A model generated the notes under the pieces. That model did no database searches and had not been told where the DNA came from. It saw nothing but the letters and a program-made list of their open reading frames with translations. This document shows, in pieces, positions 1 to 64,000 of a stretch of 64,000 bases of DNA. How positions within the stretch are numbered: position 1 is the stretch's first letter; every line of letters starts with the position of its first letter. Origin of the DNA: Pseudomonadota bacterium (lineage in GTDB: Bacteria; Pseudomonadota; Gammaproteobacteria; Burkholderiales; Casimicrobiaceae); assembly GCA_018241785.1 (NCBI GenBank), contig JAFEDF010000236.1:1-64000 (forward strand), in the 5' to 3' direction. The translations under genes and the position numbers were made by a program.

Positions 1-366
1 ATCCGCGAGGCGGCGGCGTGAGCGCGTCGCTCGCGTACGTGCACGACGGCCGTGGCGCGACAGGGCGAGTGACTTGTGTGCCGCGCCGCGCTCGGAGTGC
101 GCCAACGCCGGCCTGCGGGTCCCGGCGCGACATCGCTCGGGGACAGCGGTACCCGTACGGTACGCCGGGGCTCGCTCGGTGCGCCACCCGCGACGGCCGT
201 CGCGCACACTCGCGCGTGCGACACACAAGCCACTCGCCCCGTCGCGCCACGGCGGCTGCGCACCACTCATGCGCGGCACGGTGCTCGCGTGCCGTCGCGA
301 ACCATGCGTGATCGCGTCGGTGGCGCACAATGAGCGCGCACGGCTGATGCGAGAGGAGCGAGCGCG
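1..366. other. GC-rich leader region, no gene recognised
   Basis: No convincing gene is visible. One frame reads six codons (IREAAA) and ends at a TGA at 19-21, which could be the tail of a gene lying to the left, but that is too short to identify. The longer open frames here are arginine/alanine-rich and look like chance reading of GC-rich DNA. The last 25 bases carry the nagZ ribosome binding site (GAGAGGAGCGA). Confidence 0.5.
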
Positions 367-1314
367 ATGAGTGCGCGAGGACCGCTGATGATCGGCGTCG
401 AGGGGCTCGCGCTGACCGCGGGCGACCGCGCGAGGCTCGCCGACCCGCGCGTCGGCGGCGTGATCCTGTTCAAGCGCAACTTCGCATCCTCGTCCCAGCT
501 TCGCGCGCTGACCGCCGCCATCCGGGCAATGCGCTCCGAGCTCGTCATCGCAGTCGACCACGAAGGCGGGCGCGTCCAGCGCTTCACCGGTAGCGGATTC
601 ACGCAGCTTCCGGCCATGCGCTCGCTCGGCGCGGTCTGGGATTCGGATCCCGATGCGGCGCGGCGCTCGGCGCGGCGCCATGGCGAGACGATCGGTCGCG
701 AGCTCGGCGCGCACGGCATCGATTTCAGCTTCACGCCGGTGCTCGACGTCGACTCAGGTCAAAGCACGGTGATCGGCGACCGCGCGTTCCACTCCGATCC
801 GGTAGTCGTCGCCGATCTCGCGGGCGAGCTCGTCCGCGGGCTCGCCGCAACGGGAACGGCGGCAGTCGGCAAGCACTTCCCGGGGCACGGGCACGTCGAC
901 GCCGATTCGCACGACTGCCTGCCCGTCGACCCGCGCCCGCTCGACGCGATCCTTCGCGATGACCTGGTCCCCTTTGCGGCGCTGATCGCACAGGGCATCG
1001 AGGCGATCATGCCGGCGCACGTCCAGTATGCGGCGGTAGACGCGCGCCCCGCGGGTTTCTCGCCGATCTGGATCGGCGAGGTGCTGCGCGGCAGGCTCGG
1101 CTTCGGCGGGCTCGTGTTCTCCGACGATCTCGAGATGGCGGGCGCGCATTCGGCGGGCGACATCGTCGCGCGGGCCGATGCGGCGATCGCCGCCGGCTGC
1201 GACGTCGCGCTGGTCTGCAACGGCTTCGACGCGATCGACGATCTGCTCGCGCGCTGGCAGCCGCCTGCGCAGCCGGAACTCGCGCGCCGCTACGCGCGCA
1301 TGTCGCGCGGCTGA
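367..1314 (+). CDS. nagZ: beta-N-acetylhexosaminidase NagZ
   Basis: Cytoplasmic glycoside hydrolase family 3 enzyme that removes N-acetylglucosamine from anhydro-muropeptides during peptidoglycan recycling. The 315-residue product has the NagZ motif KHFPGHGHVDADSH at about 169-182, which carries the mobile catalytic His loop, and the nucleophile Asp253 in FSDDLEMAGA. It is slightly shorter than the usual ~340 residues, mostly at the C-terminus. The ATG start follows a GAGAGGAGCGA ribosome binding site. The 3' end overlaps the convergent acyl-CoA ligase gene by about 25 bp. In related genomes nagZ often follows acpS; that gene is not visible here. Confidence 0.95.
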   Translation: MSARGPLMIGVEGLALTAGDRARLADPRVGGVILFKRNFASSSQLRALTAAIRAMRSELVIAVDHEGGRVQRFTGSGFTQLPAMRSLGAVWDSDPDAARRSARRHGETIGRELGAHGIDFSFTPVLDVDSGQSTVIGDRAFHSDPVVVADLAGELVRGLAATGTAAVGKHFPGHGHVDADSHDCLPVDPRPLDAILRDDLVPFAALIAQGIEAIMPAHVQYAAVDARPAGFSPIWIGEVLRGRLGFGGLVFSDDLEMAGAHSAGDIVARADAAIAAGCDVALVCNGFDAIDDLLARWQPPAQPELARRYARMSRG

Positions 1315-2978
1315 TCGGCCCGCGCGTCCGCCGCCTCTTCCGCCGTGCGGGTGGAGGCCGGCCAGCGGTGGTCGCGAAAGCGCTCCCGCAGCGTGCGTTT
1401 CGAAAGCTTGCCCGTGGCGGTGTGGGGAAGCTCGTCGACGAACACGACGTCGTCCGGAATCCACCAGCGCGCCGTGCGCCCGTCGAACCACGCAAGCAGG
1501 GCATTGCGGTCGAGCGTCGAGCCGGCTTTGCGGACTGCGATCAGCAGCGGTCGCTCGTCCCATTTCGGATGCGGCAGACCGATCACCGCGGCTTCTGTCA
1601 CCTCGGGGTGCGAGAACGCGATGTTCTCGAGCTCGATCGAGCTGATCCACTCACCGCCCGACTTGATGACATCCTTCGAGCGGTCGGTGATCTGCAGGTA
1701 CTGGTCGGGATCGACGGTGCCGACGTCACCGGTCGGGAACCATCCGCCGGAAGCGAGCACGTCGCCCCCCTCGCCGCGGAAATAGCCGGTCGCGACCCAC
1801 GAGCCGCGCACCAGCACGTTGCCCGGCCTCGTGCCGTCGTGCGGCAACTCGCGTCCGTCGGCATCGACGATCTTCATCTCGACGCCGAACAGCGGGCGAC
1901 CCTGCTTCTCGCGGATGGCGGTCCTGTCGACCTCGGCGACCTTCGCGTGCTTGCGCTTGAGCACCCCGGCCGTCGCGATCGGGCTGGTCTCGGTCATGCC
2001 CCAGCCATGCTTCACGTCGACACCGAAGTCCTCGCGCAGCGTTCGCATCATCGCCGGCGGGCACGCCGAGCCGCCGATGATCGTCTCGCGGAACGTCGAG
2101 AAACGAAGCCCGTTCGCTTTCAGGTAGTCGATCATGCCGAGCCAGACCGTCGGCACCCCCGCCGAGTGGGTGACGCCTTCGTCCTCGAACAGCGCGTAGA
2201 GGCTCTTGCCGTCGAGCGCCGCGCCGGGGAGCACGAGCTTCGCTCCGACGAGCGGCGCCGCATACGGCAGGCCCCAGGCGTTGACGTGGAACATCGGCAC
2301 GATCGGCAGCACGACGCTCTGCGCGCCGAGGTTGAGGACGTCGGGCAGGCATGTCGTGAGCGCGTGCAGGACCGTCGAGCGGTGGCTGTAGAGGACGCCT
2401 CTCGGATTGCCGGTGGTGCCCGACGTGTAGCAGAGCGCGCAGGCGCTCGTCTCGTCGAGATCGGGCCATTCGTAGTCGTCGTCCTCCGCGGCGAGAAGAT
2501 CCTCGTAACAGACGAGGTTCGGCAGCGTCGCCGCGGGGCGGTGCGCGGCATCGGTCATCGCCACCCAGGCGGCGACGCCGGGGCACCGCGGAGCGAGCTT
2601 CTCGACGAGGGTGGTGAAGCTGAGGTCGAAGAACACCAGCTGGTCGTCGGCATGGTTGACGATGTAGGCGAGCTGGTCGGCGAAGAGCCTCGGGTTGATC
2701 GTGTGCACGACGGCACCGATTCCCGAGACGCTGTAGTAGAGCTCGAAGTGGCGGTAGCCGTTCCACGCCAGCGTTCCGATGCGCTCGCCGCGGCCGACCT
2801 TGCGGCGCAGGAGCGCGCGCGCGAGCCTGCGCGCGCGCCGGTGAGCCTCGCGGTAGGTGTAACGGTGGATCGGGCCTTCGATCGTGCGCGACACGACTTC
2901 GGTGTCGCCGTGGCAGCGATCGGCGTGGCGGATGAGTTCCGGAACCGACAGCGGAATCCTCATCATCAGGCCATCCAT
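1290..2978 (-). CDS. long-chain acyl-CoA ligase (AMP-forming)
   Basis: ANL-superfamily ligase of about 562 residues that would activate a fatty or related carboxylic acid to its CoA thioester. It carries the P-loop-like AMP motif [11 protein letters not shown] at about 184-194, GWGMTETSP, the hinge region around YFRGEGG/TGDVG, and the C-terminal ATGKLSKR motif with the catalytic lysine. An upstream in-frame start would add 76 residues of arginine/serine-rich sequence overlapping the IclR gene. The ATG at 2978 is preferred because GGGAGAA lies just before it and the family N-terminus begins there. The IclR regulator ends 10 bp upstream on the same strand, so the two are probably co-transcribed. 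Substrate not determinable. Confidence 0.88.
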
Positions 2979-2988
2979 GCGTTCTCCC

Positions 2989-3855
2989 TCAATGTGGATG
3001 CGGCCATTGCCCACCGAGCCTTCGCGTGATCTCCTCGGCGGTGTGCGACACGAGCGGCCCGAGCTGCCGGATGCGTTCGTCCGAGAGACGTGAGAGTGGA
3101 CCGGCGACCGAGATCGCGCCGAGCGGCTCGGCATGCTCGTCGTAGAACGGAGCGGCGACGCAGCGCGTTCCCGGAAGGTGCTCCTCGTCGTCGAACGACC
3201 ATCCACGCTGGCGGATCACGCGGATGCTCGCCCACATCGTCTCGGGCGAGGTGATCGTGTTCTCGGTGATCCGCGGCAGCCCGCGGATCTTCAGCATCGC
3301 GTCGATCCGGTCGTCGGGGAGCGACGCGAAGATCGCCTTGCCGACGCCCGAGGCGTGCAGCGGCACGCGACTGCCGAGCTTGACGATCGTGCGCATCGTC
3401 TCGCGGCATTGCACCTGGTCGATGAATACCGCCTCGGTGCCGTCGAGGATGGCGAGGTTGGTGGTCTCGCCCGCCTGCTCCATCAGCCGCCGCATGAACG
3501 CATGGCTCTGGGCGACGAAATCGCGGTTGGCGAGAAAGCTCGAGCCGACGGTGAAGGCTTCGATGCCGACGTACCAGAGCCCGAGGTCGCCGGCCTGGAA
3601 CACGTAGCCCGTCTTCTCGAGCGTCGACAGCAGGCGGTGGGTCGTCGACGGAGGAAGCTGCACCCGGTGCGCGATGTCGGTCAACGTGAGCCCGCCTTCG
3701 GTGCGCGCGAGGCACTGCAGGATGGCGAGGCCGCGGGTGAGGCTTTGCACCTGCGCGGTTGCGGCACCCGGGTGCGCCGGCGTGCGGCCGCGCCTGGCTG
3801 CGGTGGGTCGGACGAGGGGGGTCACGGACGGCGTCGTGAGGAAAGGCGTGATCAA
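2989..3855 (-). CDS. IclR-family transcriptional regulator
   Basis: Helix-turn-helix regulator with an IclR effector-binding domain. The N-terminal winged helix reads [14 protein letters not shown] then [22 protein letters not shown]. The C-terminal effector domain contains the typical [14 protein letters not shown] stretch and a late GAISVAGP strand. The start is uncertain: there is no ATG in a suitable place. I chose TTG at 3855, preceded by GGGTG; GTG at 3825 would give a protein ten residues shorter, and the frame stays open upstream to 4020. It lies directly upstream of the acyl-CoA ligase and is a likely controller of it, perhaps responding to a related acid. That role is inferred from position only. 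Confidence 0.85.
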
Positions 3856-3986
3856 ACCACACCCATCGCGCGGCGCCAAGAGCGGGCCAGGAGCCGGCCA
3901 GGAGCGCGCAAGAGGGATCGGCGGCCGCAGCGCTCTGCTATCGTTCGGCGAAGGCCGGTCGCACCGGCTGCCACTCGATCGCGCCG

Positions 3987-5525
3987 ATGAACGCACCGCC
4001 CGAAGAACACTCGCCTGCACCGCCGCGTCGCCTGCGGGTCATCGCCTGCCGCGACACGCTGGCCGTTCCCGGTTCCGGTTCCGACGCGACCGAACCCGTT
4101 GTGCGCACGCTGCGCGAAGTCGGCGCGCATGCGATCGGAGATCCTGCCGGCCGGCGCCTGGAGGTCGTAATGCCGCCTGCGGATGGAGACGGCCTTGGCG
4201 ACCTCGCTGGGGCGGCGGAGGCCGCCGACGCGATCGCGGTCGTCGTCGATGCGAGCAGGGGGCTCGATGCCGACGTGCTCCGGTGCCTCTCGGTTGCCGG
4301 CCTTCTCGGCGCGTCCCGGACGGCGCTCGTCGTGTGCGGCCTCGAAGCGGCCGGCGATCCGCGCGAGCGGTTCGACGCCATCGTCGCCGGGACCCGGGCA
4401 TTCGCCGCAGCGATCGGCGCTCAGGCCGCCGAGTGCATTGCGGCAGCAGCGCGCAGGAGTGACATCGCCGAAGCGAGGAGCGGCACCCTTGAGTGGTACA
4501 CCGGTCCGACCCTTCTCGAGTGGCTCGATCGCGCAGGCGCGCCGGATCGACAGGATGCTCGCGCATCCGATCGCGGCAGGCCGGCGGAAGTGGCCGACCA
4601 GTTCGAAGTCGCGGTCGCCTGGGTCGCGAAGGATCCGCTGCTGCCGGGGCGGCGCTACCGCATCCGCATCGGTCCCGAGACGGTCGGCGCGACGTTCGCC
4701 CATCTCAAGTACGCCGTCGATCCCGGAACGCTCGACCATCTCGCCGCGCGCACGCTGGGCGAGGGGACGATCGGCGTCGGTACGCTGCTGTTCGACACGC
4801 CGATTGCGTTCGAAGCGAGCGGCCGCGCAGACGGCGACGTCAAGGGTGAGGCCGGCGCAACCTTCATCGTCGTCGATCGCGCCGGGACCGCGACGCTCGG
4901 CGTGGGGCGCATCCGCTTTGCGCTGCGCCGCTCGCACAACCTCGCATGGCAGGCGACCGACGTCGATCGCGCGGCGCGCGTCGCGCTGCACGGTCACCGG
5001 CCCTGTGTCGTCTGGTTCACCGGGCTCTCCGGCGCCGGGAAATCGACGATCGCCAACCTGGTCGAGAAGGCGCTGCATGCCCGCGGCTGCCATACCTATC
5101 TTCTCGACGGCGACAACGTCCGGCACGGCCTCAACCGCGATCTCGGCTTCACCGACGCCGACCGCGTCGAGAACGTCCGCCGCGTCGCCGAGGTCGCGCG
5201 ATTGATGGCGGACGCCGGCCTCGTCGTGCTGGTGTCGTTCATCTCGCCGTTTCGCGCCGAGCGGCGCATGGCGCGTGCGCTGGTCGATGCCGGGGAATTC
5301 TGCGAAGTGTTCGTCGACGTGCCGCTCGAGGTTGCCGAGGCGCGTGACGTCAAGGGTCTCTACGCGAAGGCGCGGCGCGGCGACCTGCCGCATTTCACCG
5401 GAATCGACTCACCCTACGAGCCGCCCGAGCGTCCCGACGTGCGCATCGACAGTGCGGCGGTCGACCCCGGGCACGCGGCGCAGCAGGTCGTTGCGTGGCT
5501 GCGCGATGCGGGCGTGTTCGGCTGA
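3987..5525 (+). CDS. cysC: APS kinase (CysC) fused to a degenerate CysN-like N-terminal region
   Basis: 512 residues. The C-terminal third is a complete adenylylsulfate kinase: P-loop GLSGAGKST at about 346, [24 protein letters not shown] and KGLYAKAR. It would make PAPS from APS. The N-terminal ~200 residues align by pattern with the CysN GTPase domain ([12 protein letters not shown] near its end), followed by the CysN third-domain pattern ([14 protein letters not shown]). The GTP-binding motifs are gone: there is no GxxxxGKS/T at the N-terminus, the DTPGH position reads MPPADGD, and the NKxD position reads CGLE. The second CysN beta-barrel also appears to be missing. So it looks like a CysN-CysC bifunctional enzyme whose GTPase half has decayed or been reused. 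No cysD is adjacent. The upstream region is shared with the divergent IclR gene. Confidence 0.88.
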
Positions 5526-5527
5526 CG

Positions 5528-6379
5528 TCAGAGCTTGAGCGCGGCGATGCCCGCCACGACGCTCGCCGCACCGGCGAGACGCATCACGCCGAAGCCCTCG
5601 CGCAGCCAGATCGCTCCGATCAGCGCGGCGAACAGCACCGACGTCTCGCGCAAGGCCGCCACGGCGGCGACCGGAGCGCGCGTCATCGCCCACAGCACGA
5701 TCGCGTAGGCGCCGAGGCTGCACGCGCCGCCGAGGACGTTGCGCCGCCAGTTGCGGCGCAGGTAGCCGCCTGCGGGCGCGCCGCGTCGCCAGGCGACCCA
5801 GGCGAGGAACGGCAGTCCCTCGAGGGCGATCAGCCACGCCACGTAGGCGAGCGCGTTGCCCGAGACGCGTGCGCCGCTGCCGTCGACCAGCGTGTAGGTC
5901 GCGATGATCGCGGCGTTGGCGAACGCCCAGCCCGCGGCCGCGCGCGAATGTCCATGGCGGCGGACGAAGGCGATGCTGACGATGCCCGAAGAGATCAGCA
6001 CGATTCCCGCGACGACGTGCCACGACGGCAACTCGCGCAGGAACACGACGCCGAGCAGCGTGACGATCAGCGGCGCCGTCCCGCGCATCAGCGGGTACGC
6101 GAACGACAGGTCGCCGGTCCGGTAGGCATGGCTGAGCGCGATGTAGTAGCCGAAGTGGATGCACATCGACCCGCCGATGAATTTCCACGCGAGCGGATCG
6201 GGAAGCGGCAACCACGGCAGCGCGACGAGCCCCCACGCCGAGGATGCCGCGACGACACCCGCGGTGTCGAGCATCGGGTCGCCTCCCGGCGCCGCCTTCA
6301 GGAGCGCGTTCCAGCCGGCGTGCAGAAGCCCCGCGCCGAGGACGGCGAGGGTGATGGGAAGCGTCAGCCCGTCGATCAA
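5528..6379 (-). CDS. EamA/DMT-family permease
   Basis: Integral membrane protein with about ten predicted transmembrane segments arranged as two EamA repeats. Visible helices include LPITLAVLGAGLLHAG, GTAPLIVTLLGVVFL, VVAGIVLISSGIVSIAFV and LAGAASVVAGIAAL. These are drug/metabolite-type exporters or small-molecule permeases; the substrate cannot be read from sequence. The start is uncertain: TTG at 6379 sits just before the first helix, while GTG at 6490 would overlap the upstream Na/Pi transporter gene by about 50 bp and add an arginine-rich tail. It is the last gene of the leftward phosphonate operon, so a role in exporting a pathway product or alanine is possible but unproven. It ends 2 bp from the convergent cysC-fusion gene. 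Confidence 0.82.
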   Translation of the reverse strand: MIDGLTLPITLAVLGAGLLHAGWNALLKAAPGGDPMLDTAGVVAASSAWGLVALPWLPLPDPLAWKFIGGSMCIHFGYYIALSHAYRTGDLSFAYPLMRGTAPLIVTLLGVVFLRELPSWHVVAGIVLISSGIVSIAFVRRHGHSRAAAGWAFANAAIIATYTLVDGSGARVSGNALAYVAWLIALEGLPFLAWVAWRRGAPAGGYLRRNWRRNVLGGACSLGAYAIVLWAMTRAPVAAVAALRETSVLFAALIGAIWLREGFGVMRLAGAASVVAGIAALKL

Positions 6380-6437
6380 GGGTATGGCGATGCCGCGCGC
6401 ATCGGGAAGCGTCGTGCGGGGCGCCCGTTGACGCCGC

Positions 6438-8162
6438 TCACGCCGCGTGCGGCTTGCCCTTCTGCCAGCCGGCCTTGCCGGCTTCGTCACCGGGCGCGGA
6501 TGCCGGCGCCGGCGTCTGCGCGTCGTAAGGCTTCAGGCGCGTGTGGGCGAGCACGCCCGCTTCCTCGAGGATCGGATAGGCGATCGAGCAGATGTGCGAG
6601 TTGATGCGCCGCATGTCCGAGATGAGGTCGAGGTGCAGCGACGACGTCTCGATGCTGTCGATCGTGTTGCCTGCGAGCCGCGCGAGGTGCGAATTCGCGT
6701 AGGCGCGCTCGAGATCGCGGAACAGGACCTTCTGCGCGAGCAGTTCCTGCGCGTTCTTGAGGTCGCCGTTGAGGAAGACCGACAGGCCGAGGCGAAGGTT
6801 GGAGAGGAGCCGAGCGTGCAGGTCGCAGATCTCGGCCATCCCGGCCTCCGAGAAATTGCGCCCCTTGTCGATCTTCTTGTCCTCGAGATCGGTGATGATG
6901 CGCTCGACGATGTCGCCGATCTGTTCCATGTTGATCGTGAACGACACGATATCGGCCCAGCGTCGGCCTTCGACCTTGTCGAGGGCCTCGCGCGGGATCT
7001 GCGTCAGGTAGAGCTTGACCGCCGTGTAGAGCTTGTCGATGACGTCGTCGGTCTTGCGAAGACGCTCGGCGAGGATGCGGTCGTTGGTGGTGAGCACGGT
7101 CAGCATGCCGGCGAGCATCTGCTCGACGACGTCGCCGATGCGCAGCGCCTCGCGCGCGGCGCAGCCGATCGCGAGGCTCGGCGTGTCGAGCGCCGACGGA
7201 TCGAGGTGACGCGGCTTCGCCGGATCCTCGGACTCCGGCCGCGCGGGAAGCAGCCGCTCGGCAACTTCGGCGATCGGCTTCGTCCAGAACAGCAGCAGCG
7301 CCGCGAGCGCGACGTTGAAGGCGAGGTGGAACAGGACGATCTCGCGCGCCGGGTCGATGCCGAGCCCGGAGACCCAGCGATCGAGGTGGCCGATGAGCGG
7401 CACGCAGATCACGCAGCCGATCAGGCGGAACAGGAAGTTGCCGAGCGTGACGCGCCGCGCCTCGGGTGCCGAACGCATCGTCGACAGCATCCCGAGCACA
7501 CCGCTCCCCAGGTTGGCGCCGAGGACGAGGCCGAAGGTCACCGGCAGGGCGAGCACGTGCGACGCGGCGAGCGTCGCGAACAGCAGCACCGCGGCGAGGC
7601 TCGAATAGCAGAGGACGGTGAAGAGCGCCGCGACGAGCATGTCGAGGAGCACGTCGCCGGTGAGCGAGGCGAAGATCACCTTCACTCCGGCTGCCTCGAC
7701 GACCGGGCGCGCAGCGGCGCTGATCCACTGCAGCGCGAACATGATGAGGCCGAGGCCGATCAGGATGCGCCCGAAGCGCCCGGCGCGGCTCGCCTCGCGC
7801 GACAGATACAGCACGATGCCGGTGAAGATCAGCAGCGGTGCGAGCCACGACAGGTCGAACGACAGGAGCACCGTGACGACTGCGGTGCCGACGTCGGCCC
7901 CCAGCATGACGGCGAGCGCAGGGGCCGTCCCGATCAGTCCCTGCCCGGTGAACGCGGCGACGATCAGCGCGGCAGCGGTGCTGCTCTGGATGAGCGCGGT
8001 GACCCCGACTCCCGCGAAGAACGCCGAGAAGCGGTTCGACACGCTGCGCCTCAGCACACGGCGCAGGTTTCCGCCGTACAGGCGCAGGATCCCCGTGCGA
8101 ACGATATGCGTGCCCCAGACGAGGAGCGAGACGCCTGCGAGCAGGTTCAGCAGCGTTTGCAC
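6438..8162 (-). CDS. Na/Pi cotransporter family protein with C-terminal PhoU domain
   Basis: 574 residues. The N-terminal half has two inverted Na/Pi-cotransport repeats with the signature QSSTAA (about 59-64) and a second region with CYSSLAAVLLF, embedded in about eight to nine membrane segments. The C-terminal ~230 residues form a helical PhoU-like domain (EQIGDIVERIITDLEDKK region). The family (NptA/YjbB-like) moves phosphate with sodium; the E. coli relative YjbB promotes phosphate export. The GTG start lies 5 bp after the phnY stop, so translation is probably coupled. Sitting directly downstream of phosphonoacetate hydrolase, it may export phosphate released from phosphonate carbon use. 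Direction of transport is inference. Confidence 0.9.
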   Translation of the reverse strand: MQTLLNLLAGVSLLVWGTHIVRTGILRLYGGNLRRVLRRSVSNRFSAFFAGVGVTALIQSSTAAALIVAAFTGQGLIGTAPALAVMLGADVGTAVVTVLLSFDLSWLAPLLIFTGIVLYLSREASRAGRFGRILIGLGLIMFALQWISAAARPVVEAAGVKVIFASLTGDVLLDMLVAALFTVLCYSSLAAVLLFATLAASHVLALPVTFGLVLGANLGSGVLGMLSTMRSAPEARRVTLGNFLFRLIGCVICVPLIGHLDRWVSGLGIDPAREIVLFHLAFNVALAALLLFWTKPIAEVAERLLPARPESEDPAKPRHLDPSALDTPSLAIGCAAREALRIGDVVEQMLAGMLTVLTTNDRILAERLRKTDDVIDKLYTAVKLYLTQIPREALDKVEGRRWADIVSFTINMEQIGDIVERIITDLEDKKIDKGRNFSEAGMAEICDLHARLLSNLRLGLSVFLNGDLKNAQELLAQKVLFRDLERAYANSHLARLAGNTIDSIETSSLHLDLISDMRRINSHICSIAYPILEEAGVLAHTRLKPYDAQTPAPASAPGDEAGKAGWQKGKPHAA

Positions 8163-8166
8163 CGAG

Positions 8167-9618
8167 CTACCAGGGCAGCGAATACGTCTTGACGTTGGTG
8201 AAGCTCTTCATCGCTTCCTGGACACCCTCCTTGTAGCCGAGCCCCGAGTCCTTGATGCCACCGAACGGCGTCAGCTCGAGCCGGTAGCCGGGCACCTCGC
8301 GGATGTTGACGGTGCCGACATTGAGCTCGCGCACGAAGCGCGTGATGTAATCGAGCCGGTTCGTGCAGACCGACGACGACAGCCCGTAAGCGGTCGAATT
8401 GGAGACGCGGATCGCGTCGTCGATGTCGCGGAAGCGGATCACCGGCGACACCGGGCCGAAGGTCTCGGTGCGGACGACGTCCATGTCCGGCGTGACGCGG
8501 TCGAGCACCGTCGGCGAGTACAGCGCACCCTCGCGCTCGTTGCCGACGAGGAGCCGCGCGCCGCGCGCGAGCGCGTCGTTGACCTTGGCCTCGAAGCCGG
8601 CCGCCGCGCGCGAGTCGATGACGGTGCCCATCTCGACGTCGGGGTCGGTCGGGTCCCCCCACGTCCACGCGCGGGTGCGTGCGACCAGCCGCTCGATGAA
8701 TGCGTCCGCTACCTTGTCGTGGACGAGGATGCGCTTCACCGCCGTGCAGCGCTGCCCGGAGTTCTTGTACGAGCCGGTGGCGGCGAGGAGCGCCGCCTCG
8801 TCGAGGTCGGCATCCTCCATCACGATGATCGGATCGTTGCCGCCGAGTTCGAGGACCTGCCGCTTGTAGACCGCCTTTGCCGCAATGTACTTGCCGACCG
8901 CGACGCCGCCCGTGAACGACACGAGATCGACAGCGTCGTGCGTCAGCATCACGTCGGCGACCTCGCGCGGCTCGCCGGTGATGACCGAGAACATCGGCGG
9001 CGGCAGCCCGGCCTCGTACAGGATGTCGGCGAGAACGAGCGCGGAGAGCGGCGTCTTCTCGGTCGGCTTCAGGACCATCCTGTTGTTGGTCGCAACCGAA
9101 GGCGCGACCTTGTGCGCGACCTGGTTCAGCGGATGGTTGAACGGCGTGATCGCGGCGATGACTCCGAGCAGCGGCTCGCGCAGCGTGTACACCTTGCGCG
9201 ACTTGCCGTGCGGAGTGAGGTCGCACGAGAACACCTGTCCGTCGTCGGCAAGCGCTGCGTTGCCCGCGAACACGAACACGTCGCAGGCGCGGCCGACCTC
9301 GTAGCGCGAATCCTTGAGGCAGATGCCGCATTCCGCGGTGATGAGCGCTGCGAGCTCGTCGGTCCTGCTGCGGATGATCTCCGCGGTTCGCTGGCAGATC
9401 GCGTAGCGGTCGTAGCGCGTGAGCGTGGGCCGGTATGCCTTCGCGGCATCGAGCGCGCGGCGTACGTCGTCGACGGTGGCCCGCGGGACCGTACCGACGA
9501 GCGCTCCGCTCCATGGGTTGCGCACTTCGAGATGCTGCACGCCGCCGACGCGCTCGCCGGCGATGCGCATCGACTCGTGGCGGGGCGGGGGGCTTTGGGG
9601 AGGAAGGCGGTCGTTCAT
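8167..9618 (-). CDS. phnY: phosphonoacetaldehyde dehydrogenase PhnY
   Basis: NAD(P)-dependent aldehyde dehydrogenase of 483 residues, expected to oxidise phosphonoacetaldehyde to phosphonoacetate. It has ITPFNHPLNQV, the cofactor region SFTGGVAVGK, ELGGNDP with the catalytic Glu, and catalytic Cys291 in SGQRCTAVKR. Assignment as PhnY rather than a generic ALDH rests on the family resemblance (GICLKDSRYEVGRACDVF, KDSGLGYKEGVQEAM) and on the neighbours: phnA upstream, phnW and the AEP importer on the other arm. The ATG at 9618 is used; the frame stays open far upstream, but that part overlaps phnA and is a shadow. Confidence 0.92.
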   Translation of the reverse strand: MNDRLPPQSPPPRHESMRIAGERVGGVQHLEVRNPWSGALVGTVPRATVDDVRRALDAAKAYRPTLTRYDRYAICQRTAEIIRSRTDELAALITAECGICLKDSRYEVGRACDVFVFAGNAALADDGQVFSCDLTPHGKSRKVYTLREPLLGVIAAITPFNHPLNQVAHKVAPSVATNNRMVLKPTEKTPLSALVLADILYEAGLPPPMFSVITGEPREVADVMLTHDAVDLVSFTGGVAVGKYIAAKAVYKRQVLELGGNDPIIVMEDADLDEAALLAATGSYKNSGQRCTAVKRILVHDKVADAFIERLVARTRAWTWGDPTDPDVEMGTVIDSRAAAGFEAKVNDALARGARLLVGNEREGALYSPTVLDRVTPDMDVVRTETFGPVSPVIRFRDIDDAIRVSNSTAYGLSSSVCTNRLDYITRFVRELNVGTVNIREVPGYRLELTPFGGIKDSGLGYKEGVQEAMKSFTNVKTYSLPW

Positions 9619-9635
9619 GATCGAAGGGGTCCGTG

Positions 9636-10907
<1,272 letters not shown>

Positions 10908-10963
10908 TCATCGTTCGGGGGGTCGTCGTCGTTCAGCGGCTCCGGGCGTTCGGCTCCGGCCAT

Positions 10964-11833
10964 TCACTTCGCCGTGGCGATGCGGCGCCGGCGCGCATGC
11001 GTCCGGTCGAGCGCGCGCGCCCGGTCGAGCACGCGCACCGCCGGAGCGCCGGCGGCGGCCGGCGAACCGGCGACGATCCGGTGCAACCGGCTTCGGCTGT
11101 CGATTGCGTGCGCATAGAGGAGTCGCCCTGCCTCGTCGCCGTCGCGGCGCGCGAGCGCGTCGACGATGTCGCGGTGCTCGCGCACCGAGATCGGGAAGCT
11201 GTCCTCGCCGAGCGCAAGCGTCTCGCGCCGGAAGAGGTGCAGCTCCTTCACGAGGCGCCGGTAGGTCGCAACGAGGGTGCGGTTGCCGGTGATCGAGGCG
11301 AGCACGTCGTGGAACTCGAAATTGAGCGGCGTGTACGCGTCGACGTCGTGCCCGGCCGCTGCCTGCTCCATTCTCCTGATGAGTCCGCGCAGCGCAGCGA
11401 TCTGGTCGCGCGTGACACGCGGCGCGGCGAGCCGCCCGATGAGCTCGTCGAGCCCGGCGCGCAGTTCGTAGATCTCGTCGGCCTCGCCGACCGAGATCTC
11501 GCGCACCGAGACACCGCGGTTCTTCTCGGTGCGCACGAGCCCGATCTGGCCAAGCGCGCGAAACGCCTCGCGTACCGGCCCGCGGCTCACGTTGAGGCGC
11601 AGCGCCACGTCCTCCTCGCCGAGCTTGGCGCCCGGCGGGAGCTCGCCCGACAGGATCAGCCGCTCGAGCTCGTTCTGAACGAGGGTCGCCAGCGAATGGT
11701 TGCGGACGAGACGGATCGCATCCGATGCCGAGGGTCCCGGCGGCTCGGCGCCGGCGGTCGCTGGAGGAGGGTTGGCGAGCGTACGCAAGTTGACAGGATA
11801 GCAAGTCGACCGTAGATTGTCTACAATCAGCAA
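10964..11833 (-). CDS. phnR: GntR/FadR-type regulator of phosphonate use
   Basis: N-terminal GntR winged helix (LERLILSGELPPGAKLGEED then LNVSRGPVREAFRAL) followed by an all-helical FadR/FCD effector domain (NFEFHDVLA, EHRDIVDAL). It resembles the phosphonate-utilisation regulators of Burkholderia-type phn loci; the symbol is given on that basis and on position. The start is uncertain: TTG at 11833 or TTG at 11788. If the second is used, the palindrome GATTGTCTACAATC (11815-11828) lies upstream of the gene and overlaps promoters in both directions, which fits autorepression plus control of phnS. It is first in the leftward operon, 89 bp before phnA. Confidence 0.85.
   Translation of the reverse strand: MLIVDNLRSTCYPVNLRTLANPPPATAGAEPPGPSASDAIRLVRNHSLATLVQNELERLILSGELPPGAKLGEEDVALRLNVSRGPVREAFRALGQIGLVRTEKNRGVSVREISVGEADEIYELRAGLDELIGRLAAPRVTRDQIAALRGLIRRMEQAAAGHDVDAYTPLNFEFHDVLASITGNRTLVATYRRLVKELHLFRRETLALGEDSFPISVREHRDIVDALARRDGDEAGRLLYAHAIDSRSRLHRIVAGSPAAAGAPAVRVLDRARALDRTHARRRRIATAK
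11790..11818 (+). promoter_or_regulatory. sigma-70 promoter for phnSTUVW
   Basis: TTGACA at 11790-11795, a 17-bp spacer, then TAGATT at 11813-11818: a near-consensus promoter facing phnS. Transcription would begin near 11825, leaving about 170 nt of untranslated leader before phnS. The operator palindrome overlaps the -10 box and start point. Confidence 0.65.
11815..11828. promoter_or_regulatory. palindromic GntR/FadR-type operator
   Basis: GATTGTCTACAATC has perfect 6-bp arms around a 2-bp centre. The TTGTNNACAA core is of the kind bound by FadR-subfamily regulators. It sits over the -10 box of the phnS promoter and at the 5' edge of phnR, so one bound dimer could shut both directions. Confidence 0.65.
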
Positions 11834-11995
11834 TCGGCGTCCGACGATCCTGGCCGATCGCGGCCCGGGTCACGCACCCCGGCCGAAGCGGGATCGGACG
11901 GGCGTAGGATTGCGCGTTGCCGGCGGCGCGTCGCGCCTTCGGAGCAGTGAAGCCTCGGAGTTTCAGGCGTCGTCCATCCACGGGAGGAGAATCGA

Positions 11996-13030
11996 ATGAA
12001 GCGTCCATGGTTGTTGCTGTCAGCGCTCGCGCTCGCGGCGGCCGCGTTCGGCCCGGCGGTCGCAGGCGCGGCCGGTGTCGTCACCATCTATTCGGCCGAC
12101 GGTCTTCGCGACGGCAAGCCGAACTGGTACGACACGCAGTTCGAGGCATTCACGAAGGAAACCGGCATCAAGGTCCAGTACATCGAGGGCGGGTCGGGCG
12201 AGGTGGTGAACCGGCTCGAGCGCGAGCGGACCAACACGCAGGCCGACGTGCTCGTCACGCTGCCGCCGTTCATCCAGAAGGCGTCTTCGGATGGCCTCCT
12301 CGAGGCCTACACGCCGGCCGGCGTCGATGCGATCCCGGCGGGGACGCGTGACCCGAAGGGCGTCTGGTACCCGATGGTCAACAACTACTTCTGCTTCATC
12401 TACAACGGCAGCGCGCTCTCGGCGCCACCGAAGACCTGGGACGAACTGCTCGACCCGAAGTACAAGGGCAAGATCCAGTACTCGACCCCGGGCCAGGCAG
12501 GAGACGGCACCGCGCTGATGGTGCTCGCGTTCCACGCGTTCGGCAGCAAGGACGCGGCCTTCGCGTACCTGAAGAAGCTCCAGGTCAACAACGTCGGTCC
12601 GTCGTCGTCGACCGGGAAGCTCGCCGCCAAGGTCAACAAGGGCGAGCTGTGGGTCGCCAATGGCGACGTCCAGATGAACTACAGCCAGATGGCCGACAAC
12701 CCGAACCTGCGCATCTTCTGGCCGGCCGACGCCAAGGGGCAGCGCACCACGTTCTCGGAGCCCTACGACATCGCGCTCGTCAAGGGTGGACCGAACTCCG
12801 CCAACGGCAAGAAGCTGATCGACTTCCTGCTGTCGAAGCATGCGCAGGAGACGGTCAGCTCGATCGCGCGCGGCTATCCCTCGCGGTCGGACGTCAAGCC
12901 GACGGACAGCAACTTCAAGCAGCTCAACGCGTACATGGAGGGGGTCACCGTCTGGACGCCCGACTGGGATGCCGTGCTGCGCGACCTCAAGGGCGACGTC
13001 GCCAAGTGGCATGAGGTAACCGGCAGCTGA
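11996..13030 (+). CDS. phnS: AEP ABC transporter substrate-binding protein
   Basis: 344-residue periplasmic binding protein of the ferric/AEP type. Residues 1-25 are a signal peptide (basic start, alanine/leucine-rich core, cleavage near AVAGA). The mature part begins VVTIYSADGL and contains the binding-domain strings VLVTLPPFIQKA, WYPMVNNYFCFIYN and GYPSRSDVKP. It starts at an ATG with a strong GGGAGGAGAA ribosome binding site. The stop overlaps the phnT ATG by one base (TGATG). Iron-binding relatives look alike; the AEP assignment rests mainly on its place with phnTUVW. Confidence 0.9.
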   Translation: MKRPWLLLSALALAAAAFGPAVAGAAGVVTIYSADGLRDGKPNWYDTQFEAFTKETGIKVQYIEGGSGEVVNRLERERTNTQADVLVTLPPFIQKASSDGLLEAYTPAGVDAIPAGTRDPKGVWYPMVNNYFCFIYNGSALSAPPKTWDELLDPKYKGKIQYSTPGQAGDGTALMVLAFHAFGSKDAAFAYLKKLQVNNVGPSSSTGKLAAKVNKGELWVANGDVQMNYSQMADNPNLRIFWPADAKGQRTTFSEPYDIALVKGGPNSANGKKLIDFLLSKHAQETVSSIARGYPSRSDVKPTDSNFKQLNAYMEGVTVWTPDWDAVLRDLKGDVAKWHEVTGS

Positions 13031-14202
13031 TGGCCGATGCTGCAGTGATGCCTGGTTTCCCGCGCGCCGCCGCCGGTGCGAAGGCGGCGGTGCGGGCGCG
13101 GCCGGGAATCCGCTTCGATCGCGTCACCGTGGCCTACCGGTCCACGGTGGCGCTCGCCGATTTCAGCCTCGACGTCGAGCCGGGCGAGGTGATGGCGCTG
13201 CTCGGCCCGTCCGGATCGGGCAAGACGACCGCGTTGCGCACGGTTGCCGGCTTCGTCACGCCGACCTCCGGTCGCGTTTTCCTCGGCGACACCGACGTCA
13301 CCAGCATGCCGGCCCATCAGCGCGGCATCGGCATGGTGGTCCAGCAGTACGCGCTGTTTCCGCACATGCGCGTCGAGCAGAACGTCGCCTTCGGGCTGCG
13401 TGCGGCCGGCGCTTCGCGCGCGACGATCGCTCCGCGCGTCACCGAGTGCCTGACGATGGTCGGCATGGCGGCCTATGCGCGGCGCTATCCGCACGAGCTC
13501 TCGGGGGGCCAGCAGCAGCGCGTGGCGATCGCACGCGCGCTCGCGATCCGTCCGCGCGTGCTGCTGCTCGACGAGCCGCTCTCGGCGCTCGACGCCCAGC
13601 TCCGAAGCGGCATGCTGAACGAGATCGCGCGGCTGCATCGCGAGCTCCCCGACGTCACCATCCTCTACGTCACGCACGACCAGGTCGAGGCGCTGACGCT
13701 CGCCGACCGGATCGCGGTGATGAACGACAGCCGTCTCGTCGACGTCGGCACCGCGCAGTCGCTCTACCAGCAGCCGCCGTCGGACTTCACGGCGACCTTC
13801 GTCGGCAACGCCAATCTGGTCCCGGTCACCGTCGAGGCGTTCGACGCCGCAAGGCAGGAGGCGCGCGTGCGCTTCGCAGCGTGCAGTGTCGTCGTTCGCG
13901 CGAACGGCGGCGTCACGCCGGGCGAGCGGCGCACGCTTTGCGTCAGGCCGCACGCGCTCGCGCTCGAGCCTCCTGCGGCGGGCGCCAACGCGATCGAGGC
14001 CAGGGTGGTCGAGGTGCAGTGGCGCGGTTCGGCGCATCGCCTGTATCTCGAGATCGACGGCATCGAGCTGCGTGCCGACAGCAAGCCGCTGCGCGAGCCT
14101 CCGCACCGCGGCGAGCGGCTCATCGTTCATTTCGCCGCGCACGACGCCACCCTTCTCGCCGCGGCGCAAGCCGATCGCGGCTCCGCTGACCATCGTGGGT
14201 AG
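13030..14202 (+). CDS. phnT: AEP ABC transporter ATP-binding protein
   Basis: 390-residue ATPase that powers AEP import. Walker A GPSGSGKTT at about 59-67, Q-loop VVQQYALFPH, signature LSGGQQQR, Walker B LLLDEPLSALD and the switch His in YVTHDQ are all intact. The last ~130 residues form a TOBE-like regulatory barrel. Translation is coupled to phnS through the overlapping TGATG. Confidence 0.93.
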   Translation: MADAAVMPGFPRAAAGAKAAVRARPGIRFDRVTVAYRSTVALADFSLDVEPGEVMALLGPSGSGKTTALRTVAGFVTPTSGRVFLGDTDVTSMPAHQRGIGMVVQQYALFPHMRVEQNVAFGLRAAGASRATIAPRVTECLTMVGMAAYARRYPHELSGGQQQRVAIARALAIRPRVLLLDEPLSALDAQLRSGMLNEIARLHRELPDVTILYVTHDQVEALTLADRIAVMNDSRLVDVGTAQSLYQQPPSDFTATFVGNANLVPVTVEAFDAARQEARVRFAACSVVVRANGGVTPGERRTLCVRPHALALEPPAAGANAIEARVVEVQWRGSAHRLYLEIDGIELRADSKPLREPPHRGERLIVHFAAHDATLLAAAQADRGSADHRG

Positions 14203-14220
14203 GCCCGGCCGGCGCAGGTC

Positions 14221-15123
14221 GTGTCGATGACGGCGGCGACCGCATTGCTGGCGGCGGATGCGCCCGCGGCGCGGCGAACCGGCATCCCGGCCTGGATCTG
14301 GGTTGTCGTTCCGCTCGCGGTGCTTGCGGTGATCTTCTACTACCCGCTGTTCTTCATCCTGCGCCAGTCGTTCACCGGCGAGGGCGGCCACCCGAGCCTC
14401 GCTCCGTACGCCGAGATGCTGTCGTCGCCGCTCTTCCGCGGGGCGCTCCTGCGCACGATCCAGATCGCCTCGCTCTCGACCCTCGGCTGCCTCGCCCTCG
14501 GCTTCGTCCTCGCACTCATCGTGTCCTTCGTCCCGTTTCCCGGCGCGCGAGTGGTGAGCGGCTTCATCGGCACCTTCCTCGCGTTCCCGTCGTTCCTCAT
14601 CGCGCTCGCCTTCACGTTCCTCTACGGCTCGGCGGGAGTGTTCAATTTCGTTGCGATGGATATCTCCGGGGCGACGCAGCCGCCGATCGATTTCGTCTAC
14701 ACGAAGTGGGGCGTGATCCTCGCCGAGATCACCTTCTACACACCGTTCGTGATGCGGCCGCTCCTCGCGGCGTTCTCGCAGCTCGACACCGCGCTGATCG
14801 AGGTCGCGTCGAGCCTCGGCGCGCGGCCGCTGCGGATCATCCGCGAAGTGATCGTTCCGGAGGCGGTTCCCGCGCTCCTCGCCGGTGGGAGCCTGTGCCT
14901 GCTCCTCACGCTGAACGAATTCGGCATCGTGCTCTTCATCGGCGCGAAAGGGGTGATCACGCTGCCGATGGTGATCTACGGCAAGGCGATCCAGGAGTTC
15001 GACTACACGGCGGGCTGCGTCGTCGCCGTCGTCAACATCACGCTGTCGGTCGGCTTGTACGCGCTCTACCGCTTTCTGGTTTCGCGATCGGGAGGGGGCC
15101 GTGCTTCTGCCGTCCAGGCCTAG
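14221..15123 (+). CDS. phnU: AEP ABC transporter permease PhnU
   Basis: 300-residue inner-membrane subunit with six predicted helices, beginning with WIWVVVPLAVLAVIFYYPLFF and ending LSVGLYALYRFLVSR. The EAA loop that contacts the ATPase reads EVASSLGARPLRIIREVIVPEA. Start is GTG at 14221 or ATG two codons later. It overlaps phnV by 23 bp. Confidence 0.92.
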   Translation: MSMTAATALLAADAPAARRTGIPAWIWVVVPLAVLAVIFYYPLFFILRQSFTGEGGHPSLAPYAEMLSSPLFRGALLRTIQIASLSTLGCLALGFVLALIVSFVPFPGARVVSGFIGTFLAFPSFLIALAFTFLYGSAGVFNFVAMDISGATQPPIDFVYTKWGVILAEITFYTPFVMRPLLAAFSQLDTALIEVASSLGARPLRIIREVIVPEAVPALLAGGSLCLLLTLNEFGIVLFIGAKGVITLPMVIYGKAIQEFDYTAGCVVAVVNITLSVGLYALYRFLVSRSGGGRASAVQA

Positions 15124-15898
15124 CCGCGTCGCCGCGTGGGTACTGTTCTTCGTGCTCTTCGTGCCGGTGTTCGGGCTGCCCATCGTCGTCGTGGGTGCGG
15201 CGAGCGTGGCGGGCCAGTGGAACGACGTGCTGCCGAGCCATCTGACGCTGCGCCACCTGCACGACGCGTTCGTCAGCAACGCCGGCATCGAGCTCCTGAC
15301 GAGCCTCGCAACCGGCATCATCGCGAGCGTCGTCGCACTCGTCATCGGCACGTGGGCGGCGCTCGCCGTGCGTGCGCTGCGCCGGCGCGGCGCGAAAGTG
15401 ATCGGCACCCTGTTCGTGCTGCCGATCGCGGTGCCGTCGGTGTCGGTGGGCCTCGGGCTCCTCGTCGCTTTCAGCCGGCCGCCGTTCCTCCTGAACGGCA
15501 CCTCGGTGATCGTCGTCATCGCCCACGTCGTGCTCGTCACCGCATTCGCGTTCAGCAGCGTGTCGGCGGGACTCGCGCGACTGCCGGCACATTTTGAGCA
15601 GGTCGCGGCGAGCCTCGGCGGCCGGCCCGCCTACGTGCTGTTCCGGGTGACGCTGCCGCTCCTCACGCCGTCGCTCGTCGCAGCTGCGGGCCTGTGCTTC
15701 GCGCTGTCGATGGGCGAACTGGGCGCGACGATCATGGTCTATCCGCCGGGATGGGTGACGCTGCCGGTCGGCATTTTCGCGCTGACCGATCGCGGCGCCG
15801 TATTCGACGGCGCGGCGCTCACCGTGCTGCTGCTCGTCCTCACGCTCGTCGTGCTGGTCGCGGTATCGCGCATCCGCACGCGGGCAAGCTACCGCTAG
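15101..15898 (+). CDS. phnV: AEP ABC transporter permease PhnV
   Basis: 265-residue second permease with six predicted helices (first VAAWVLFFVLFVPVFGLPIV, last AALTVLLLVLTLVVLVAV) and the EAA loop QVAASLGGRPAYVLFRVTLP. A GTG start lies inside the end of phnU, just after a GGGAGGGGG ribosome binding site. phnW follows 10 bp later, so phnSTUVW reads as one operon. Confidence 0.92.
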   Translation: MLLPSRPSRVAAWVLFFVLFVPVFGLPIVVVGAASVAGQWNDVLPSHLTLRHLHDAFVSNAGIELLTSLATGIIASVVALVIGTWAALAVRALRRRGAKVIGTLFVLPIAVPSVSVGLGLLVAFSRPPFLLNGTSVIVVIAHVVLVTAFAFSSVSAGLARLPAHFEQVAASLGGRPAYVLFRVTLPLLTPSLVAAAGLCFALSMGELGATIMVYPPGWVTLPVGIFALTDRGAVFDGAALTVLLLVLTLVVLVAVSRIRTRASYR

Positions 15899-15907
15899 GA
15901 AACTGCC

Positions 15908-17053
15908 ATGGCCAATGCAAGCCGCGATCCGATCCTGCTCACCCCGGGTCCGCTCACCACCGCGCTGTCGACGAAGGCTGCGATGCTGCGCGACTGGGGC
16001 TCGTGGGACTCCAACTTCAACGCCGTGACGGCACGCGTACGGGAGCGCCTGCTCGCCATCGTCAACGGCCAGTCGACGCACGTCTGCGTGCCGCTGCAGG
16101 GGAGCTGCACCTTCGCAGTCGAAGCCGCGGTCAACACGCTGGTGCCGCGCGACGGACATCTCCTGGTGCTGGTCAACGGCGCCTATGGCCATCGCCTCGC
16201 CAAGCTCGCCGGGCTGATGGGACGGCGCGTCAGCGTCCATGAGGGACCCGAGGACCAGGCGATCCGTTCCGGCGACGTGGCGCGGCTGCTTGCCGCCGAT
16301 GCATCGATCGGCCATGTCGCGGTGATCCACTGCGAGACCTCGACCGGCATCCTCAATCCGCTCGCCGAGATCGCCCGCGAGGTGGCACGGCAGGGCCGAA
16401 AGCTCATCGTCGACGCGATGAGCTCGTTCGCCGCGGTGCCGATCGACGCGCATGCCACCCCCTTCGATGCACTCGTCGCGTCGTCGGGCAAATGCATCGA
16501 GGGTCCCCCGGGGGTCGGCTTCGTGTTCGCAAGGCGGTCGACCCTGGAGGGCTGCGCGGGTCACAGCACATCGCTCTCCCTCGATCTCTACGACCAGTGG
16601 CAGTACATGGAGAAGACCACCCAGTGGCGCTATACGCCGCCGACGCATGTCGTGGTGGCGCTCGCCGCTGCGCTCGAGGCGTTCGAGGCCGAGGGTGGCC
16701 AGCAGGCCCGCCTCGCTCGCTACACGCGCAACTACGAGGTGCTGGTGCGCGGGATGGCGGAGCTTGGCTTTCGCGTCTTCCTCGCGCCGTCGATCCAGGC
16801 GCCGATCATCGTCACCTTCCACGCGCCCGCCGATGCGCGCTACAGCTTCCGCGATTTCTACGATCGCGTGCGCGACAAGGGTTTCATCCTCTATCCGGGC
16901 AAGCTCACCAAGGTCGAGACGTTTCGCGTCGGCTGCATCGGCGCGATCGGTCCCGACGAGATGCGCCACGCGGTCAACGCGGTGCGCGACACGCTCGCCG
17001 AGATGGGCATCCGCGATGCTCAGCCGCGCGAGCGCGCGTCGAAGGCAGCGTAA
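15908..17053 (+). CDS. phnW: 2-aminoethylphosphonate--pyruvate transaminase PhnW
   Basis: PLP class V aminotransferase, 381 residues, converting AEP plus pyruvate to phosphonoacetaldehyde plus alanine. Typical strings are [15 protein letters not shown] at the N-terminus, [34 protein letters not shown], and the PLP lysine in [16 protein letters not shown]. The ATG follows AGGAAA at a good distance. It supplies the substrate for PhnY on the opposite arm. Its 3' end overlaps the convergent Nudix gene by 34 bp. Confidence 0.95.
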
Positions 17054-17973
17054 CGCAGGAGAAGATCGAGCACGACGGCGCTCGCGTCGACGGTCACGAC
17101 GTCCGGGCCTGTCGAGGCTGCGATGAGCCGCGCGGCTTCGTCGAGCCCCACCCGCCGGTGCTCGACCGCCTCGCCGTCCTGGTTTGCGGGAACGAAGTCC
17201 GCCGGAAGGTCGAGGTCGTGGACGAAGATCGTCTCGCGCTGCAGGCCGTCGGCATGGAGGCGCTCGATGTAGAGGGACCCCGCGGGCTTCGCCTGCGCGG
17301 CGAGCGCGGCGTCGATGCCTGCCTCCTCCCACGCCTCCTTGACGACGGTGCCGGCCACGCCGCACTCGGCCGAGATACCGCCGCCGACGAGGTTGTCGAG
17401 CTGGCCGGGATCGATCGGCTTCGCCGGGCTCCTGCGCGCGAACCAGAGCGTCGTGCCGGTGCCCGCCGGAGTCGCTGCGTCCGCGACGATGCCGTTGACG
17501 TGGGCGGCGAACGTGTGGATGCCGAAGTAGCGCGCAGCCGCGCGCTCGAGCAGGAACAGCGGTGCGGCGGCGAAGTCCTCGTGCACCGCATAGAGCTCGT
17601 CGCGCCAGGCAGTGAGCGCTCCTTCGCGCGCGAGCTCGCGCGCAATCCCCGCCATCGCCGCCGTCCGCGCCGGCGCATCGGCGAGCGCCGGGACGAATTC
17701 GATCGCCCCGGACCCGACGTGAAACACTTCGTGGAAGCACGCGAGCCTCGCTGCGCGCGCGGCGCCGACGTAGCCGATGTCGATGCCGTCGGCTCGCAGC
17801 ACGTGCATGCCGCGGCGAAGGTCCTTCGCTGGCCCGGGCCAGCGGTCGCGCAGCGCCGATGCGCCCGCCCACGATGGCGGAGCGCCGCCCGCCGGTGCGC
17901 GGGTGTCGAAGGGCGCTCGCGCAAGCGCGCTGCCGAGGCGCTCGAGGATCGCGGTTAGAATCGCGCCTTCCAT
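17020..17973 (-). CDS. Nudix hydrolase with DUF4743-type N-terminal region
   Basis: 317 residues. The N-terminal ~150 residues resemble the domain found with the plant Nudix 20/24 and thiamine-pyrophosphokinase-related group ([14 protein letters not shown] region). The Nudix box at about 195-220 reads GGGISAECG then KEAWEEAGI. The metal-binding E-x-x-E-E pattern is present; the usual Arg before it is Lys and the first box Glu is Cys. It would hydrolyse a nucleoside-diphosphate-linked compound; the substrate is not known. The ATG at 17973 is chosen because the frame upstream crosses folD in antisense and has no family resemblance. Confidence 0.85.
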
Positions 17974-18003
17974 CGGCTTCCCATGATCTGAATCCACGCG
18001 AGC

Positions 18004-18870
18004 ATGCCCGCCCGCATTCTCGACGGCAAGGCCCTGGCGAACCGGGTGACCGGCTCGATTCGCGAGCGCGTGGCTGCCCGCATCGCTGCGGGTCGCGGCG
18101 TGCCCACGCTCGCCGTCGTGCTGGTCGGCGAGCATCCGGCGTCGCAGGTCTACGTTCGCAACAAGCGCCGGACGACCGAGACGGTCGGCATGGGTTCGCG
18201 TGCCTTCGATCTTCCTGCGGACGTTGCCGAGCGCGAGGTGCTCGATCTCATCGACCGCCTCAATGGCGATCCCGCCGTGCACGGCATCCTCGTGCAGCTC
18301 CCGCTGCCGCCGCAGATCGAACCCGAGCGGGTGATCGAGGCGATCGATCCCGCGAAGGACGTCGACGGCTTCCACCCCTACAACGTCGGCCGGCTGGTGC
18401 TGCGGATGCCGCTCCTGCGCCCGTGCACTCCGCTCGGCTGCATGAAGCTCCTCGCCGAGACCGGCGAGCCGCTCGCCGGCAAGCACGCGGTGGTGATCGG
18501 GCAATCGAACATCGTCGGGCGCCCGATGGCCCTCGAGCTCCTGATGGAGCGCTGCACGGTGACGATCTGCCACTCGGCGACGCGCGACCTCCCGGGCCTC
18601 GTGCGCGGCGCCGACATCGTCGTCGCGGCGATCGGCAAGCCGGCGTTCGTGCGCGGCGACTGGATCCGCGAGGGTGCGATCGTCATCGACGTCGGCATCA
18701 ACCGGGGCGCCGACGGCAAGCTCTGCGGCGACGTCGACTTCGCAGGCGCCGCCGAGCGCGCGGCATGGATCACGCCGGTGCCGGGAGGCGTGGGCCCGAT
18801 GACGATCGCGATGCTGCTCTCCAACACGCTCCAGGCGGCGGAGGCGATCGACGGTCGTCCATCCGGCTGA
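18004..18870 (+). CDS. folD: bifunctional methylene-THF dehydrogenase/cyclohydrolase FolD
   Basis: Cytosolic one-carbon enzyme interconverting 5,10-methylene- and 10-formyl-tetrahydrofolate. 288 residues, normal length. Tyr50 and Lys54 in YVRNKRR are the catalytic pair, [14 protein letters not shown] is the family signature, [11 protein letters not shown] the NADP-binding loop, and [16 protein letters not shown] the C-terminal signature. It is divergent from the Nudix gene with a 30-bp gap. Confidence 0.97.
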
Positions 18871-18927
18871 ATGGGCATCCAGCGCGGTTGGCGGTATAAC
18901 GGGTCCGTCGCACCCACAGGGGCAGCC

Positions 18928-19194
18928 ATGGGCATCGTGCATGCGGATCTGCGCGTCGACCTGAAGCCTCGCGAGTACATCCTCGCCGACGGCAGCCGAA
19001 AGCTGGTGCGCTGCGTCGGGCCCGTCAAGGTCGAAATGCAGGGCCGCGACTGTGTGACGATTGCGGCGGTCATGGGCGACAAGGTGCTGCTCGGCGCGGT
19101 GCCGATGGAGTCGATGGACGTGGTGATCAATCCGCGAACGCTGCGCGTGATTCCCAATCCGGAGAATCCCAACTTTGCAGGGTCGCGGGCCTGA
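18928..19194 (+). CDS. retropepsin-like protein missing its catalytic segment
   Basis: 88 residues from the ATG at 18928, which follows AGGGGCAGCC; the frame opens 57 bp earlier, at 18871. The opening MGIVHADL and the second half (LADGSRKLVRCVGPVKVEM, then GDKVLLGAVPMESMD and NPRTLRVIPNPENPN) match the pattern of small clan-AA aspartic proteases found in bacteria. In those proteins a stretch with the active-site DTGA motif lies between the two parts. Here MGIVHADLRVD runs straight into the LADGS region, so about 35-45 residues including the catalytic Asp seem to be missing in frame. It is either a relic or an inactive derivative. Family recognition is from memory of the pattern, not a search. 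Confidence 0.6.
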   Translation: MGIVHADLRVDLKPREYILADGSRKLVRCVGPVKVEMQGRDCVTIAAVMGDKVLLGAVPMESMDVVINPRTLRVIPNPENPNFAGSRA

Positions 19195-19521
19195 CGCGCT
19201 CGCGGGGCTCGTCCCGGCTTCGCTTGCCCGTCCCGCCGTCCAGTGTCCGCCGTTCTCGCGCCGCTTGCGTGCTATCCGGATCGTCGATTGCATCGGTGGA
19301 CTCCATTGGTGCAACGTATCCGGCGGGGAATCCGAATTGCCGAGCTCCGCGAGCGAAGAGATCCTTGTTCCATCGGTACGGACTGATGGCGCGGTCGATC
19401 GCCGTCGCACGGTGGGCCAGCGCGCGGTGCACTGCGTGGCGAGTAGCGATCTCGACGTACTTCGCAGCGCAATCGTGGTCGAAACCTTCGCCGCGGTCCA
19501 ACAGCTTCTGCCGTGGGATCG
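19195..19521. other. gene-poor stretch with lower GC, possible decayed minus-strand frame
   Basis: No confident gene. A minus-strand frame across this stretch has moderate protein character (KYVEIATRHAVHRALAHRA, then ISPYRWNKDLF) but no clear start or recognisable family, and it runs antisense into the zinc-ribbon gene. Base composition is visibly less GC-rich than the flanks. Read as part of a degraded insertion between folD and the aldehyde dehydrogenase. Confidence 0.35.
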
Positions 19522-19832
19522 TTACCTCAGTTCCGCGCCGCACTTGGGACAGTACCGGGGACTTATGGAACGACCGAGGTATGAGTTGCAAGCAGGGCAT
19601 CGCCAGTTCTTGAACGAGAACGCAAGCGCCCCCCGGCGAGCACAAGAAAGGCAGTGACGATGACCCGTAGGGGGAGGTTCCCGGTGGATATCGGATTGTT
19701 ACGGTTGCGCAGCCACTCGATACCGAAAAACCCGACTATCAGCGGGACGGTAAGGATGATCTGCCGAACTCGACGTTTCCTGAATTGGATCTTGAACTCG
19801 CGGTTCTGCTCCTCAGTGTGAGGTGTCTGCAT
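19522..19832 (-). pseudogene. two-helix membrane protein with zinc ribbon, frameshifted
   Basis: From ATG 19832 the product reads MQTPHTEEQNREFKIQF, then two hydrophobic segments (QIILTVPLIVGFFGIEWL and LPLRVIVTAFLVLAGG). The frame is lost at a run of six C's (19629-19634, G's on the coding strand). Adding one base there continues into LAFSFKNWRCPACNSYLG then SPRYCPKCGAELR and a stop at 19522-19524. The tail is a textbook CPxC...CPKCG zinc ribbon, so the intact gene would be a ~104-residue membrane-anchored zinc-ribbon protein of unknown function. The break could be a real mutation, a sequencing error in the homopolymer, or slippage. Base composition is lower in GC than neighbours. Confidence 0.7.
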
Positions 19833-19883
19833 GGTCAACTCGTTGTCGGCGTCGGACAGGACGTAGGCGGGCGGACTTCGCCG

Positions 19884-20048
19884 TCAGGGGCGCCTCGGTG
19901 CTTGCCCAAAAATCGAACTCTGCCCCTCGCCGCGCCATTTGCGGTCCGCGGCGAAGAGCGTTTTGAGCGCCTCGTCGGCGGGGAACCAGCGCTCGCCGGG
20001 CTGCGGAATGTCGTAGGGTGACCGGGGGAAGGCCGGATGCAGCGCCAT
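19884..20048 (-). pseudogene. N-terminal stub resembling a type III restriction/helicase subunit
   Basis: A 54-residue frame starting 2 bp after the aldehyde dehydrogenase stop. It opens MALHPAFPRSPYDIPQPGE, then RWFPADEALKT, which recalls the N-terminus of DEAD-helicase/type III restriction proteins (P-x-FP-x-SPY ... RWFPADEAL). After about 35 residues the similarity ends and the frame stops at 19884. It looks like the first tens of codons of a restriction gene whose remainder, normally about 900 residues, is gone. The family call rests on pattern memory and needs a search. Confidence 0.42.
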
Positions 20049-20050
20049 CG

Positions 20051-21433
20051 CTACGCTGAGCGCAGGTGCCAGGCCTTCGTGCGCGCGAAGGTCTCGATGC
20101 CGAGGGTGGAGAGCGTGAGGCCGATGCCCGAGCCCTTGACTCCCGACCACGGCAGCCGCGGGCTCACGCGGTCGCAGCAGTTCCAGTAGACGCTGCCGGC
20201 CTCGGCGCGCGCGAGGATGCGTTTCGCGCGCCTCGCGTCGGGCGTGTAGACGCCGGCGGTGAGTCCGTAGGCGCTGTCGTTCATCAGCGCGACGGCGGCA
20301 TCGTCGTCGGCGACGGCTTCGATGCCGATGATCGGGCCGAAGCTCTCGTCCTTCATGACCGCCATCGTGTGATCGACCTCGGTGAGCACCGTGGGGGCGA
20401 ACCAGTTGCCCTTGCGCCGGATCGGCGCGCCTCCGGCGACGACCTTCGCCCCCTTGCGCCGTGCGTCGGCGACCTGCCGCTTGAGGACTTCGATCTGCGC
20501 CGCGCGCGCGAGCGGCCCGATGTAGGTCGCGTCGTCCTGTGGATCGCCGACCCTGAACGCGGCCACCTCGGCCACGAACGCCTCGACGAAGCGGTCGTGG
20601 ATCGCCTCGTGGACATAGATGCGCTCGACCGAGCAGCACGACTGGCCGGTGTTGTAGAACGCCCCGTCGGCGAGGGCCGCTGCGGCCGCTGCGACGTCGG
20701 CGTCGTCGCAGACGTAGACCGGGTCCTTGCCGCCGAGCTCGAGCTGGACCTTGATCATCCGCCGGCCCGCGGCGGCCGCGATCTTCGCGCCGGTCGCATG
20801 CGAGCCGGTGAAGAACACGCCGTCGATCGGCTGACGCAGGAGCGCGGCACCCGTCGCGCCGCCGCCGATCACCGGAACGAACACGTCCTCGGGTACTCCG
20901 GCGCCATGCAGAAGGCGCGCGATGTGCTGGCCGGTGAGCGTCGCGAACTCCGACGGCTTGTAGAGAACGGCATTGCCGGCGGCGAGCGCGGGGACGAACA
21001 CGTTGATGCCGACGAAGTAGGGGTAGTTCCACGCCGAGATGTTGGCGACGACGCCGAGCGGCTCGAAGCCGATCCGCTCGTCGAGGTGCTCTGTCGCGTT
21101 CGTGTACACCTTCCTCTCGCGCAGCGTTCGCGCGGTCTCGGCGAGAAAGAAGTCGAGGCGCGCGACGAGGCCCCTGAGCTCGTTTCGCGACTGGCGAATC
21201 GGCTTGCCGACCTCCTGCGTCAATGTCTGCGCGAGTGACTCGGCCTCGGCCAGTACGCTTTCGCGAAAGCGCGCGATCGCGGCGAGACGCTTGCCGACCG
21301 GACGCGCCGCCCACTGCGGCTGTGCCGCACGCGCTCGCGCGTAGGCCCCGGCCACATCGCGCGGGCCGTCGGCGGCGAGCCGCGTGATGACGCTCCCGGT
21401 TGCCGGGTTGGTGATCGTGAGGAGGGTTCTCAT
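20051..21433 (-). CDS. aldehyde dehydrogenase family protein
   Basis: 460-residue NAD(P)-dependent aldehyde dehydrogenase. It has ISAWNYPYFVGINVFVPALAAGN, the cofactor loop FFTGSHATGAKI, catalytic Glu in ELGGKDPVYV and catalytic Cys in NTGQSCCSVER. The ATG at 21433 overlaps the stop of the upstream hydrolase gene (ATGA), so translation is coupled. Its partners, a gamma-glutamyl hydrolase, an iron alcohol dehydrogenase and a glutamine-synthetase-like ligase, suggest oxidation of an aminoaldehyde in a polyamine or amino-alcohol pathway. Exact substrate unknown. Confidence 0.9.
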   Translation of the reverse strand: MRTLLTITNPATGSVITRLAADGPRDVAGAYARARAAQPQWAARPVGKRLAAIARFRESVLAEAESLAQTLTQEVGKPIRQSRNELRGLVARLDFFLAETARTLRERKVYTNATEHLDERIGFEPLGVVANISAWNYPYFVGINVFVPALAAGNAVLYKPSEFATLTGQHIARLLHGAGVPEDVFVPVIGGGATGAALLRQPIDGVFFTGSHATGAKIAAAAGRRMIKVQLELGGKDPVYVCDDADVAAAAAALADGAFYNTGQSCCSVERIYVHEAIHDRFVEAFVAEVAAFRVGDPQDDATYIGPLARAAQIEVLKRQVADARRKGAKVVAGGAPIRRKGNWFAPTVLTEVDHTMAVMKDESFGPIIGIEAVADDDAAVALMNDSAYGLTAGVYTPDARRAKRILARAEAGSVYWNCCDRVSPRLPWSGVKGSGIGLTLSTLGIETFARTKAWHLRSA

Positions 21434-22233
21434 CGCCGTGCCTTGCGCGCGCGCGCCGCATCGAGGAATTCGTTGAGGATCGGGCTGGCGTCGAGCCACG
21501 ACGCGTCGCGCTCGGGACCGAACATGAATTCAGGGTGCCACTGCACGCCCATGACGTAGCTCGGACCGCGCCAGCGGATCGCCTCGACGACGCCGTCCGG
21601 GACTGCGTTCGCCTCGACGATCAGCCCGCGCCCGAGCCTGTTGACTGCCTGGTGGTGGATCGAGTTGATCATCGTCTCGGGCAGGTCCGGATAGAGCTTG
21701 GCCAGCGCGGTTCCCTCGACGAACCTCACCCGATGGACCTTCTTCTCGTACTGGCTGGTGTCGCGGTGATCGAGCGCACCTGGCACCTGTGTTGTGATGT
21801 CCTGGTACAGCGTTCCGCCGAAGGCGACGTTGATGAGCTGGCAGCCGCGGCAGATGCCGAGCACGGGCTTCCCCTTGCCGACGAAGGCCTCGAAGAGCTC
21901 GATCTCGTAGCGGTCGCGGATCGGGTCGCCGGCCCACTCGGGCCTGCGGGGCTCCTCGCCGTAGGTCGGCGGCGCGATGTCGGCGCCTCCCTGCAGCACC
22001 AGCGCGTCGAGCGCCTCGCCGTAGTGGTAGAGGCGCATGTCGCTGCGCCGGACCATGCTCTCGGCCTCGATCGCCGGGATCATCATCACCAGCACGTTCT
22101 TCGACATGACCCACTGCGCAACCGACTGCTCGAGGTAGTGGAGCGTCTTCGTGTAGACGCCGCCGAGGTTGCGCGACAGCTCGCTCGGGTGATGGATGCG
22201 CGCCGAGATGCCGATCAGCAGGGGCTTTGCCAT
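21430..22233 (-). CDS. gamma-glutamyl-GABA hydrolase family protein (PuuD-like)
   Basis: Class I glutamine-amidotransferase-like hydrolase, 267 residues. The nucleophile Cys lies in GICRGCQLINVAFGG, and the His-Glu pair in GVQWHPEF; SIHHQAVN is another family signature. PuuD enzymes release GABA or a related amino acid from its gamma-glutamyl conjugate in the cytosol. The glutamine-synthetase-like gene at 24401-25774 could make such a conjugate, which supports a gamma-glutamylation route. It lies 7 bp downstream of the iron alcohol dehydrogenase gene. Confidence 0.9.
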   Translation of the reverse strand: MAKPLLIGISARIHHPSELSRNLGGVYTKTLHYLEQSVAQWVMSKNVLVMMIPAIEAESMVRRSDMRLYHYGEALDALVLQGGADIAPPTYGEEPRRPEWAGDPIRDRYEIELFEAFVGKGKPVLGICRGCQLINVAFGGTLYQDITTQVPGALDHRDTSQYEKKVHRVRFVEGTALAKLYPDLPETMINSIHHQAVNRLGRGLIVEANAVPDGVVEAIRWRGPSYVMGVQWHPEFMFGPERDASWLDASPILNEFLDAARARKARR

Positions 22234-22240
22234 GGATCGC

Positions 22241-23413
22241 TCAGAGTGCCGCCTCGAACAGGCGGCGGAAGTCGTCGGCCGTGCACGGCCGCGGGTTCGT
22301 CCGGTGGCAGATGTCAGCGGTGGCGATCTCGACGAGGCGCGGCACGTCGGCCCGGCTCACGCAATGCGCGCCACCCGCCTGCGCGAGCCGCCCGGGAACG
22401 CCGATGTCGCGCTTCAGCGCGACGAGCCAGTCGATGAACGCCTGCGCACGGGCGGGGTCGCTGCCTTGCGCGCCGCCGGGAGCGTTCACGATGCGCGCGA
22501 GCTCGGCGAGCTTCGCCGCGGCCGCGTCGAGGTTGAAGCGCATCACGTGGTCGATCATGATCCCGTTGGCGAGCCCATGGTGCAGCCCGGCGACCGTGGA
22601 GAGCGCGTGCGCGCACGAGTGCACGGCGCCGAGATCCTTCTGGAACGCAATCGCGCCCATCATCGATGCCATCATCATGTCGCTGCGTGCGGCGAGATCG
22701 TGCCCGTTCCGCACGGCGGCCGGCAATGCCCGCGCTGCGATGCGCGCGCCCTCGAGCGCAATGCCGTCGCAGATCGGGTGATAGGCGGGCGAAAGGTACG
22801 ACTCGACATTGTGCGTGAGCGCATCCATCCCGGTCGCCGCGGTCACCGCGGGCGGCAGGTCGATCGTCAGTTCCGGATCGGCGAACACTGCCTTCGCGAG
22901 GAGCATGGGCGAGAAGATGATCTTCTTCACGTGGGTGACGTCGTCGGAGATGACCGCCGAGCGGCCGACCTCCGATCCGGTACCAGAGGTCGTCGGCACG
23001 GCGACGAGGCAGGGCAGCGGTGCGGTGATCGGCCGCACCGCCGGATGGTCCCACGCGTACTCGAGGATGTCGCCTTCGTGCACCGCCATCAGCGCGACCG
23101 CCTTGGCGACGTCGAGCGCGGCGCCCCCGCCGACGCCGATCACCGCATCGGCGCGGTGCGTACGGAACGCTGACGCGCCCTCCATAGCCTGGCTGCGCGT
23201 CGGGTTGCCCTCGATGCCGGAGAACACGCCGGCCTGAAGCTCGCCGAGCTCGCGCAGGAACCCGGCGAACACCGGGAGGGCCGCGAGTCCGCGATCGGTG
23301 ACGACGAGCGGCCGCGCGACGCGCTGCTCGCGCAAATAGGGGGCGATCGACCGGCGTGCGCCGGGGCCGAAGGAGATCGAAGTCGGAAACGAGAAGGCGT
23401 GGATCGAGGTCAA
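22241..23413 (-). CDS. iron-containing alcohol dehydrogenase
   Basis: About 390 residues, group III metal-dependent alcohol dehydrogenase. NAD-binding GVGGGAALDVAKAV, VPTTSGTGSEV, and the metal ligands in GMDALTHNVESYL, HSCAHALS and LHHGLANG are present. The start is uncertain: TTG at 23413 places the first residues of the family fold (IHAFSFPTSISFGPG) at the N-terminus; the frame stays open to 23587 without family resemblance. First gene of the leftward operon with the hydrolase and aldehyde dehydrogenase, so alcohol-to-aldehyde-to-acid oxidation is likely. Confidence 0.87.
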   Translation of the reverse strand: MTSIHAFSFPTSISFGPGARRSIAPYLREQRVARPLVVTDRGLAALPVFAGFLRELGELQAGVFSGIEGNPTRSQAMEGASAFRTHRADAVIGVGGGAALDVAKAVALMAVHEGDILEYAWDHPAVRPITAPLPCLVAVPTTSGTGSEVGRSAVISDDVTHVKKIIFSPMLLAKAVFADPELTIDLPPAVTAATGMDALTHNVESYLSPAYHPICDGIALEGARIAARALPAAVRNGHDLAARSDMMMASMMGAIAFQKDLGAVHSCAHALSTVAGLHHGLANGIMIDHVMRFNLDAAAAKLAELARIVNAPGGAQGSDPARAQAFIDWLVALKRDIGVPGRLAQAGGAHCVSRADVPRLVEIATADICHRTNPRPCTADDFRRLFEAAL

Positions 23414-23631
23414 GGTCGTGGCGGCGCGGGCGGCCGATGTCAGGGTTGGGATCGGATGATCGAGCCGCAAAGCGCGGCGGGACCGGTTGTGCGGAATATT
23501 CGCTCGACACGCCGAAGGGCGCGCCAGACAATCGCCGCACGTCGTCGCGAGGGTGGCCGTGGCGGCGCGCAGGCATGGCCTGCGCATCCGCAGCCGCCGT
23601 GGTTCATTGTAGCGTCCGACAGGAGGAGTCG

Positions 23632-24396
23632 ATGAGCAAGCTGTCCAGGTATCTGTTCCGGATCGGTGCGGTCGCGGTATTCGGGGTGGCGGTCTCCACG
23701 ACCGCAGCGGCGCATCGCCCGGGAATTTGCGCCAACGCCGTACTCGCCCCCGGCGCCTACAGCGGCCTCGTCGTCTCCGGAACCTGCACGATCGATGGCG
23801 CGGTGACGATCAACGGCAACGTTCGTGTCACGCCCGGCGCCTACCTCAATGCCGGCTGGCAGGGCACGCAGCTCACCATCAACGGCAACGTCAGCGTCGG
23901 CAGGCGGGCGACGCTCGGGCTCGGCTGCGCGGAGTTCTACAACGACTGCGCCGGCCCTCCCGCGAACTGGGCGGGCAGGGTGACGGTCAACGGCAACATC
24001 GTCGCCTTCGACGCGTTGACGATGTATCTGGACTCGACCGCCGTCCACGGCAACGTCCTGGTGATCGGCGGCGGCGATCTCGCGATGACCGATCCCAACG
24101 GACTCGTTCTCCCGATCAAGGACAACCACATCGACGGCAACATCGTCGTCTACGGCTGGCAGGGCGCGTGGTTCGGCATCATCCGCAACACGGTGGGAGG
24201 CAACGTCATCGCCTGGCACACCGAGGGCACCCGGCTCGGTGACGGCGGGGCGCTCGATTCGACCGAGATCGCGACGAACGTGATCGCCGGCGACCTCGTC
24301 TGCGCGAAGAACACGCCGCCTGCGCAGATCGGCGACAGTCACGGCGCGCTGAACACGGTGGGCGGCAGCAAGATCGGGGAGTGCGCCGGGCTCTGA
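23632..24396 (+). CDS. secreted NGN-repeat beta-solenoid protein, function unknown
   Basis: 254 residues starting at ATG 23632 with a strong AGGAGGA ribosome binding site. Residues 1-27 are a signal peptide ending AAAH. The mature protein repeats a short motif x-G-N-[VI] roughly every 12-30 residues: TINGNV, TINGNVSV, TVNGNIV, VHGNVLV, IDGNIVVYG, VGGNVIAW. Such spacing suggests a right-handed beta-helix. Cysteines at both ends (GICANAV, SGTCTID, LGCAEFYNDC, LVCAK, IGECAGL) may form periplasmic disulfides. No enzyme motif seen. It lies between, and is transcribed opposite to, the alcohol dehydrogenase and glutamine-synthetase-like genes. Confidence 0.8.
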   Translation: MSKLSRYLFRIGAVAVFGVAVSTTAAAHRPGICANAVLAPGAYSGLVVSGTCTIDGAVTINGNVRVTPGAYLNAGWQGTQLTINGNVSVGRRATLGLGCAEFYNDCAGPPANWAGRVTVNGNIVAFDALTMYLDSTAVHGNVLVIGGGDLAMTDPNGLVLPIKDNHIDGNIVVYGWQGAWFGIIRNTVGGNVIAWHTEGTRLGDGGALDSTEIATNVIAGDLVCAKNTPPAQIGDSHGALNTVGGSKIGECAGL

Positions 24397-24400
24397 CGCC

Positions 24401-25774
24401 TCAGATGATCTCGAAGTAGCGGCGCCGCTCCCAGTCGGTCACCGCGTCCTGCCATTGCCGCCACTCCCATTCGCGGGTGGCGGCAAAGTGCTCGACGAAC
24501 TCGTCGCCGAACCAGTCGCGCGCACGCTCCGAGCCCCGGAAGATGCGCGTCGTCTCGATCAGCGTGCGCGGCGCGCGCGCGACGTTCTCGCCACCGGAGT
24601 TGGTGCCGGTGATCGGGGGGGCCGTGAGCTTCAGCTTGCGCTCGATGCCGTCGAGGCCCGCGGCGATGCACGCCGCGACCGCCAGGTACGGATTGATGTC
24701 GGCGCCGGGGCAGCGGGTCTCGAGACGCGTCGATTTCGGCGAGCCTGCGATCACGCGAAAGCTCGCTGTCCGGTTGTCGACTCCCCACGTCGGCTTCACC
24801 GGCGCCCAGAATCCGTCGACGAGACGCTTGTAGCTGTTGACCGTCGGCCAGAACATCGGGGCGAACTCGAGCAGCGTATCGAGCTGGCCCGCGAGGTAGC
24901 TCTCGAAGAGCCGGCTCATGCCGTTGCGGCCGCGCGGATCGTGGAAGAGGTTCTTCTTCCCGTCCGAGAGCGACTGGTGGCAGTGGCCCGAGCATCCGGG
25001 GTACTGCTGGCTCCACTTCGCCATGAAGCTCGGCATGATGCCGAAGCGTGAGGCGATCTCCTTCGCGCCGGTCTTGAACAGCACGCCCCGATCGGCGGCC
25101 TCGAGCGCTTCCGAGAAGACGAGCGCGGCCTCGAACACCCCCGGCCCGGTTTCGGTGTGCAAGCCCTCGATCGGCACCCCGAACGCCTTCATTTCGTCGA
25201 ACAGCGCGGAAAGGTAGTCGCGCGAGTGGTTGGCGCGCAGCAGCGAATAGCCGAACATCCCCGGCGTGAGCGGAGTCGGATCGGCGCCGCGCTTGTCGGC
25301 CCACGACTGCGGTGTCTCGAGGAAGTTGAACCACTCGTACTCGAGCCCGCACATCGGCGTGACGCCGAGCTTCGCGGCGCGCGCGAGGACGCGCTTCAGG
25401 ACCTGGCGCGCGTCGATCGGCCACGGCACGCTGCGCCCGCCCCGGCTGGCAACGAGCTCACCGAGAAAGAAATCGACGTCGCCGTCCCACGGCACGCGCC
25501 GGTGGGTGCCGAGGTCGAGGCGCACCGTCGCGTCGGGGAAGCCGCGGTGCCATCCTGTCGCAGTCGTGTTGTCATAGCACTGGTCGTGGCAGTCCCACCC
25601 GTACACCACGTCGCAGAAGCCGAGTCCGCCGTCGATGGCCGATTCGAACTTGTCCTTGTGGATATACTTGCCGCGCAACACGCCGTCGATGTCGGTGACC
25701 GCGACCTTGACGCGATGACCGGGAGAGTTGCGAACTGCTGCTGCGATCCGTGCGGGGGTGGCGGCTGCGGGCAT
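24401..25774 (-). CDS. glutamine-synthetase family ligase (gamma-glutamylpolyamine synthetase-like)
   Basis: 457 residues with glutamine-synthetase fold signatures: the N-terminal beta-grasp part (VKVAVTDIDGVLRGKYIHKDKF), the metal Glu in CGLEYEWFNF, ETGPGVFEAAL, the ATP-site GCSGHCHQSLSD, and NRTASFRVIAGSP followed by RLETRCPGADINPYLAVA. The sequence pattern fits GlnA-like subfamilies that gamma-glutamylate amines rather than ammonia-assimilating GlnA. With the PuuD-like hydrolase nearby it would start a gamma-glutamylated amine pathway. The start overlaps the likely leader of the divergent EamA gene. Confidence 0.9.
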   Translation of the reverse strand: MPAAATPARIAAAVRNSPGHRVKVAVTDIDGVLRGKYIHKDKFESAIDGGLGFCDVVYGWDCHDQCYDNTTATGWHRGFPDATVRLDLGTHRRVPWDGDVDFFLGELVASRGGRSVPWPIDARQVLKRVLARAAKLGVTPMCGLEYEWFNFLETPQSWADKRGADPTPLTPGMFGYSLLRANHSRDYLSALFDEMKAFGVPIEGLHTETGPGVFEAALVFSEALEAADRGVLFKTGAKEIASRFGIMPSFMAKWSQQYPGCSGHCHQSLSDGKKNLFHDPRGRNGMSRLFESYLAGQLDTLLEFAPMFWPTVNSYKRLVDGFWAPVKPTWGVDNRTASFRVIAGSPKSTRLETRCPGADINPYLAVAACIAAGLDGIERKLKLTAPPITGTNSGGENVARAPRTLIETTRIFRGSERARDWFGDEFVEHFAATREWEWRQWQDAVTDWERRRYFEII

Positions 25775-25857
25775 CGGCGGCTCCAGAAGTGGCGGCGATT
25801 CTATCGCAGCCCATCGCGGCGTTCATCCGGAGGTGGCATCGACATGCGAGCACGCGG

Positions 25858-26694
25858 GTGAATCCCGGCGCCGCGCTGTTGCGGTTGCACACCGCGGTCG
25901 CGCTGTTCGGCGCCGCCGCACTCTTCGGCCGCTGGATCGACCTGCCGCCGACGGCGATCGTGCTCGGGCGCACCGCATTCGCAGCGCTCGCCCTCGCCGC
26001 GGTGACGGCCGCACGCCGCGCGGGACCCCGCCGGCCGACGCCGGCGCTCTTCGTCAACGGCGCGCTGCTCGCCGTCCACTGGGTCGCTTTCTTCGCCGCC
26101 GTGCAACGCGCATCGGTCGCGATGGCCCTCATCGGCTACGCGAGCTTCCCGCTCTTCGTCGTGCTCCTCGAGCGCGGTCACCCGGCGCGGTCGGGACGTT
26201 TCGCGGTTGCGGGTCTCGTCGTCGCGGGCCTCCTGCTGACCGTGCCTTCGCTGTCGCCGGGCGATCGCGCGTCGCAGGGCCTTGCGCTCGGCATTGCGTC
26301 GGGCCTGGCGTTTGCGGTCCTCGTGCTGCGCAACCGCAGCCTCGTCGTGCACGTCGATGCCGTCACGCTCGCGTTCTGGCAGAACCTGGCGGCGGCGCTG
26401 CTGCTCGTCCCGGTCGCGCTCGCCGCCCCCGGCGCTGCGATGCCGGCGCCGGCCGACTGGGCATTGCTGGCCGTGCTCGGCGTCGTCTGCACGGCGCTCG
26501 CCCACACGCTCTTCATCGCCAGCATGCGGCGCGTCTCCGCGCACACGGCGAGCGTCGTCGCCGCGCTGGAACCCGTCTACGGGATCGTGCTCGCCGCGCT
26601 GCTCCTCGCCGAGATCCCGTCGATGCGCACGCTCGCCGGGGCCGCGCTGATCGTCGTGGCCGCAATCGTGGCGTCGCGGGGCGCCATTCGGTAG
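25858..26694 (+). CDS. EamA/DMT-family permease
   Basis: About 278 residues, ten predicted helices in two EamA repeats, for example LHTAVALFGAAALFGRWI, ASVAMALIGYASFPLFVVL, WALLAVLGVVCTALAHTLFI and EPVYGIVLAALLLAEIP. The EPVYG string near the end is typical of the second repeat. GTG at 25858 is the likely start; the frame is open to 25750 but that part overlaps the divergent glutamine-synthetase-like gene. Substrate unknown; export of an amino acid or pathway product is common for the family. Confidence 0.83.
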   Translation: MNPGAALLRLHTAVALFGAAALFGRWIDLPPTAIVLGRTAFAALALAAVTAARRAGPRRPTPALFVNGALLAVHWVAFFAAVQRASVAMALIGYASFPLFVVLLERGHPARSGRFAVAGLVVAGLLLTVPSLSPGDRASQGLALGIASGLAFAVLVLRNRSLVVHVDAVTLAFWQNLAAALLLVPVALAAPGAAMPAPADWALLAVLGVVCTALAHTLFIASMRRVSAHTASVVAALEPVYGIVLAALLLAEIPSMRTLAGAALIVVAAIVASRGAIR

Positions 26695-26731
26695 CATCGG
26701 CGCATCGACCGCCTGCCGACGGACCGCCATC

Positions 26732-28009
26732 ATGACTGACTCGATTCCGACGAACGAATCACCCGACGAGCAGCAGGCGCCATCGACGCGGGAATCGCCG
26801 GCGGCGAAGACGCGCTCGTCCGGAGCGTTGCGCCCGGGGAACGACGCCGGTCTTGCCATGGCGACGCGCGTCGTGCACGCCGGGCGCGAGCCGCGGCGCT
26901 TCCTGGGTGCGGTCAACACGCCGGTGTTTCGCGCGTCGACGATCCTGTTTCCGACGCTCGACGATCTCGAGCGCGCGTCGCGCGGGGAGTACGCCGGCAT
27001 CACCTACGGGCTGCACGGCCTCCCCACGGTTTCCGACCTGCAGGACGCCCTCGCCACGGTCGAGGGGGGCGACGGGGCGCTCGTGCTGCCGTCGGGACTC
27101 GCCGCGACGACCTTTCCCCTGCTCGCGCTCGCCAACCCCGGCGACCACGTGCTGGTCGCCGATTCGGTGTACGGCCCGACGCGGCGCTTCTGCGAGCATC
27201 ACCTGCGCCGGCTGGGGGTCGCCGTCGACTACTACGACCCGCTGGCCGGGGCGGCCATCGCGCGGCTGATGAGGCCCACTACGCGCATCGTCTTCACCGA
27301 ATCGCCGGGCTCGCTCACCTTCGAAGTGCAGGATTTGCCGGCGATCGCCGCGGCCGCGCACGCCGGAGGAGCGATCGTCATCCTCGACAACACCTGGGCG
27401 ACCCCGCTCGGCCAGAGGAGCTTCGAGCTCGGCGTCGACGTTTCCGTGCACGCAGCGACCAAGTACATCGGCGGGCATTCCGACGTGTTGCTCGGGGCCG
27501 TCATCGCCAACGCGCGCACGCTTCCGGCCTTGACCACGCTGTGGACCGACCTTGGCGTCACGCCGTCGCCCGACGACTGCTTCCTCGCGCTGCGCGGCCT
27601 GCGCACGCTCGCCGTGCGGCTCGAGCGCCACCAGTCGAGCGCGCTGCGCATCGCTGCCTGGCTCGCCGAACGTCCGGAGGTCGAGGAGGTGCTCTATCCG
27701 GCGCTGCCCGGCGCGCGCGGGCACGCGCTGTGGAAGCGTGACTTCGCGCTCGCCTGCGGACTGTTCGGCGTGATCCTGAAGCCGGTTGGCCACGAGCGGC
27801 TCGCCGCAATGCTCGACGGCATGCGGCTCTTCGGCATGGGCTGGAGCTGGGGCGGCTTCGAGAGCCTCATCATTCCGACGTGGCCCGAGCGCACGCGCAG
27901 TGCGACGACCTGGTCGGCCGCCGGCCCGTGCCTGCGCCTGCACATCGGCCTCGAAGACCCCGACGACCTGATCGCCGACCTCGCCGACGGCCTCAGTCGC
28001 CTGCGCTGA
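26732..28009 (+). CDS. metC: cystathionine beta-lyase / trans-sulfuration PLP enzyme
   Basis: 425-residue Cys/Met-metabolism PLP enzyme. It has YGLHGLPTVSDLQDAL, the phosphate-binding LPSGLAATTFPLLAL, DNTWATPLGQRSFELG with the cofactor Asp, the PLP lysine in HAATKYIGGHSD, and the SWGGFESL string near the end that is typical of MetC-type beta-lyases. The reaction would be cystathionine to homocysteine, pyruvate and ammonia. About 40 extra residues precede the usual fold, possibly a start chosen too far upstream; GTG or ATG candidates exist near MATRVVHAG. Stands alone downstream of the permease gene. Confidence 0.88.
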   Translation: MTDSIPTNESPDEQQAPSTRESPAAKTRSSGALRPGNDAGLAMATRVVHAGREPRRFLGAVNTPVFRASTILFPTLDDLERASRGEYAGITYGLHGLPTVSDLQDALATVEGGDGALVLPSGLAATTFPLLALANPGDHVLVADSVYGPTRRFCEHHLRRLGVAVDYYDPLAGAAIARLMRPTTRIVFTESPGSLTFEVQDLPAIAAAAHAGGAIVILDNTWATPLGQRSFELGVDVSVHAATKYIGGHSDVLLGAVIANARTLPALTTLWTDLGVTPSPDDCFLALRGLRTLAVRLERHQSSALRIAAWLAERPEVEEVLYPALPGARGHALWKRDFALACGLFGVILKPVGHERLAAMLDGMRLFGMGWSWGGFESLIIPTWPERTRSATTWSAAGPCLRLHIGLEDPDDLIADLADGLSRLR

Positions 28010-28057
28010 CCGCCGGCATCGGTCGCGCACCCGCCCGACGGGCGATCGCGCGCGGGC

Positions 28058-28825
28058 TCACAGGCTGCTCACGTGATGACCACCGTCGACCGGGAGCACG
28101 CTGCCCGTGATGTGCGCGCCAGCTTCGGAAACGAGCAGGAGCAGCGCGCCGTCGAGGTCCTCGGGCTTGCCGAGGCGCCGTTGGGGGATGCGCTTCACCA
28201 TCGCCTGGCCGGCGTCGGATGCGAAGAAGGCGCGGTTGATCGCCGTCTCGATGTAGCCCGGCGCCAGCGCGTTGACGCGAATGCGGTGCCGCGCGAGTTC
28301 GACTGCCATCGCACGCGTCAGGTGGATCAGCGCCGCTTTCGACGCGGCGTAGCTCGGCACTTGTGCGGTGACGCGAAGCCCGAGCACCGACGCGATGTTC
28401 ACGATGCTGCCTCCGCGTCCGTGCGCGATCATATGGCGTGCGGCGGCCTGCGCGACGCGCCACGCGCCGTCGAGGTTGACGCCGACCACCTGCCGCCAGT
28501 CGTCCTCGGTATGGTCGAGGAGCGGCTTGGTGATGGCGATGCCCGCGTTGTTGACGACGATCGTCACCGGGCCGAGCCCCGCGGCGGCCTCGTCGATCGC
28601 CCGCTGTGCGTCGCCGGGCCGCGTGACATCGAGTGCGAGCGCGAGCGCGCGTCCGTTCGCCTGTTCGATCTCCCTCGCGACGGCATCGACCGAGCCGGGG
28701 CGCCGCGCCGCCAGTGCGACTGCAGCGCCGGCGCGCGCGAGCGTGAGCGCGAAATGGCTGCCAAGTCCGCCGTTGGCCCCGGTGACGAGCGCCGTGTGGC
28801 CGGCGAGGACGGTCGAATCGCTCAC
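28058..28825 (-). CDS. SDR-family oxidoreductase
   Basis: 255-residue classical short-chain dehydrogenase. NAD(P)-binding TGANGGLG at about 15-22, NNAG at about 91-94, catalytic Ser in IVNIASVLG and Tyr-Lys in YAASK, and C-terminal LPVDGGHH. It overlaps the end of the phosphotransferase gene by 4 bp (ATGA), so it is the last gene of the leftward catabolic operon. It probably oxidises a hydroxyacyl or alcohol intermediate; substrate unknown. Confidence 0.9.
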   Translation of the reverse strand: MSDSTVLAGHTALVTGANGGLGSHFALTLARAGAAVALAARRPGSVDAVAREIEQANGRALALALDVTRPGDAQRAIDEAAAGLGPVTIVVNNAGIAITKPLLDHTEDDWRQVVGVNLDGAWRVAQAAARHMIAHGRGGSIVNIASVLGLRVTAQVPSYAASKAALIHLTRAMAVELARHRIRVNALAPGYIETAINRAFFASDAGQAMVKRIPQRRLGKPEDLDGALLLLVSEAGAHITGSVLPVDGGHHVSSL

Positions 28826-30306
28826 CGGGCCTCGTGCACCACGGCAGGATTGGAGATGGCGGCATCCTGCCGCGCGCTCAGCGCAAGATGCGCGAGGAGG
28901 GCGTCGCGCGCGGATCCCGCGTCGAACGATCCGCTGCGGATTGCCGCCGCGAGCGCGCGCCGGGCGTCGCGCAGGCTGCGCTCCCCCGAATTGTCCGGAA
29001 GCGGCGCGAGCCGCTCGAGGCGCCCGGCCTCGGCAGCGGCGGCCGCGGGCCCGGCGCGGCGCTCGCGCTGCGCGATGGCGATCGCGCGTGCGATCATCAG
29101 GGCGGGGTAGCGCTGCTCGTGCGCGACGGCAGGCAGCACGTCGATCTCCAGCGACTGCGCCGCGGTGGCGAGAAGATCGTCGCCATCGGCAATGTCCGCT
29201 GCGACACCCTGCGCGGAGGCGTCGTTCGCCGCGCGGACGTCGTCCGCGGCGGGTATTGCGGTCAGGCCGTCGGCCGCCAGCCGCCGCCGCATCGGGGATC
29301 CGGTGAGATGCACGATCTCGTGCTCGAGCTCGTGAACGATGTGCCCGGTGAGCGCCAGCTCGAGCGAGCGCTCGCCGCCCATCACGTGGCGGCGCGATTG
29401 CTGGAGCGCGATCACCGCCCAGCGCAGGTGCGCCATCACCTGCCAGTAGTCGAGCTCGTCGCGTGACGGGGACCGGCCGCCTCCGGCTTCGTAGCCGCGC
29501 AGGAACGGCTCGATCGACGCGAGCCCGCCGCCCTCGCGGTCGAACGCGCCGAAGCGCCAGCAGCGTGCGCTGAACCAGCCGAGATCCTCGCGCGGATCAC
29601 CCCAGCCGGCGAACTCCCAGTCGAGAATGCCGGCGAGGTGGCCGGCGTCGACGAGATAGTTCCCGGTCCGATAGTCGCGGTGGATCAGCGTCGTCCGTCC
29701 AGCGGCTGGCGCATGGAGCTCGCACCAGCGCAGACCCCATTCGAGCGCCGGATGGGCATCGTTCATCGCGTCGAGGAAGGTGCGGCAGGCGGCGATCGAC
29801 GCCAGCGCATGGCGTGGGGCGGGGGCGGCGAGCGCGGCGAGGCCCGGGTGGGGCGGCACGATCGCGTGGATCCGCGCGAGATGCTCGCCCAGTTCGAACG
29901 CAAGCGCCGCGCGGTCGGGGACCAGCGTCGCATCGCGCACGACCCGCCGTCCGGCGGCGATTCCAGGCAGGCGGCGCATGACGAAGAAGCTCGCACCGAG
30001 GATCGTTTCGTCCTCGCACAGGAAGAGCGGCTCCGGTGCGCGCACGCCGGCTTCCCACGCCGCACGCAGCACCGCGTATTCGCGCGCGCGGTCGAGGCTC
30101 GCGGCCACCACGGTCGCAGCGTCGGTGCGCAGTACGAGCCGCTGCGAACCGGCGTACCTCCCGCCGTCGACGTCGACGTCGAGCGCGATATTGCCCTGGA
30201 TGGCGCCGCCTGCGAGCCGCGTCCATCCGGTGACGCGGACTTCGCTCGCCGCCATCCTGCCGGCGAGCCATGCGGCGACCCGGCCGGCGACTGCGGTGGC
30301 GGTCAT
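28822..30306 (-). CDS. phosphotransferase-family protein with C-terminal DUF6285-type domain
   Basis: 494 residues. The first ~345 form an aminoglycoside-phosphotransferase/kinase-like fold of the acyl-CoA-dehydrogenase-associated kind: Brenner-type catalytic motif LIHRDYRTGNYLVD and metal motif ILDWEFAGWGDPREDLGW. The last ~115 residues (TIAAQSLEID-like start, ERRAGPAAAAAEAGR, ALRSGSFDAG-like end) match the small domain often encoded as a separate gene next to such kinases, so this is a fusion. The ATG overlaps the acyl-CoA dehydrogenase stop. In related clusters these kinases are thought to phosphorylate hydroxyacyl intermediates before dehydration. Confidence 0.85.
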   Translation of the reverse strand: MTATAVAGRVAAWLAGRMAASEVRVTGWTRLAGGAIQGNIALDVDVDGGRYAGSQRLVLRTDAATVVAASLDRAREYAVLRAAWEAGVRAPEPLFLCEDETILGASFFVMRRLPGIAAGRRVVRDATLVPDRAALAFELGEHLARIHAIVPPHPGLAALAAPAPRHALASIAACRTFLDAMNDAHPALEWGLRWCELHAPAAGRTTLIHRDYRTGNYLVDAGHLAGILDWEFAGWGDPREDLGWFSARCWRFGAFDREGGGLASIEPFLRGYEAGGGRSPSRDELDYWQVMAHLRWAVIALQQSRRHVMGGERSLELALTGHIVHELEHEIVHLTGSPMRRRLAADGLTAIPAADDVRAANDASAQGVAADIADGDDLLATAAQSLEIDVLPAVAHEQRYPALMIARAIAIAQRERRAGPAAAAAEAGRLERLAPLPDNSGERSLRDARRALAAAIRSGSFDAGSARDALLAHLALSARQDAAISNPAVVHEAR

Positions 30307-31481
30307 GCCGGCGGCGCGGCCGCCGCGCGCAGCAGGCGCCGCGCGAGGCTGTAGCGATGCACCTCCGAGGGTCCGTCGTAGATCCGAAACGCGCGCAGAT
30401 CGGAGAAGATGCGCGCGACTTCGGTCTCGCCGGTCACCCCCTGTCCGCCGAGGACCTGCACCGACCGGTCGGCGACTCGCCCGACGGCCTCGGCGACGAT
30501 CACCTTGGCCCGGCTCGACTCGGCGAGCGCAAGCCCGCCTGCATCGAGCGCCGACGCACAGTGCCAGATGGCAAGACGCGCGACGTGAAGATCGATGTCG
30601 TTGTCGGCGAGCATGAAGCCGATTGCCTCGTGCTCGCCGAGCGTGCGTCCGAACGCCTCGCGCCGGCGCGCGTAGGCGAGCGCGATGTCGTGCGCGCGCC
30701 GCGCCGCACCGAGCCAGCGCATGCAATGGGTGAGGCGTGCCGGGGAGAGCCGTACCTGTGCATGGCGGTAGCCTTCGCCCTCGGTGCCGAGCAGGGCGTC
30801 GGCCGGGACGCGAAGCCCATCGAAGCGTACGACGCCGTGCCCGCCGGGAAAGCACGTATCGAGGCTCTCCATCGTCCGCTCGACGGTGATGCCCTCGCTC
30901 GCCATGTCGGCGATGAACATCGTCGGGCCGGCGCCTTCGAGGTCGGCCATGATGATCGCGAACGCGGCGCCCTCGGCGCCGGTGATGAACCACTTGCGCC
31001 CGTCGATCCGGTAGCCGCCGGCTTCGCGCACCGCGCGCGAGGCGAGCATCGACGGGTCGGAGCCCGCTCCCGGCGGTGGCTCGGTCATGCAGAAGCACGA
31101 GCGGATCGCGCCGGCGGCGAGCGGCGCCAGCCAGCGCTCGCGATGCGCGGCTCCCGCAATCGCCTCGAGGAGGTGCATGTTGCCCTCGTCGGGCGCGGCG
31201 ATGTTGAGGGCGAGCGGGCCGAGGAGCGAGTAGCCCGCCTCCTCGAACACGATCGCGCGCCCGACGTGCGAGAGCGCGAGGCCGCCGTGCTCGCGCGCGA
31301 CCTGCGGCGCGAGGAGCCCGGCTTCGCGCGCCCGCGCCTGCAGGTCGCGGCGCAGGTCCTCGGCCGGGCCGTGGGGACCGCGGCGAGGATCGCCCTCGAG
31401 CGGGATCACCTCCTCGGCGATGAAGCGCTTCACGCGCTGGCGCAGTTCGGCGTGCTCGGGCGAGGGCTCGAAGGCGATCAT
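30303..31481 (-). CDS. acyl-CoA dehydrogenase
   Basis: 392-residue FAD flavoprotein. CMTEPPPGAGSDPS is the FAD/substrate signature, KWFITGAEGAAFAIIM follows, and RIYDGPSEVHRYSLARRLL closes the C-terminal domain. ATG at 31481 gives the family start MIAFEPSPEHAELRQRV; GTG at 31499 would add six residues. It sits between the acyl-CoA synthetase and phosphotransferase genes, consistent with activation then alpha,beta-dehydrogenation of one acid. Confidence 0.92.
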   Translation of the reverse strand: MIAFEPSPEHAELRQRVKRFIAEEVIPLEGDPRRGPHGPAEDLRRDLQARAREAGLLAPQVAREHGGLALSHVGRAIVFEEAGYSLLGPLALNIAAPDEGNMHLLEAIAGAAHRERWLAPLAAGAIRSCFCMTEPPPGAGSDPSMLASRAVREAGGYRIDGRKWFITGAEGAAFAIIMADLEGAGPTMFIADMASEGITVERTMESLDTCFPGGHGVVRFDGLRVPADALLGTEGEGYRHAQVRLSPARLTHCMRWLGAARRAHDIALAYARRREAFGRTLGEHEAIGFMLADNDIDLHVARLAIWHCASALDAGGLALAESSRAKVIVAEAVGRVADRSVQVLGGQGVTGETEVARIFSDLRAFRIYDGPSEVHRYSLARRLLRAAAAPPA

Positions 31482-31509
31482 CGGGGCGCGGAGCCGCAAG
31501 AAACGATCG

Positions 31510-33075
31510 TCATGCCGCCGGTCCCGGCTTGCGCAGGCGGTCGCGCAGCACGTTCTTCTGGACCTTGCCGGTCGCGGTCTTCGGAAGCGGCCCGAAGATG
31601 ACCTTGCGCGGCGCCTTGAAGCGGGCGATGCGCGCGCGCACGTGGTCGATGATCTCGCGCTCGGTCACCGATGCACCTTCCTTCAGCGCGACCCATGCGA
31701 CCGGGATCTCGCCCCATTTCTCGTCGGGGCCGGCAACGACCCCGACCTCGAGCACCGCGGGGTGACTGTTGATCGCCTGCTCGACCTCGACCGACGCGAT
31801 GTTCTCGCCGCCCGAGATGATGATGTCCTTGGCGCGGTCGCGAAGCTCGATGTAGCCGTCGGCATGCATGACGCCGAGGTCGCCGGTGCGAAACCAGCCG
31901 TCGGGACATGCCTCGCGCGTCGCGACGTCGTTGCGGTAGTAGCCGAGCATCACGTTGTTGCCGCGGATCGCGATCTCGCCCATCGCGTTCCCGTCCGCCG
32001 GGACGTCGACCCCGTCGCGATCGACGACGCGCAGCGGCTCGCCGATCACGTTGGCCACTCCCTGGCGTGCCTTGATCCTCGCCTGCTCGGCAAGGGGCAG
32101 CGCGTTCCACTCACTCTTCCAGTCGCAGATCACGCTCGGCCCGTAGGTCTCGGTGAGCCCGTAGAGATGGGTGATGTCCATGCCGAGCGTCGCGAGCCGC
32201 TCGAGAAGCGCAGGCGTCGGCGGCGCGCCTCCCGTCGCGATGCGCACCGTCCTGCCGAGCGGATGCGCGTCGGGGTCCCACACCGCCATCGTGAGCAGCG
32301 TCGGCGCCGCACAGAAGTGCGTGATACCCGAATGGTCGAGGTGACGCCAGATCGATTCGGCGTCGACGCGCTGCAGGCACACGTGCCGGGCCCCGGCCGC
32401 GGTGACCGCCCACGGGAAGCACCAGCCGTTGCAGTGGAACATCGGCAGCGTCCAGAGATAGACCGAATCGCTGTCGAGGCGCATCTGAAACGCCATCGCG
32501 AGCGCCTGCAGGTAGGCGCCGCGGTGGTGGTACATGACGCCCTTCGGTGGACCGGTGGTGCCGCTCGTGTAGTCGATCGCGAGCATCGAGCGCTCGTCGT
32601 CGACCGGATGGCGGAACGGCGCGGCGGCGGCGATCCGCTCTTCCACGACGTCGGCAGCGCCACCGGCCTGCCATCTCTCCACCGTCGGGTGCGTCTTCGC
32701 GACGGCTTCCGCGGCGGTGGCGGCGAACATCGCGTCGTGAATGAGGAGCCGCGCACCGCTGTGCCCGAGGATCCACGCCACGTCCGCGGCGGTGATCCGC
32801 GTGTTGAGCGCGACCAGCACCGCCCCGGACCACGGCACCGCGTGGTGCGCGGCGAGCAGCGTCTCTGAATTGGGCGCAAGCAGCGCGACGCGATCGCCGG
32901 GGGCGATCCCCGCGCGTTTGAGCGCACCGGCGAACTTGAGGCAGCGCTCGCGAAATCCGGCCCAGGTGAACGTCGTCGCGCCGTCGGCGACTGCGACGCG
33001 ATCGCCGTAGACCATCCCTGCGCGATCGAGGAACGCGGTCGGTGTCAGGGGTTCGTAGTCGAAGCGGGGTGGCAC
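31510..33075 (-). CDS. fatty-acyl-CoA synthetase (AMP-forming)
   Basis: 521-residue ANL-superfamily ligase, complete: AMP motif YTSGTTGPPKGVMYHH, YGLTETYGP, GWFRTGDLGVMHADGYIELRDR, and the catalytic lysine in KTATGKVQKN. Start is GTG at 33075. It is followed 10 bp later by the acyl-CoA dehydrogenase region and preceded by the ABC transporter ATPase gene, so the acid it activates may be what the importer brings in. It is a distinct paralogue of the ligase at 1290-2978. Confidence 0.92.
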   Translation of the reverse strand: MPPRFDYEPLTPTAFLDRAGMVYGDRVAVADGATTFTWAGFRERCLKFAGALKRAGIAPGDRVALLAPNSETLLAAHHAVPWSGAVLVALNTRITAADVAWILGHSGARLLIHDAMFAATAAEAVAKTHPTVERWQAGGAADVVEERIAAAAPFRHPVDDERSMLAIDYTSGTTGPPKGVMYHHRGAYLQALAMAFQMRLDSDSVYLWTLPMFHCNGWCFPWAVTAAGARHVCLQRVDAESIWRHLDHSGITHFCAAPTLLTMAVWDPDAHPLGRTVRIATGGAPPTPALLERLATLGMDITHLYGLTETYGPSVICDWKSEWNALPLAEQARIKARQGVANVIGEPLRVVDRDGVDVPADGNAMGEIAIRGNNVMLGYYRNDVATREACPDGWFRTGDLGVMHADGYIELRDRAKDIIISGGENIASVEVEQAINSHPAVLEVGVVAGPDEKWGEIPVAWVALKEGASVTEREIIDHVRARIARFKAPRKVIFGPLPKTATGKVQKNVLRDRLRKPGPAA

Positions 33076-33120
33076 TGCGAATCCGGGGTCTGCGTGAAGT
33101 GCTGCGAGCGGGGCCGCCGC

Positions 33121-33918
33121 TCAGCCGTCCATACTAGGCGACGCGCGCGGTGTGTCAACCTTGGCTGCAGCAGGCGCCGCCGAGCCGAGATAGGCCTCGG
33201 CAACCTCTGCGCTGGCGCGAATCGCCGCCGGCGGGCCGTCGGCGATGACGGCGCCGCGGTTCAGCACGACGATCCGATCGGCGAAGCCGAACACCACGTC
33301 CATGTCGTGCTCGGTGAACAGGACGGCGACGCCATCATTGCGCGCGAGCGCGCTCGCCTGCTGCATCAGCGTCCGGCGGGAATCGGGCTCGAGGCCCGCT
33401 GCAGGCTCGTCCAGCAGCAGGAGCCGCGGCGATCCGGCGCGGACGAGCGCGAGCTCGACGCGCTTCGCGTCGCCCCATGCGAGCGTAGCGCACACCTGGT
33501 CGGCGAGCGCGGCAATCCCGGCGGCGGCAAGGAGGGCGTCGATCGGCGCCGAGTGCGTCGCGAGCGGAGGGGCGGCGAAGCGTCCGTCGCGACGCGCATG
33601 CGCAGCGGCGGCGATCGCGACGCTCTCGCGGACGGTCATCGAACCGAACGTCGACGCGACCTGGAACGTGCGGCCGATGCCGCGGTGCGCGATCACCTCG
33701 GGTGCGAGGCCGGTGATGCGTGCGCCCGCAAAGCGCACCTCCCCCGCATCCGGGCGAAGCGTGCCGTCGATCACGTTGAAGCAGGTGGTCTTGCCCGCTC
33801 CATTGGGCCCGATCAGCGCGACGACCTCGCCTTCGCCGACGGCGAAGCCGGCACCGGAGAGTGCGGCCACCCCACCGAAGCGGCGCGTCACGCCGGAGAG
33901 TTCGAGAATCGCGGTCAT
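33121..33918 (-). CDS. livG: branched-chain-type ABC transporter ATP-binding protein (LivG-like)
   Basis: 265-residue ATPase. Walker A GPNGAGKTT, Q-loop GRTFQVASTF, signature region LAWGDAKRVELALV in place of the usual LSYG, Walker B LLLLDEPAAGLEPD, and switch His in FTEHDMDVVF. LivG normally pairs with a second ATPase, LivF; none is found in this operon, so either a homodimer is formed or livF lies elsewhere. It starts 15 bp after the fused permease gene. Confidence 0.9.
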   Translation of the reverse strand: MTAILELSGVTRRFGGVAALSGAGFAVGEGEVVALIGPNGAGKTTCFNVIDGTLRPDAGEVRFAGARITGLAPEVIAHRGIGRTFQVASTFGSMTVRESVAIAAAAHARRDGRFAAPPLATHSAPIDALLAAAGIAALADQVCATLAWGDAKRVELALVRAGSPRLLLLDEPAAGLEPDSRRTLMQQASALARNDGVAVLFTEHDMDVVFGFADRIVVLNRGAVIADGPPAAIRASAEVAEAYLGSAAPAAAKVDTPRASPSMDG

Positions 33919-33932
33919 CGGGACGTCCGGCG

Positions 33933-35831
33933 CTATGCCCGGGCGCCGCTGCGGCGCAGCGCGCGCGCGACGTTGCCGAGGGTCGCGATGCCGTCGGGAA
34001 ACACGAGCACGAGCACGAGGATCGCGATCCCGGTCGCTGCGTGCCAGTACTCGGTCGAGCGCGCGAGCGTGTCCTGCAGCCACGTGAGCGCGGCAGCGCC
34101 GGCGAGCGGACCGAACACCGCCGAGAGGCCGCCGAGCAGGAGCATCACCAGCGCATCGACCGAGCGTGGGATCGCGAGCGAATCGGGCCCGACCCCTCCT
34201 TTCGAGAACGCGTAGAGTGCGCCGGCGAGTCCTGCGAACGCGGCCGACAGCCAGATTGCCTCGCGCCGGCGCCTGCCGACGGCGATGCCGCAGGCGCGCG
34301 CGCGGAGCGGCGCATCGCGCGACGCCCGCAGCGCATAGCCATAGGGCGTGAATGCGACGGCGACGAGCGCGACGAGCGCGATCGCACAGATCGCGAGCAC
34401 GAGTGCGTAGTAGTGGCGCGGGTCGGCGAGCGCCGGCGGAGGCCAGACGCCGATCAGCCCGTTGGAGCCGCCGGTGACCGGCTCCCAGTCGAGCGCCCCC
34501 GACCACAGGATCTGCGCCAGCGCGAGCGTCAGCATCGCGAAGTGGATGCCCGAGACCCGCGACGACAGCCCGGCGAATGCCGCCGCGACGGCTGCAGCGG
34601 CGATCGGTGCGGCGATGACGGCGAGCGCGAACGGATAGCCGGCGAGCGACATCCACGCCGCGGCGTACGCGCCGATGCCGAACCAGGCAGCATGGCCGAA
34701 GGACGCCATCCCGCCGCTGCCGGTCAGGAGCTGGAGGCTCGCGGTGAAGAGCGCTGCGACCAGAATGTCCGTCGCGAGGACCGCGGCGTACGATCCGGCG
34801 AGGGCCGGCAACAGCGCTGCGCCGGCGGCGAGGGCGAGCGCGGACCACGCCGCGATGCGCCCGGGTGGCTCGAGCCGCCGGTGCCCGCTGATTGACTGGG
34901 CCGCGGGCGTCGACTGAGTGCCGAACAGCCCCGTCGGGCGTACCAGCAGCACCAGCGCCATGACGATGAACTCGATCACGCGCGCGAGGCGCGGCAGCGC
35001 GAGGGCGATGCCGCCGACCTCGATCGTTCCGGCGGCGATGCACAGCGCCTTGGTCACGCCGATCGCGAGCGCGGCGATGAACGCGCCGGGGATCGACCCC
35101 AGCCCACCGAGCACGGTGACGACGAAGGCGTCGGCGATCACGGCGAGGTCCATGCCGAGGTTGGCGGGTTCGCGCGGCAGCGCCAGCGCGCCGGCCGCGC
35201 CGGCGAGAAACGACCCCAGTGCGAACACCGTCGTGTAGAGCGTCGCCTGGTCGATGCCGAGCGCTCCCGCGATCTCGCGATTCTCCGCCGCCGCACGCAC
35301 GAGCACGCCGAAGCGCGTTCGCCGCAGCAGCAGCGTCAGCAAGGCGAACACCGCCACGGCAATGGCGATCAGCGCGAGCTCGTAACTCGGCACCGCATAG
35401 CCCAATACCGGCACGGTACCGCTCAATCCGGGAACCCGCGGCCCGAGCCGATCTTCGGCTCCCCACAGCGCGAGCGTCGCGTCGCCGGCGATCAGCAGCA
35501 CGCCGAAGGTCGCGGTGAGCTGCAGCAGTTCGGGCGCGGCGTAGATGCGCCGCAGGATCAGCACTTCGATCACCGCGCCGAGCGCTGCGACGGCGATTCC
35601 CGCCGCGAGCACCGCAAGCCAGAACGACAGCGGGGACGCCGGAAGCGCCGCGGCGAGAACGTGGCCGGCCGACCATCCGACGTAGGCGCCCAGCATGAAG
35701 AACGAGCCGTGGGCGAAGTTCACGATCCGCGTCACGCCGAAGATCAGCGTGAGGCCCGCGGCGACGAGGAACAGCGACGACGCCGACGCGAGCCCGTTCA
35801 GCAGCTGGACTGCGAACGATGCGAGCGACAC
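33933..35831 (-). CDS. fused LivH-LivM permease
   Basis: 632 residues. The first ~290 form a LivH-type permease (LFLVAAGLTLIFGVTRIVNFAHGSFFMLGAYVGW split over helices 1-2, and GMDLAVIADAFVVTVLGGLGSIPGAF as the EAA-like loop). A short linker rich in Ser/Pro/Arg follows, then a LivM-type permease (GGMASFGHAAWFGIGAYAAAW start region, VDALVMLLLGGLSAVFGPL loop). Two permeases usually encoded by separate genes are joined in one frame without a stop. The GTG at 35831 follows GACGAGG and lies 8 bp after the binding-protein stop. Confidence 0.9.
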   Translation of the reverse strand: MSLASFAVQLLNGLASASSLFLVAAGLTLIFGVTRIVNFAHGSFFMLGAYVGWSAGHVLAAALPASPLSFWLAVLAAGIAVAALGAVIEVLILRRIYAAPELLQLTATFGVLLIAGDATLALWGAEDRLGPRVPGLSGTVPVLGYAVPSYELALIAIAVAVFALLTLLLRRTRFGVLVRAAAENREIAGALGIDQATLYTTVFALGSFLAGAAGALALPREPANLGMDLAVIADAFVVTVLGGLGSIPGAFIAALAIGVTKALCIAAGTIEVGGIALALPRLARVIEFIVMALVLLVRPTGLFGTQSTPAAQSISGHRRLEPPGRIAAWSALALAAGAALLPALAGSYAAVLATDILVAALFTASLQLLTGSGGMASFGHAAWFGIGAYAAAWMSLAGYPFALAVIAAPIAAAAVAAAFAGLSSRVSGIHFAMLTLALAQILWSGALDWEPVTGGSNGLIGVWPPPALADPRHYYALVLAICAIALVALVAVAFTPYGYALRASRDAPLRARACGIAVGRRRREAIWLSAAFAGLAGALYAFSKGGVGPDSLAIPRSVDALVMLLLGGLSAVFGPLAGAAALTWLQDTLARSTEYWHAATGIAILVLVLVFPDGIATLGNVARALRRSGARA

Positions 35832-35839
35832 CTCGTCGG

Positions 35840-37048
35840 TCAGCGCGCCGCCGGGCGCAGCCGCCGCACGACGTCGTCGGGCGGCAGGAAGTCCTTGCCG
35901 TCGGCGTAATGGAAATCGACCATCACACCCTTGCCGTCGCGGACCGCGAGGCGCCCGACGAACGCGCCCATCGTCGACTGATGATCGATCGCGCGGAAGG
36001 TCACCTCGCCAAACGGCGTCGCGACGCGAAGGTTCGCCATCGCCGCGACGAGCTTCGCCGTGTCGGTCGAATGCGCGCGTGCGATCGCGGCTGCGGCGGC
36101 CTTCACCGTGCTGTAGCCGACGACCGAGCCGAGGCGCGGGTAGTCGTCGAACTTCGCCCGGTAGGCGGCGAGGAACGCGCGGTGCTCGGGCGTGTCGATC
36201 GCGTACCACGGATAGCCGGTCACGTACCAGCCGACCGGAGCTTCATCCTTGAGCGGATCGAGGTACTCCGGCTCGCCGCCGAGAAGGTCGAACACCGGGC
36301 GGCCCTTGAAGAGGCCGCGCAACTCACCCTCACGCACGAAGCGGGCGAGGTCGGGGCCGAACAGCGACGAGAAGATCGCGTCCGGGTGATCGTCGATCAG
36401 CGCCTGCACGACCGCGCCAGGATCGATCTTCCCGAGTGGAACCGGCTGTTCGATGAACTCGAGTCCCGAACCCCCCTGCGCGATCATCTGCTGCTTGAAG
36501 GTCTCGGTGGCCGCCTGGCCGTACTCGTAGTTCGGATAGACGATCGCCCAGCGCTTCTTGCCGGTCTTCACGGCGTCCGGGACGAGCATTGCCGTCTGCA
36601 TGTAGGTCGACGCGCGCAGCCGCCACGTGTACTCGTTGCCGTCCTGCCAGACGAGCTTGTCGGTGAGCGGCTCGGCGGCGATGAACAGCACCTTGCGCTG
36701 GCGCGCGAAGTCGGACACCGCGAGACCGATGTTCGACGCGAACGTGCCCATCAGCAGCGCGACGTGCTCGCGCGCCGTGAGTTCCTCGGCTGCGCGCACG
36801 GCGTCGCCGGGAACGCCGTTGTCGTCGCGCGAAATCACCTCGAGCGGGCGCCCGAGCACGCCGCCTTTCGCGTTGATCTCGTCGACGGCGAGCTGCATCC
36901 CCTTCTGGTAGGGCGCGAGGAACGCCGGAAACTGCTTGTACTCGTTGATCTCGCCTAAGCGGATCGGCTGCGCCAGGGCGGCGTGCGGCCCAAGGGAGCC
37001 CGCGGCGGCGAGCGCGGCCGCGGCGGCGAAGAGGACGGATCGGAGCAT
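35840..37048 (-). CDS. branched-chain-type ABC transporter substrate-binding protein
   Basis: 402-residue periplasmic protein of the Leu/Ile/Val-binding (type I) fold. Residues 1-27 are a signal peptide (MLRSVLFAAAAALAAAGS..., cleavage near AALAQP). The mature protein begins IRLGEINEYKQFPAFLAPY, then VDEINAKGGVLGRPLEVISRDD, typical of amide/urea/short-acid binders. The ATG at 37048 follows CTGGAGA. First gene of the leftward operon. The ligand may be a carboxylic acid or amide consumed by the downstream acyl-CoA genes; that link is positional. Confidence 0.9.
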   Translation of the reverse strand: MLRSVLFAAAAALAAAGSLGPHAALAQPIRLGEINEYKQFPAFLAPYQKGMQLAVDEINAKGGVLGRPLEVISRDDNGVPGDAVRAAEELTAREHVALLMGTFASNIGLAVSDFARQRKVLFIAAEPLTDKLVWQDGNEYTWRLRASTYMQTAMLVPDAVKTGKKRWAIVYPNYEYGQAATETFKQQMIAQGGSGLEFIEQPVPLGKIDPGAVVQALIDDHPDAIFSSLFGPDLARFVREGELRGLFKGRPVFDLLGGEPEYLDPLKDEAPVGWYVTGYPWYAIDTPEHRAFLAAYRAKFDDYPRLGSVVGYSTVKAAAAAIARAHSTDTAKLVAAMANLRVATPFGEVTFRAIDHQSTMGAFVGRLAVRDGKGVMVDFHYADGKDFLPPDDVVRRLRPAAR

Positions 37049-37229
37049 GCGATCTCCAGCAGGACAGATAGGCGGGTGCGCCGCCCGATCCGGCACCGGC
37101 GCGGTGCGGCGGGCCGCCGTGCGCGCGATGGTAGCAAATCTGTGTGCGACAGCCCGTAACGACAGCGCGCCGCGACCGCGCACCGCGCGGGCGCGCACTC
37201 GATCGACGCGCGTCGGCCTGCCGTCCGGT

Positions 37230-37245
37230 TGGCACGCCGGTTGCT
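37230..37245 (+). promoter_or_regulatory. sigma-54 (RpoN) promoter, near-perfect match
   Basis: TGGCACGCCGGTTGCT matches the -24/-12 consensus TGGCACG-N4-TTGCW at every fixed position. The invariant GG and GC are correctly spaced. The start point would fall near 37256, one base before an ATG. No enhancer-binding protein gene is in the window. Confidence 0.7.
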
Positions 37246-37256
37246 CGATTGGCTGC

Positions 37257-37436
37257 ATGACAACCGACGCGATGCCTGGCAGGAATGCAGACGCGCAGCC
37301 CGCGCTGACGTCCAAGCCGATCGCCGGAAGCGTGGTCGTCGCAGAGGATCGTCGTGCCGCGACGACCGGCAGCGTCGAGCAGCTCGCCCGCGCATGGGCC
37401 GACTGCGACCTCGCCGGCGAGATGCTGGAGAGCTAG
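37257..37436 (+). CDS. small 59-residue protein behind the sigma-54 promoter, function unknown
   Basis: Reads MTTDAMPGRNADAQPALTS, then KPIAGSVVVAEDRRAATTG and a C-terminal half VEQLARAWADCDLAGEMLES. Third codon positions are strongly G/C, as in the genes around it, and the C-terminal half looks like an amphipathic helix. There is no signal peptide, membrane segment or metal motif, and a single cysteine. No ribosome binding site is visible, and the predicted sigma-54 start point lies just before the ATG, so translation may be leaderless or begin at ATG 37272. I do not recognise a family. It precedes the histidine kinase gene by 169 bp and may share its transcript. Confidence 0.45.
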   Translation: MTTDAMPGRNADAQPALTSKPIAGSVVVAEDRRAATTGSVEQLARAWADCDLAGEMLES

Positions 37437-37605
37437 CGACGGGCACATCCGGAACGCACGCTGCGCGCCGGCGCTGCCGACGCGGGATGGTTGCCGGCAT
37501 GCTGCCGGCGCGCGGCGATGCGACCCCTGCACGGGACGATTTCACCGAACGACCGATCCGCAGACACCCTGGTCCCCATTTCACCCGAACCGGCCCGCAT
37601 CATTC
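37437..37605. other. spacer with perfect 7-bp hairpin
   Basis: Between the small ORF and the histidine kinase. GCCGGCA (37493-37499) and TGCCGGC (37503-37509) form a perfect stem with a 3-base loop but no following T-run, so it may act as an attenuator or mRNA stabiliser rather than a full terminator. No other feature seen. Confidence 0.4.
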
Positions 37606-39045
37606 ATGGACACGCGAAACACCGCCTTCAACTGGATCGTCGATCTCTTCGAGCTCGGCTTGCGCACCGCCTCCGCCGCCCATCCGCAACGGGCGTTGCA
37701 GGACATCCTCGGGCACATCGTGCACGGCCTCGACGCGCAAAGCGGATCGATCGCGCTCGCCGTCGACGACAGCGGCGAGCAACTCGAGCTCGCGGCCGGA
37801 ACGGAGCTGCCCCCCGGCTGGGTGGGCACGCCGCTGCCACGGGGGATGGGCCTCTACGGGCACGTCGTCGCGACCGGACAGGCCCTGCTCGCCAACGGCG
37901 ACGCCGCCGAAACCGGCCTGCCCCCGCGCAATGCCGACGAAGCCGGCGCGTCGCCGCGCTCGGCCATGTGCTGGCCGCTCGCCGCGGGCGGGCGGATCAT
38001 CGGGGCGCTCGCCGTCACCCGGACCGCCGAGCGCCCGCGGTTCACCGTGCAGGATCTCGACCGCGGTCAGCCGCTGACGCGGCTGGTCGGGCTCGTCGTC
38101 GCGAATCACCGCATGCACGTCGCGCGCGAGAGCCGCATCGTCGAGCTGTCGACGCTGAACGCGACGATGAAGCGGCTAAACGAGCTCCTCGAGGACGCGC
38201 AGACGCAGGTCGTGCAATCGCATCACCTCGCGTCGATCGGCCAGCTCTCGGAGGGCGTCGCACACGAGATCAACCGGCCGCTCGACCTCGTGCAGTCGAA
38301 CCTCGCGTCCCTCGAAGCGTATCTCGCGCGGATCCTGTCGCTCGTCAACGCCTATGCGCAGATCGACGCCGCCGCCGAGGGACCGGGAGCGGCGGCTTTC
38401 GCCCGCGCCCGCCAGCTTCGCGACGGCGTCGACCTCGCGATCCTCGGTGACGACATCGACTGCCTGATGGACGAGTCGCGCGAAGGCCTGCTGCGCGTCA
38501 AGCGCATCGTGCAGGACCTGCGGCAGGTCTCGCCCGACGCACCCGACGACGTGTGGGAATCGATCGACCTGCATCGCGCGCTCGACCGTTCGCTCGATGC
38601 CGTTCGCGGCGACATCAAGTACAAGGCGACCGTCGTGCGCAAGTACGGAGTGGTGCCGGCGATCGACTGCCTGCCCGCGCGGCTTTCGCAGGTCTTCGTC
38701 AATCTCATCGCGAACGCCGGCCAGTCGATCGAGGGCCGCGGCACGATCACGATCACGACCGGCACGACCGGCGCCGACGCTTGGGTGAGGATCGACGACA
38801 CGGGCTGCGGCATCCGGCCGGGAAACCTCGCACGAATCTTCGAGCCGTTCTTCACGACTCGGCCGGCGGGGCAGGGCGCCGGGCTCGGGCTGTCGATCGC
38901 CAACTCGATCACGCGCAGGCACGGCGGGCGCATCGACGTCGAGAGCGACGTCGGACGCGGCAGCCGTTTCACCGTGTGGCTGCCGCTGCGCGCTGCCGAA
39001 CCCGCGGTTGCCGCGCCAGCACTCGCGACGGCGACCGTCGAATAG
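37606..39045 (+). CDS. GAF-domain sensor histidine kinase
   Basis: 479 residues with no membrane segment, so a cytoplasmic sensor. A GAF-like domain covers about 20-170 (LQDILGHIVHGLDAQSGSIAL, GLYGHVVATGQ, AMCWPLAAGGRIIGALAV). A short coiled coil leads to the dimerisation helix with His220 in GVAHEINRPLDLVQ. The ATPase domain has an N-box (LSQVFVNLIANAGQSI), G1 IDDTGCGI, F-box IFEPFFTT and G2 GLGLSIANSI. The residue after HEIN, nearly always Asn in this subgroup, is Arg224 here. No response-regulator gene is adjacent. It may be transcribed from the upstream sigma-54 promoter. Confidence 0.9.
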   Translation: MDTRNTAFNWIVDLFELGLRTASAAHPQRALQDILGHIVHGLDAQSGSIALAVDDSGEQLELAAGTELPPGWVGTPLPRGMGLYGHVVATGQALLANGDAAETGLPPRNADEAGASPRSAMCWPLAAGGRIIGALAVTRTAERPRFTVQDLDRGQPLTRLVGLVVANHRMHVARESRIVELSTLNATMKRLNELLEDAQTQVVQSHHLASIGQLSEGVAHEINRPLDLVQSNLASLEAYLARILSLVNAYAQIDAAAEGPGAAAFARARQLRDGVDLAILGDDIDCLMDESREGLLRVKRIVQDLRQVSPDAPDDVWESIDLHRALDRSLDAVRGDIKYKATVVRKYGVVPAIDCLPARLSQVFVNLIANAGQSIEGRGTITITTGTTGADAWVRIDDTGCGIRPGNLARIFEPFFTTRPAGQGAGLGLSIANSITRRHGGRIDVESDVGRGSRFTVWLPLRAAEPAVAAPALATATVE

Positions 39046-39214
39046 GCGCCCGCCCGCGATCGGCTGCCGCGCGCGGGTGTCCGCCGCGCATTCGGCCCGT
39101 GCGCCGCCGCCGGTTGCGACCGCGAGGTCCGCGGGTTTAGCATCCGGGGCAGTGCGCCGCCCCGCGTGGCTCGACCGCGGTCGCTGGCGCGTCTTCGACG
39201 ATCGCATCGCCTCC

Positions 39215-41572
39215 ATGCCTACGGTCATGCCTGCTCGATGGACGTTGCCCGCTGCAGCGCGGCGTCCAAAGGCTGCGGTTGCGGCCTTCGCAATCGCGCT
39301 CGCCTCGCTCGCGCCCGTCGCGCCCGTCGCGCCCGTCGCCATCGCGGACGACACCGGGGCGACGGTCGACCTCGGGACCGTCACCGTCACCGCACGGCGC
39401 CGCGACGAAACGATCATGAACGCGCCGGTCGCCGTCACCGTGCAGACGGGCGACCAGCTGCAGGACCAGAACGCGGTCCTCTTCGGCGACGTCGGGCGCG
39501 AGGTCCCGAACGTGCGGATGACGCAGTCGCCGACCTCGGTCTCGGCGCTCGACGTGACGATCCGCGGGCAGAGCGCGATCCGCTCGGCGATCGCCTACGA
39601 CCCGGCGGTGGGGATCTACGTCGACGGCGTCTACGTTGCCAACGGCCAGGCGGCGATGAACACGCTGCTCGACATCGACAAGGTCGAGATCATTCGCGGT
39701 GCGCAGGGCACGCTGTTCGGCCGCGACAACACCGGCGGCTCGATCCTGTTCACCACGCGGCGCCCCGAGATCGGCCGCTGGAGCTCGGAGGCCGCCGTCG
39801 ACGGCGGCAGCGACAGCCTGTTCATGGGGCGGGCGATTGCGAACGTCCCGCTCGGCGACACCGCGGCCTTGCGCGTCGCCTACCAGGACAACGAGCGCGA
39901 CGGCTACGGCTCGAGCCTCGCGAGCGGCCAGGACGATTTCGGCAACCAGCATCGCTACCAGGGCCGCGTCTCGGCGCTCTGGCGCCCGCGCGCGGGCACC
40001 GAGGCCTTCTGGAGCTACGAGCACTTCGAAGCCGACGAGGTCGGCGCTCTGCTGCACCCGCTGCACGGCCCGGGCGCCGGCACCATCGTCGCGCAGTTCG
40101 GCGACGCGATCCCGCTCTTTCCGGGCCTCCCTCCCGTCGTGTTCCCGTCGAGCTTCCACCAGACCGATGCGGACCTCGCCGCGCACGACCGCACGCATCT
40201 CGACGCGACGCAGCTCACGCTGACGCAGGACCTCGGATCGGCGACGCACGCGAAGCTGATCCTCGGCTACCGGCACCTCTACAACGACACCGCCATCGAC
40301 GTCGACGCGACGTCGCTCCCGTTCGCCAATACGCTGCTGCAGAACTCGTCCAGCCAGAAGAGCGCCGAGCTGCAGCTGAACGGCAGCATGCTCGACCGCA
40401 AGCTCGACTGGGTCGGCGGCCTCTACTGGTTCCGCGACGACGGCAGCGCGCCGTCGCAGATCCCGGCGCAGTCGCCTGCCTACCAGGCGTTCTTCGCGGC
40501 GACGGGCGGGCCGGTCGTGCCCTATCCGGTGATCGAGAGCAATTCGCTCGAGAACCTGTCCACGGCGGGCTACCTGCACGGCGAGTATCACCTGACCGAT
40601 CGCTGGTCGGTGGCGGCGGGTGTACGGCGTACGGAGGATACGAGGAAATTGAGCGAGAACTCGTACGCCGCGACCCCGCTCGGGCAGTCGTGCACGATCA
40701 TCGACGCAACGACGGGCGCCCCCGCGAACAACGGCGGACCGTGCCCGCCGATCGACAAGAGTGTCGGCTTCTCGTACTGGTCGTGGGAGTTCTCGTCGCG
40801 CTACCGGCTGACCCACGAGGCCAACGTGTACTTCCGCTCGGGCCGCGCCCAGCGCTCCGGCGGCTGGAACGTTCCCCTGAGCACGCTGCAGGACCAGCCG
40901 TTCCGGCCGGAGCAGTTGACCGACTACGAGCTCGGCATCAAGACCGACCTCCTCGGCGGCGCGCTCGCAATCAACGCCGACGTCTTCTACGGCGATTACG
41001 ACGACATGCAGCGGCTGCTGCCTCAGCTCGTCGGGGGTACGCCGACCACGTTCGTGATCAACGCCGGCAAGGCGCGCGTCAGCGGCGCCGAGCTCGAGGC
41101 CGACATGGACTTCGCGCAGGGCTGGTCGATGCGCGCGGCGCTCGGCTGGACCGACGCCCGCTACCGCCAGTTCGAGTACACCCCCGGACCGGGCCTGCCG
41201 CCGATCGACCTCGCGGGCAACGAATTCAACCAGACCCCGCGTCTCAATGCAGCGCTCGGCGTCGGCTACGCGAGATTGCTGCCGCACGGGTCGCTGCGCC
41301 TCCACGCCGACTACGCGTGGCAGGACACCGTGCAGTTCAACGTGATCAACGATTTCAACAAGCAGGGGGCCTACGGCACCCTCAATGCACGGGCGACCTA
41401 TGCGGCGCCGGGCGATGTCTGGGAGCTCGCGCTCTTCGGCACCAACCTGACCGATCGCCAATACGCGATCACCGGAGGCACGGTGGCGCCGAACGCGATG
41501 GCGTGGCAGATTCCCGGTCCGCCTCGCGAGTACGGGGTCGAGTTCACCTACCGGTTCGGCCGCGCGGGCTGA
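39215..41572 (+). CDS. TonB-dependent outer-membrane receptor
   Basis: 785 residues. An N-terminal signal segment includes three exact copies of the 9-bp unit coding APV (39311-39337). The plug domain begins LGTVTVTARRRDETIMNAPVAV and has the typical VEIIRGAQGTLFGRDNTGGSILFTT split over its end. The barrel closes with ...REYGVEFTYRFGRAG, a few residues past the usual terminal aromatic. Receptors with this plug pattern take up siderophores, cobalamin or large organic ligands; the ligand here is unknown. ATG 39215 is preferred; ATG 39227 is possible. Confidence 0.9.
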   Translation: MPTVMPARWTLPAAARRPKAAVAAFAIALASLAPVAPVAPVAIADDTGATVDLGTVTVTARRRDETIMNAPVAVTVQTGDQLQDQNAVLFGDVGREVPNVRMTQSPTSVSALDVTIRGQSAIRSAIAYDPAVGIYVDGVYVANGQAAMNTLLDIDKVEIIRGAQGTLFGRDNTGGSILFTTRRPEIGRWSSEAAVDGGSDSLFMGRAIANVPLGDTAALRVAYQDNERDGYGSSLASGQDDFGNQHRYQGRVSALWRPRAGTEAFWSYEHFEADEVGALLHPLHGPGAGTIVAQFGDAIPLFPGLPPVVFPSSFHQTDADLAAHDRTHLDATQLTLTQDLGSATHAKLILGYRHLYNDTAIDVDATSLPFANTLLQNSSSQKSAELQLNGSMLDRKLDWVGGLYWFRDDGSAPSQIPAQSPAYQAFFAATGGPVVPYPVIESNSLENLSTAGYLHGEYHLTDRWSVAAGVRRTEDTRKLSENSYAATPLGQSCTIIDATTGAPANNGGPCPPIDKSVGFSYWSWEFSSRYRLTHEANVYFRSGRAQRSGGWNVPLSTLQDQPFRPEQLTDYELGIKTDLLGGALAINADVFYGDYDDMQRLLPQLVGGTPTTFVINAGKARVSGAELEADMDFAQGWSMRAALGWTDARYRQFEYTPGPGLPPIDLAGNEFNQTPRLNAALGVGYARLLPHGSLRLHADYAWQDTVQFNVINDFNKQGAYGTLNARATYAAPGDVWELALFGTNLTDRQYAITGGTVAPNAMAWQIPGPPREYGVEFTYRFGRAG

Positions 41573-41582
41573 GCCCGCCGCC

Positions 41583-42839
41583 GTGGATCGCCGCAGCGAC
41601 CGCGGGTACGGCTGGCGGGCGGCGGGTTTCGTCCTCGGCTGCGCGATGCTGTCGGCGTCGGCCGCGACGCCGGCCGCGGCGGCGAGCGCCGCGCCACCCG
41701 ACCGCCCGACGTTCATCCCGATTCCCGAGATCGACACCGCGCCCGACAGCGGGGTGACGCTCGGGCTCATCCCGGTGGTGCTGTCGAACAACGATCGCGG
41801 CGAGATCGACCGCATCCTCGCCCCCGACGTCATCCACAGCCAGTATTTCGGCTGGGGCGCGAGCTGGCGCACCTTCCGTTACCCCTCGGCCGATCGCAGG
41901 TGGTCGTTCTACGCGAGCGCGAAGCAGCGCGTCGAGAGCGGCGTCGACGCCGAGTACGACGCCGGGCTGCTGCGCACGAGCGACTGGTCGTGGAGCGCGC
42001 ACGCCGTCTACGACCGCAGCGGCACCGGGCGTTTCTACGGGCTCGGCAACGACTCCCGCCTCGCCGGCGAGGCCACTTTCATCGATCGCCAGTTCGGCGC
42101 CGAGCTCACCGCCGCGCGCAACTTCACGCACGAGCTGCAGCTCGCGTGGACCGCGCACGCGGTCGACGCCGAGGTCGGCGGGCGGGCGCTCGATTTTCTG
42201 CCTGCGATCGACACCGTCTACCCGGCGCAGCCGGGAGTCGGCCGGGTGCGCGAGCTGCAGCAGCGCGTCGTGCTGACCTGGGACACGCGCGATTCCGACG
42301 TCGTGCCGCGCCGCGGCGAGCGGTGGGCCGCGTTCGCGGGCTTCGCGCCGGCAGGAATCGGCAGCGGCAACGGTTACTCGTTCGTCGGCGTCGACCTCAC
42401 CGGCCTGCGGCCGCTCGGTCCCGCGGCGACGCTCGTCGGGCACGCGGCCGTGCGCTACATGCCGTCCTATGCGAAGGCGCCGTTCTGGGACCTGTCGAGC
42501 CTCGGTGGCGACCGCAGCGTCACCGGCGGAGCGCAACCGCTGCGGGCGTATGGCGAAGGTCGCTTCGTCGACCGCAACAGCTTCGAGGCGAGCGTCGAGG
42601 CGCGCTTCGACGTCAGGAGCCTGCACCTCTTCGGTACCGAATTGACGCTCGAGCTTGCGCCGTTCGTCGACTCGGGCAAGGTCTTCACGGCGATGTCGGC
42701 CGATCCGCTCACCCACCTCCATACCGCGGGGGGAATCGGCTTTCGCCTCGTCGCGAGCCCGTTCGTCGTCGGCTACGTCGACGTCGGCTTCGGACGCGAG
42801 AAGGCGGCGGTGTTCAGCGGGATCGACTATCCGTTCTGA
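41583..42839 (+). CDS. BamA/TamA-type surface-antigen outer-membrane protein
   Basis: 418 residues from GTG 41583. A signal peptide (about 1-37, ending AAASA) precedes a predicted 16-strand barrel lacking POTRA domains. Strand-like patterns alternate throughout, and the C-terminus ends VFSGIDYPF with the terminal Phe used by the Bam machinery. It shares the surface-antigen pattern RAYGEGRFVDRNSFEASVEARF. It starts 10 bp after the TonB-receptor gene, so the two are probably co-transcribed and may work on the same ligand. Confidence 0.85.
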   Translation: MDRRSDRGYGWRAAGFVLGCAMLSASAATPAAAASAAPPDRPTFIPIPEIDTAPDSGVTLGLIPVVLSNNDRGEIDRILAPDVIHSQYFGWGASWRTFRYPSADRRWSFYASAKQRVESGVDAEYDAGLLRTSDWSWSAHAVYDRSGTGRFYGLGNDSRLAGEATFIDRQFGAELTAARNFTHELQLAWTAHAVDAEVGGRALDFLPAIDTVYPAQPGVGRVRELQQRVVLTWDTRDSDVVPRRGERWAAFAGFAPAGIGSGNGYSFVGVDLTGLRPLGPAATLVGHAAVRYMPSYAKAPFWDLSSLGGDRSVTGGAQPLRAYGEGRFVDRNSFEASVEARFDVRSLHLFGTELTLELAPFVDSGKVFTAMSADPLTHLHTAGGIGFRLVASPFVVGYVDVGFGREKAAVFSGIDYPF

Positions 42840-42840
42840 A

Positions 42841-42916
42841 TGGTGCCGGTGGAAGGAGTCGAACCCTCGACCTTCGCATTACGAATGCGCTGCTCTACCA
42901 ACTGAGCTACACCGGC
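42841..42916 (-). tRNA. tRNA-Thr (anticodon CGU)
   Basis: 76 nt with encoded CCA. Read on the minus strand it begins GCCGGTGTAGCTCAGTTGG and has D-arm, T-arm GGTTCGACTCC and acceptor stem pairing GCCGGTG/CACCGGC. The anticodon loop TTCGTAA gives CGT, reading ACG codons. The top pair of the anticodon stem is a mismatch. Confidence 0.95.
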
Positions 42917-42928
42917 GTGCCGGCGCGC

Positions 42929-42934
42929 ATTATA
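42929..42934 (-). promoter_or_regulatory. -10 box for tRNA-Thr
   Basis: TATAAT on the minus strand, 12 bp upstream of the mature tRNA 5' end. No good -35 hexamer is visible. Confidence 0.5.
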
Positions 42935-43005
42935 TAGCGTTCGCACCTCCGGCCGGACGCCGCGGCCGCGCTTCCCCGCGCGGGGTCGGATGCTCGCGCG
43001 CTCGT

Positions 43006-43680
43006 CTATCCGGCGTGCGCGCGCAGGAGCAGCGCCGAGACGCCGTTCCAGACGATCTGCACGCCGATGCAGAGGAGGATGAACGCCGACATGCGCACGA
43101 GGACCACGGTGCCGGTGGGCCCGAGGCGGCGCAGGATCGGCTGCGCGTAGCGGTAGGACACGAACACCGTGATGCACACGACGACGATGCCGACCGTGTG
43201 GGCGAGCGAATAGATGATGAGCGAGCGCATCCCCTCGGCATGGTTGGCACCGAGTGTGATCGCGACCGAGATCGAGCCCGGACCGACGGTCAGCGGCATC
43301 GTCAGCGGGTAGAACGCGCGGACCTCGAGGTCGGTCCGCGTCAGCGCCTGCACCGCGTCGCGCACCGATGGCGGCGGCTGGTCGGGCTGATTGAGGAGCG
43401 CCCACGCCATCGAGGACACGACGACGCCGCCGGCAATCTGCACGATGGGCACCGACAATCCGAAGAAGTCGAGCACGTAGGCGCCGATCAGCAGCGACGC
43501 GAGCAGGAGCAGGAACGAGTTGACCGCGACGCGGCGCGCGAGGTCGGCGTGCTGGCCGGCGTCGAGGTCGATCGTCTTCGCGAGATAGACGGGGGCGCTG
43601 CCGAGCGGGTTGACGATCGGCAGCAGCGCTGCGACCGCGAGCAGCAGCGCTTCGACGAATTGGCGCAGATCGGCGGTCAC
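43006..43680 (-). CDS. MarC-family integral membrane protein
   Basis: 224 residues, six predicted membrane helices. The family strings LLPIVNPLGSAPVYLAKT near the N-terminus, IAGGVVVSSMAWALLN, and FYPLTMPLTVGPGSISVAITLGA are all present. The function of MarC/YchE/YhgN proteins is not settled. GTG at 43680 gives the usual family N-terminus (VTADLRQFVEALLLAVAALLP). Confidence 0.92.
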   Translation of the reverse strand: MTADLRQFVEALLLAVAALLPIVNPLGSAPVYLAKTIDLDAGQHADLARRVAVNSFLLLLASLLIGAYVLDFFGLSVPIVQIAGGVVVSSMAWALLNQPDQPPPSVRDAVQALTRTDLEVRAFYPLTMPLTVGPGSISVAITLGANHAEGMRSLIIYSLAHTVGIVVVCITVFVSYRYAQPILRRLGPTGTVVLVRMSAFILLCIGVQIVWNGVSALLLRAHAG

Positions 43681-43779
43681 GGCGACGTCGGGTGAGCGGG
43701 GTCGCGCATTCTGGCACACGCCGCCCGCACCCCGGCGGGGCCGGTGCGCCGCACGGCGGCGCAGACTACAATCGCGCTG

Positions 43780-44586
43780 TTGACCTCGACTCGTCCCCTG
43801 TGCGGCTTCCATGCGGTGACGGCGCGCCTGCGCCGGCGCGCCGCCGGAGTGGAGGCACTCTACGTCGATGCGTCGCGGCGCGACCCGCGCATGCGCGAGA
43901 TCGTTTCGCGCGCGTCGGGTGCCGGCGTGGCGGTGCACCGCGTCGACGCCAGCCGCATCGACGCGCTCGCGGGCGGCGTCACGCACCAGGGTGTCGTGGC
44001 CCTGGTCGGCCTGGGCGAGCCGCCCGCGACTCTCGACGAGATCCTTGCCGGGCTCGCCGAGCCCGCGCTGCTGCTGGTCCTCGACGGCGTCACCGATCCG
44101 CACAACCTCGGCGCCTGTTTGCGCAGCGCCGACGCGTTCGGCGCACAGGCGGTCATCGTTCCGCGCGACCGGGCGGCCGGGATCACCGCGGCCGTCGCAA
44201 GGGCCGCGAGCGGCGCTGCGGAAACGGTCCCGCTCGTCGCGGTGACCAACCTCGTGCGCACCCTGCGCGAGCTGAAGGAGCAGGGGGTGTGGGTGCTCGG
44301 TGCCGACCGCGACGGCGAGACGCTCGTCGACGCCGATCTGTCCGGGCCGATCGCCTGGGTGCTCGGCGCCGAGGGGTCGGGATTGCGCAGGCTGACGCGC
44401 GAGACCTGCGATCGCCTCGTCGGCATTCCGACGATGGGGACCGTCGAAAGCGTCAACGTATCGGTCGCAGCCGGCATTTGCCTCTACGCAACGCGCGCGG
44501 TCCGGCTTCGCGCCGCGGGTGCCGCGGGTGCCGCCGAGGCGGCGGCGGGAGCGCGGCCACAGCGTGCTACGCTTGCGCCGTCATGA
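43780..44586 (+). CDS. rlmB: 23S rRNA 2'-O-ribose methyltransferase RlmB
   Basis: SpoU/TrmH-superfamily enzyme, about 268 residues, methylating a guanosine in the 23S peptidyl-transferase loop (G2251 in E. coli). The N-terminal substrate-recognition domain starts CGFHAVTARLRRR. The knotted catalytic domain has motif 1 DGVTDPHNLGACLRSADAFG, motif 2 WVLGAEGSGLRRLT and motif 3 VESVNVSVAAGICLY. The start is uncertain: TTG 43780 fits the family, and the frame is open to 43744. A tail of alanine repeats (AAGAAGAAEAAAGA) follows the fold. Its stop overlaps the next ATG (ATGA). Confidence 0.92.
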   Translation: MTSTRPLCGFHAVTARLRRRAAGVEALYVDASRRDPRMREIVSRASGAGVAVHRVDASRIDALAGGVTHQGVVALVGLGEPPATLDEILAGLAEPALLLVLDGVTDPHNLGACLRSADAFGAQAVIVPRDRAAGITAAVARAASGAAETVPLVAVTNLVRTLRELKEQGVWVLGADRDGETLVDADLSGPIAWVLGAEGSGLRRLTRETCDRLVGIPTMGTVESVNVSVAAGICLYATRAVRLRAAGAAGAAEAAAGARPQRATLAPS

Positions 44587-45785
44587 CGAGCGGCTCCCCG
44601 GTCCAGCAGGTCGCGCGCTTCAGCGACAGCCTCATCCAGGTCCGGCGCGACCTCCACATGCATCCCGAGCTCGGCTTCGAGGAGCATCGCACCGCGCGGC
44701 TCGTCTGCGATTTCCTTGCCGCGCACGGCATCGAGCACCACGCCGGCATCGGCAGGACCGGAGTCGTGGCGGTGATTCCTGGCCGCAGCGATCGCTCGGG
44801 AAGGCGGACGGGCCTGCGCGCGGACATGGACGCGCTGCCGCTGCAGGAGGAGACCGGTGCGGCATGGCAGTCGCGCTACGACGGGCGCATGCACGGCTGC
44901 GGCCACGACGGGCACACGACGATGCTGCTCGGTGCCGCGCGCTACCTGCAGGAAACGCGCGCGTTCGACGGCGTCGCCTACCTGATCTTCCAGCCCGGCG
45001 AGGAGGGCTACGCCGGCGCCAAGGCGATGATCGACGACGGCCTCTTCGTGCGCTTTCCGGCCGAGCGCGTGTTCGCGCTCCACAACTGGCCGGCGCTCCC
45101 CGCGGGGAAGATCGGCATCACGCCCGGGCCGGCGATGGCTGCTGCAGACCGCATCGAGATCGTCATCGACGGCCGTGGCGGCCACGGCGCGCATCCGCAC
45201 ATCGCCGTCGATCCCGTGCTCGTTGCCGGGCACATCATCACGGCTGTGCAGTCGATCGTCAGCCGCAACGTGAGCCCGATCGACACGGCAGTGGTCAGCC
45301 TGTGCGCGATGCAGTCGGGCAACCCGGGCGCGTTCAGCGTGATTCCCGCGCACGCGAAGCTCGTCGGCACCGTGCGCACCTTCCGCCCGGCGACGCAGGA
45401 CACGATCGAGCACAGGCTTCGTGAGCTCGTTGCGTCGATCGCCGCCGCATTCGGCGCAAGCGCGGGCGTCAACTACGAACGTGTCTACCCGCCGACCATC
45501 AACCACGACGCCGAAACGAGCTTCGCCGGCGACGTCGCGGAAGAACTGGTCGGCAGCGCGAACGTCGTGCGCAACCTCGACCCGTCGATGGGCGCCGAGG
45601 ACTTCGCCTTCCTGCTGCAGGCGAGGCCCGGCGCGTTCGCGCGGCTGGGGCAGGGCGGCGCCGAGCGCGGCTGTTTCCTGCACAGCAGCCGCTACGACTT
45701 CAACGACGACGTGATCGCCCTCGGCGCCGGTTATCTCGCGGCGCTCGCCGAGCGCTCGATGCCCATCGAAGCCGGCACGCGATGA
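44583..45785 (+). CDS. M20-family amidohydrolase (hippurate hydrolase-like)
   Basis: 400 residues. Metal-site motifs: RRDLHMHPELGFEE at the start, RADMDALPLQEETG, MHGCGHDGHTTMLLG, FQPGEEGYAGAKAMI with the catalytic Glu, and GAEDFAFLLQARPG with the last metal ligand region. A lid domain (GRGGHGAHPH) lies between. The family removes N-acyl groups from amino acids in the cytosol; the substrate cannot be fixed from sequence. It overlaps rlmB upstream and the DUF2817 gene downstream, forming a translationally coupled trio. Confidence 0.93.
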   Translation: MTSGSPVQQVARFSDSLIQVRRDLHMHPELGFEEHRTARLVCDFLAAHGIEHHAGIGRTGVVAVIPGRSDRSGRRTGLRADMDALPLQEETGAAWQSRYDGRMHGCGHDGHTTMLLGAARYLQETRAFDGVAYLIFQPGEEGYAGAKAMIDDGLFVRFPAERVFALHNWPALPAGKIGITPGPAMAAADRIEIVIDGRGGHGAHPHIAVDPVLVAGHIITAVQSIVSRNVSPIDTAVVSLCAMQSGNPGAFSVIPAHAKLVGTVRTFRPATQDTIEHRLRELVASIAAAFGASAGVNYERVYPPTINHDAETSFAGDVAEELVGSANVVRNLDPSMGAEDFAFLLQARPGAFARLGQGGAERGCFLHSSRYDFNDDVIALGAGYLAALAERSMPIEAGTR

Positions 45786-46870
45786 CGCCGATCGGCGACG
45801 CCTTTGCCGCCACCTATGCGGCCGCGCGCGCGAAGTTCCTCGCCGCGGTTGCGCAGCGCGGACTCGCCGCCGAGCACCACGTCAACGCCGCCGTCCGCGG
45901 GGCCGAGGGCGAGGAACTCGCGTCGGATACCGCGCTCCTCGGCCCGGCGGACGTGCCGGCACTCGTCGTCGTCACGTCGGCGATGCATGGCGTCGAGGGT
46001 TTCTGCGGCTCGGGCTGCCAGGTCGCGCTGCTCGGCGACGAAGCGTTCGTTGCGGCAGCGCAACGAAGCGGCGTCGCAGTGCTGTTCCACCATGCAGTCA
46101 ATCCGTGGGGGTTTTCGTGGCTGCGGCGGACCAACGAGAACAACGTCGACCTCAATCGCAATTTCCGGACCTTCGCGGTGCCGTCGGCCGGCGATGCCGC
46201 CTACGCTGCGATCCACGCGCTGATGGTTCCCGACGCATGGCCGCCGACGGCGGAGAACCGCAGGGCACTCGCCGCGCTCGTCGCCGCGCGCGGGCGCCCG
46301 GCAGTGCAGGCGGCGGTCAGCAGCGGGCAGGGCGTGCATCCGGACGGGCTCTTCTACACCGGGAAATCGCCCGAATGGAGCAACCGCGTGCTGCGCGACG
46401 TGCTCAGCCGGCACGGGAGCCGCAGGCGACGCCTCGCCTGGATCGACATCCACACCGGCCTCGGGGCGTGGGGTCACGGCGAGAAGATCTTCTGCGGTCC
46501 CGACGATGCGGCGATGATCGCCCGCACCCGGGCATGCTTTGGTGCCGACGTCACCTCGTACTACGACGGTTCGTCGGCGTCGGCCGAGCTCTCCGGCGTC
46601 GCGTGGCAGGCGGCGCTCGACGAGTGCCCCGCGGCCGAATTTACCGGCATCGGGCTCGAGTACGGTACCGTGCCCTTCGAGGAGACGCTCGGCGCGCTGC
46701 GGGCCGACCAGTGGCTCGCCAACCATCCCGACGCGGAACGTGCCACGCGCGAATCGATCAAAGCCGCGATGCGCCGGGCATTCCACGACGATGGCGAAGC
46801 GTGGCAGGCGATGGTGTACGGTCAGGCACGGGTGGCCGCGCTGCAGGCCGTGCGCGCGCTCGCCGACTGA
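45782..46870 (+). CDS. DUF2817 / M14-like carboxypeptidase-fold protein
   Basis: 362 residues. Zinc-carboxypeptidase-type signatures: HGVEGFCGSG near residue 69, VNPWGFSWLRRTNENNVDLNRNF, and WIDIHTGLG with the third metal ligand. The late GIGLEYGTVPFEETLGAL carries the probable catalytic Glu. These proteins are predicted peptidases or deacylases; no characterised substrate is known to me. The ATG overlaps the amidohydrolase stop by 4 bp, which suggests the two act on related amides. Confidence 0.88.
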   Translation: MTPIGDAFAATYAAARAKFLAAVAQRGLAAEHHVNAAVRGAEGEELASDTALLGPADVPALVVVTSAMHGVEGFCGSGCQVALLGDEAFVAAAQRSGVAVLFHHAVNPWGFSWLRRTNENNVDLNRNFRTFAVPSAGDAAYAAIHALMVPDAWPPTAENRRALAALVAARGRPAVQAAVSSGQGVHPDGLFYTGKSPEWSNRVLRDVLSRHGSRRRRLAWIDIHTGLGAWGHGEKIFCGPDDAAMIARTRACFGADVTSYYDGSSASAELSGVAWQAALDECPAAEFTGIGLEYGTVPFEETLGALRADQWLANHPDAERATRESIKAAMRRAFHDDGEAWQAMVYGQARVAALQAVRALAD

Positions 46871-46929
46871 GGCATCGGGCCGCCGTCGCCGTGCGCGCAT
46901 AATCGCGAACCGATCGACCGGAGGTGCCG

Positions 46930-47319
46930 ATGAAGCGCTGGATTTCGACGATGCTCGCCGCAGCCGCGGGGGCGGCCGCCCTGGCGGGTTGCCAGACCTG
47001 GGGGCCGACCTGGAGCGAGATCAGCGGAGCGCGCTACACGCGCGTCGCGCTCGACCGCAGGCCGGCGATCCTGATCCGCGTCGGCGACGAGAGCGTCGGG
47101 CGCGAGCAGCAGCCGTTCAAGGTGGCCCCGGGCACCTACAGAATCGAGGTCCAATCGCCGCACCACGCGCACTTTCGCGGCAGCATCAAGTCGCTGACGG
47201 TGAAGGTCGAGCCCTGCGAGCGCTACTACATCAACGCGCAGTTCGAGAATCCGGCGAGCCCGGACTGGATGCCCGTCATCGACTACGTCGAGAGCATTCC
47301 GGGCTGCAAGCGGCCGTAG
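46930..47319 (+). CDS. small lipoprotein, function unknown
   Basis: 129 residues. Signal peptide with lipobox LAGC and lipidated Cys21. The mature part has a beta-rich pattern (RPAILIRVGDES, FKVAPGTYRIEVQSPHHAHF, LTVKVEPCERYYINAQFENP), like small carbohydrate-binding or PEGA-type domains that read G-x-Y-x-I/V. ATG 46930 follows CCGGAGGTG. Sits alone between the DUF2817 gene and smc. Confidence 0.8.
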   Translation: MKRWISTMLAAAAGAAALAGCQTWGPTWSEISGARYTRVALDRRPAILIRVGDESVGREQQPFKVAPGTYRIEVQSPHHAHFRGSIKSLTVKVEPCERYYINAQFENPASPDWMPVIDYVESIPGCKRP

Positions 47320-47328
47320 TTCTTCCGC

Positions 47329-47334
47329 TATAAT
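47329..47334 (+). promoter_or_regulatory. -10 box upstream of smc
   Basis: TATAAT, exact consensus, about 100 bp before the smc start. The -35 region is weak (CTGCAA at 47304-47309, spacing 19). Probably drives smc-zipA-ligA-galU. Confidence 0.5.
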
Positions 47335-47433
47335 CCGGCGTCGCTCGGCGGAGCGGCGCCGCTCGCCGCAGGTGCGGCCGGTTCTTCATCGCTCGAACGC
47401 CGCACCCGCTTCACGACCGTTCCGTCACGTCCC

Positions 47434-50400
47434 TTGCGCCTGACGCAAATCAAGCTTTCGGGGTTCAAGTCCTTCGTCGATCCGACGGTGATCGCCACGC
47501 CCGGGCAGCTCGTCGGCATCGTCGGTCCGAACGGCAGCGGCAAGTCGAACGTCATCGACGCGGTGCGCTGGGTGCTCGGCGAATCGAAAGCGTCGGTGCT
47601 GCGCGGCGAGTCGATGCAGGACGTGATCTTCAGCGGCGCCGGCGAGCGGAAGCCGGTCGGACGCGCGTCGGTCGAGCTCGCCTTCGACAACAGCGCGGGG
47701 CGCATCGGCGGCCAGTGGGGCCAGTACGCCGAGCTGTCGATCAAGCGCGTGCTGACGCGCGACGGCGACTCCACCTATTACATCAACGGCATCCCGGTCC
47801 GGCGCCGCGACATCCACGATCTCTTCCTCGGCACCGGGCTCGGGCCGCGCGCTTACGCGATCATCGAGCAGGGGATGATCTCGCGCGTGATCGAGGCCCG
47901 GCCCGAGGACCTGCGCGTGTTCCTCGAAGAGGCGGCCGGCGTCTCGCGCTACAAGGAGCGCCGGCGCGAGACCGAGTCGCGGCTCGCCGATACGCGCGAG
48001 AATCTCGCTCGCGTCGAGGACATCCGGCGCGAGCTCGGCGACCAGATCGCACATCTCGAGGAGCAGGCGCGCGTCGCGACCCGGTTCCGGGAGATCGAGT
48101 CGGCGCATCGCAGCGCGCAGCACATGCACTGGCTCGCGCGTGTGCAGGACGGCGAACGCGCGCGCTCGCGCATCGCCGCCGACGTCGCAACGGAGACGGT
48201 GACGCTCGAGGGCTTGCAGGCCGGGTTGCGCCGCGCCCAGGCGCTGCACGTCGGGCTGCGCGACCGGCACCTCGCCGCGGGTGACGCGCTGCGCGACCGC
48301 CAGGGCGCCTGGTATGCAGCGAACGCCGAGGTGTCGAGGCTCGAGCAGCAGCTCGCGTTCTCGCGCGAGAACGCGACGCGACTCGCCGCGCAGGTGGCGC
48401 AGATCGAGCAGGGCATTGCGGCGCTCGTGATGCAGGGGGACGGACTGGCTGCCGAGGAGGTCGCCGCCGGAAACGAAGGCGACGCCGCCAAGGCGGCGCG
48501 CGAGGACGCCGAACGCGCCGAGCGCACCGCGCGGGATGCGCTGCCCGGCTTCGAGCGCGCGCTCGCGGAGCGCGAGGCGACGCTCGACGCCCAGCAGCGC
48601 GAGCTCGCGCTGCTCGAGCAGGGCATCCGCGTCGCCGAGGCGCGCCGCGAACACGTCGGGCAGACGGTCGCGAGGCTCGCGGAGCGGCGCGAGCGGATCG
48701 CCGCCGACCTCGGCGCGATCGCCGTGCCCGACGGCGACGGTGTGCACGACGTCGAGCGACAGCTCGACGACGAGCGGCGCGAGGCGACTGCGCGGGACAC
48801 CGCGCATCGCGCGCTTCACCTGCGCGTGCAGGAGCTGCAGACGGGGCATCGCGAAGCAGCCGAGGCGTGGCAGCGTCATGCGGGCGCGCAGGCGGATTTC
48901 GAGGCGCGTGCCGGTGCGCTTGCGGCGCTGCAGGCGCGTATCGGCCACGGCAGCGGCGTCGATGCATGGCTCGCCGAGCGAGGACTGGGCGAGGCTCCCC
49001 GACTGTGGCAGGGGCTCGACGTCGCGGCCGGCTGGGACGACGCACTCGAAGCCATCCTGCACGAGCGGCTGAACGCGCTTCGGTTGCGCGGGCTCGATGA
49101 TGCAAGGCAGCTCGCGGAGGGCGCGCACGCGCCGGGACGCGTGGCTGTCTACGCCGCCGAGGCGCAGGGATCCACGGCCGCAGGGGCCGCACCGGTGACG
49201 CCGGCGCTGCCCGCCGATGCGCTCGCGTCCAAGGTCAGGACTGCCGACCCGGCGGCCGCGAGCTTCCTCGCCGATTGCCTGCACGGAGTGCGCTGCCGGG
49301 AGGATCTTGCAGCGGCCATGTGCACGCGCGACGAGCTCGCGCCCGGCGAGGCGTTCGTGACGCCCGAAGGGCACTGGGTGAGCCGGCTCGGCATCGCCTT
49401 CTTCGCGCCCGACAGCGAGCTGCACGGCGTCATCGCGCGCCAGCGGGAGTTGAGCGGACTCGCGGGCGACATCGATGCGGCGCGCGCACGCACGGCGGCC
49501 GCACGCGACACCCGCGACCGGCTCGAAGCCGAGCTCGGCGCCGCGCAGGAGCAATGGCAGGCCGAGGGGCTCGCGCTTGCGTCGCAGCAGCGGCGCTGTC
49601 ACGACCTCGAGCTCGAGCTCGTGCAGCTTCGCCAGCGGGCCGAAGCGGCGGCGAAGCGCCGGCTCGAGCTCGAGGGCGAAGCAGGGGAGCTTGCGCGCCA
49701 GCATGCGATCGGCGTCGACGAACATGCGGCGATCGCGCGAAGCATTGCCGACCAGCAGTCGCGGCTGCACGACGAGTTCGCGCGGCGCGAGCCGCTGCGC
49801 GCAGCACGCAACGAAGCCGAGATCGCGCTCGCGCGCGCGCGCGAAGCGCTGCGCGAGGCCGAGCGCGCCGCGCAGGAGGCGGCGTTCGCCGAGCGGCGCT
49901 GCGGCGACCGCCTCGCCGAGATCGCGCGCCGTCGCGACGCGCTCGCCGCGCAGCTCGCCCAGCAGCGCGGCCTCCTCGCACAGGCGACGTCGGAGCGCGC
50001 GACGATCGACTGGACGCCGGTCGAGGAGGCGCTGCAGCGCCAGCTCGGCACACAGGCCTTGGCCGAGCAGGCGCTCGCCGCTGCACGCGACGAGCACGAG
50101 GGCCTCGCCGCCGAGCTCGTGCGGGCCGACGAGGCGCGGCTCGCGGCCGAGCAGCAGCTCGAGCCCGCGCGTGCACGGATCCAGGAGCTGCAGCTGAAGG
50201 AACAGGCGGCCGCGCTGTCGACGCAGCAGTTTCGCGACCAGCTCGGCGAGGCGCAGGCAGACCTCGAGGCGCTGGCGGCGGCGCTCGCCGCGCGGGGCAG
50301 CCCGCGCACGCTCCCCGCCGAGATCGAGAGGCTCGCAGCCGAGCTCGCCGGGCTCGGCGCCGTCAACCTCGCTGCGCTGGACGAGCTCACGCGCGCGAGC

Positions 50401-50988
50401 GAGCGCAAGGGTTACCTCGACCGCCAGGCGGCCGACCTCGGCGAGGCGATGACGACGCTCGAGTCGGCGATCCGCCAGATCGACCGCGAGTCGCGCGAGC
50501 TTCTGCAGCAGACGTTCGACCGCGTCAACGAGAACTTCGGCAAGCTCTTTCCCGCGCTGTTCGGCGGCGGCCGCGCGAAGCTCCTGCTGACCGGCGAGGA
50601 GATCCTCGATTCGGGCGTGCAGGTGATCGCCCAGCCGCCCGGCAAGCGCAACACGACGATCCACGTGCTGTCGGGCGGCGAGAAGGCGATGACCGCGACC
50701 GCGCTGATCTTCGCGCTGTTCCAGATCAATCCGGCGCCGTTCTGCCTGCTCGACGAAGTCGACGCACCGCTCGACGAGTCGAACACGCACCGCTTCTGCA
50801 GCATGGTCCGCGACATGGCGGGCGAAACGCAGTTCGTGTTCATCTCGCACAACAAGGTTACGATGGAGATGGCGAGCCAGCTCGTCGGCATCACGATGCA
50901 GGAGCCGGGCGTTTCGCGCGTGGTCGCCGTCGACATCGCCGAGGCGCTCGAGATGGCCGACAACGAGCTCGCCGCACAGGCATCCTGA
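47434..50988 (+). CDS. smc: chromosome segregation protein SMC
   Basis: 1184 residues, full length. ATP-binding head: N-terminal Walker A GPNGSGKSN at 31-39, and at the C-terminus signature LSGGEKAMTATALIFALF (about 1079) with Walker B FCLLDEVDAPLDE. Between them are two long coiled-coil arms rich in A/E/R heptads and a hinge around 500-650 (GWDDALEAILHERLNALRL region). It compacts and segregates chromosomes with ScpA/B. The start appears to be TTG at 47434, giving the family N-terminus LRLTQIKLSGFKSFVDPT; no strong ribosome binding site is visible. zipA begins at the next base after the stop. Confidence 0.95.
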   Translation: MRLTQIKLSGFKSFVDPTVIATPGQLVGIVGPNGSGKSNVIDAVRWVLGESKASVLRGESMQDVIFSGAGERKPVGRASVELAFDNSAGRIGGQWGQYAELSIKRVLTRDGDSTYYINGIPVRRRDIHDLFLGTGLGPRAYAIIEQGMISRVIEARPEDLRVFLEEAAGVSRYKERRRETESRLADTRENLARVEDIRRELGDQIAHLEEQARVATRFREIESAHRSAQHMHWLARVQDGERARSRIAADVATETVTLEGLQAGLRRAQALHVGLRDRHLAAGDALRDRQGAWYAANAEVSRLEQQLAFSRENATRLAAQVAQIEQGIAALVMQGDGLAAEEVAAGNEGDAAKAAREDAERAERTARDALPGFERALAEREATLDAQQRELALLEQGIRVAEARREHVGQTVARLAERRERIAADLGAIAVPDGDGVHDVERQLDDERREATARDTAHRALHLRVQELQTGHREAAEAWQRHAGAQADFEARAGALAALQARIGHGSGVDAWLAERGLGEAPRLWQGLDVAAGWDDALEAILHERLNALRLRGLDDARQLAEGAHAPGRVAVYAAEAQGSTAAGAAPVTPALPADALASKVRTADPAAASFLADCLHGVRCREDLAAAMCTRDELAPGEAFVTPEGHWVSRLGIAFFAPDSELHGVIARQRELSGLAGDIDAARARTAAARDTRDRLEAELGAAQEQWQAEGLALASQQRRCHDLELELVQLRQRAEAAAKRRLELEGEAGELARQHAIGVDEHAAIARSIADQQSRLHDEFARREPLRAARNEAEIALARAREALREAERAAQEAAFAERRCGDRLAEIARRRDALAAQLAQQRGLLAQATSERATIDWTPVEEALQRQLGTQALAEQALAAARDEHEGLAAELVRADEARLAAEQQLEPARARIQELQLKEQAAALSTQQFRDQLGEAQADLEALAAALAARGSPRTLPAEIERLAAELAGLGAVNLAALDELTRASERKGYLDRQAADLGEAMTTLESAIRQIDRESRELLQQTFDRVNENFGKLFPALFGGGRAKLLLTGEEILDSGVQVIAQPPGKRNTTIHVLSGGEKAMTATALIFALFQINPAPFCLLDEVDAPLDESNTHRFCSMVRDMAGETQFVFISHNKVTMEMASQLVGITMQEPGVSRVVAVDIAEALEMADNELAAQAS

Positions 50989-52125
50989 ATGAGCACGCTC
51001 CACCTGCTGCTGATCGTCGCCGGAATCGCGTTGGTGGTGGCGGTGATTGTCTACAACCGCGTCGTCGAGGCACGCTGGCAGCGGAGTAGCCGCGGCGTGC
51101 CCGCGCATGCCGACGCTGCGGCCGACCCGCGACCGGCGGAGCGCATCGAGCCGACGCTCAACGCGCCACGCGACCGCACGGCGGCCGCAGACGCCGAGGC
51201 TCCCGCGGTGCCACCCGCCCGCCCGCTGCCGTTCGCCGGCGACGTACCGGCTGGCGACGCCGGCCCCGCCGCATTGCCCGCCGCGCCGGGCGTTGCCGCC
51301 GCGGAAGCCGGGCCCGATGCCGAAATCGAGTGCGTCGTTCGGCTGGAGCCCGTGCAGCCGATCGCTGTCGGGGCCCTCGCAGCCGGCCTGCACGCCCGCG
51401 TCGGCAAGCCGCTGCGCTGGTTCGGCCGCGCCGACGGGTCCGCGGCGTGGGAGCGCCTCGCGAGCGACTCGCCCGGGCGTTACGGCGAGGTCGTGGCGTG
51501 CATGCTGCTCGCCGACCGCAACGGCGCCGCCTCACGCGCGCAGATCGACGCGTTCGCGAGGCTCGTCGCCGGGCTCGCGCCGGGACTTCCCGCAGCGTTC
51601 GTACCGCCCGATCTCGCCCGCGAAGCCCAGCGCGCCGAGGCCCTCGACCGGCTGTGCTCCGACCTCGACGTGCAGATCGGCGTCACCGTCGAAAAGCCGG
51701 AGCCCGAGACCGTGCAGGGGACGCGGCTGCGCGGCGTCGCCGAGGCGTCCGGCTTCCACCTCGCTCCCGGCGGGCGCTTCGAGTACGTGCATGAGGATAC
51801 CGGCGTCGTGCTCTTCACGCTGCAGAACGTCCGCTCCGAGCCGTTCACCGCCGATTCGCTGCGCCTGACGACGACGCCGGGTGCCGTGCTGGTGCTCGAC
51901 GTCGCGCGCGTGGCCGATCCGCCGCGCGTGTTCGACCAGATGAAGATCGCCGCCAAGCGGCTCGCGACGACGCTCGGCGCGAGCCTCGTCGACGACAACC
52001 GGCGGCCGCTCGACGATGCCGCATTCGCCAAGGTGCGCGAGCAGGTGGTCGCCGCATCCGAGGCGCTCGCAGCGGTGAACATCGAGCCCGGGAGCATGCG
52101 CGCGCTCGCGCTCTTCGGCAGCTGA
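50989..52125 (+). CDS. zipA: cell division protein ZipA
   Basis: 378 residues. One N-terminal membrane helix (LHLLLIVAGIALVVAVIVY, about 4-22), then a Pro/Ala-rich linker to about 110, then the FtsZ-binding domain (FHLAPGGRFEYVHED, VLFTLQNVRSEPFTADSL, GVVLVLDVARVADP-like strand, FDQMKIAAKRLATTLGASLVDD). ZipA tethers FtsZ to the inner membrane. Placement between smc and ligA is the common betaproteobacterial order. Confidence 0.92.
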   Translation: MSTLHLLLIVAGIALVVAVIVYNRVVEARWQRSSRGVPAHADAAADPRPAERIEPTLNAPRDRTAAADAEAPAVPPARPLPFAGDVPAGDAGPAALPAAPGVAAAEAGPDAEIECVVRLEPVQPIAVGALAAGLHARVGKPLRWFGRADGSAAWERLASDSPGRYGEVVACMLLADRNGAASRAQIDAFARLVAGLAPGLPAAFVPPDLAREAQRAEALDRLCSDLDVQIGVTVEKPEPETVQGTRLRGVAEASGFHLAPGGRFEYVHEDTGVVLFTLQNVRSEPFTADSLRLTTTPGAVLVLDVARVADPPRVFDQMKIAAKRLATTLGASLVDDNRRPLDDAAFAKVREQVVAASEALAAVNIEPGSMRALALFGS

Positions 52126-55091
<2,966 letters not shown>

Positions 55092-55095
55092 CGGG

Positions 55096-55224
55096 CTCAA
55101 ACAGCGGCTGCGTTCCGCAGCCGACCTCGCGCGTCACCGTACCCCGCTCCCGCGGCCTTCGCGGTCGGTGTCGAGCGCGCCGGAGCATCGCCGCCGCTTC
55201 CGGGCGCGGCCGAGCGCTCAAACA
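55096..55224. repeat. short direct repeat GCTCAAACAG between galU and the dehalogenase gene
   Basis: GCTCAAACAG occurs near 55096 and again near 55215, each followed by a related GC-rich stretch containing CGTTCC. The copies are about 119 bp apart and lie on either side of the inverted-repeat arm. May be a degenerate REP-like intergenic unit. Confidence 0.45.
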
Positions 55225-55252
55225 GGGTCCGTTCCCGTTTCGCAGAGCTTCC

Positions 55253-55930
55253 CTAGGGCGCGAGTGCCGCGAGTTCGGCGAGCGAGCCCAGCACGTAATC
55301 CGGCGCTGCCGCGTGCCGTTCGACCGGCAGCCCGTTGCGGTTGATCCAGAAGGTGGTGAAGCCCGACGCCTTGGCGCCGGCGGCGTCCCAGCCGTTGGCC
55401 GAGACGAAGCCGATCTTGCCGGGGGCGAGGCCGAGACGGTCGACAGCGAGCTGATAGACGCGCGGGCTCGGCTTGTAGATGCCCGCGTCGTCGACCGACA
55501 TGAGACCGTCGACGTGTGCGACGAGGCTCGACTGGGCGACCAGCGGCTCCAGCATTGCGCGTGTCCCGTTGGAGAGGATCCAGCGCGGCCGCGGCGCGAG
55601 GCTCGCAAGCGCGTCGGCGGCGTCGGCGAACGGCGCGAGGCCGAGCCACGCGTCGAGAAGCCGGGTGCGCGCCGCAGCGTCGGCGTGGATCGTCAATTGC
55701 GACAGCGCGTAGTCGAGCGCCTTTTCGGTCAGCGCTGCGAAGTCGTCGCGCGGCGCGGCGGGGGAGAGCATGATCGACTGCAGCCAGGAGTATTCGAGCT
55801 GCTTCGTTCGCCAGACCTGCGACAGGAAGCCGCCCTGGCGTGGCGCGACGGCCTCGGCCGTCGCGGCGACCGAGTTCACGTCGAAGAGGGTGCCGTAGGC
55901 GTCGAAAACGAAGGCCGAGATCGCGTTCAT
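55253..55930 (-). CDS. haloacid dehalogenase type II
   Basis: 225-residue HAD hydrolase. Nucleophile Asp in FVFDAYGTLFDVNS, substrate Arg region SQVWRTKQLEYSW, motif II WILSNGTRAML, motif III Lys in GIYKPSPRVYQLA, and motif IV GFVSANGWDAAGAKASGF, the SANGWD string being characteristic of (S)-2-haloacid dehalogenases. It would hydrolyse 2-haloacids to 2-hydroxyacids. Orientation is toward galU; the tRNA-Val terminator lies just upstream. Confidence 0.92.
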   Translation of the reverse strand: MNAISAFVFDAYGTLFDVNSVAATAEAVAPRQGGFLSQVWRTKQLEYSWLQSIMLSPAAPRDDFAALTEKALDYALSQLTIHADAAARTRLLDAWLGLAPFADAADALASLAPRPRWILSNGTRAMLEPLVAQSSLVAHVDGLMSVDDAGIYKPSPRVYQLAVDRLGLAPGKIGFVSANGWDAAGAKASGFTTFWINRNGLPVERHAAAPDYVLGSLAELAALAP

Positions 55931-55942
55931 AAAGAGGGCCGT

Positions 55943-55979
55943 GAAAAAAAAGAGGGGTTACACTCGCGCGTAACCCCTT
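55943..55979 (-). terminator. rho-independent terminator after tRNA-Val
   Basis: On the minus strand AGGGGTTAC and GTAACCCCT (plus 55970-55978 and 55953-55961) form a perfect 9-bp stem, followed by a run of eight T's (plus 55944-55951). It lies 9 bp downstream of the tRNA and isolates it from the dehalogenase gene. Confidence 0.9.
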
Positions 55980-55987
55980 GGTTCATC

Positions 55988-56062
55988 TGGTGGGCGATAC
56001 TGGGTTCGAACCAGTGACCCCTGCCGTGTGAAGGCAGTGCTCTACCGCTGAGCTAACCGCCC
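55988..56062 (-). tRNA. tRNA-Val (anticodon CAC)
   Basis: 75 nt with encoded CCA. Minus-strand 5' end GGGCGGTTAGCTCAGCGG, anticodon stem CTGCC/GGCAG with loop TTCACAC giving CAC, and T-arm CTGGTTCGAACCCAG. Reads GTG codons. Confidence 0.96.
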
Positions 56063-56085
56063 CGCGAACCCAGACAGGAGCATCG

Positions 56086-56115
56086 ATTTAACCACACCAC
56101 GAAATTCAGGGTCAA
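56086..56115 (-). promoter_or_regulatory. promoter for tRNA-Val
   Basis: On the minus strand TTGACC (plus 56110-56115), an 18-bp spacer, then TTAAAT (plus 56086-56091), about 23 bp before the mature tRNA. Confidence 0.6.
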
Positions 56116-56159
56116 ACCTGATTCGCGTGCTTGTTGATGGATGTCCTGGCCAAATACTG

Positions 56160-56187
56160 CACACGTGTGGTGCATGCGCTCTATAAT
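56160..56187 (+). promoter_or_regulatory. promoter region of gltX with palindrome
   Basis: Exact -10 TATAAT at 56182-56187. The -35 position is occupied by the perfect 10-bp palindrome CACACGTGTG (56160-56169), a possible operator. The ~210 bp between tRNA-Val and gltX is clearly more AT-rich than the flanks. Confidence 0.5.
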
Positions 56188-56274
56188 CGTGAACAATCGT
56201 TCGATGGCAACAACGACGAAACGCATCGAAGTACTTGAATCTGCGCGGTTTGCCGTCGCCGACGGGCATCGTCG

Positions 56275-57666
56275 ATGATTCGGACCCGCTTCGCCCCGAG
56301 CCCCACCGGCTTTCTGCATCTTGGCAACATTCGCTCGGCGCTCTTCCCCTGGGCATTCGCCCGGCACCATCGCGGAACCTTCATCCTGCGCATCGAAGAC
56401 ACCGACCAGGAGCGCTCGACCCCGGAGGCCACCCAGGCGATCCTCGATGCGATGCACTGGCTCGGGCTCGACTACGACGAAGGCCCGTACTACCAGATGC
56501 AGCGGATCGCGCGCTATCGCGAAGCCGCCGACGACATGCTGGCACGCGGCCTCGCCTACCGCTGCTACACGACGCCGGCCGAGCTCGACGTCCTTCGCGC
56601 CTCGCAACTCGAACGCGGCGAGAAACCGCGCTACGACGGGCGCTGGCGGCCCGAGCGCGCGCAGGGGATGACGCCGCCCGAAGGCGTCGCGCCGGTGCTG
56701 CGATTTCGCAACCCCGACGCCGGGACGGTGCAGTGGACCGACGCCGTCAAGGGCCCGATCGAGATCGCCAATGCCGAGCTCGACGACCTCGTCATCGTCC
56801 GCGCCGACGGCTCGCCCACCTACAACTTCTGCGTCGTGGTCGACGACCTCGACATGGGCATCACCCACGTCATCCGCGGTGACGACCACGTCAACAACAC
56901 CCCGCGCCAGATCAACATCATGCGCGCACTCGGCGCCGAGCCGCCGGTGTACGCCCACCTGCCGACGGTGCTCACCCCCGAAGGCGAGAAGCTCTCGAAG
57001 CGCCACGGTGCGCGCGGCGTGCTGCAGTACCGCGACGACGGCTACCTTCCCGAAGCGGTGGTCAACTACCTCGCGCGCCTTGGCTGGGCGCACGGCGACG
57101 CGGAGGTGTTCAGCGTCGAGGAGTTCGTTGGCTGGTTCGACCTCGCGGGCCTGACGCCATCGCCGGGCCGCTTCGACCCCGGCAAGCTCGAGTGGCTGAA
57201 CCACGAGCACCTGAAGCGCATGCCGGCCGAAGCGGTTGCGTCCCGGCTCGCCCCGTTCCTTGCCCGCGCCGGCATCGATACCGCCGGCGGGCCCCCGCTC
57301 ACCCGCGTCGTGGACCTCCTCAGGGAGCGGTCGCCGACGCTCGTGGCGATGGCCGAGGCGGCCGCCTATTTCTATCGCCCCGCCGTCGTCGACGCTGCTG
57401 CGCTTGCTTCGCAGCTCGGTGATGCGGGGCGTGCTGCGCTGCGCGAGCTTGTCACCGAGTTCGTGGAGCTCGACTGGTCGCGCGAAGCGATCCTCGCTGC
57501 GCTGAAGGCCGCCGCGGCGCGTCATCGATTGAAGCCCGGGCAGGTGATGATGCCGCTGCGCCTCGCCGTGGCGGGAACGCCGGCGACGCCGGCGATCGAT
57601 GCCGTGCTCGAGCTCGTCGGTCGCGACGCCACGCGCGCACGCGTGGAGGCTGCACTCGCGGCATAG
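56275..57666 (+). CDS. gltX: glutamyl-tRNA synthetase
   Basis: 463-residue class I aminoacyl-tRNA synthetase. HIGH-type motif in [18 protein letters not shown] at the N-terminus, [21 protein letters not shown], and the KMSKS-equivalent KLSKRHGA at about 240. The C-terminal all-helical anticodon domain runs to the end. Charges tRNA-Glu; may also serve tRNA-Gln if the organism uses GatCAB. Confidence 0.96.
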
Positions 57667-57671
57667 TCTGC

Positions 57672-59419
<1,748 letters not shown>

Positions 59420-59454
59420 CCGATGGCGCGGCGGACCGTGCAGGCGTGGCGCGC

Positions 59455-60311
59455 ATGAACCTCTGCGGCTACGAGGTCGGACTCGACCGGACGCTGTTCG
59501 TGATCGCCGGGCCCTGCGTCGTCGAATCGCGGCAGCTGCAGGTCGACGTCGCCGGCGAGCTGAAGGGCATCTGCGCCGACCTCGAGCTGCCGTTCATTTT
59601 CAAGTCGTCGTACGACAAGGCGAACCGGAGCTCGGCGGCGTCCTACCGCGGCCCCGGAATCGACGAGGGTCTGCGCGTGCTTGCCGAGGTCCGCAGGCAC
59701 GTTTCGGTTCCGGTTCTGACCGACGTCCACCGCGAGGACGAGATCTCCGCGGCTGCGGCAGTCGTCGACGTGCTGCAGACGCCGGCGTTCCTGGCGAGGC
59801 AGACCGACTTCATCCAGGCGGTCGCGGCGGCCGGCAAGCCGGTCAACATCAAGAAGGGCCAGTTCCTCGCTCCCGAGGACATGCTGCAGGTCGTCGCCAA
59901 GGCGCGCGCTGCCGGGGGCGGCGAGCGGATCATGGTGTGCGAGCGCGGTGCCTCGTTCGGCTACCACAACCTCGTCGCCGACATGCGCTCGCTCGCGATC
60001 ATGCGTGCGACCGGCTGTCCCGTCGTGTTCGACGCGACGCATTCGGTCCAGCTTCCCGGCGGCCGCGGAACGTCGTCGGGCGGACAGCGCGAGTTCGTGC
60101 CGGTCCTCGCCCGCGCGGCAGTCGCGGCCGGGGTCGCAGGCGTCTTCATGGAGACCCACCCCGATCCCGACAAGGCCCTCTCCGACGGCCCGAACGCGTG
60201 GCCGCTCGCACTGATGCGCGAGCTTCTCGAGACCCTGAAAGAGCTCGATGCCAAGGTGAAGCAGGCGGGCTTCCCCGAATCGCGGCTGATGCCCGGCGCG
60301 AAACCGCTCGA

Positions 60312-60318
<7 letters not shown>
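59455..60318 (+). CDS. kdsA: 3-deoxy-8-phosphooctulonate (Kdo-8-P) synthase
   Basis: 287 residues from ATG 59455. [41 protein letters not shown]-type [33 protein letters not shown] and [17 protein letters not shown] are family signatures. Condenses arabinose-5-phosphate with PEP for lipopolysaccharide. The stop codon lies in one copy of a 30-bp imperfect tandem duplication. Confidence 0.96.
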
Positions 60319-61671
<1,353 letters not shown>

Positions 61672-61682
61672 CCGACGCTGCC

Positions 61683-62036
61683 GTGCGCTGGCTCGCACTC
61701 GTCCTCCTCGCGCTGATCGTCGCGCTGCAGTACCCGATGTGGCTCGGCAAGGGCGGCTGGCTGCAGGTGCGCATGTACGACCGCCAGGTTGCGCAGCAGC
61801 AGGAGGCGAACGCCACGCTCGCGGCGCGTAACGCAGCGCTCGATGCCGACGTGCGCGACCTCAAGACCGGGTTTGAGGCGATCGAGGAGCGCGCGCGCGC
61901 AGAGCTTGGCATGATCCGCCAGGACGAAGTGTTCTTCCAGCTCCAGCAGGGCCCGGCGCCCGCTGCGGCCGCAGCGACCGCATGCAGCGGATCGAAAGCC
62001 GGCACAACCCGCGGCTGCGCGAACTCGCGCGACTGA
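61683..62036 (+). CDS. ftsB: cell division protein FtsB
   Basis: 117 residues with an N-terminal membrane helix ([19 protein letters not shown]) and a short periplasmic coiled coil ([22 protein letters not shown]), then [19 protein letters not shown], the FtsB/DivIC pattern. Forms the FtsQLB septal complex. GTG start. The last ~18 codons overlap the following methyltransferase gene by 55 bp and have no family resemblance, so the true functional end is near the FFQL motif. Confidence 0.92.
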
Positions 62037-62815
62037 TCGCTTCGTCGCGCGAGCGTCGCAAGTCGCGGCGCTGCGTGCTCGAAGGCGTCCATCTCGTCGA
62101 GGTCTACTGCGATCGCCACGGCGCGCCCGAGGTGCTGGTCGTCGTCGACGAATTCGCATCGCGCCCCGACGTTGCCGCGCTGGTCGCGCGCGTGCCCGCC
62201 GTGCGTACGCTCGCGGTCTCGCGGCGGCTGTTCGCCGAGATCGCGTCGCTCCCCGATGAGGTCGGCGTGCTGGCCGTCGTGCCGGTGCCGGCCTCCGGAG
62301 CGGCTGCTGAACCGGCCGGGCAGCCGCGCACCGGGGCGCTGCAGGGCGAGCCCGTGGCGGGCTCATGCTGCCTGTTGCTCGAGGACGTGCAGGATCCCGG
62401 CAACGTCGGCACGCTCCTGCGCACTGCCGCGGCGGCCGCCGTCGATCGCGTCGTGCTCTCCACAGGCTGCGCGTTCGCCTGGGCGCCGCGCGCGCTGCGC
62501 GCGGGGCAGGGTGCCCAGTTCCTGACGCGAATCGACGAGGGGGTCGATCTGCTCGACTGGTCCGCGCGCTTCGCGAAACGCGGTGGGCGCATCGTCGCGA
62601 CCCGGGCGAGCGGCGGCGCGGCGCCGTGGCATGCCGACCTCGGCGGCAACGTCGCCATCGCGATCGGCAACGAGGGCAGCGGGCTGTCGGCCGCGCTCGT
62701 CGCGCGCGCCGACGTGCACGTGACGATCCCTTTGGCGCCCGGAAGCGAATCGCTCAATGCCGCCGCGGCGGCGGCGGTGGTCCTCTTCGAGCGACGCCGC
62801 CAGGTCAGAAGCTGA
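61982..62815 (+). CDS. TrmH/SpoU-family RNA 2'-O-methyltransferase
   Basis: 277 residues. The N-terminal recognition part starts [19 protein letters not shown] and the knotted catalytic domain has [38 protein letters not shown] and [22 protein letters not shown]. It is a paralogue of rlmB at 43780-44586 and probably modifies a different rRNA or tRNA site. A low-complexity insertion (about 100-120) follows the recognition part. The start inside ftsB is set by the N-terminal family motif. Confidence 0.9.
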
Positions 62816-63716
62816 CGCGGCTCAGCTTCGCGCGGTGCAGGATCGTCGTTGCGATCTCCTCGATCGACTTCAGCGTGGTGTCGAGGATCGGGATGCCGTG
62901 CTGCTGCATCAGGTGCTCCGCCTCGCGCACTTCGTGGCGGCAGTTCTCGAGCGTCGCGTAGCGGCTGCCGGGCCGGCGCTCCTCGCGGATGTCGCGCAGG
63001 CGTTCGGCCTGGATGGTGAGCCCGTACAGGCGCTCGCGATAGGGCAGCACGGAGGCGGGCAGGTGATGGTCGGCGAAATCATCCGGGGTGAGCGGGAAGT
63101 TCGCCGCCCGCACGCCGAACTGCAGCGCGAGGTAGAGCGACGTCGGCGTCTTGCCGCAGCGCGATACGCCGATCAGGATCACCTGCGCCTTGTCGAGGTC
63201 GCGCGTCACCGCGCCGTCGTCGTGCGACTGGGCGAAGTTGATCGCTTCCATCCGCGCGAAGTACTCGTGGCCGTTGATGATGCCGTGCGAGCGCCCGGCG
63301 GCGTGCGAGCTCTTGGCGCCGAGTTCACTTTCCAGCGGCTGGATGAACGCCTGGAACATGTCGAGCGTGAAGGCGTTGGCGTCGCGGCGGATCATCCGGC
63401 TCGTCGTCTCGTCGACGATCGAGCTGACGACGATCGGGCGCCGGCTCTCGGCTTGCGCTGTGGCGTTGACCTGGCGCACGGCCTCGGCGGCCCGCTCGGG
63501 CGAATCGACGAACGGGATCGTGATGCGGTCGAAGCGGATCGACTCGAACTGCGTGAGCAGGCTGTTGCCGAGCATCTCGGCGGTGATGCCCGTGCGGTCG
63601 GAGATGAAGAAGACGGTCCGTCGCGCCGGCAAGCCGCCTCCGCCCGCTTCGGCCGCGGCGTGGGCGGGCTCGCGGACCTCGCACTTCGGCGGAAATTCGC
63701 GGTCGAATTCGTGCAT
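62805..63716 (-). CDS. ppsR: PEP synthase regulatory protein (bifunctional kinase/phosphorylase)
   Basis: 303 residues, DUF299 family. After a ~32-residue extension the fold starts TVFFISDRTGITAEMLGNSLL. P-loop GVSRCGKTPTSLYLALQ at about 185, and a C-terminal CRHEVREAEHLMQQHGIPILDTT region close it. Controls PEP synthase by ADP-dependent phosphorylation and Pi-dependent dephosphorylation. A TAAAAT box ends 6 bp before the ATG, which would give an almost leaderless mRNA. The 3' end overlaps the methyltransferase by 11 bp. No ppsA gene is seen in the window. Confidence 0.94.
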   Translation of the reverse strand: MHEFDREFPPKCEVREPAHAAAEAGGGGLPARRTVFFISDRTGITAEMLGNSLLTQFESIRFDRITIPFVDSPERAAEAVRQVNATAQAESRRPIVVSSIVDETTSRMIRRDANAFTLDMFQAFIQPLESELGAKSSHAAGRSHGIINGHEYFARMEAINFAQSHDDGAVTRDLDKAQVILIGVSRCGKTPTSLYLALQFGVRAANFPLTPDDFADHHLPASVLPYRERLYGLTIQAERLRDIREERRPGSRYATLENCRHEVREAEHLMQQHGIPILDTTLKSIEEIATTILHRAKLSRVSF

Positions 63717-63957
63717 GGCTGGATTTTAGCAAGCCGTTTCGATGGGCGCAGGCTCCGGACAACGGATGCCGTCGTGATGGCGCGTGGCCGGGCCGCATGC
63801 TCCGGTGTTGCATTTCATGCGCTGAAATGCGCCGCTTGTCGGACACGGTTGCCGTCGCGATAAAATCGCGCAAGCATATGCCAATGGTATAGACTATACG
63901 GAGCCGCGTCCGTGCCCGGCAGGGCCGGCGGCGGGACAACTGAGCGGAGTGTTCGAG
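63717..63957. promoter_or_regulatory. intergenic region with three perfect palindromes
   Basis: GCATTTCA (63810-63817) with TGAAATGC (63823-63830); CGCGAT (63856-63861) with ATCGCG (63865-63870); and GTATAGACTATAC (63887-63899). A candidate promoter for the rightward gene is TTGTCG (63836-63841), 19-bp spacer, TAAAAT (63861-63866). Each palindrome could bind a regulator. Confidence 0.5.
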
Positions 63958-64000
63958 TGAAGTTCTTCGATCGCGTGCTGAACCCGCGTGAGATCAGGCG
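63958..64000 (+). CDS. start of an unidentified gene, cut by the window edge
   Basis: GTG at 63958 opens VKFFDRVLNPREIR and runs off the end. A GGAG lies at a suitable distance upstream. Fourteen residues are not enough to assign a family; it does not look like the usual N-terminus of PEP synthase, the expected neighbour of ppsR. Confidence 0.4.

Follow-up and report, generated by a model that had tools for sequence, protein, structure and literature searches.

RocA, an accessory protein of the CovR/S system of group A Streptococcus, is kinase-like in nature and works through another system, having no regulator of its own. In the tested histidine kinases of the HisKA type, such as CrdS and HK853, the T/N of the motif H-E/D-x-x-T/N is needed for phosphatase activity but not for kinase activity (PMC3510030). 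In Aquincola, the PEP-CTERM gene pepA has a sigma-54 (RpoN) −24/−12 promoter (PMC9850573). The locus described here lies in a 64,000-nt stretch of a Casimicrobiaceae genome (the window), and it can be compared with each of these systems. Its histidine kinase shares with CrdS and HK853 the H220-E221, N, G1, F and G2 motifs and the C-terminal ATPase domain, but it carries an Arg instead of Asn/Thr at the H+4 position and has no cognate response regulator (RR). By analogy alone, it may resemble RocA in acting through another system, and it differs from RocA in keeping its catalytic residues. The promoter site shares the TGGCAC −24 element with the pepA promoter; the site here would instead drive a two-component operon. 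The RR found in relatives belongs to the single-receiver response regulators with a receiver nearest to NCBIfam NF053512 (NosR family), a match that covers the receiver only and lies far below the cut-off. The window genome differs from such systems in that the RR gene appears to have been lost.

Sixteen further genomes of the family contain close relatives of the window kinase; in 15 of these, the gene directly upstream of the kinase encodes a receiver protein of 180 aa, the RR. It carries Asp59 and an invariant G-I-T-x-V-x-W...GGV tail; the RR alignment covered 11 of the 15, which were 64–93% identical to the first. Most of the RR starts are preceded by purine-rich ribosome-binding sites. 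Upstream DNA was readable in 14 RR-bearing relatives (the contig of G078 was too short). Of these, 13 have a −24/−12 site with 0–1 mismatch at 58–119 nt ahead of the RR start, and the single exception, G077, had no good sigma-54 site upstream of the RR. In the shuffle control, the chance of such a site was ∼0.3% per 250 nt. Although the relatives are not independent of one another, the sequence on either side of the sigma-54 site has diverged among their promoter regions. In the sister genome (G011), the site is identical to that of the window.

The RR is missing only in the window genome and its sister, whose kinases are 80–81% identical. A profile search of both whole genomes found no cognate RR gene, either beside the kinase or elsewhere; the best match in each was a distant paralogue at about 1e-26. 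Eight further genomes of the genus carry the kinase, and in these the best match reached about 1e-98 or better. This absence was read from a 262-contig draft genome and an 87% complete sister, and the interval from promoter to kinase lies on a single contig in both. The locus is syntenic with that of the RR-bearing G005, with the same divergent gene upstream, which encodes the periplasmic binding protein of an ABC transporter (35840–37048, minus strand; Pfam), and with a gene downstream that we take to be MarC. Between the binding protein and the RR, G005 has two genes that are presumably an oxidoreductase and a fructose-bisphosphate aldolase, both missing in the window pair; all three names come from reading the sequences and not from a profile search. 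In the kinase tree, the window pair adjoins G005, G012 and G017. Since these neighbours all keep the RR, loss of the RR is the simpler direction of change.

The two borders of the missing gene can still be recognized. The promoter and leader aligned with those of the relatives at a local score of 52 (G017; 16 in shuffles), and the hairpin before the kinase at a score of 41 (21 in shuffles). The DNA of the 59-codon frame between them gave no convincing match to the RR genes. Judged by sequence comparison, the promoter and the intercistronic hairpin are the retained edges of the missing RR gene, with the frame between them. We consider it probable, as a whole, that the promoter was inherited, that the RR was lost, that the frame is the scar of this loss, and that the kinase was re-tuned. 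In this account, 37230–37245 would be the sigma-54 promoter of an ancestral RR–histidine kinase operon, which lost its RR gene, but not its promoter and RR–kinase hairpin, before the window species and its sister diverged. RpoN polymerase together with an activator would produce an mRNA from about 37256, with a leader of about 350 nt followed by the kinase, and transcription would perhaps continue into the TonB receptor and barrel genes. This start point, like all expression proposed here, is predicted from the DNA. The gap left by the RR would now read as the 59-codon frame, whose body is unconstrained sequence beginning in the former RR leader and whose last ∼20 codons are possibly the end of the old RR gene. 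The orphan kinase would remain under purifying selection with its autokinase residues kept and its HisKA phosphatase residue lost, and would presumably donate phosphate to, or modulate, another regulator.

The hairpin (37452–37525, plus strand; −53.5 kcal/mol) lies between the small frame and the kinase, and in three RR-bearing relatives a homologous hairpin lies directly between the RR and the kinase. The predictions for the five compared genomes all contain it, and none of the counted pairs is broken. An alternative reading is that the conserved stretch 37365–37525 is a structured RNA element of the 5′ leader and regulates the expression of the kinase, the frame being incidental to it. Between the window and its sister, the frame tail and the non-coding hairpin (37370–37525) are 78–93% identical, as against 40–65% for the frame body, and the adjacent leader drifts. 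This conservation, a z value of −2.1 and the presence of a strong hairpin in the three RR-bearing relatives argue for such an element. Against it, no two-sided compensatory changes were found among the five genomes, which vary too little, no relevant Rfam match was obtained in either mode, and the leader as a whole folds no better than shuffles (z = −0.93). We regard leader control as unlikely, although it has the best claim among the alternatives, and it is compatible with the scar reading.

The 59-codon frame (37257–37436, plus strand, ATG to TAG) occupies the place of the lost RR gene. The earlier note had described it as a tiny RpoN-controlled protein with G/C-rich third positions like those of real genes. 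The ATG frame of 59 codons is indeed present and its GC content by codon position is 0.68/0.57/0.83, but it is the last ∼22 codons (0.77/0.50/0.95, as against 0.65/0.62/0.76 in the body) that carry most of the coding-like signal. When the leader was shuffled by dinucleotides, 36% of the shuffles contained an ATG frame of 59 codons or more, and the existence of the frame is therefore unremarkable. The proposal of a small protein fared poorly in the comparison with relatives. At this position 15 relatives have a full RR, and the frame, whose absence from relatives with the same kinase the note had named as evidence against it, is missing in 15 of the 16; the exception is the sister, which shares the RR loss and has a 56-codon frame as the single homologue. 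Beyond the window's own copy, no homologue was found among 399 sampled genomes of the order, a sample without the sister. The 59-aa protein had no match worth following in Pfam, NCBIfam and PDB, and nothing significant in PHROGs. No Shine-Dalgarno sequence was visible before the ATG at 37257 or that at 37272, and the coding tests were non-significant. From the two available sequences, omega was 0.51 (P 0.07) and the BLOSUM test gave P 0.075, a lean towards coding. We conclude that the frame is probably a deletion scar, a leftover sequence with no working peptide.

The competing reading is a genuine small protein, either retained or newly arisen once the RR was lost, with a conserved C-terminal helix (EQLARAWADCDLAGEMLES) that would bind the kinase or another partner; we hold it to be somewhat less likely again than leader control. 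In its favour, both species keep the frame open, its start and stop are conserved and the indel is of 9 nt (3n), the tail is conserved with coding-like codon composition, and omega leans the same way. The AlphaFold2 single-sequence model (mean pLDDT 72.7) shows a C-terminal helix, with a block pLDDT of up to 84, but pTM is only 0.37. The missing ribosome-binding site, a start codon at the predicted +1, and the restriction of homologues to the sister argue against a protein. Moreover, the changes between the two species by codon position (11/21/19) leave second positions as variable as third, and the non-coding stretch past the stop is as conserved as the tail.

The conserved last ∼22 codons of the frame (37370–37436, plus strand; VEQLARAWADCDLAGEMLES) are ∼90% identical to the sister and are a possible remnant of the RR C-terminus. 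When anchored at the stop codon, RVRWADDGGVLLQD was closer to the RR C-terminus RAWADCDLAGEMLES than nearly all other protein ends were (P ∼0.01), in a test that left out the RRs' own ends and whose settings were chosen after the resemblance was seen. An RR-tail profile gave no usable score against the small proteins. The derivation of the tail from the RR C-terminus is thus suggestive only. A further step along this line, that the tail of the deleted RR gave rise to a working 59-aa mini-protein which is expressed from the inherited sigma-54 promoter, replaces the RR on the orphan kinase and helped it to switch partners, is speculative and in our estimate distinctly improbable.

The alignment of the kinases shows changes in the enzyme of the pair that lacks the RR. 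The kinase (37606–39045, plus strand) contains GAF and HATPase_c domains (Pfam), while the Pfam HisKA model falls below its cut-off. It keeps H220, E221 and the ATP-site motifs. At H+4, Asn224 has become Arg (HEINNP to HEINRP; codon 38275–38277); HEINR is present in the window and sister kinases and HEINN is invariant in the 15 others, and the bifunctional motif H-E/D-x-x-T/N is thus absent from the window pair. After the second DHp helix, RDFSRGG has become RQVSPDA at a position that is conserved in the RR-bearing kinases. As the Asn224 to Arg change falls on the phosphatase residue, loss of phosphatase activity is predicted, and the kinase probably cannot dephosphorylate a regulator. We infer that it can still autophosphorylate and that it has another partner.

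The stem branch of the window pair in the kinase tree is long (0.40). The window kinase is 57.6% identical to that of G008, compared with 72.9% for the G005 kinase. For the neighbouring binding protein, the identities to G008 are nearly equal (75.9% for the window, 75.3% for G005), which indicates that the acceleration of the kinase is not genome-wide. Between the window and its sister, the kinase has a dN of 0.11 and a dS of 0.60, with identities of 0.90/0.90/0.65 by codon position, as expected under purifying selection. The nearest remaining RR-like receiver in the genome (L159; G000:C187, about 3570–5091) matched the RR profile at 1.9e-26 and adjoins another kinase, 33% identical. It is a candidate surrogate partner of the orphan kinase.

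Pfam bore out the order of genes given in the earlier note, in which the histidine kinase is followed by a TonB-dependent receptor (about 39215–41572, plus strand) and an Omp85-superfamily outer-membrane barrel (41583–42839, plus strand; also NCBIfam). Among the loci compared, this pair follows the kinase only in the window genome and its sister; in the relatives, the kinase is followed by the presumed MarC or by unrelated genes. The promoter type, the kinase type and RR loss are each of known kinds, and what is new is their combination, in which a retained promoter and a regulator scar occur with a kinase that lacks its phosphatase residue; a narrow literature search brought up no description of this locus. 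The locus can be regarded as a natural experiment in which the cognate RR has been lost and the promoter and downstream hairpin retained, while the kinase evolves faster than its neighbour gene and lacks the residue needed for phosphatase activity. As 15 relatives keep the RR–kinase pair, the fate of a histidine kinase after partner loss becomes directly testable. The locus also illustrates that a perfect promoter may be followed by a small frame that is a scar and not a gene.

The promoter itself was the best-founded part of the earlier note, which had reported a match at all fixed RpoN bases. The site TGGCACGCCGGTTGCT (37230–37245, plus strand) fits TGGCACNNNNNTTGCW with no mismatches, and both the GG at −24 and the GC at −12 within TGGCAC-N5-TTGCW are present. 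It is the sole match in the window at up to one mismatch, where 0.93 would be expected by chance at that looseness. Across the 3.49-Mb genome, the pattern has six exact matches, as against two for the reversed control pattern. The exact match taken alone is suggestive, and it rises far above chance because the site is conserved in relatives. The genome encodes rpoN (PF04552, 1.6e-65) and six strong PF00158 proteins, the sigma-54 activators; together with the conserved position of the site in relatives that carry the kinase, this upholds the assignment to RpoN. With the −12 GC at 37243–37244, the start point is expected at about 37256, which places the ATG at 37257 at or beside +1, as had been claimed. 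A scan of 36900–39300 found no sigma-70 promoters or terminators. The segment is almost certainly a real promoter, to judge from its sequence, its conservation and the presence of rpoN. That it is a chance consensus match, unused as a promoter, is very improbable, for although the two control matches show that exact matches can arise by chance, its position ahead of this operon is conserved across three genera and the sister's identical site lies inside a conserved block.

Upstream of the promoter, the block 37110–37170 is ∼90% identical to the sister and contains the imperfect dyad CTGTGTGCGACAG (37140–37152, plus strand), a candidate activator (enhancer) site located ∼78–90 nt upstream of the −24 box. 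The block may be a sigma-54 activator site or else the promoter of the divergent transporter operon. Of the 15 upstream regions, 6 contained TGTG-N4-ACAG, a count at the limit of what shuffles gave, and no common enhancer motif clearly exceeded shuffles in these regions. The genome has five other perfect sigma-54 sites, none of which has such a dyad upstream; the role of the dyad as an activator site is only suggestive. Directly upstream of the −24 box lies a palindromic block, CGATCGACGCGCGTCGG (37200–37216, plus strand), and the promoter alignment of five genomes contained a similar CGACG..CGTCGG in three RR-bearing relatives.

One other perfect sigma-54 site lies 55 nt before a gene that reads as a PEP-CTERM protein. 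The perfect sites L001, L004, L005 and L006 precede genes that we take, from reading their sequences only, to encode a PEP-CTERM protein, an HD-GYP-like regulator, a PilT-like ATPase and a sugar transferase, pointing to a putative extracellular-matrix/pilus regulon.
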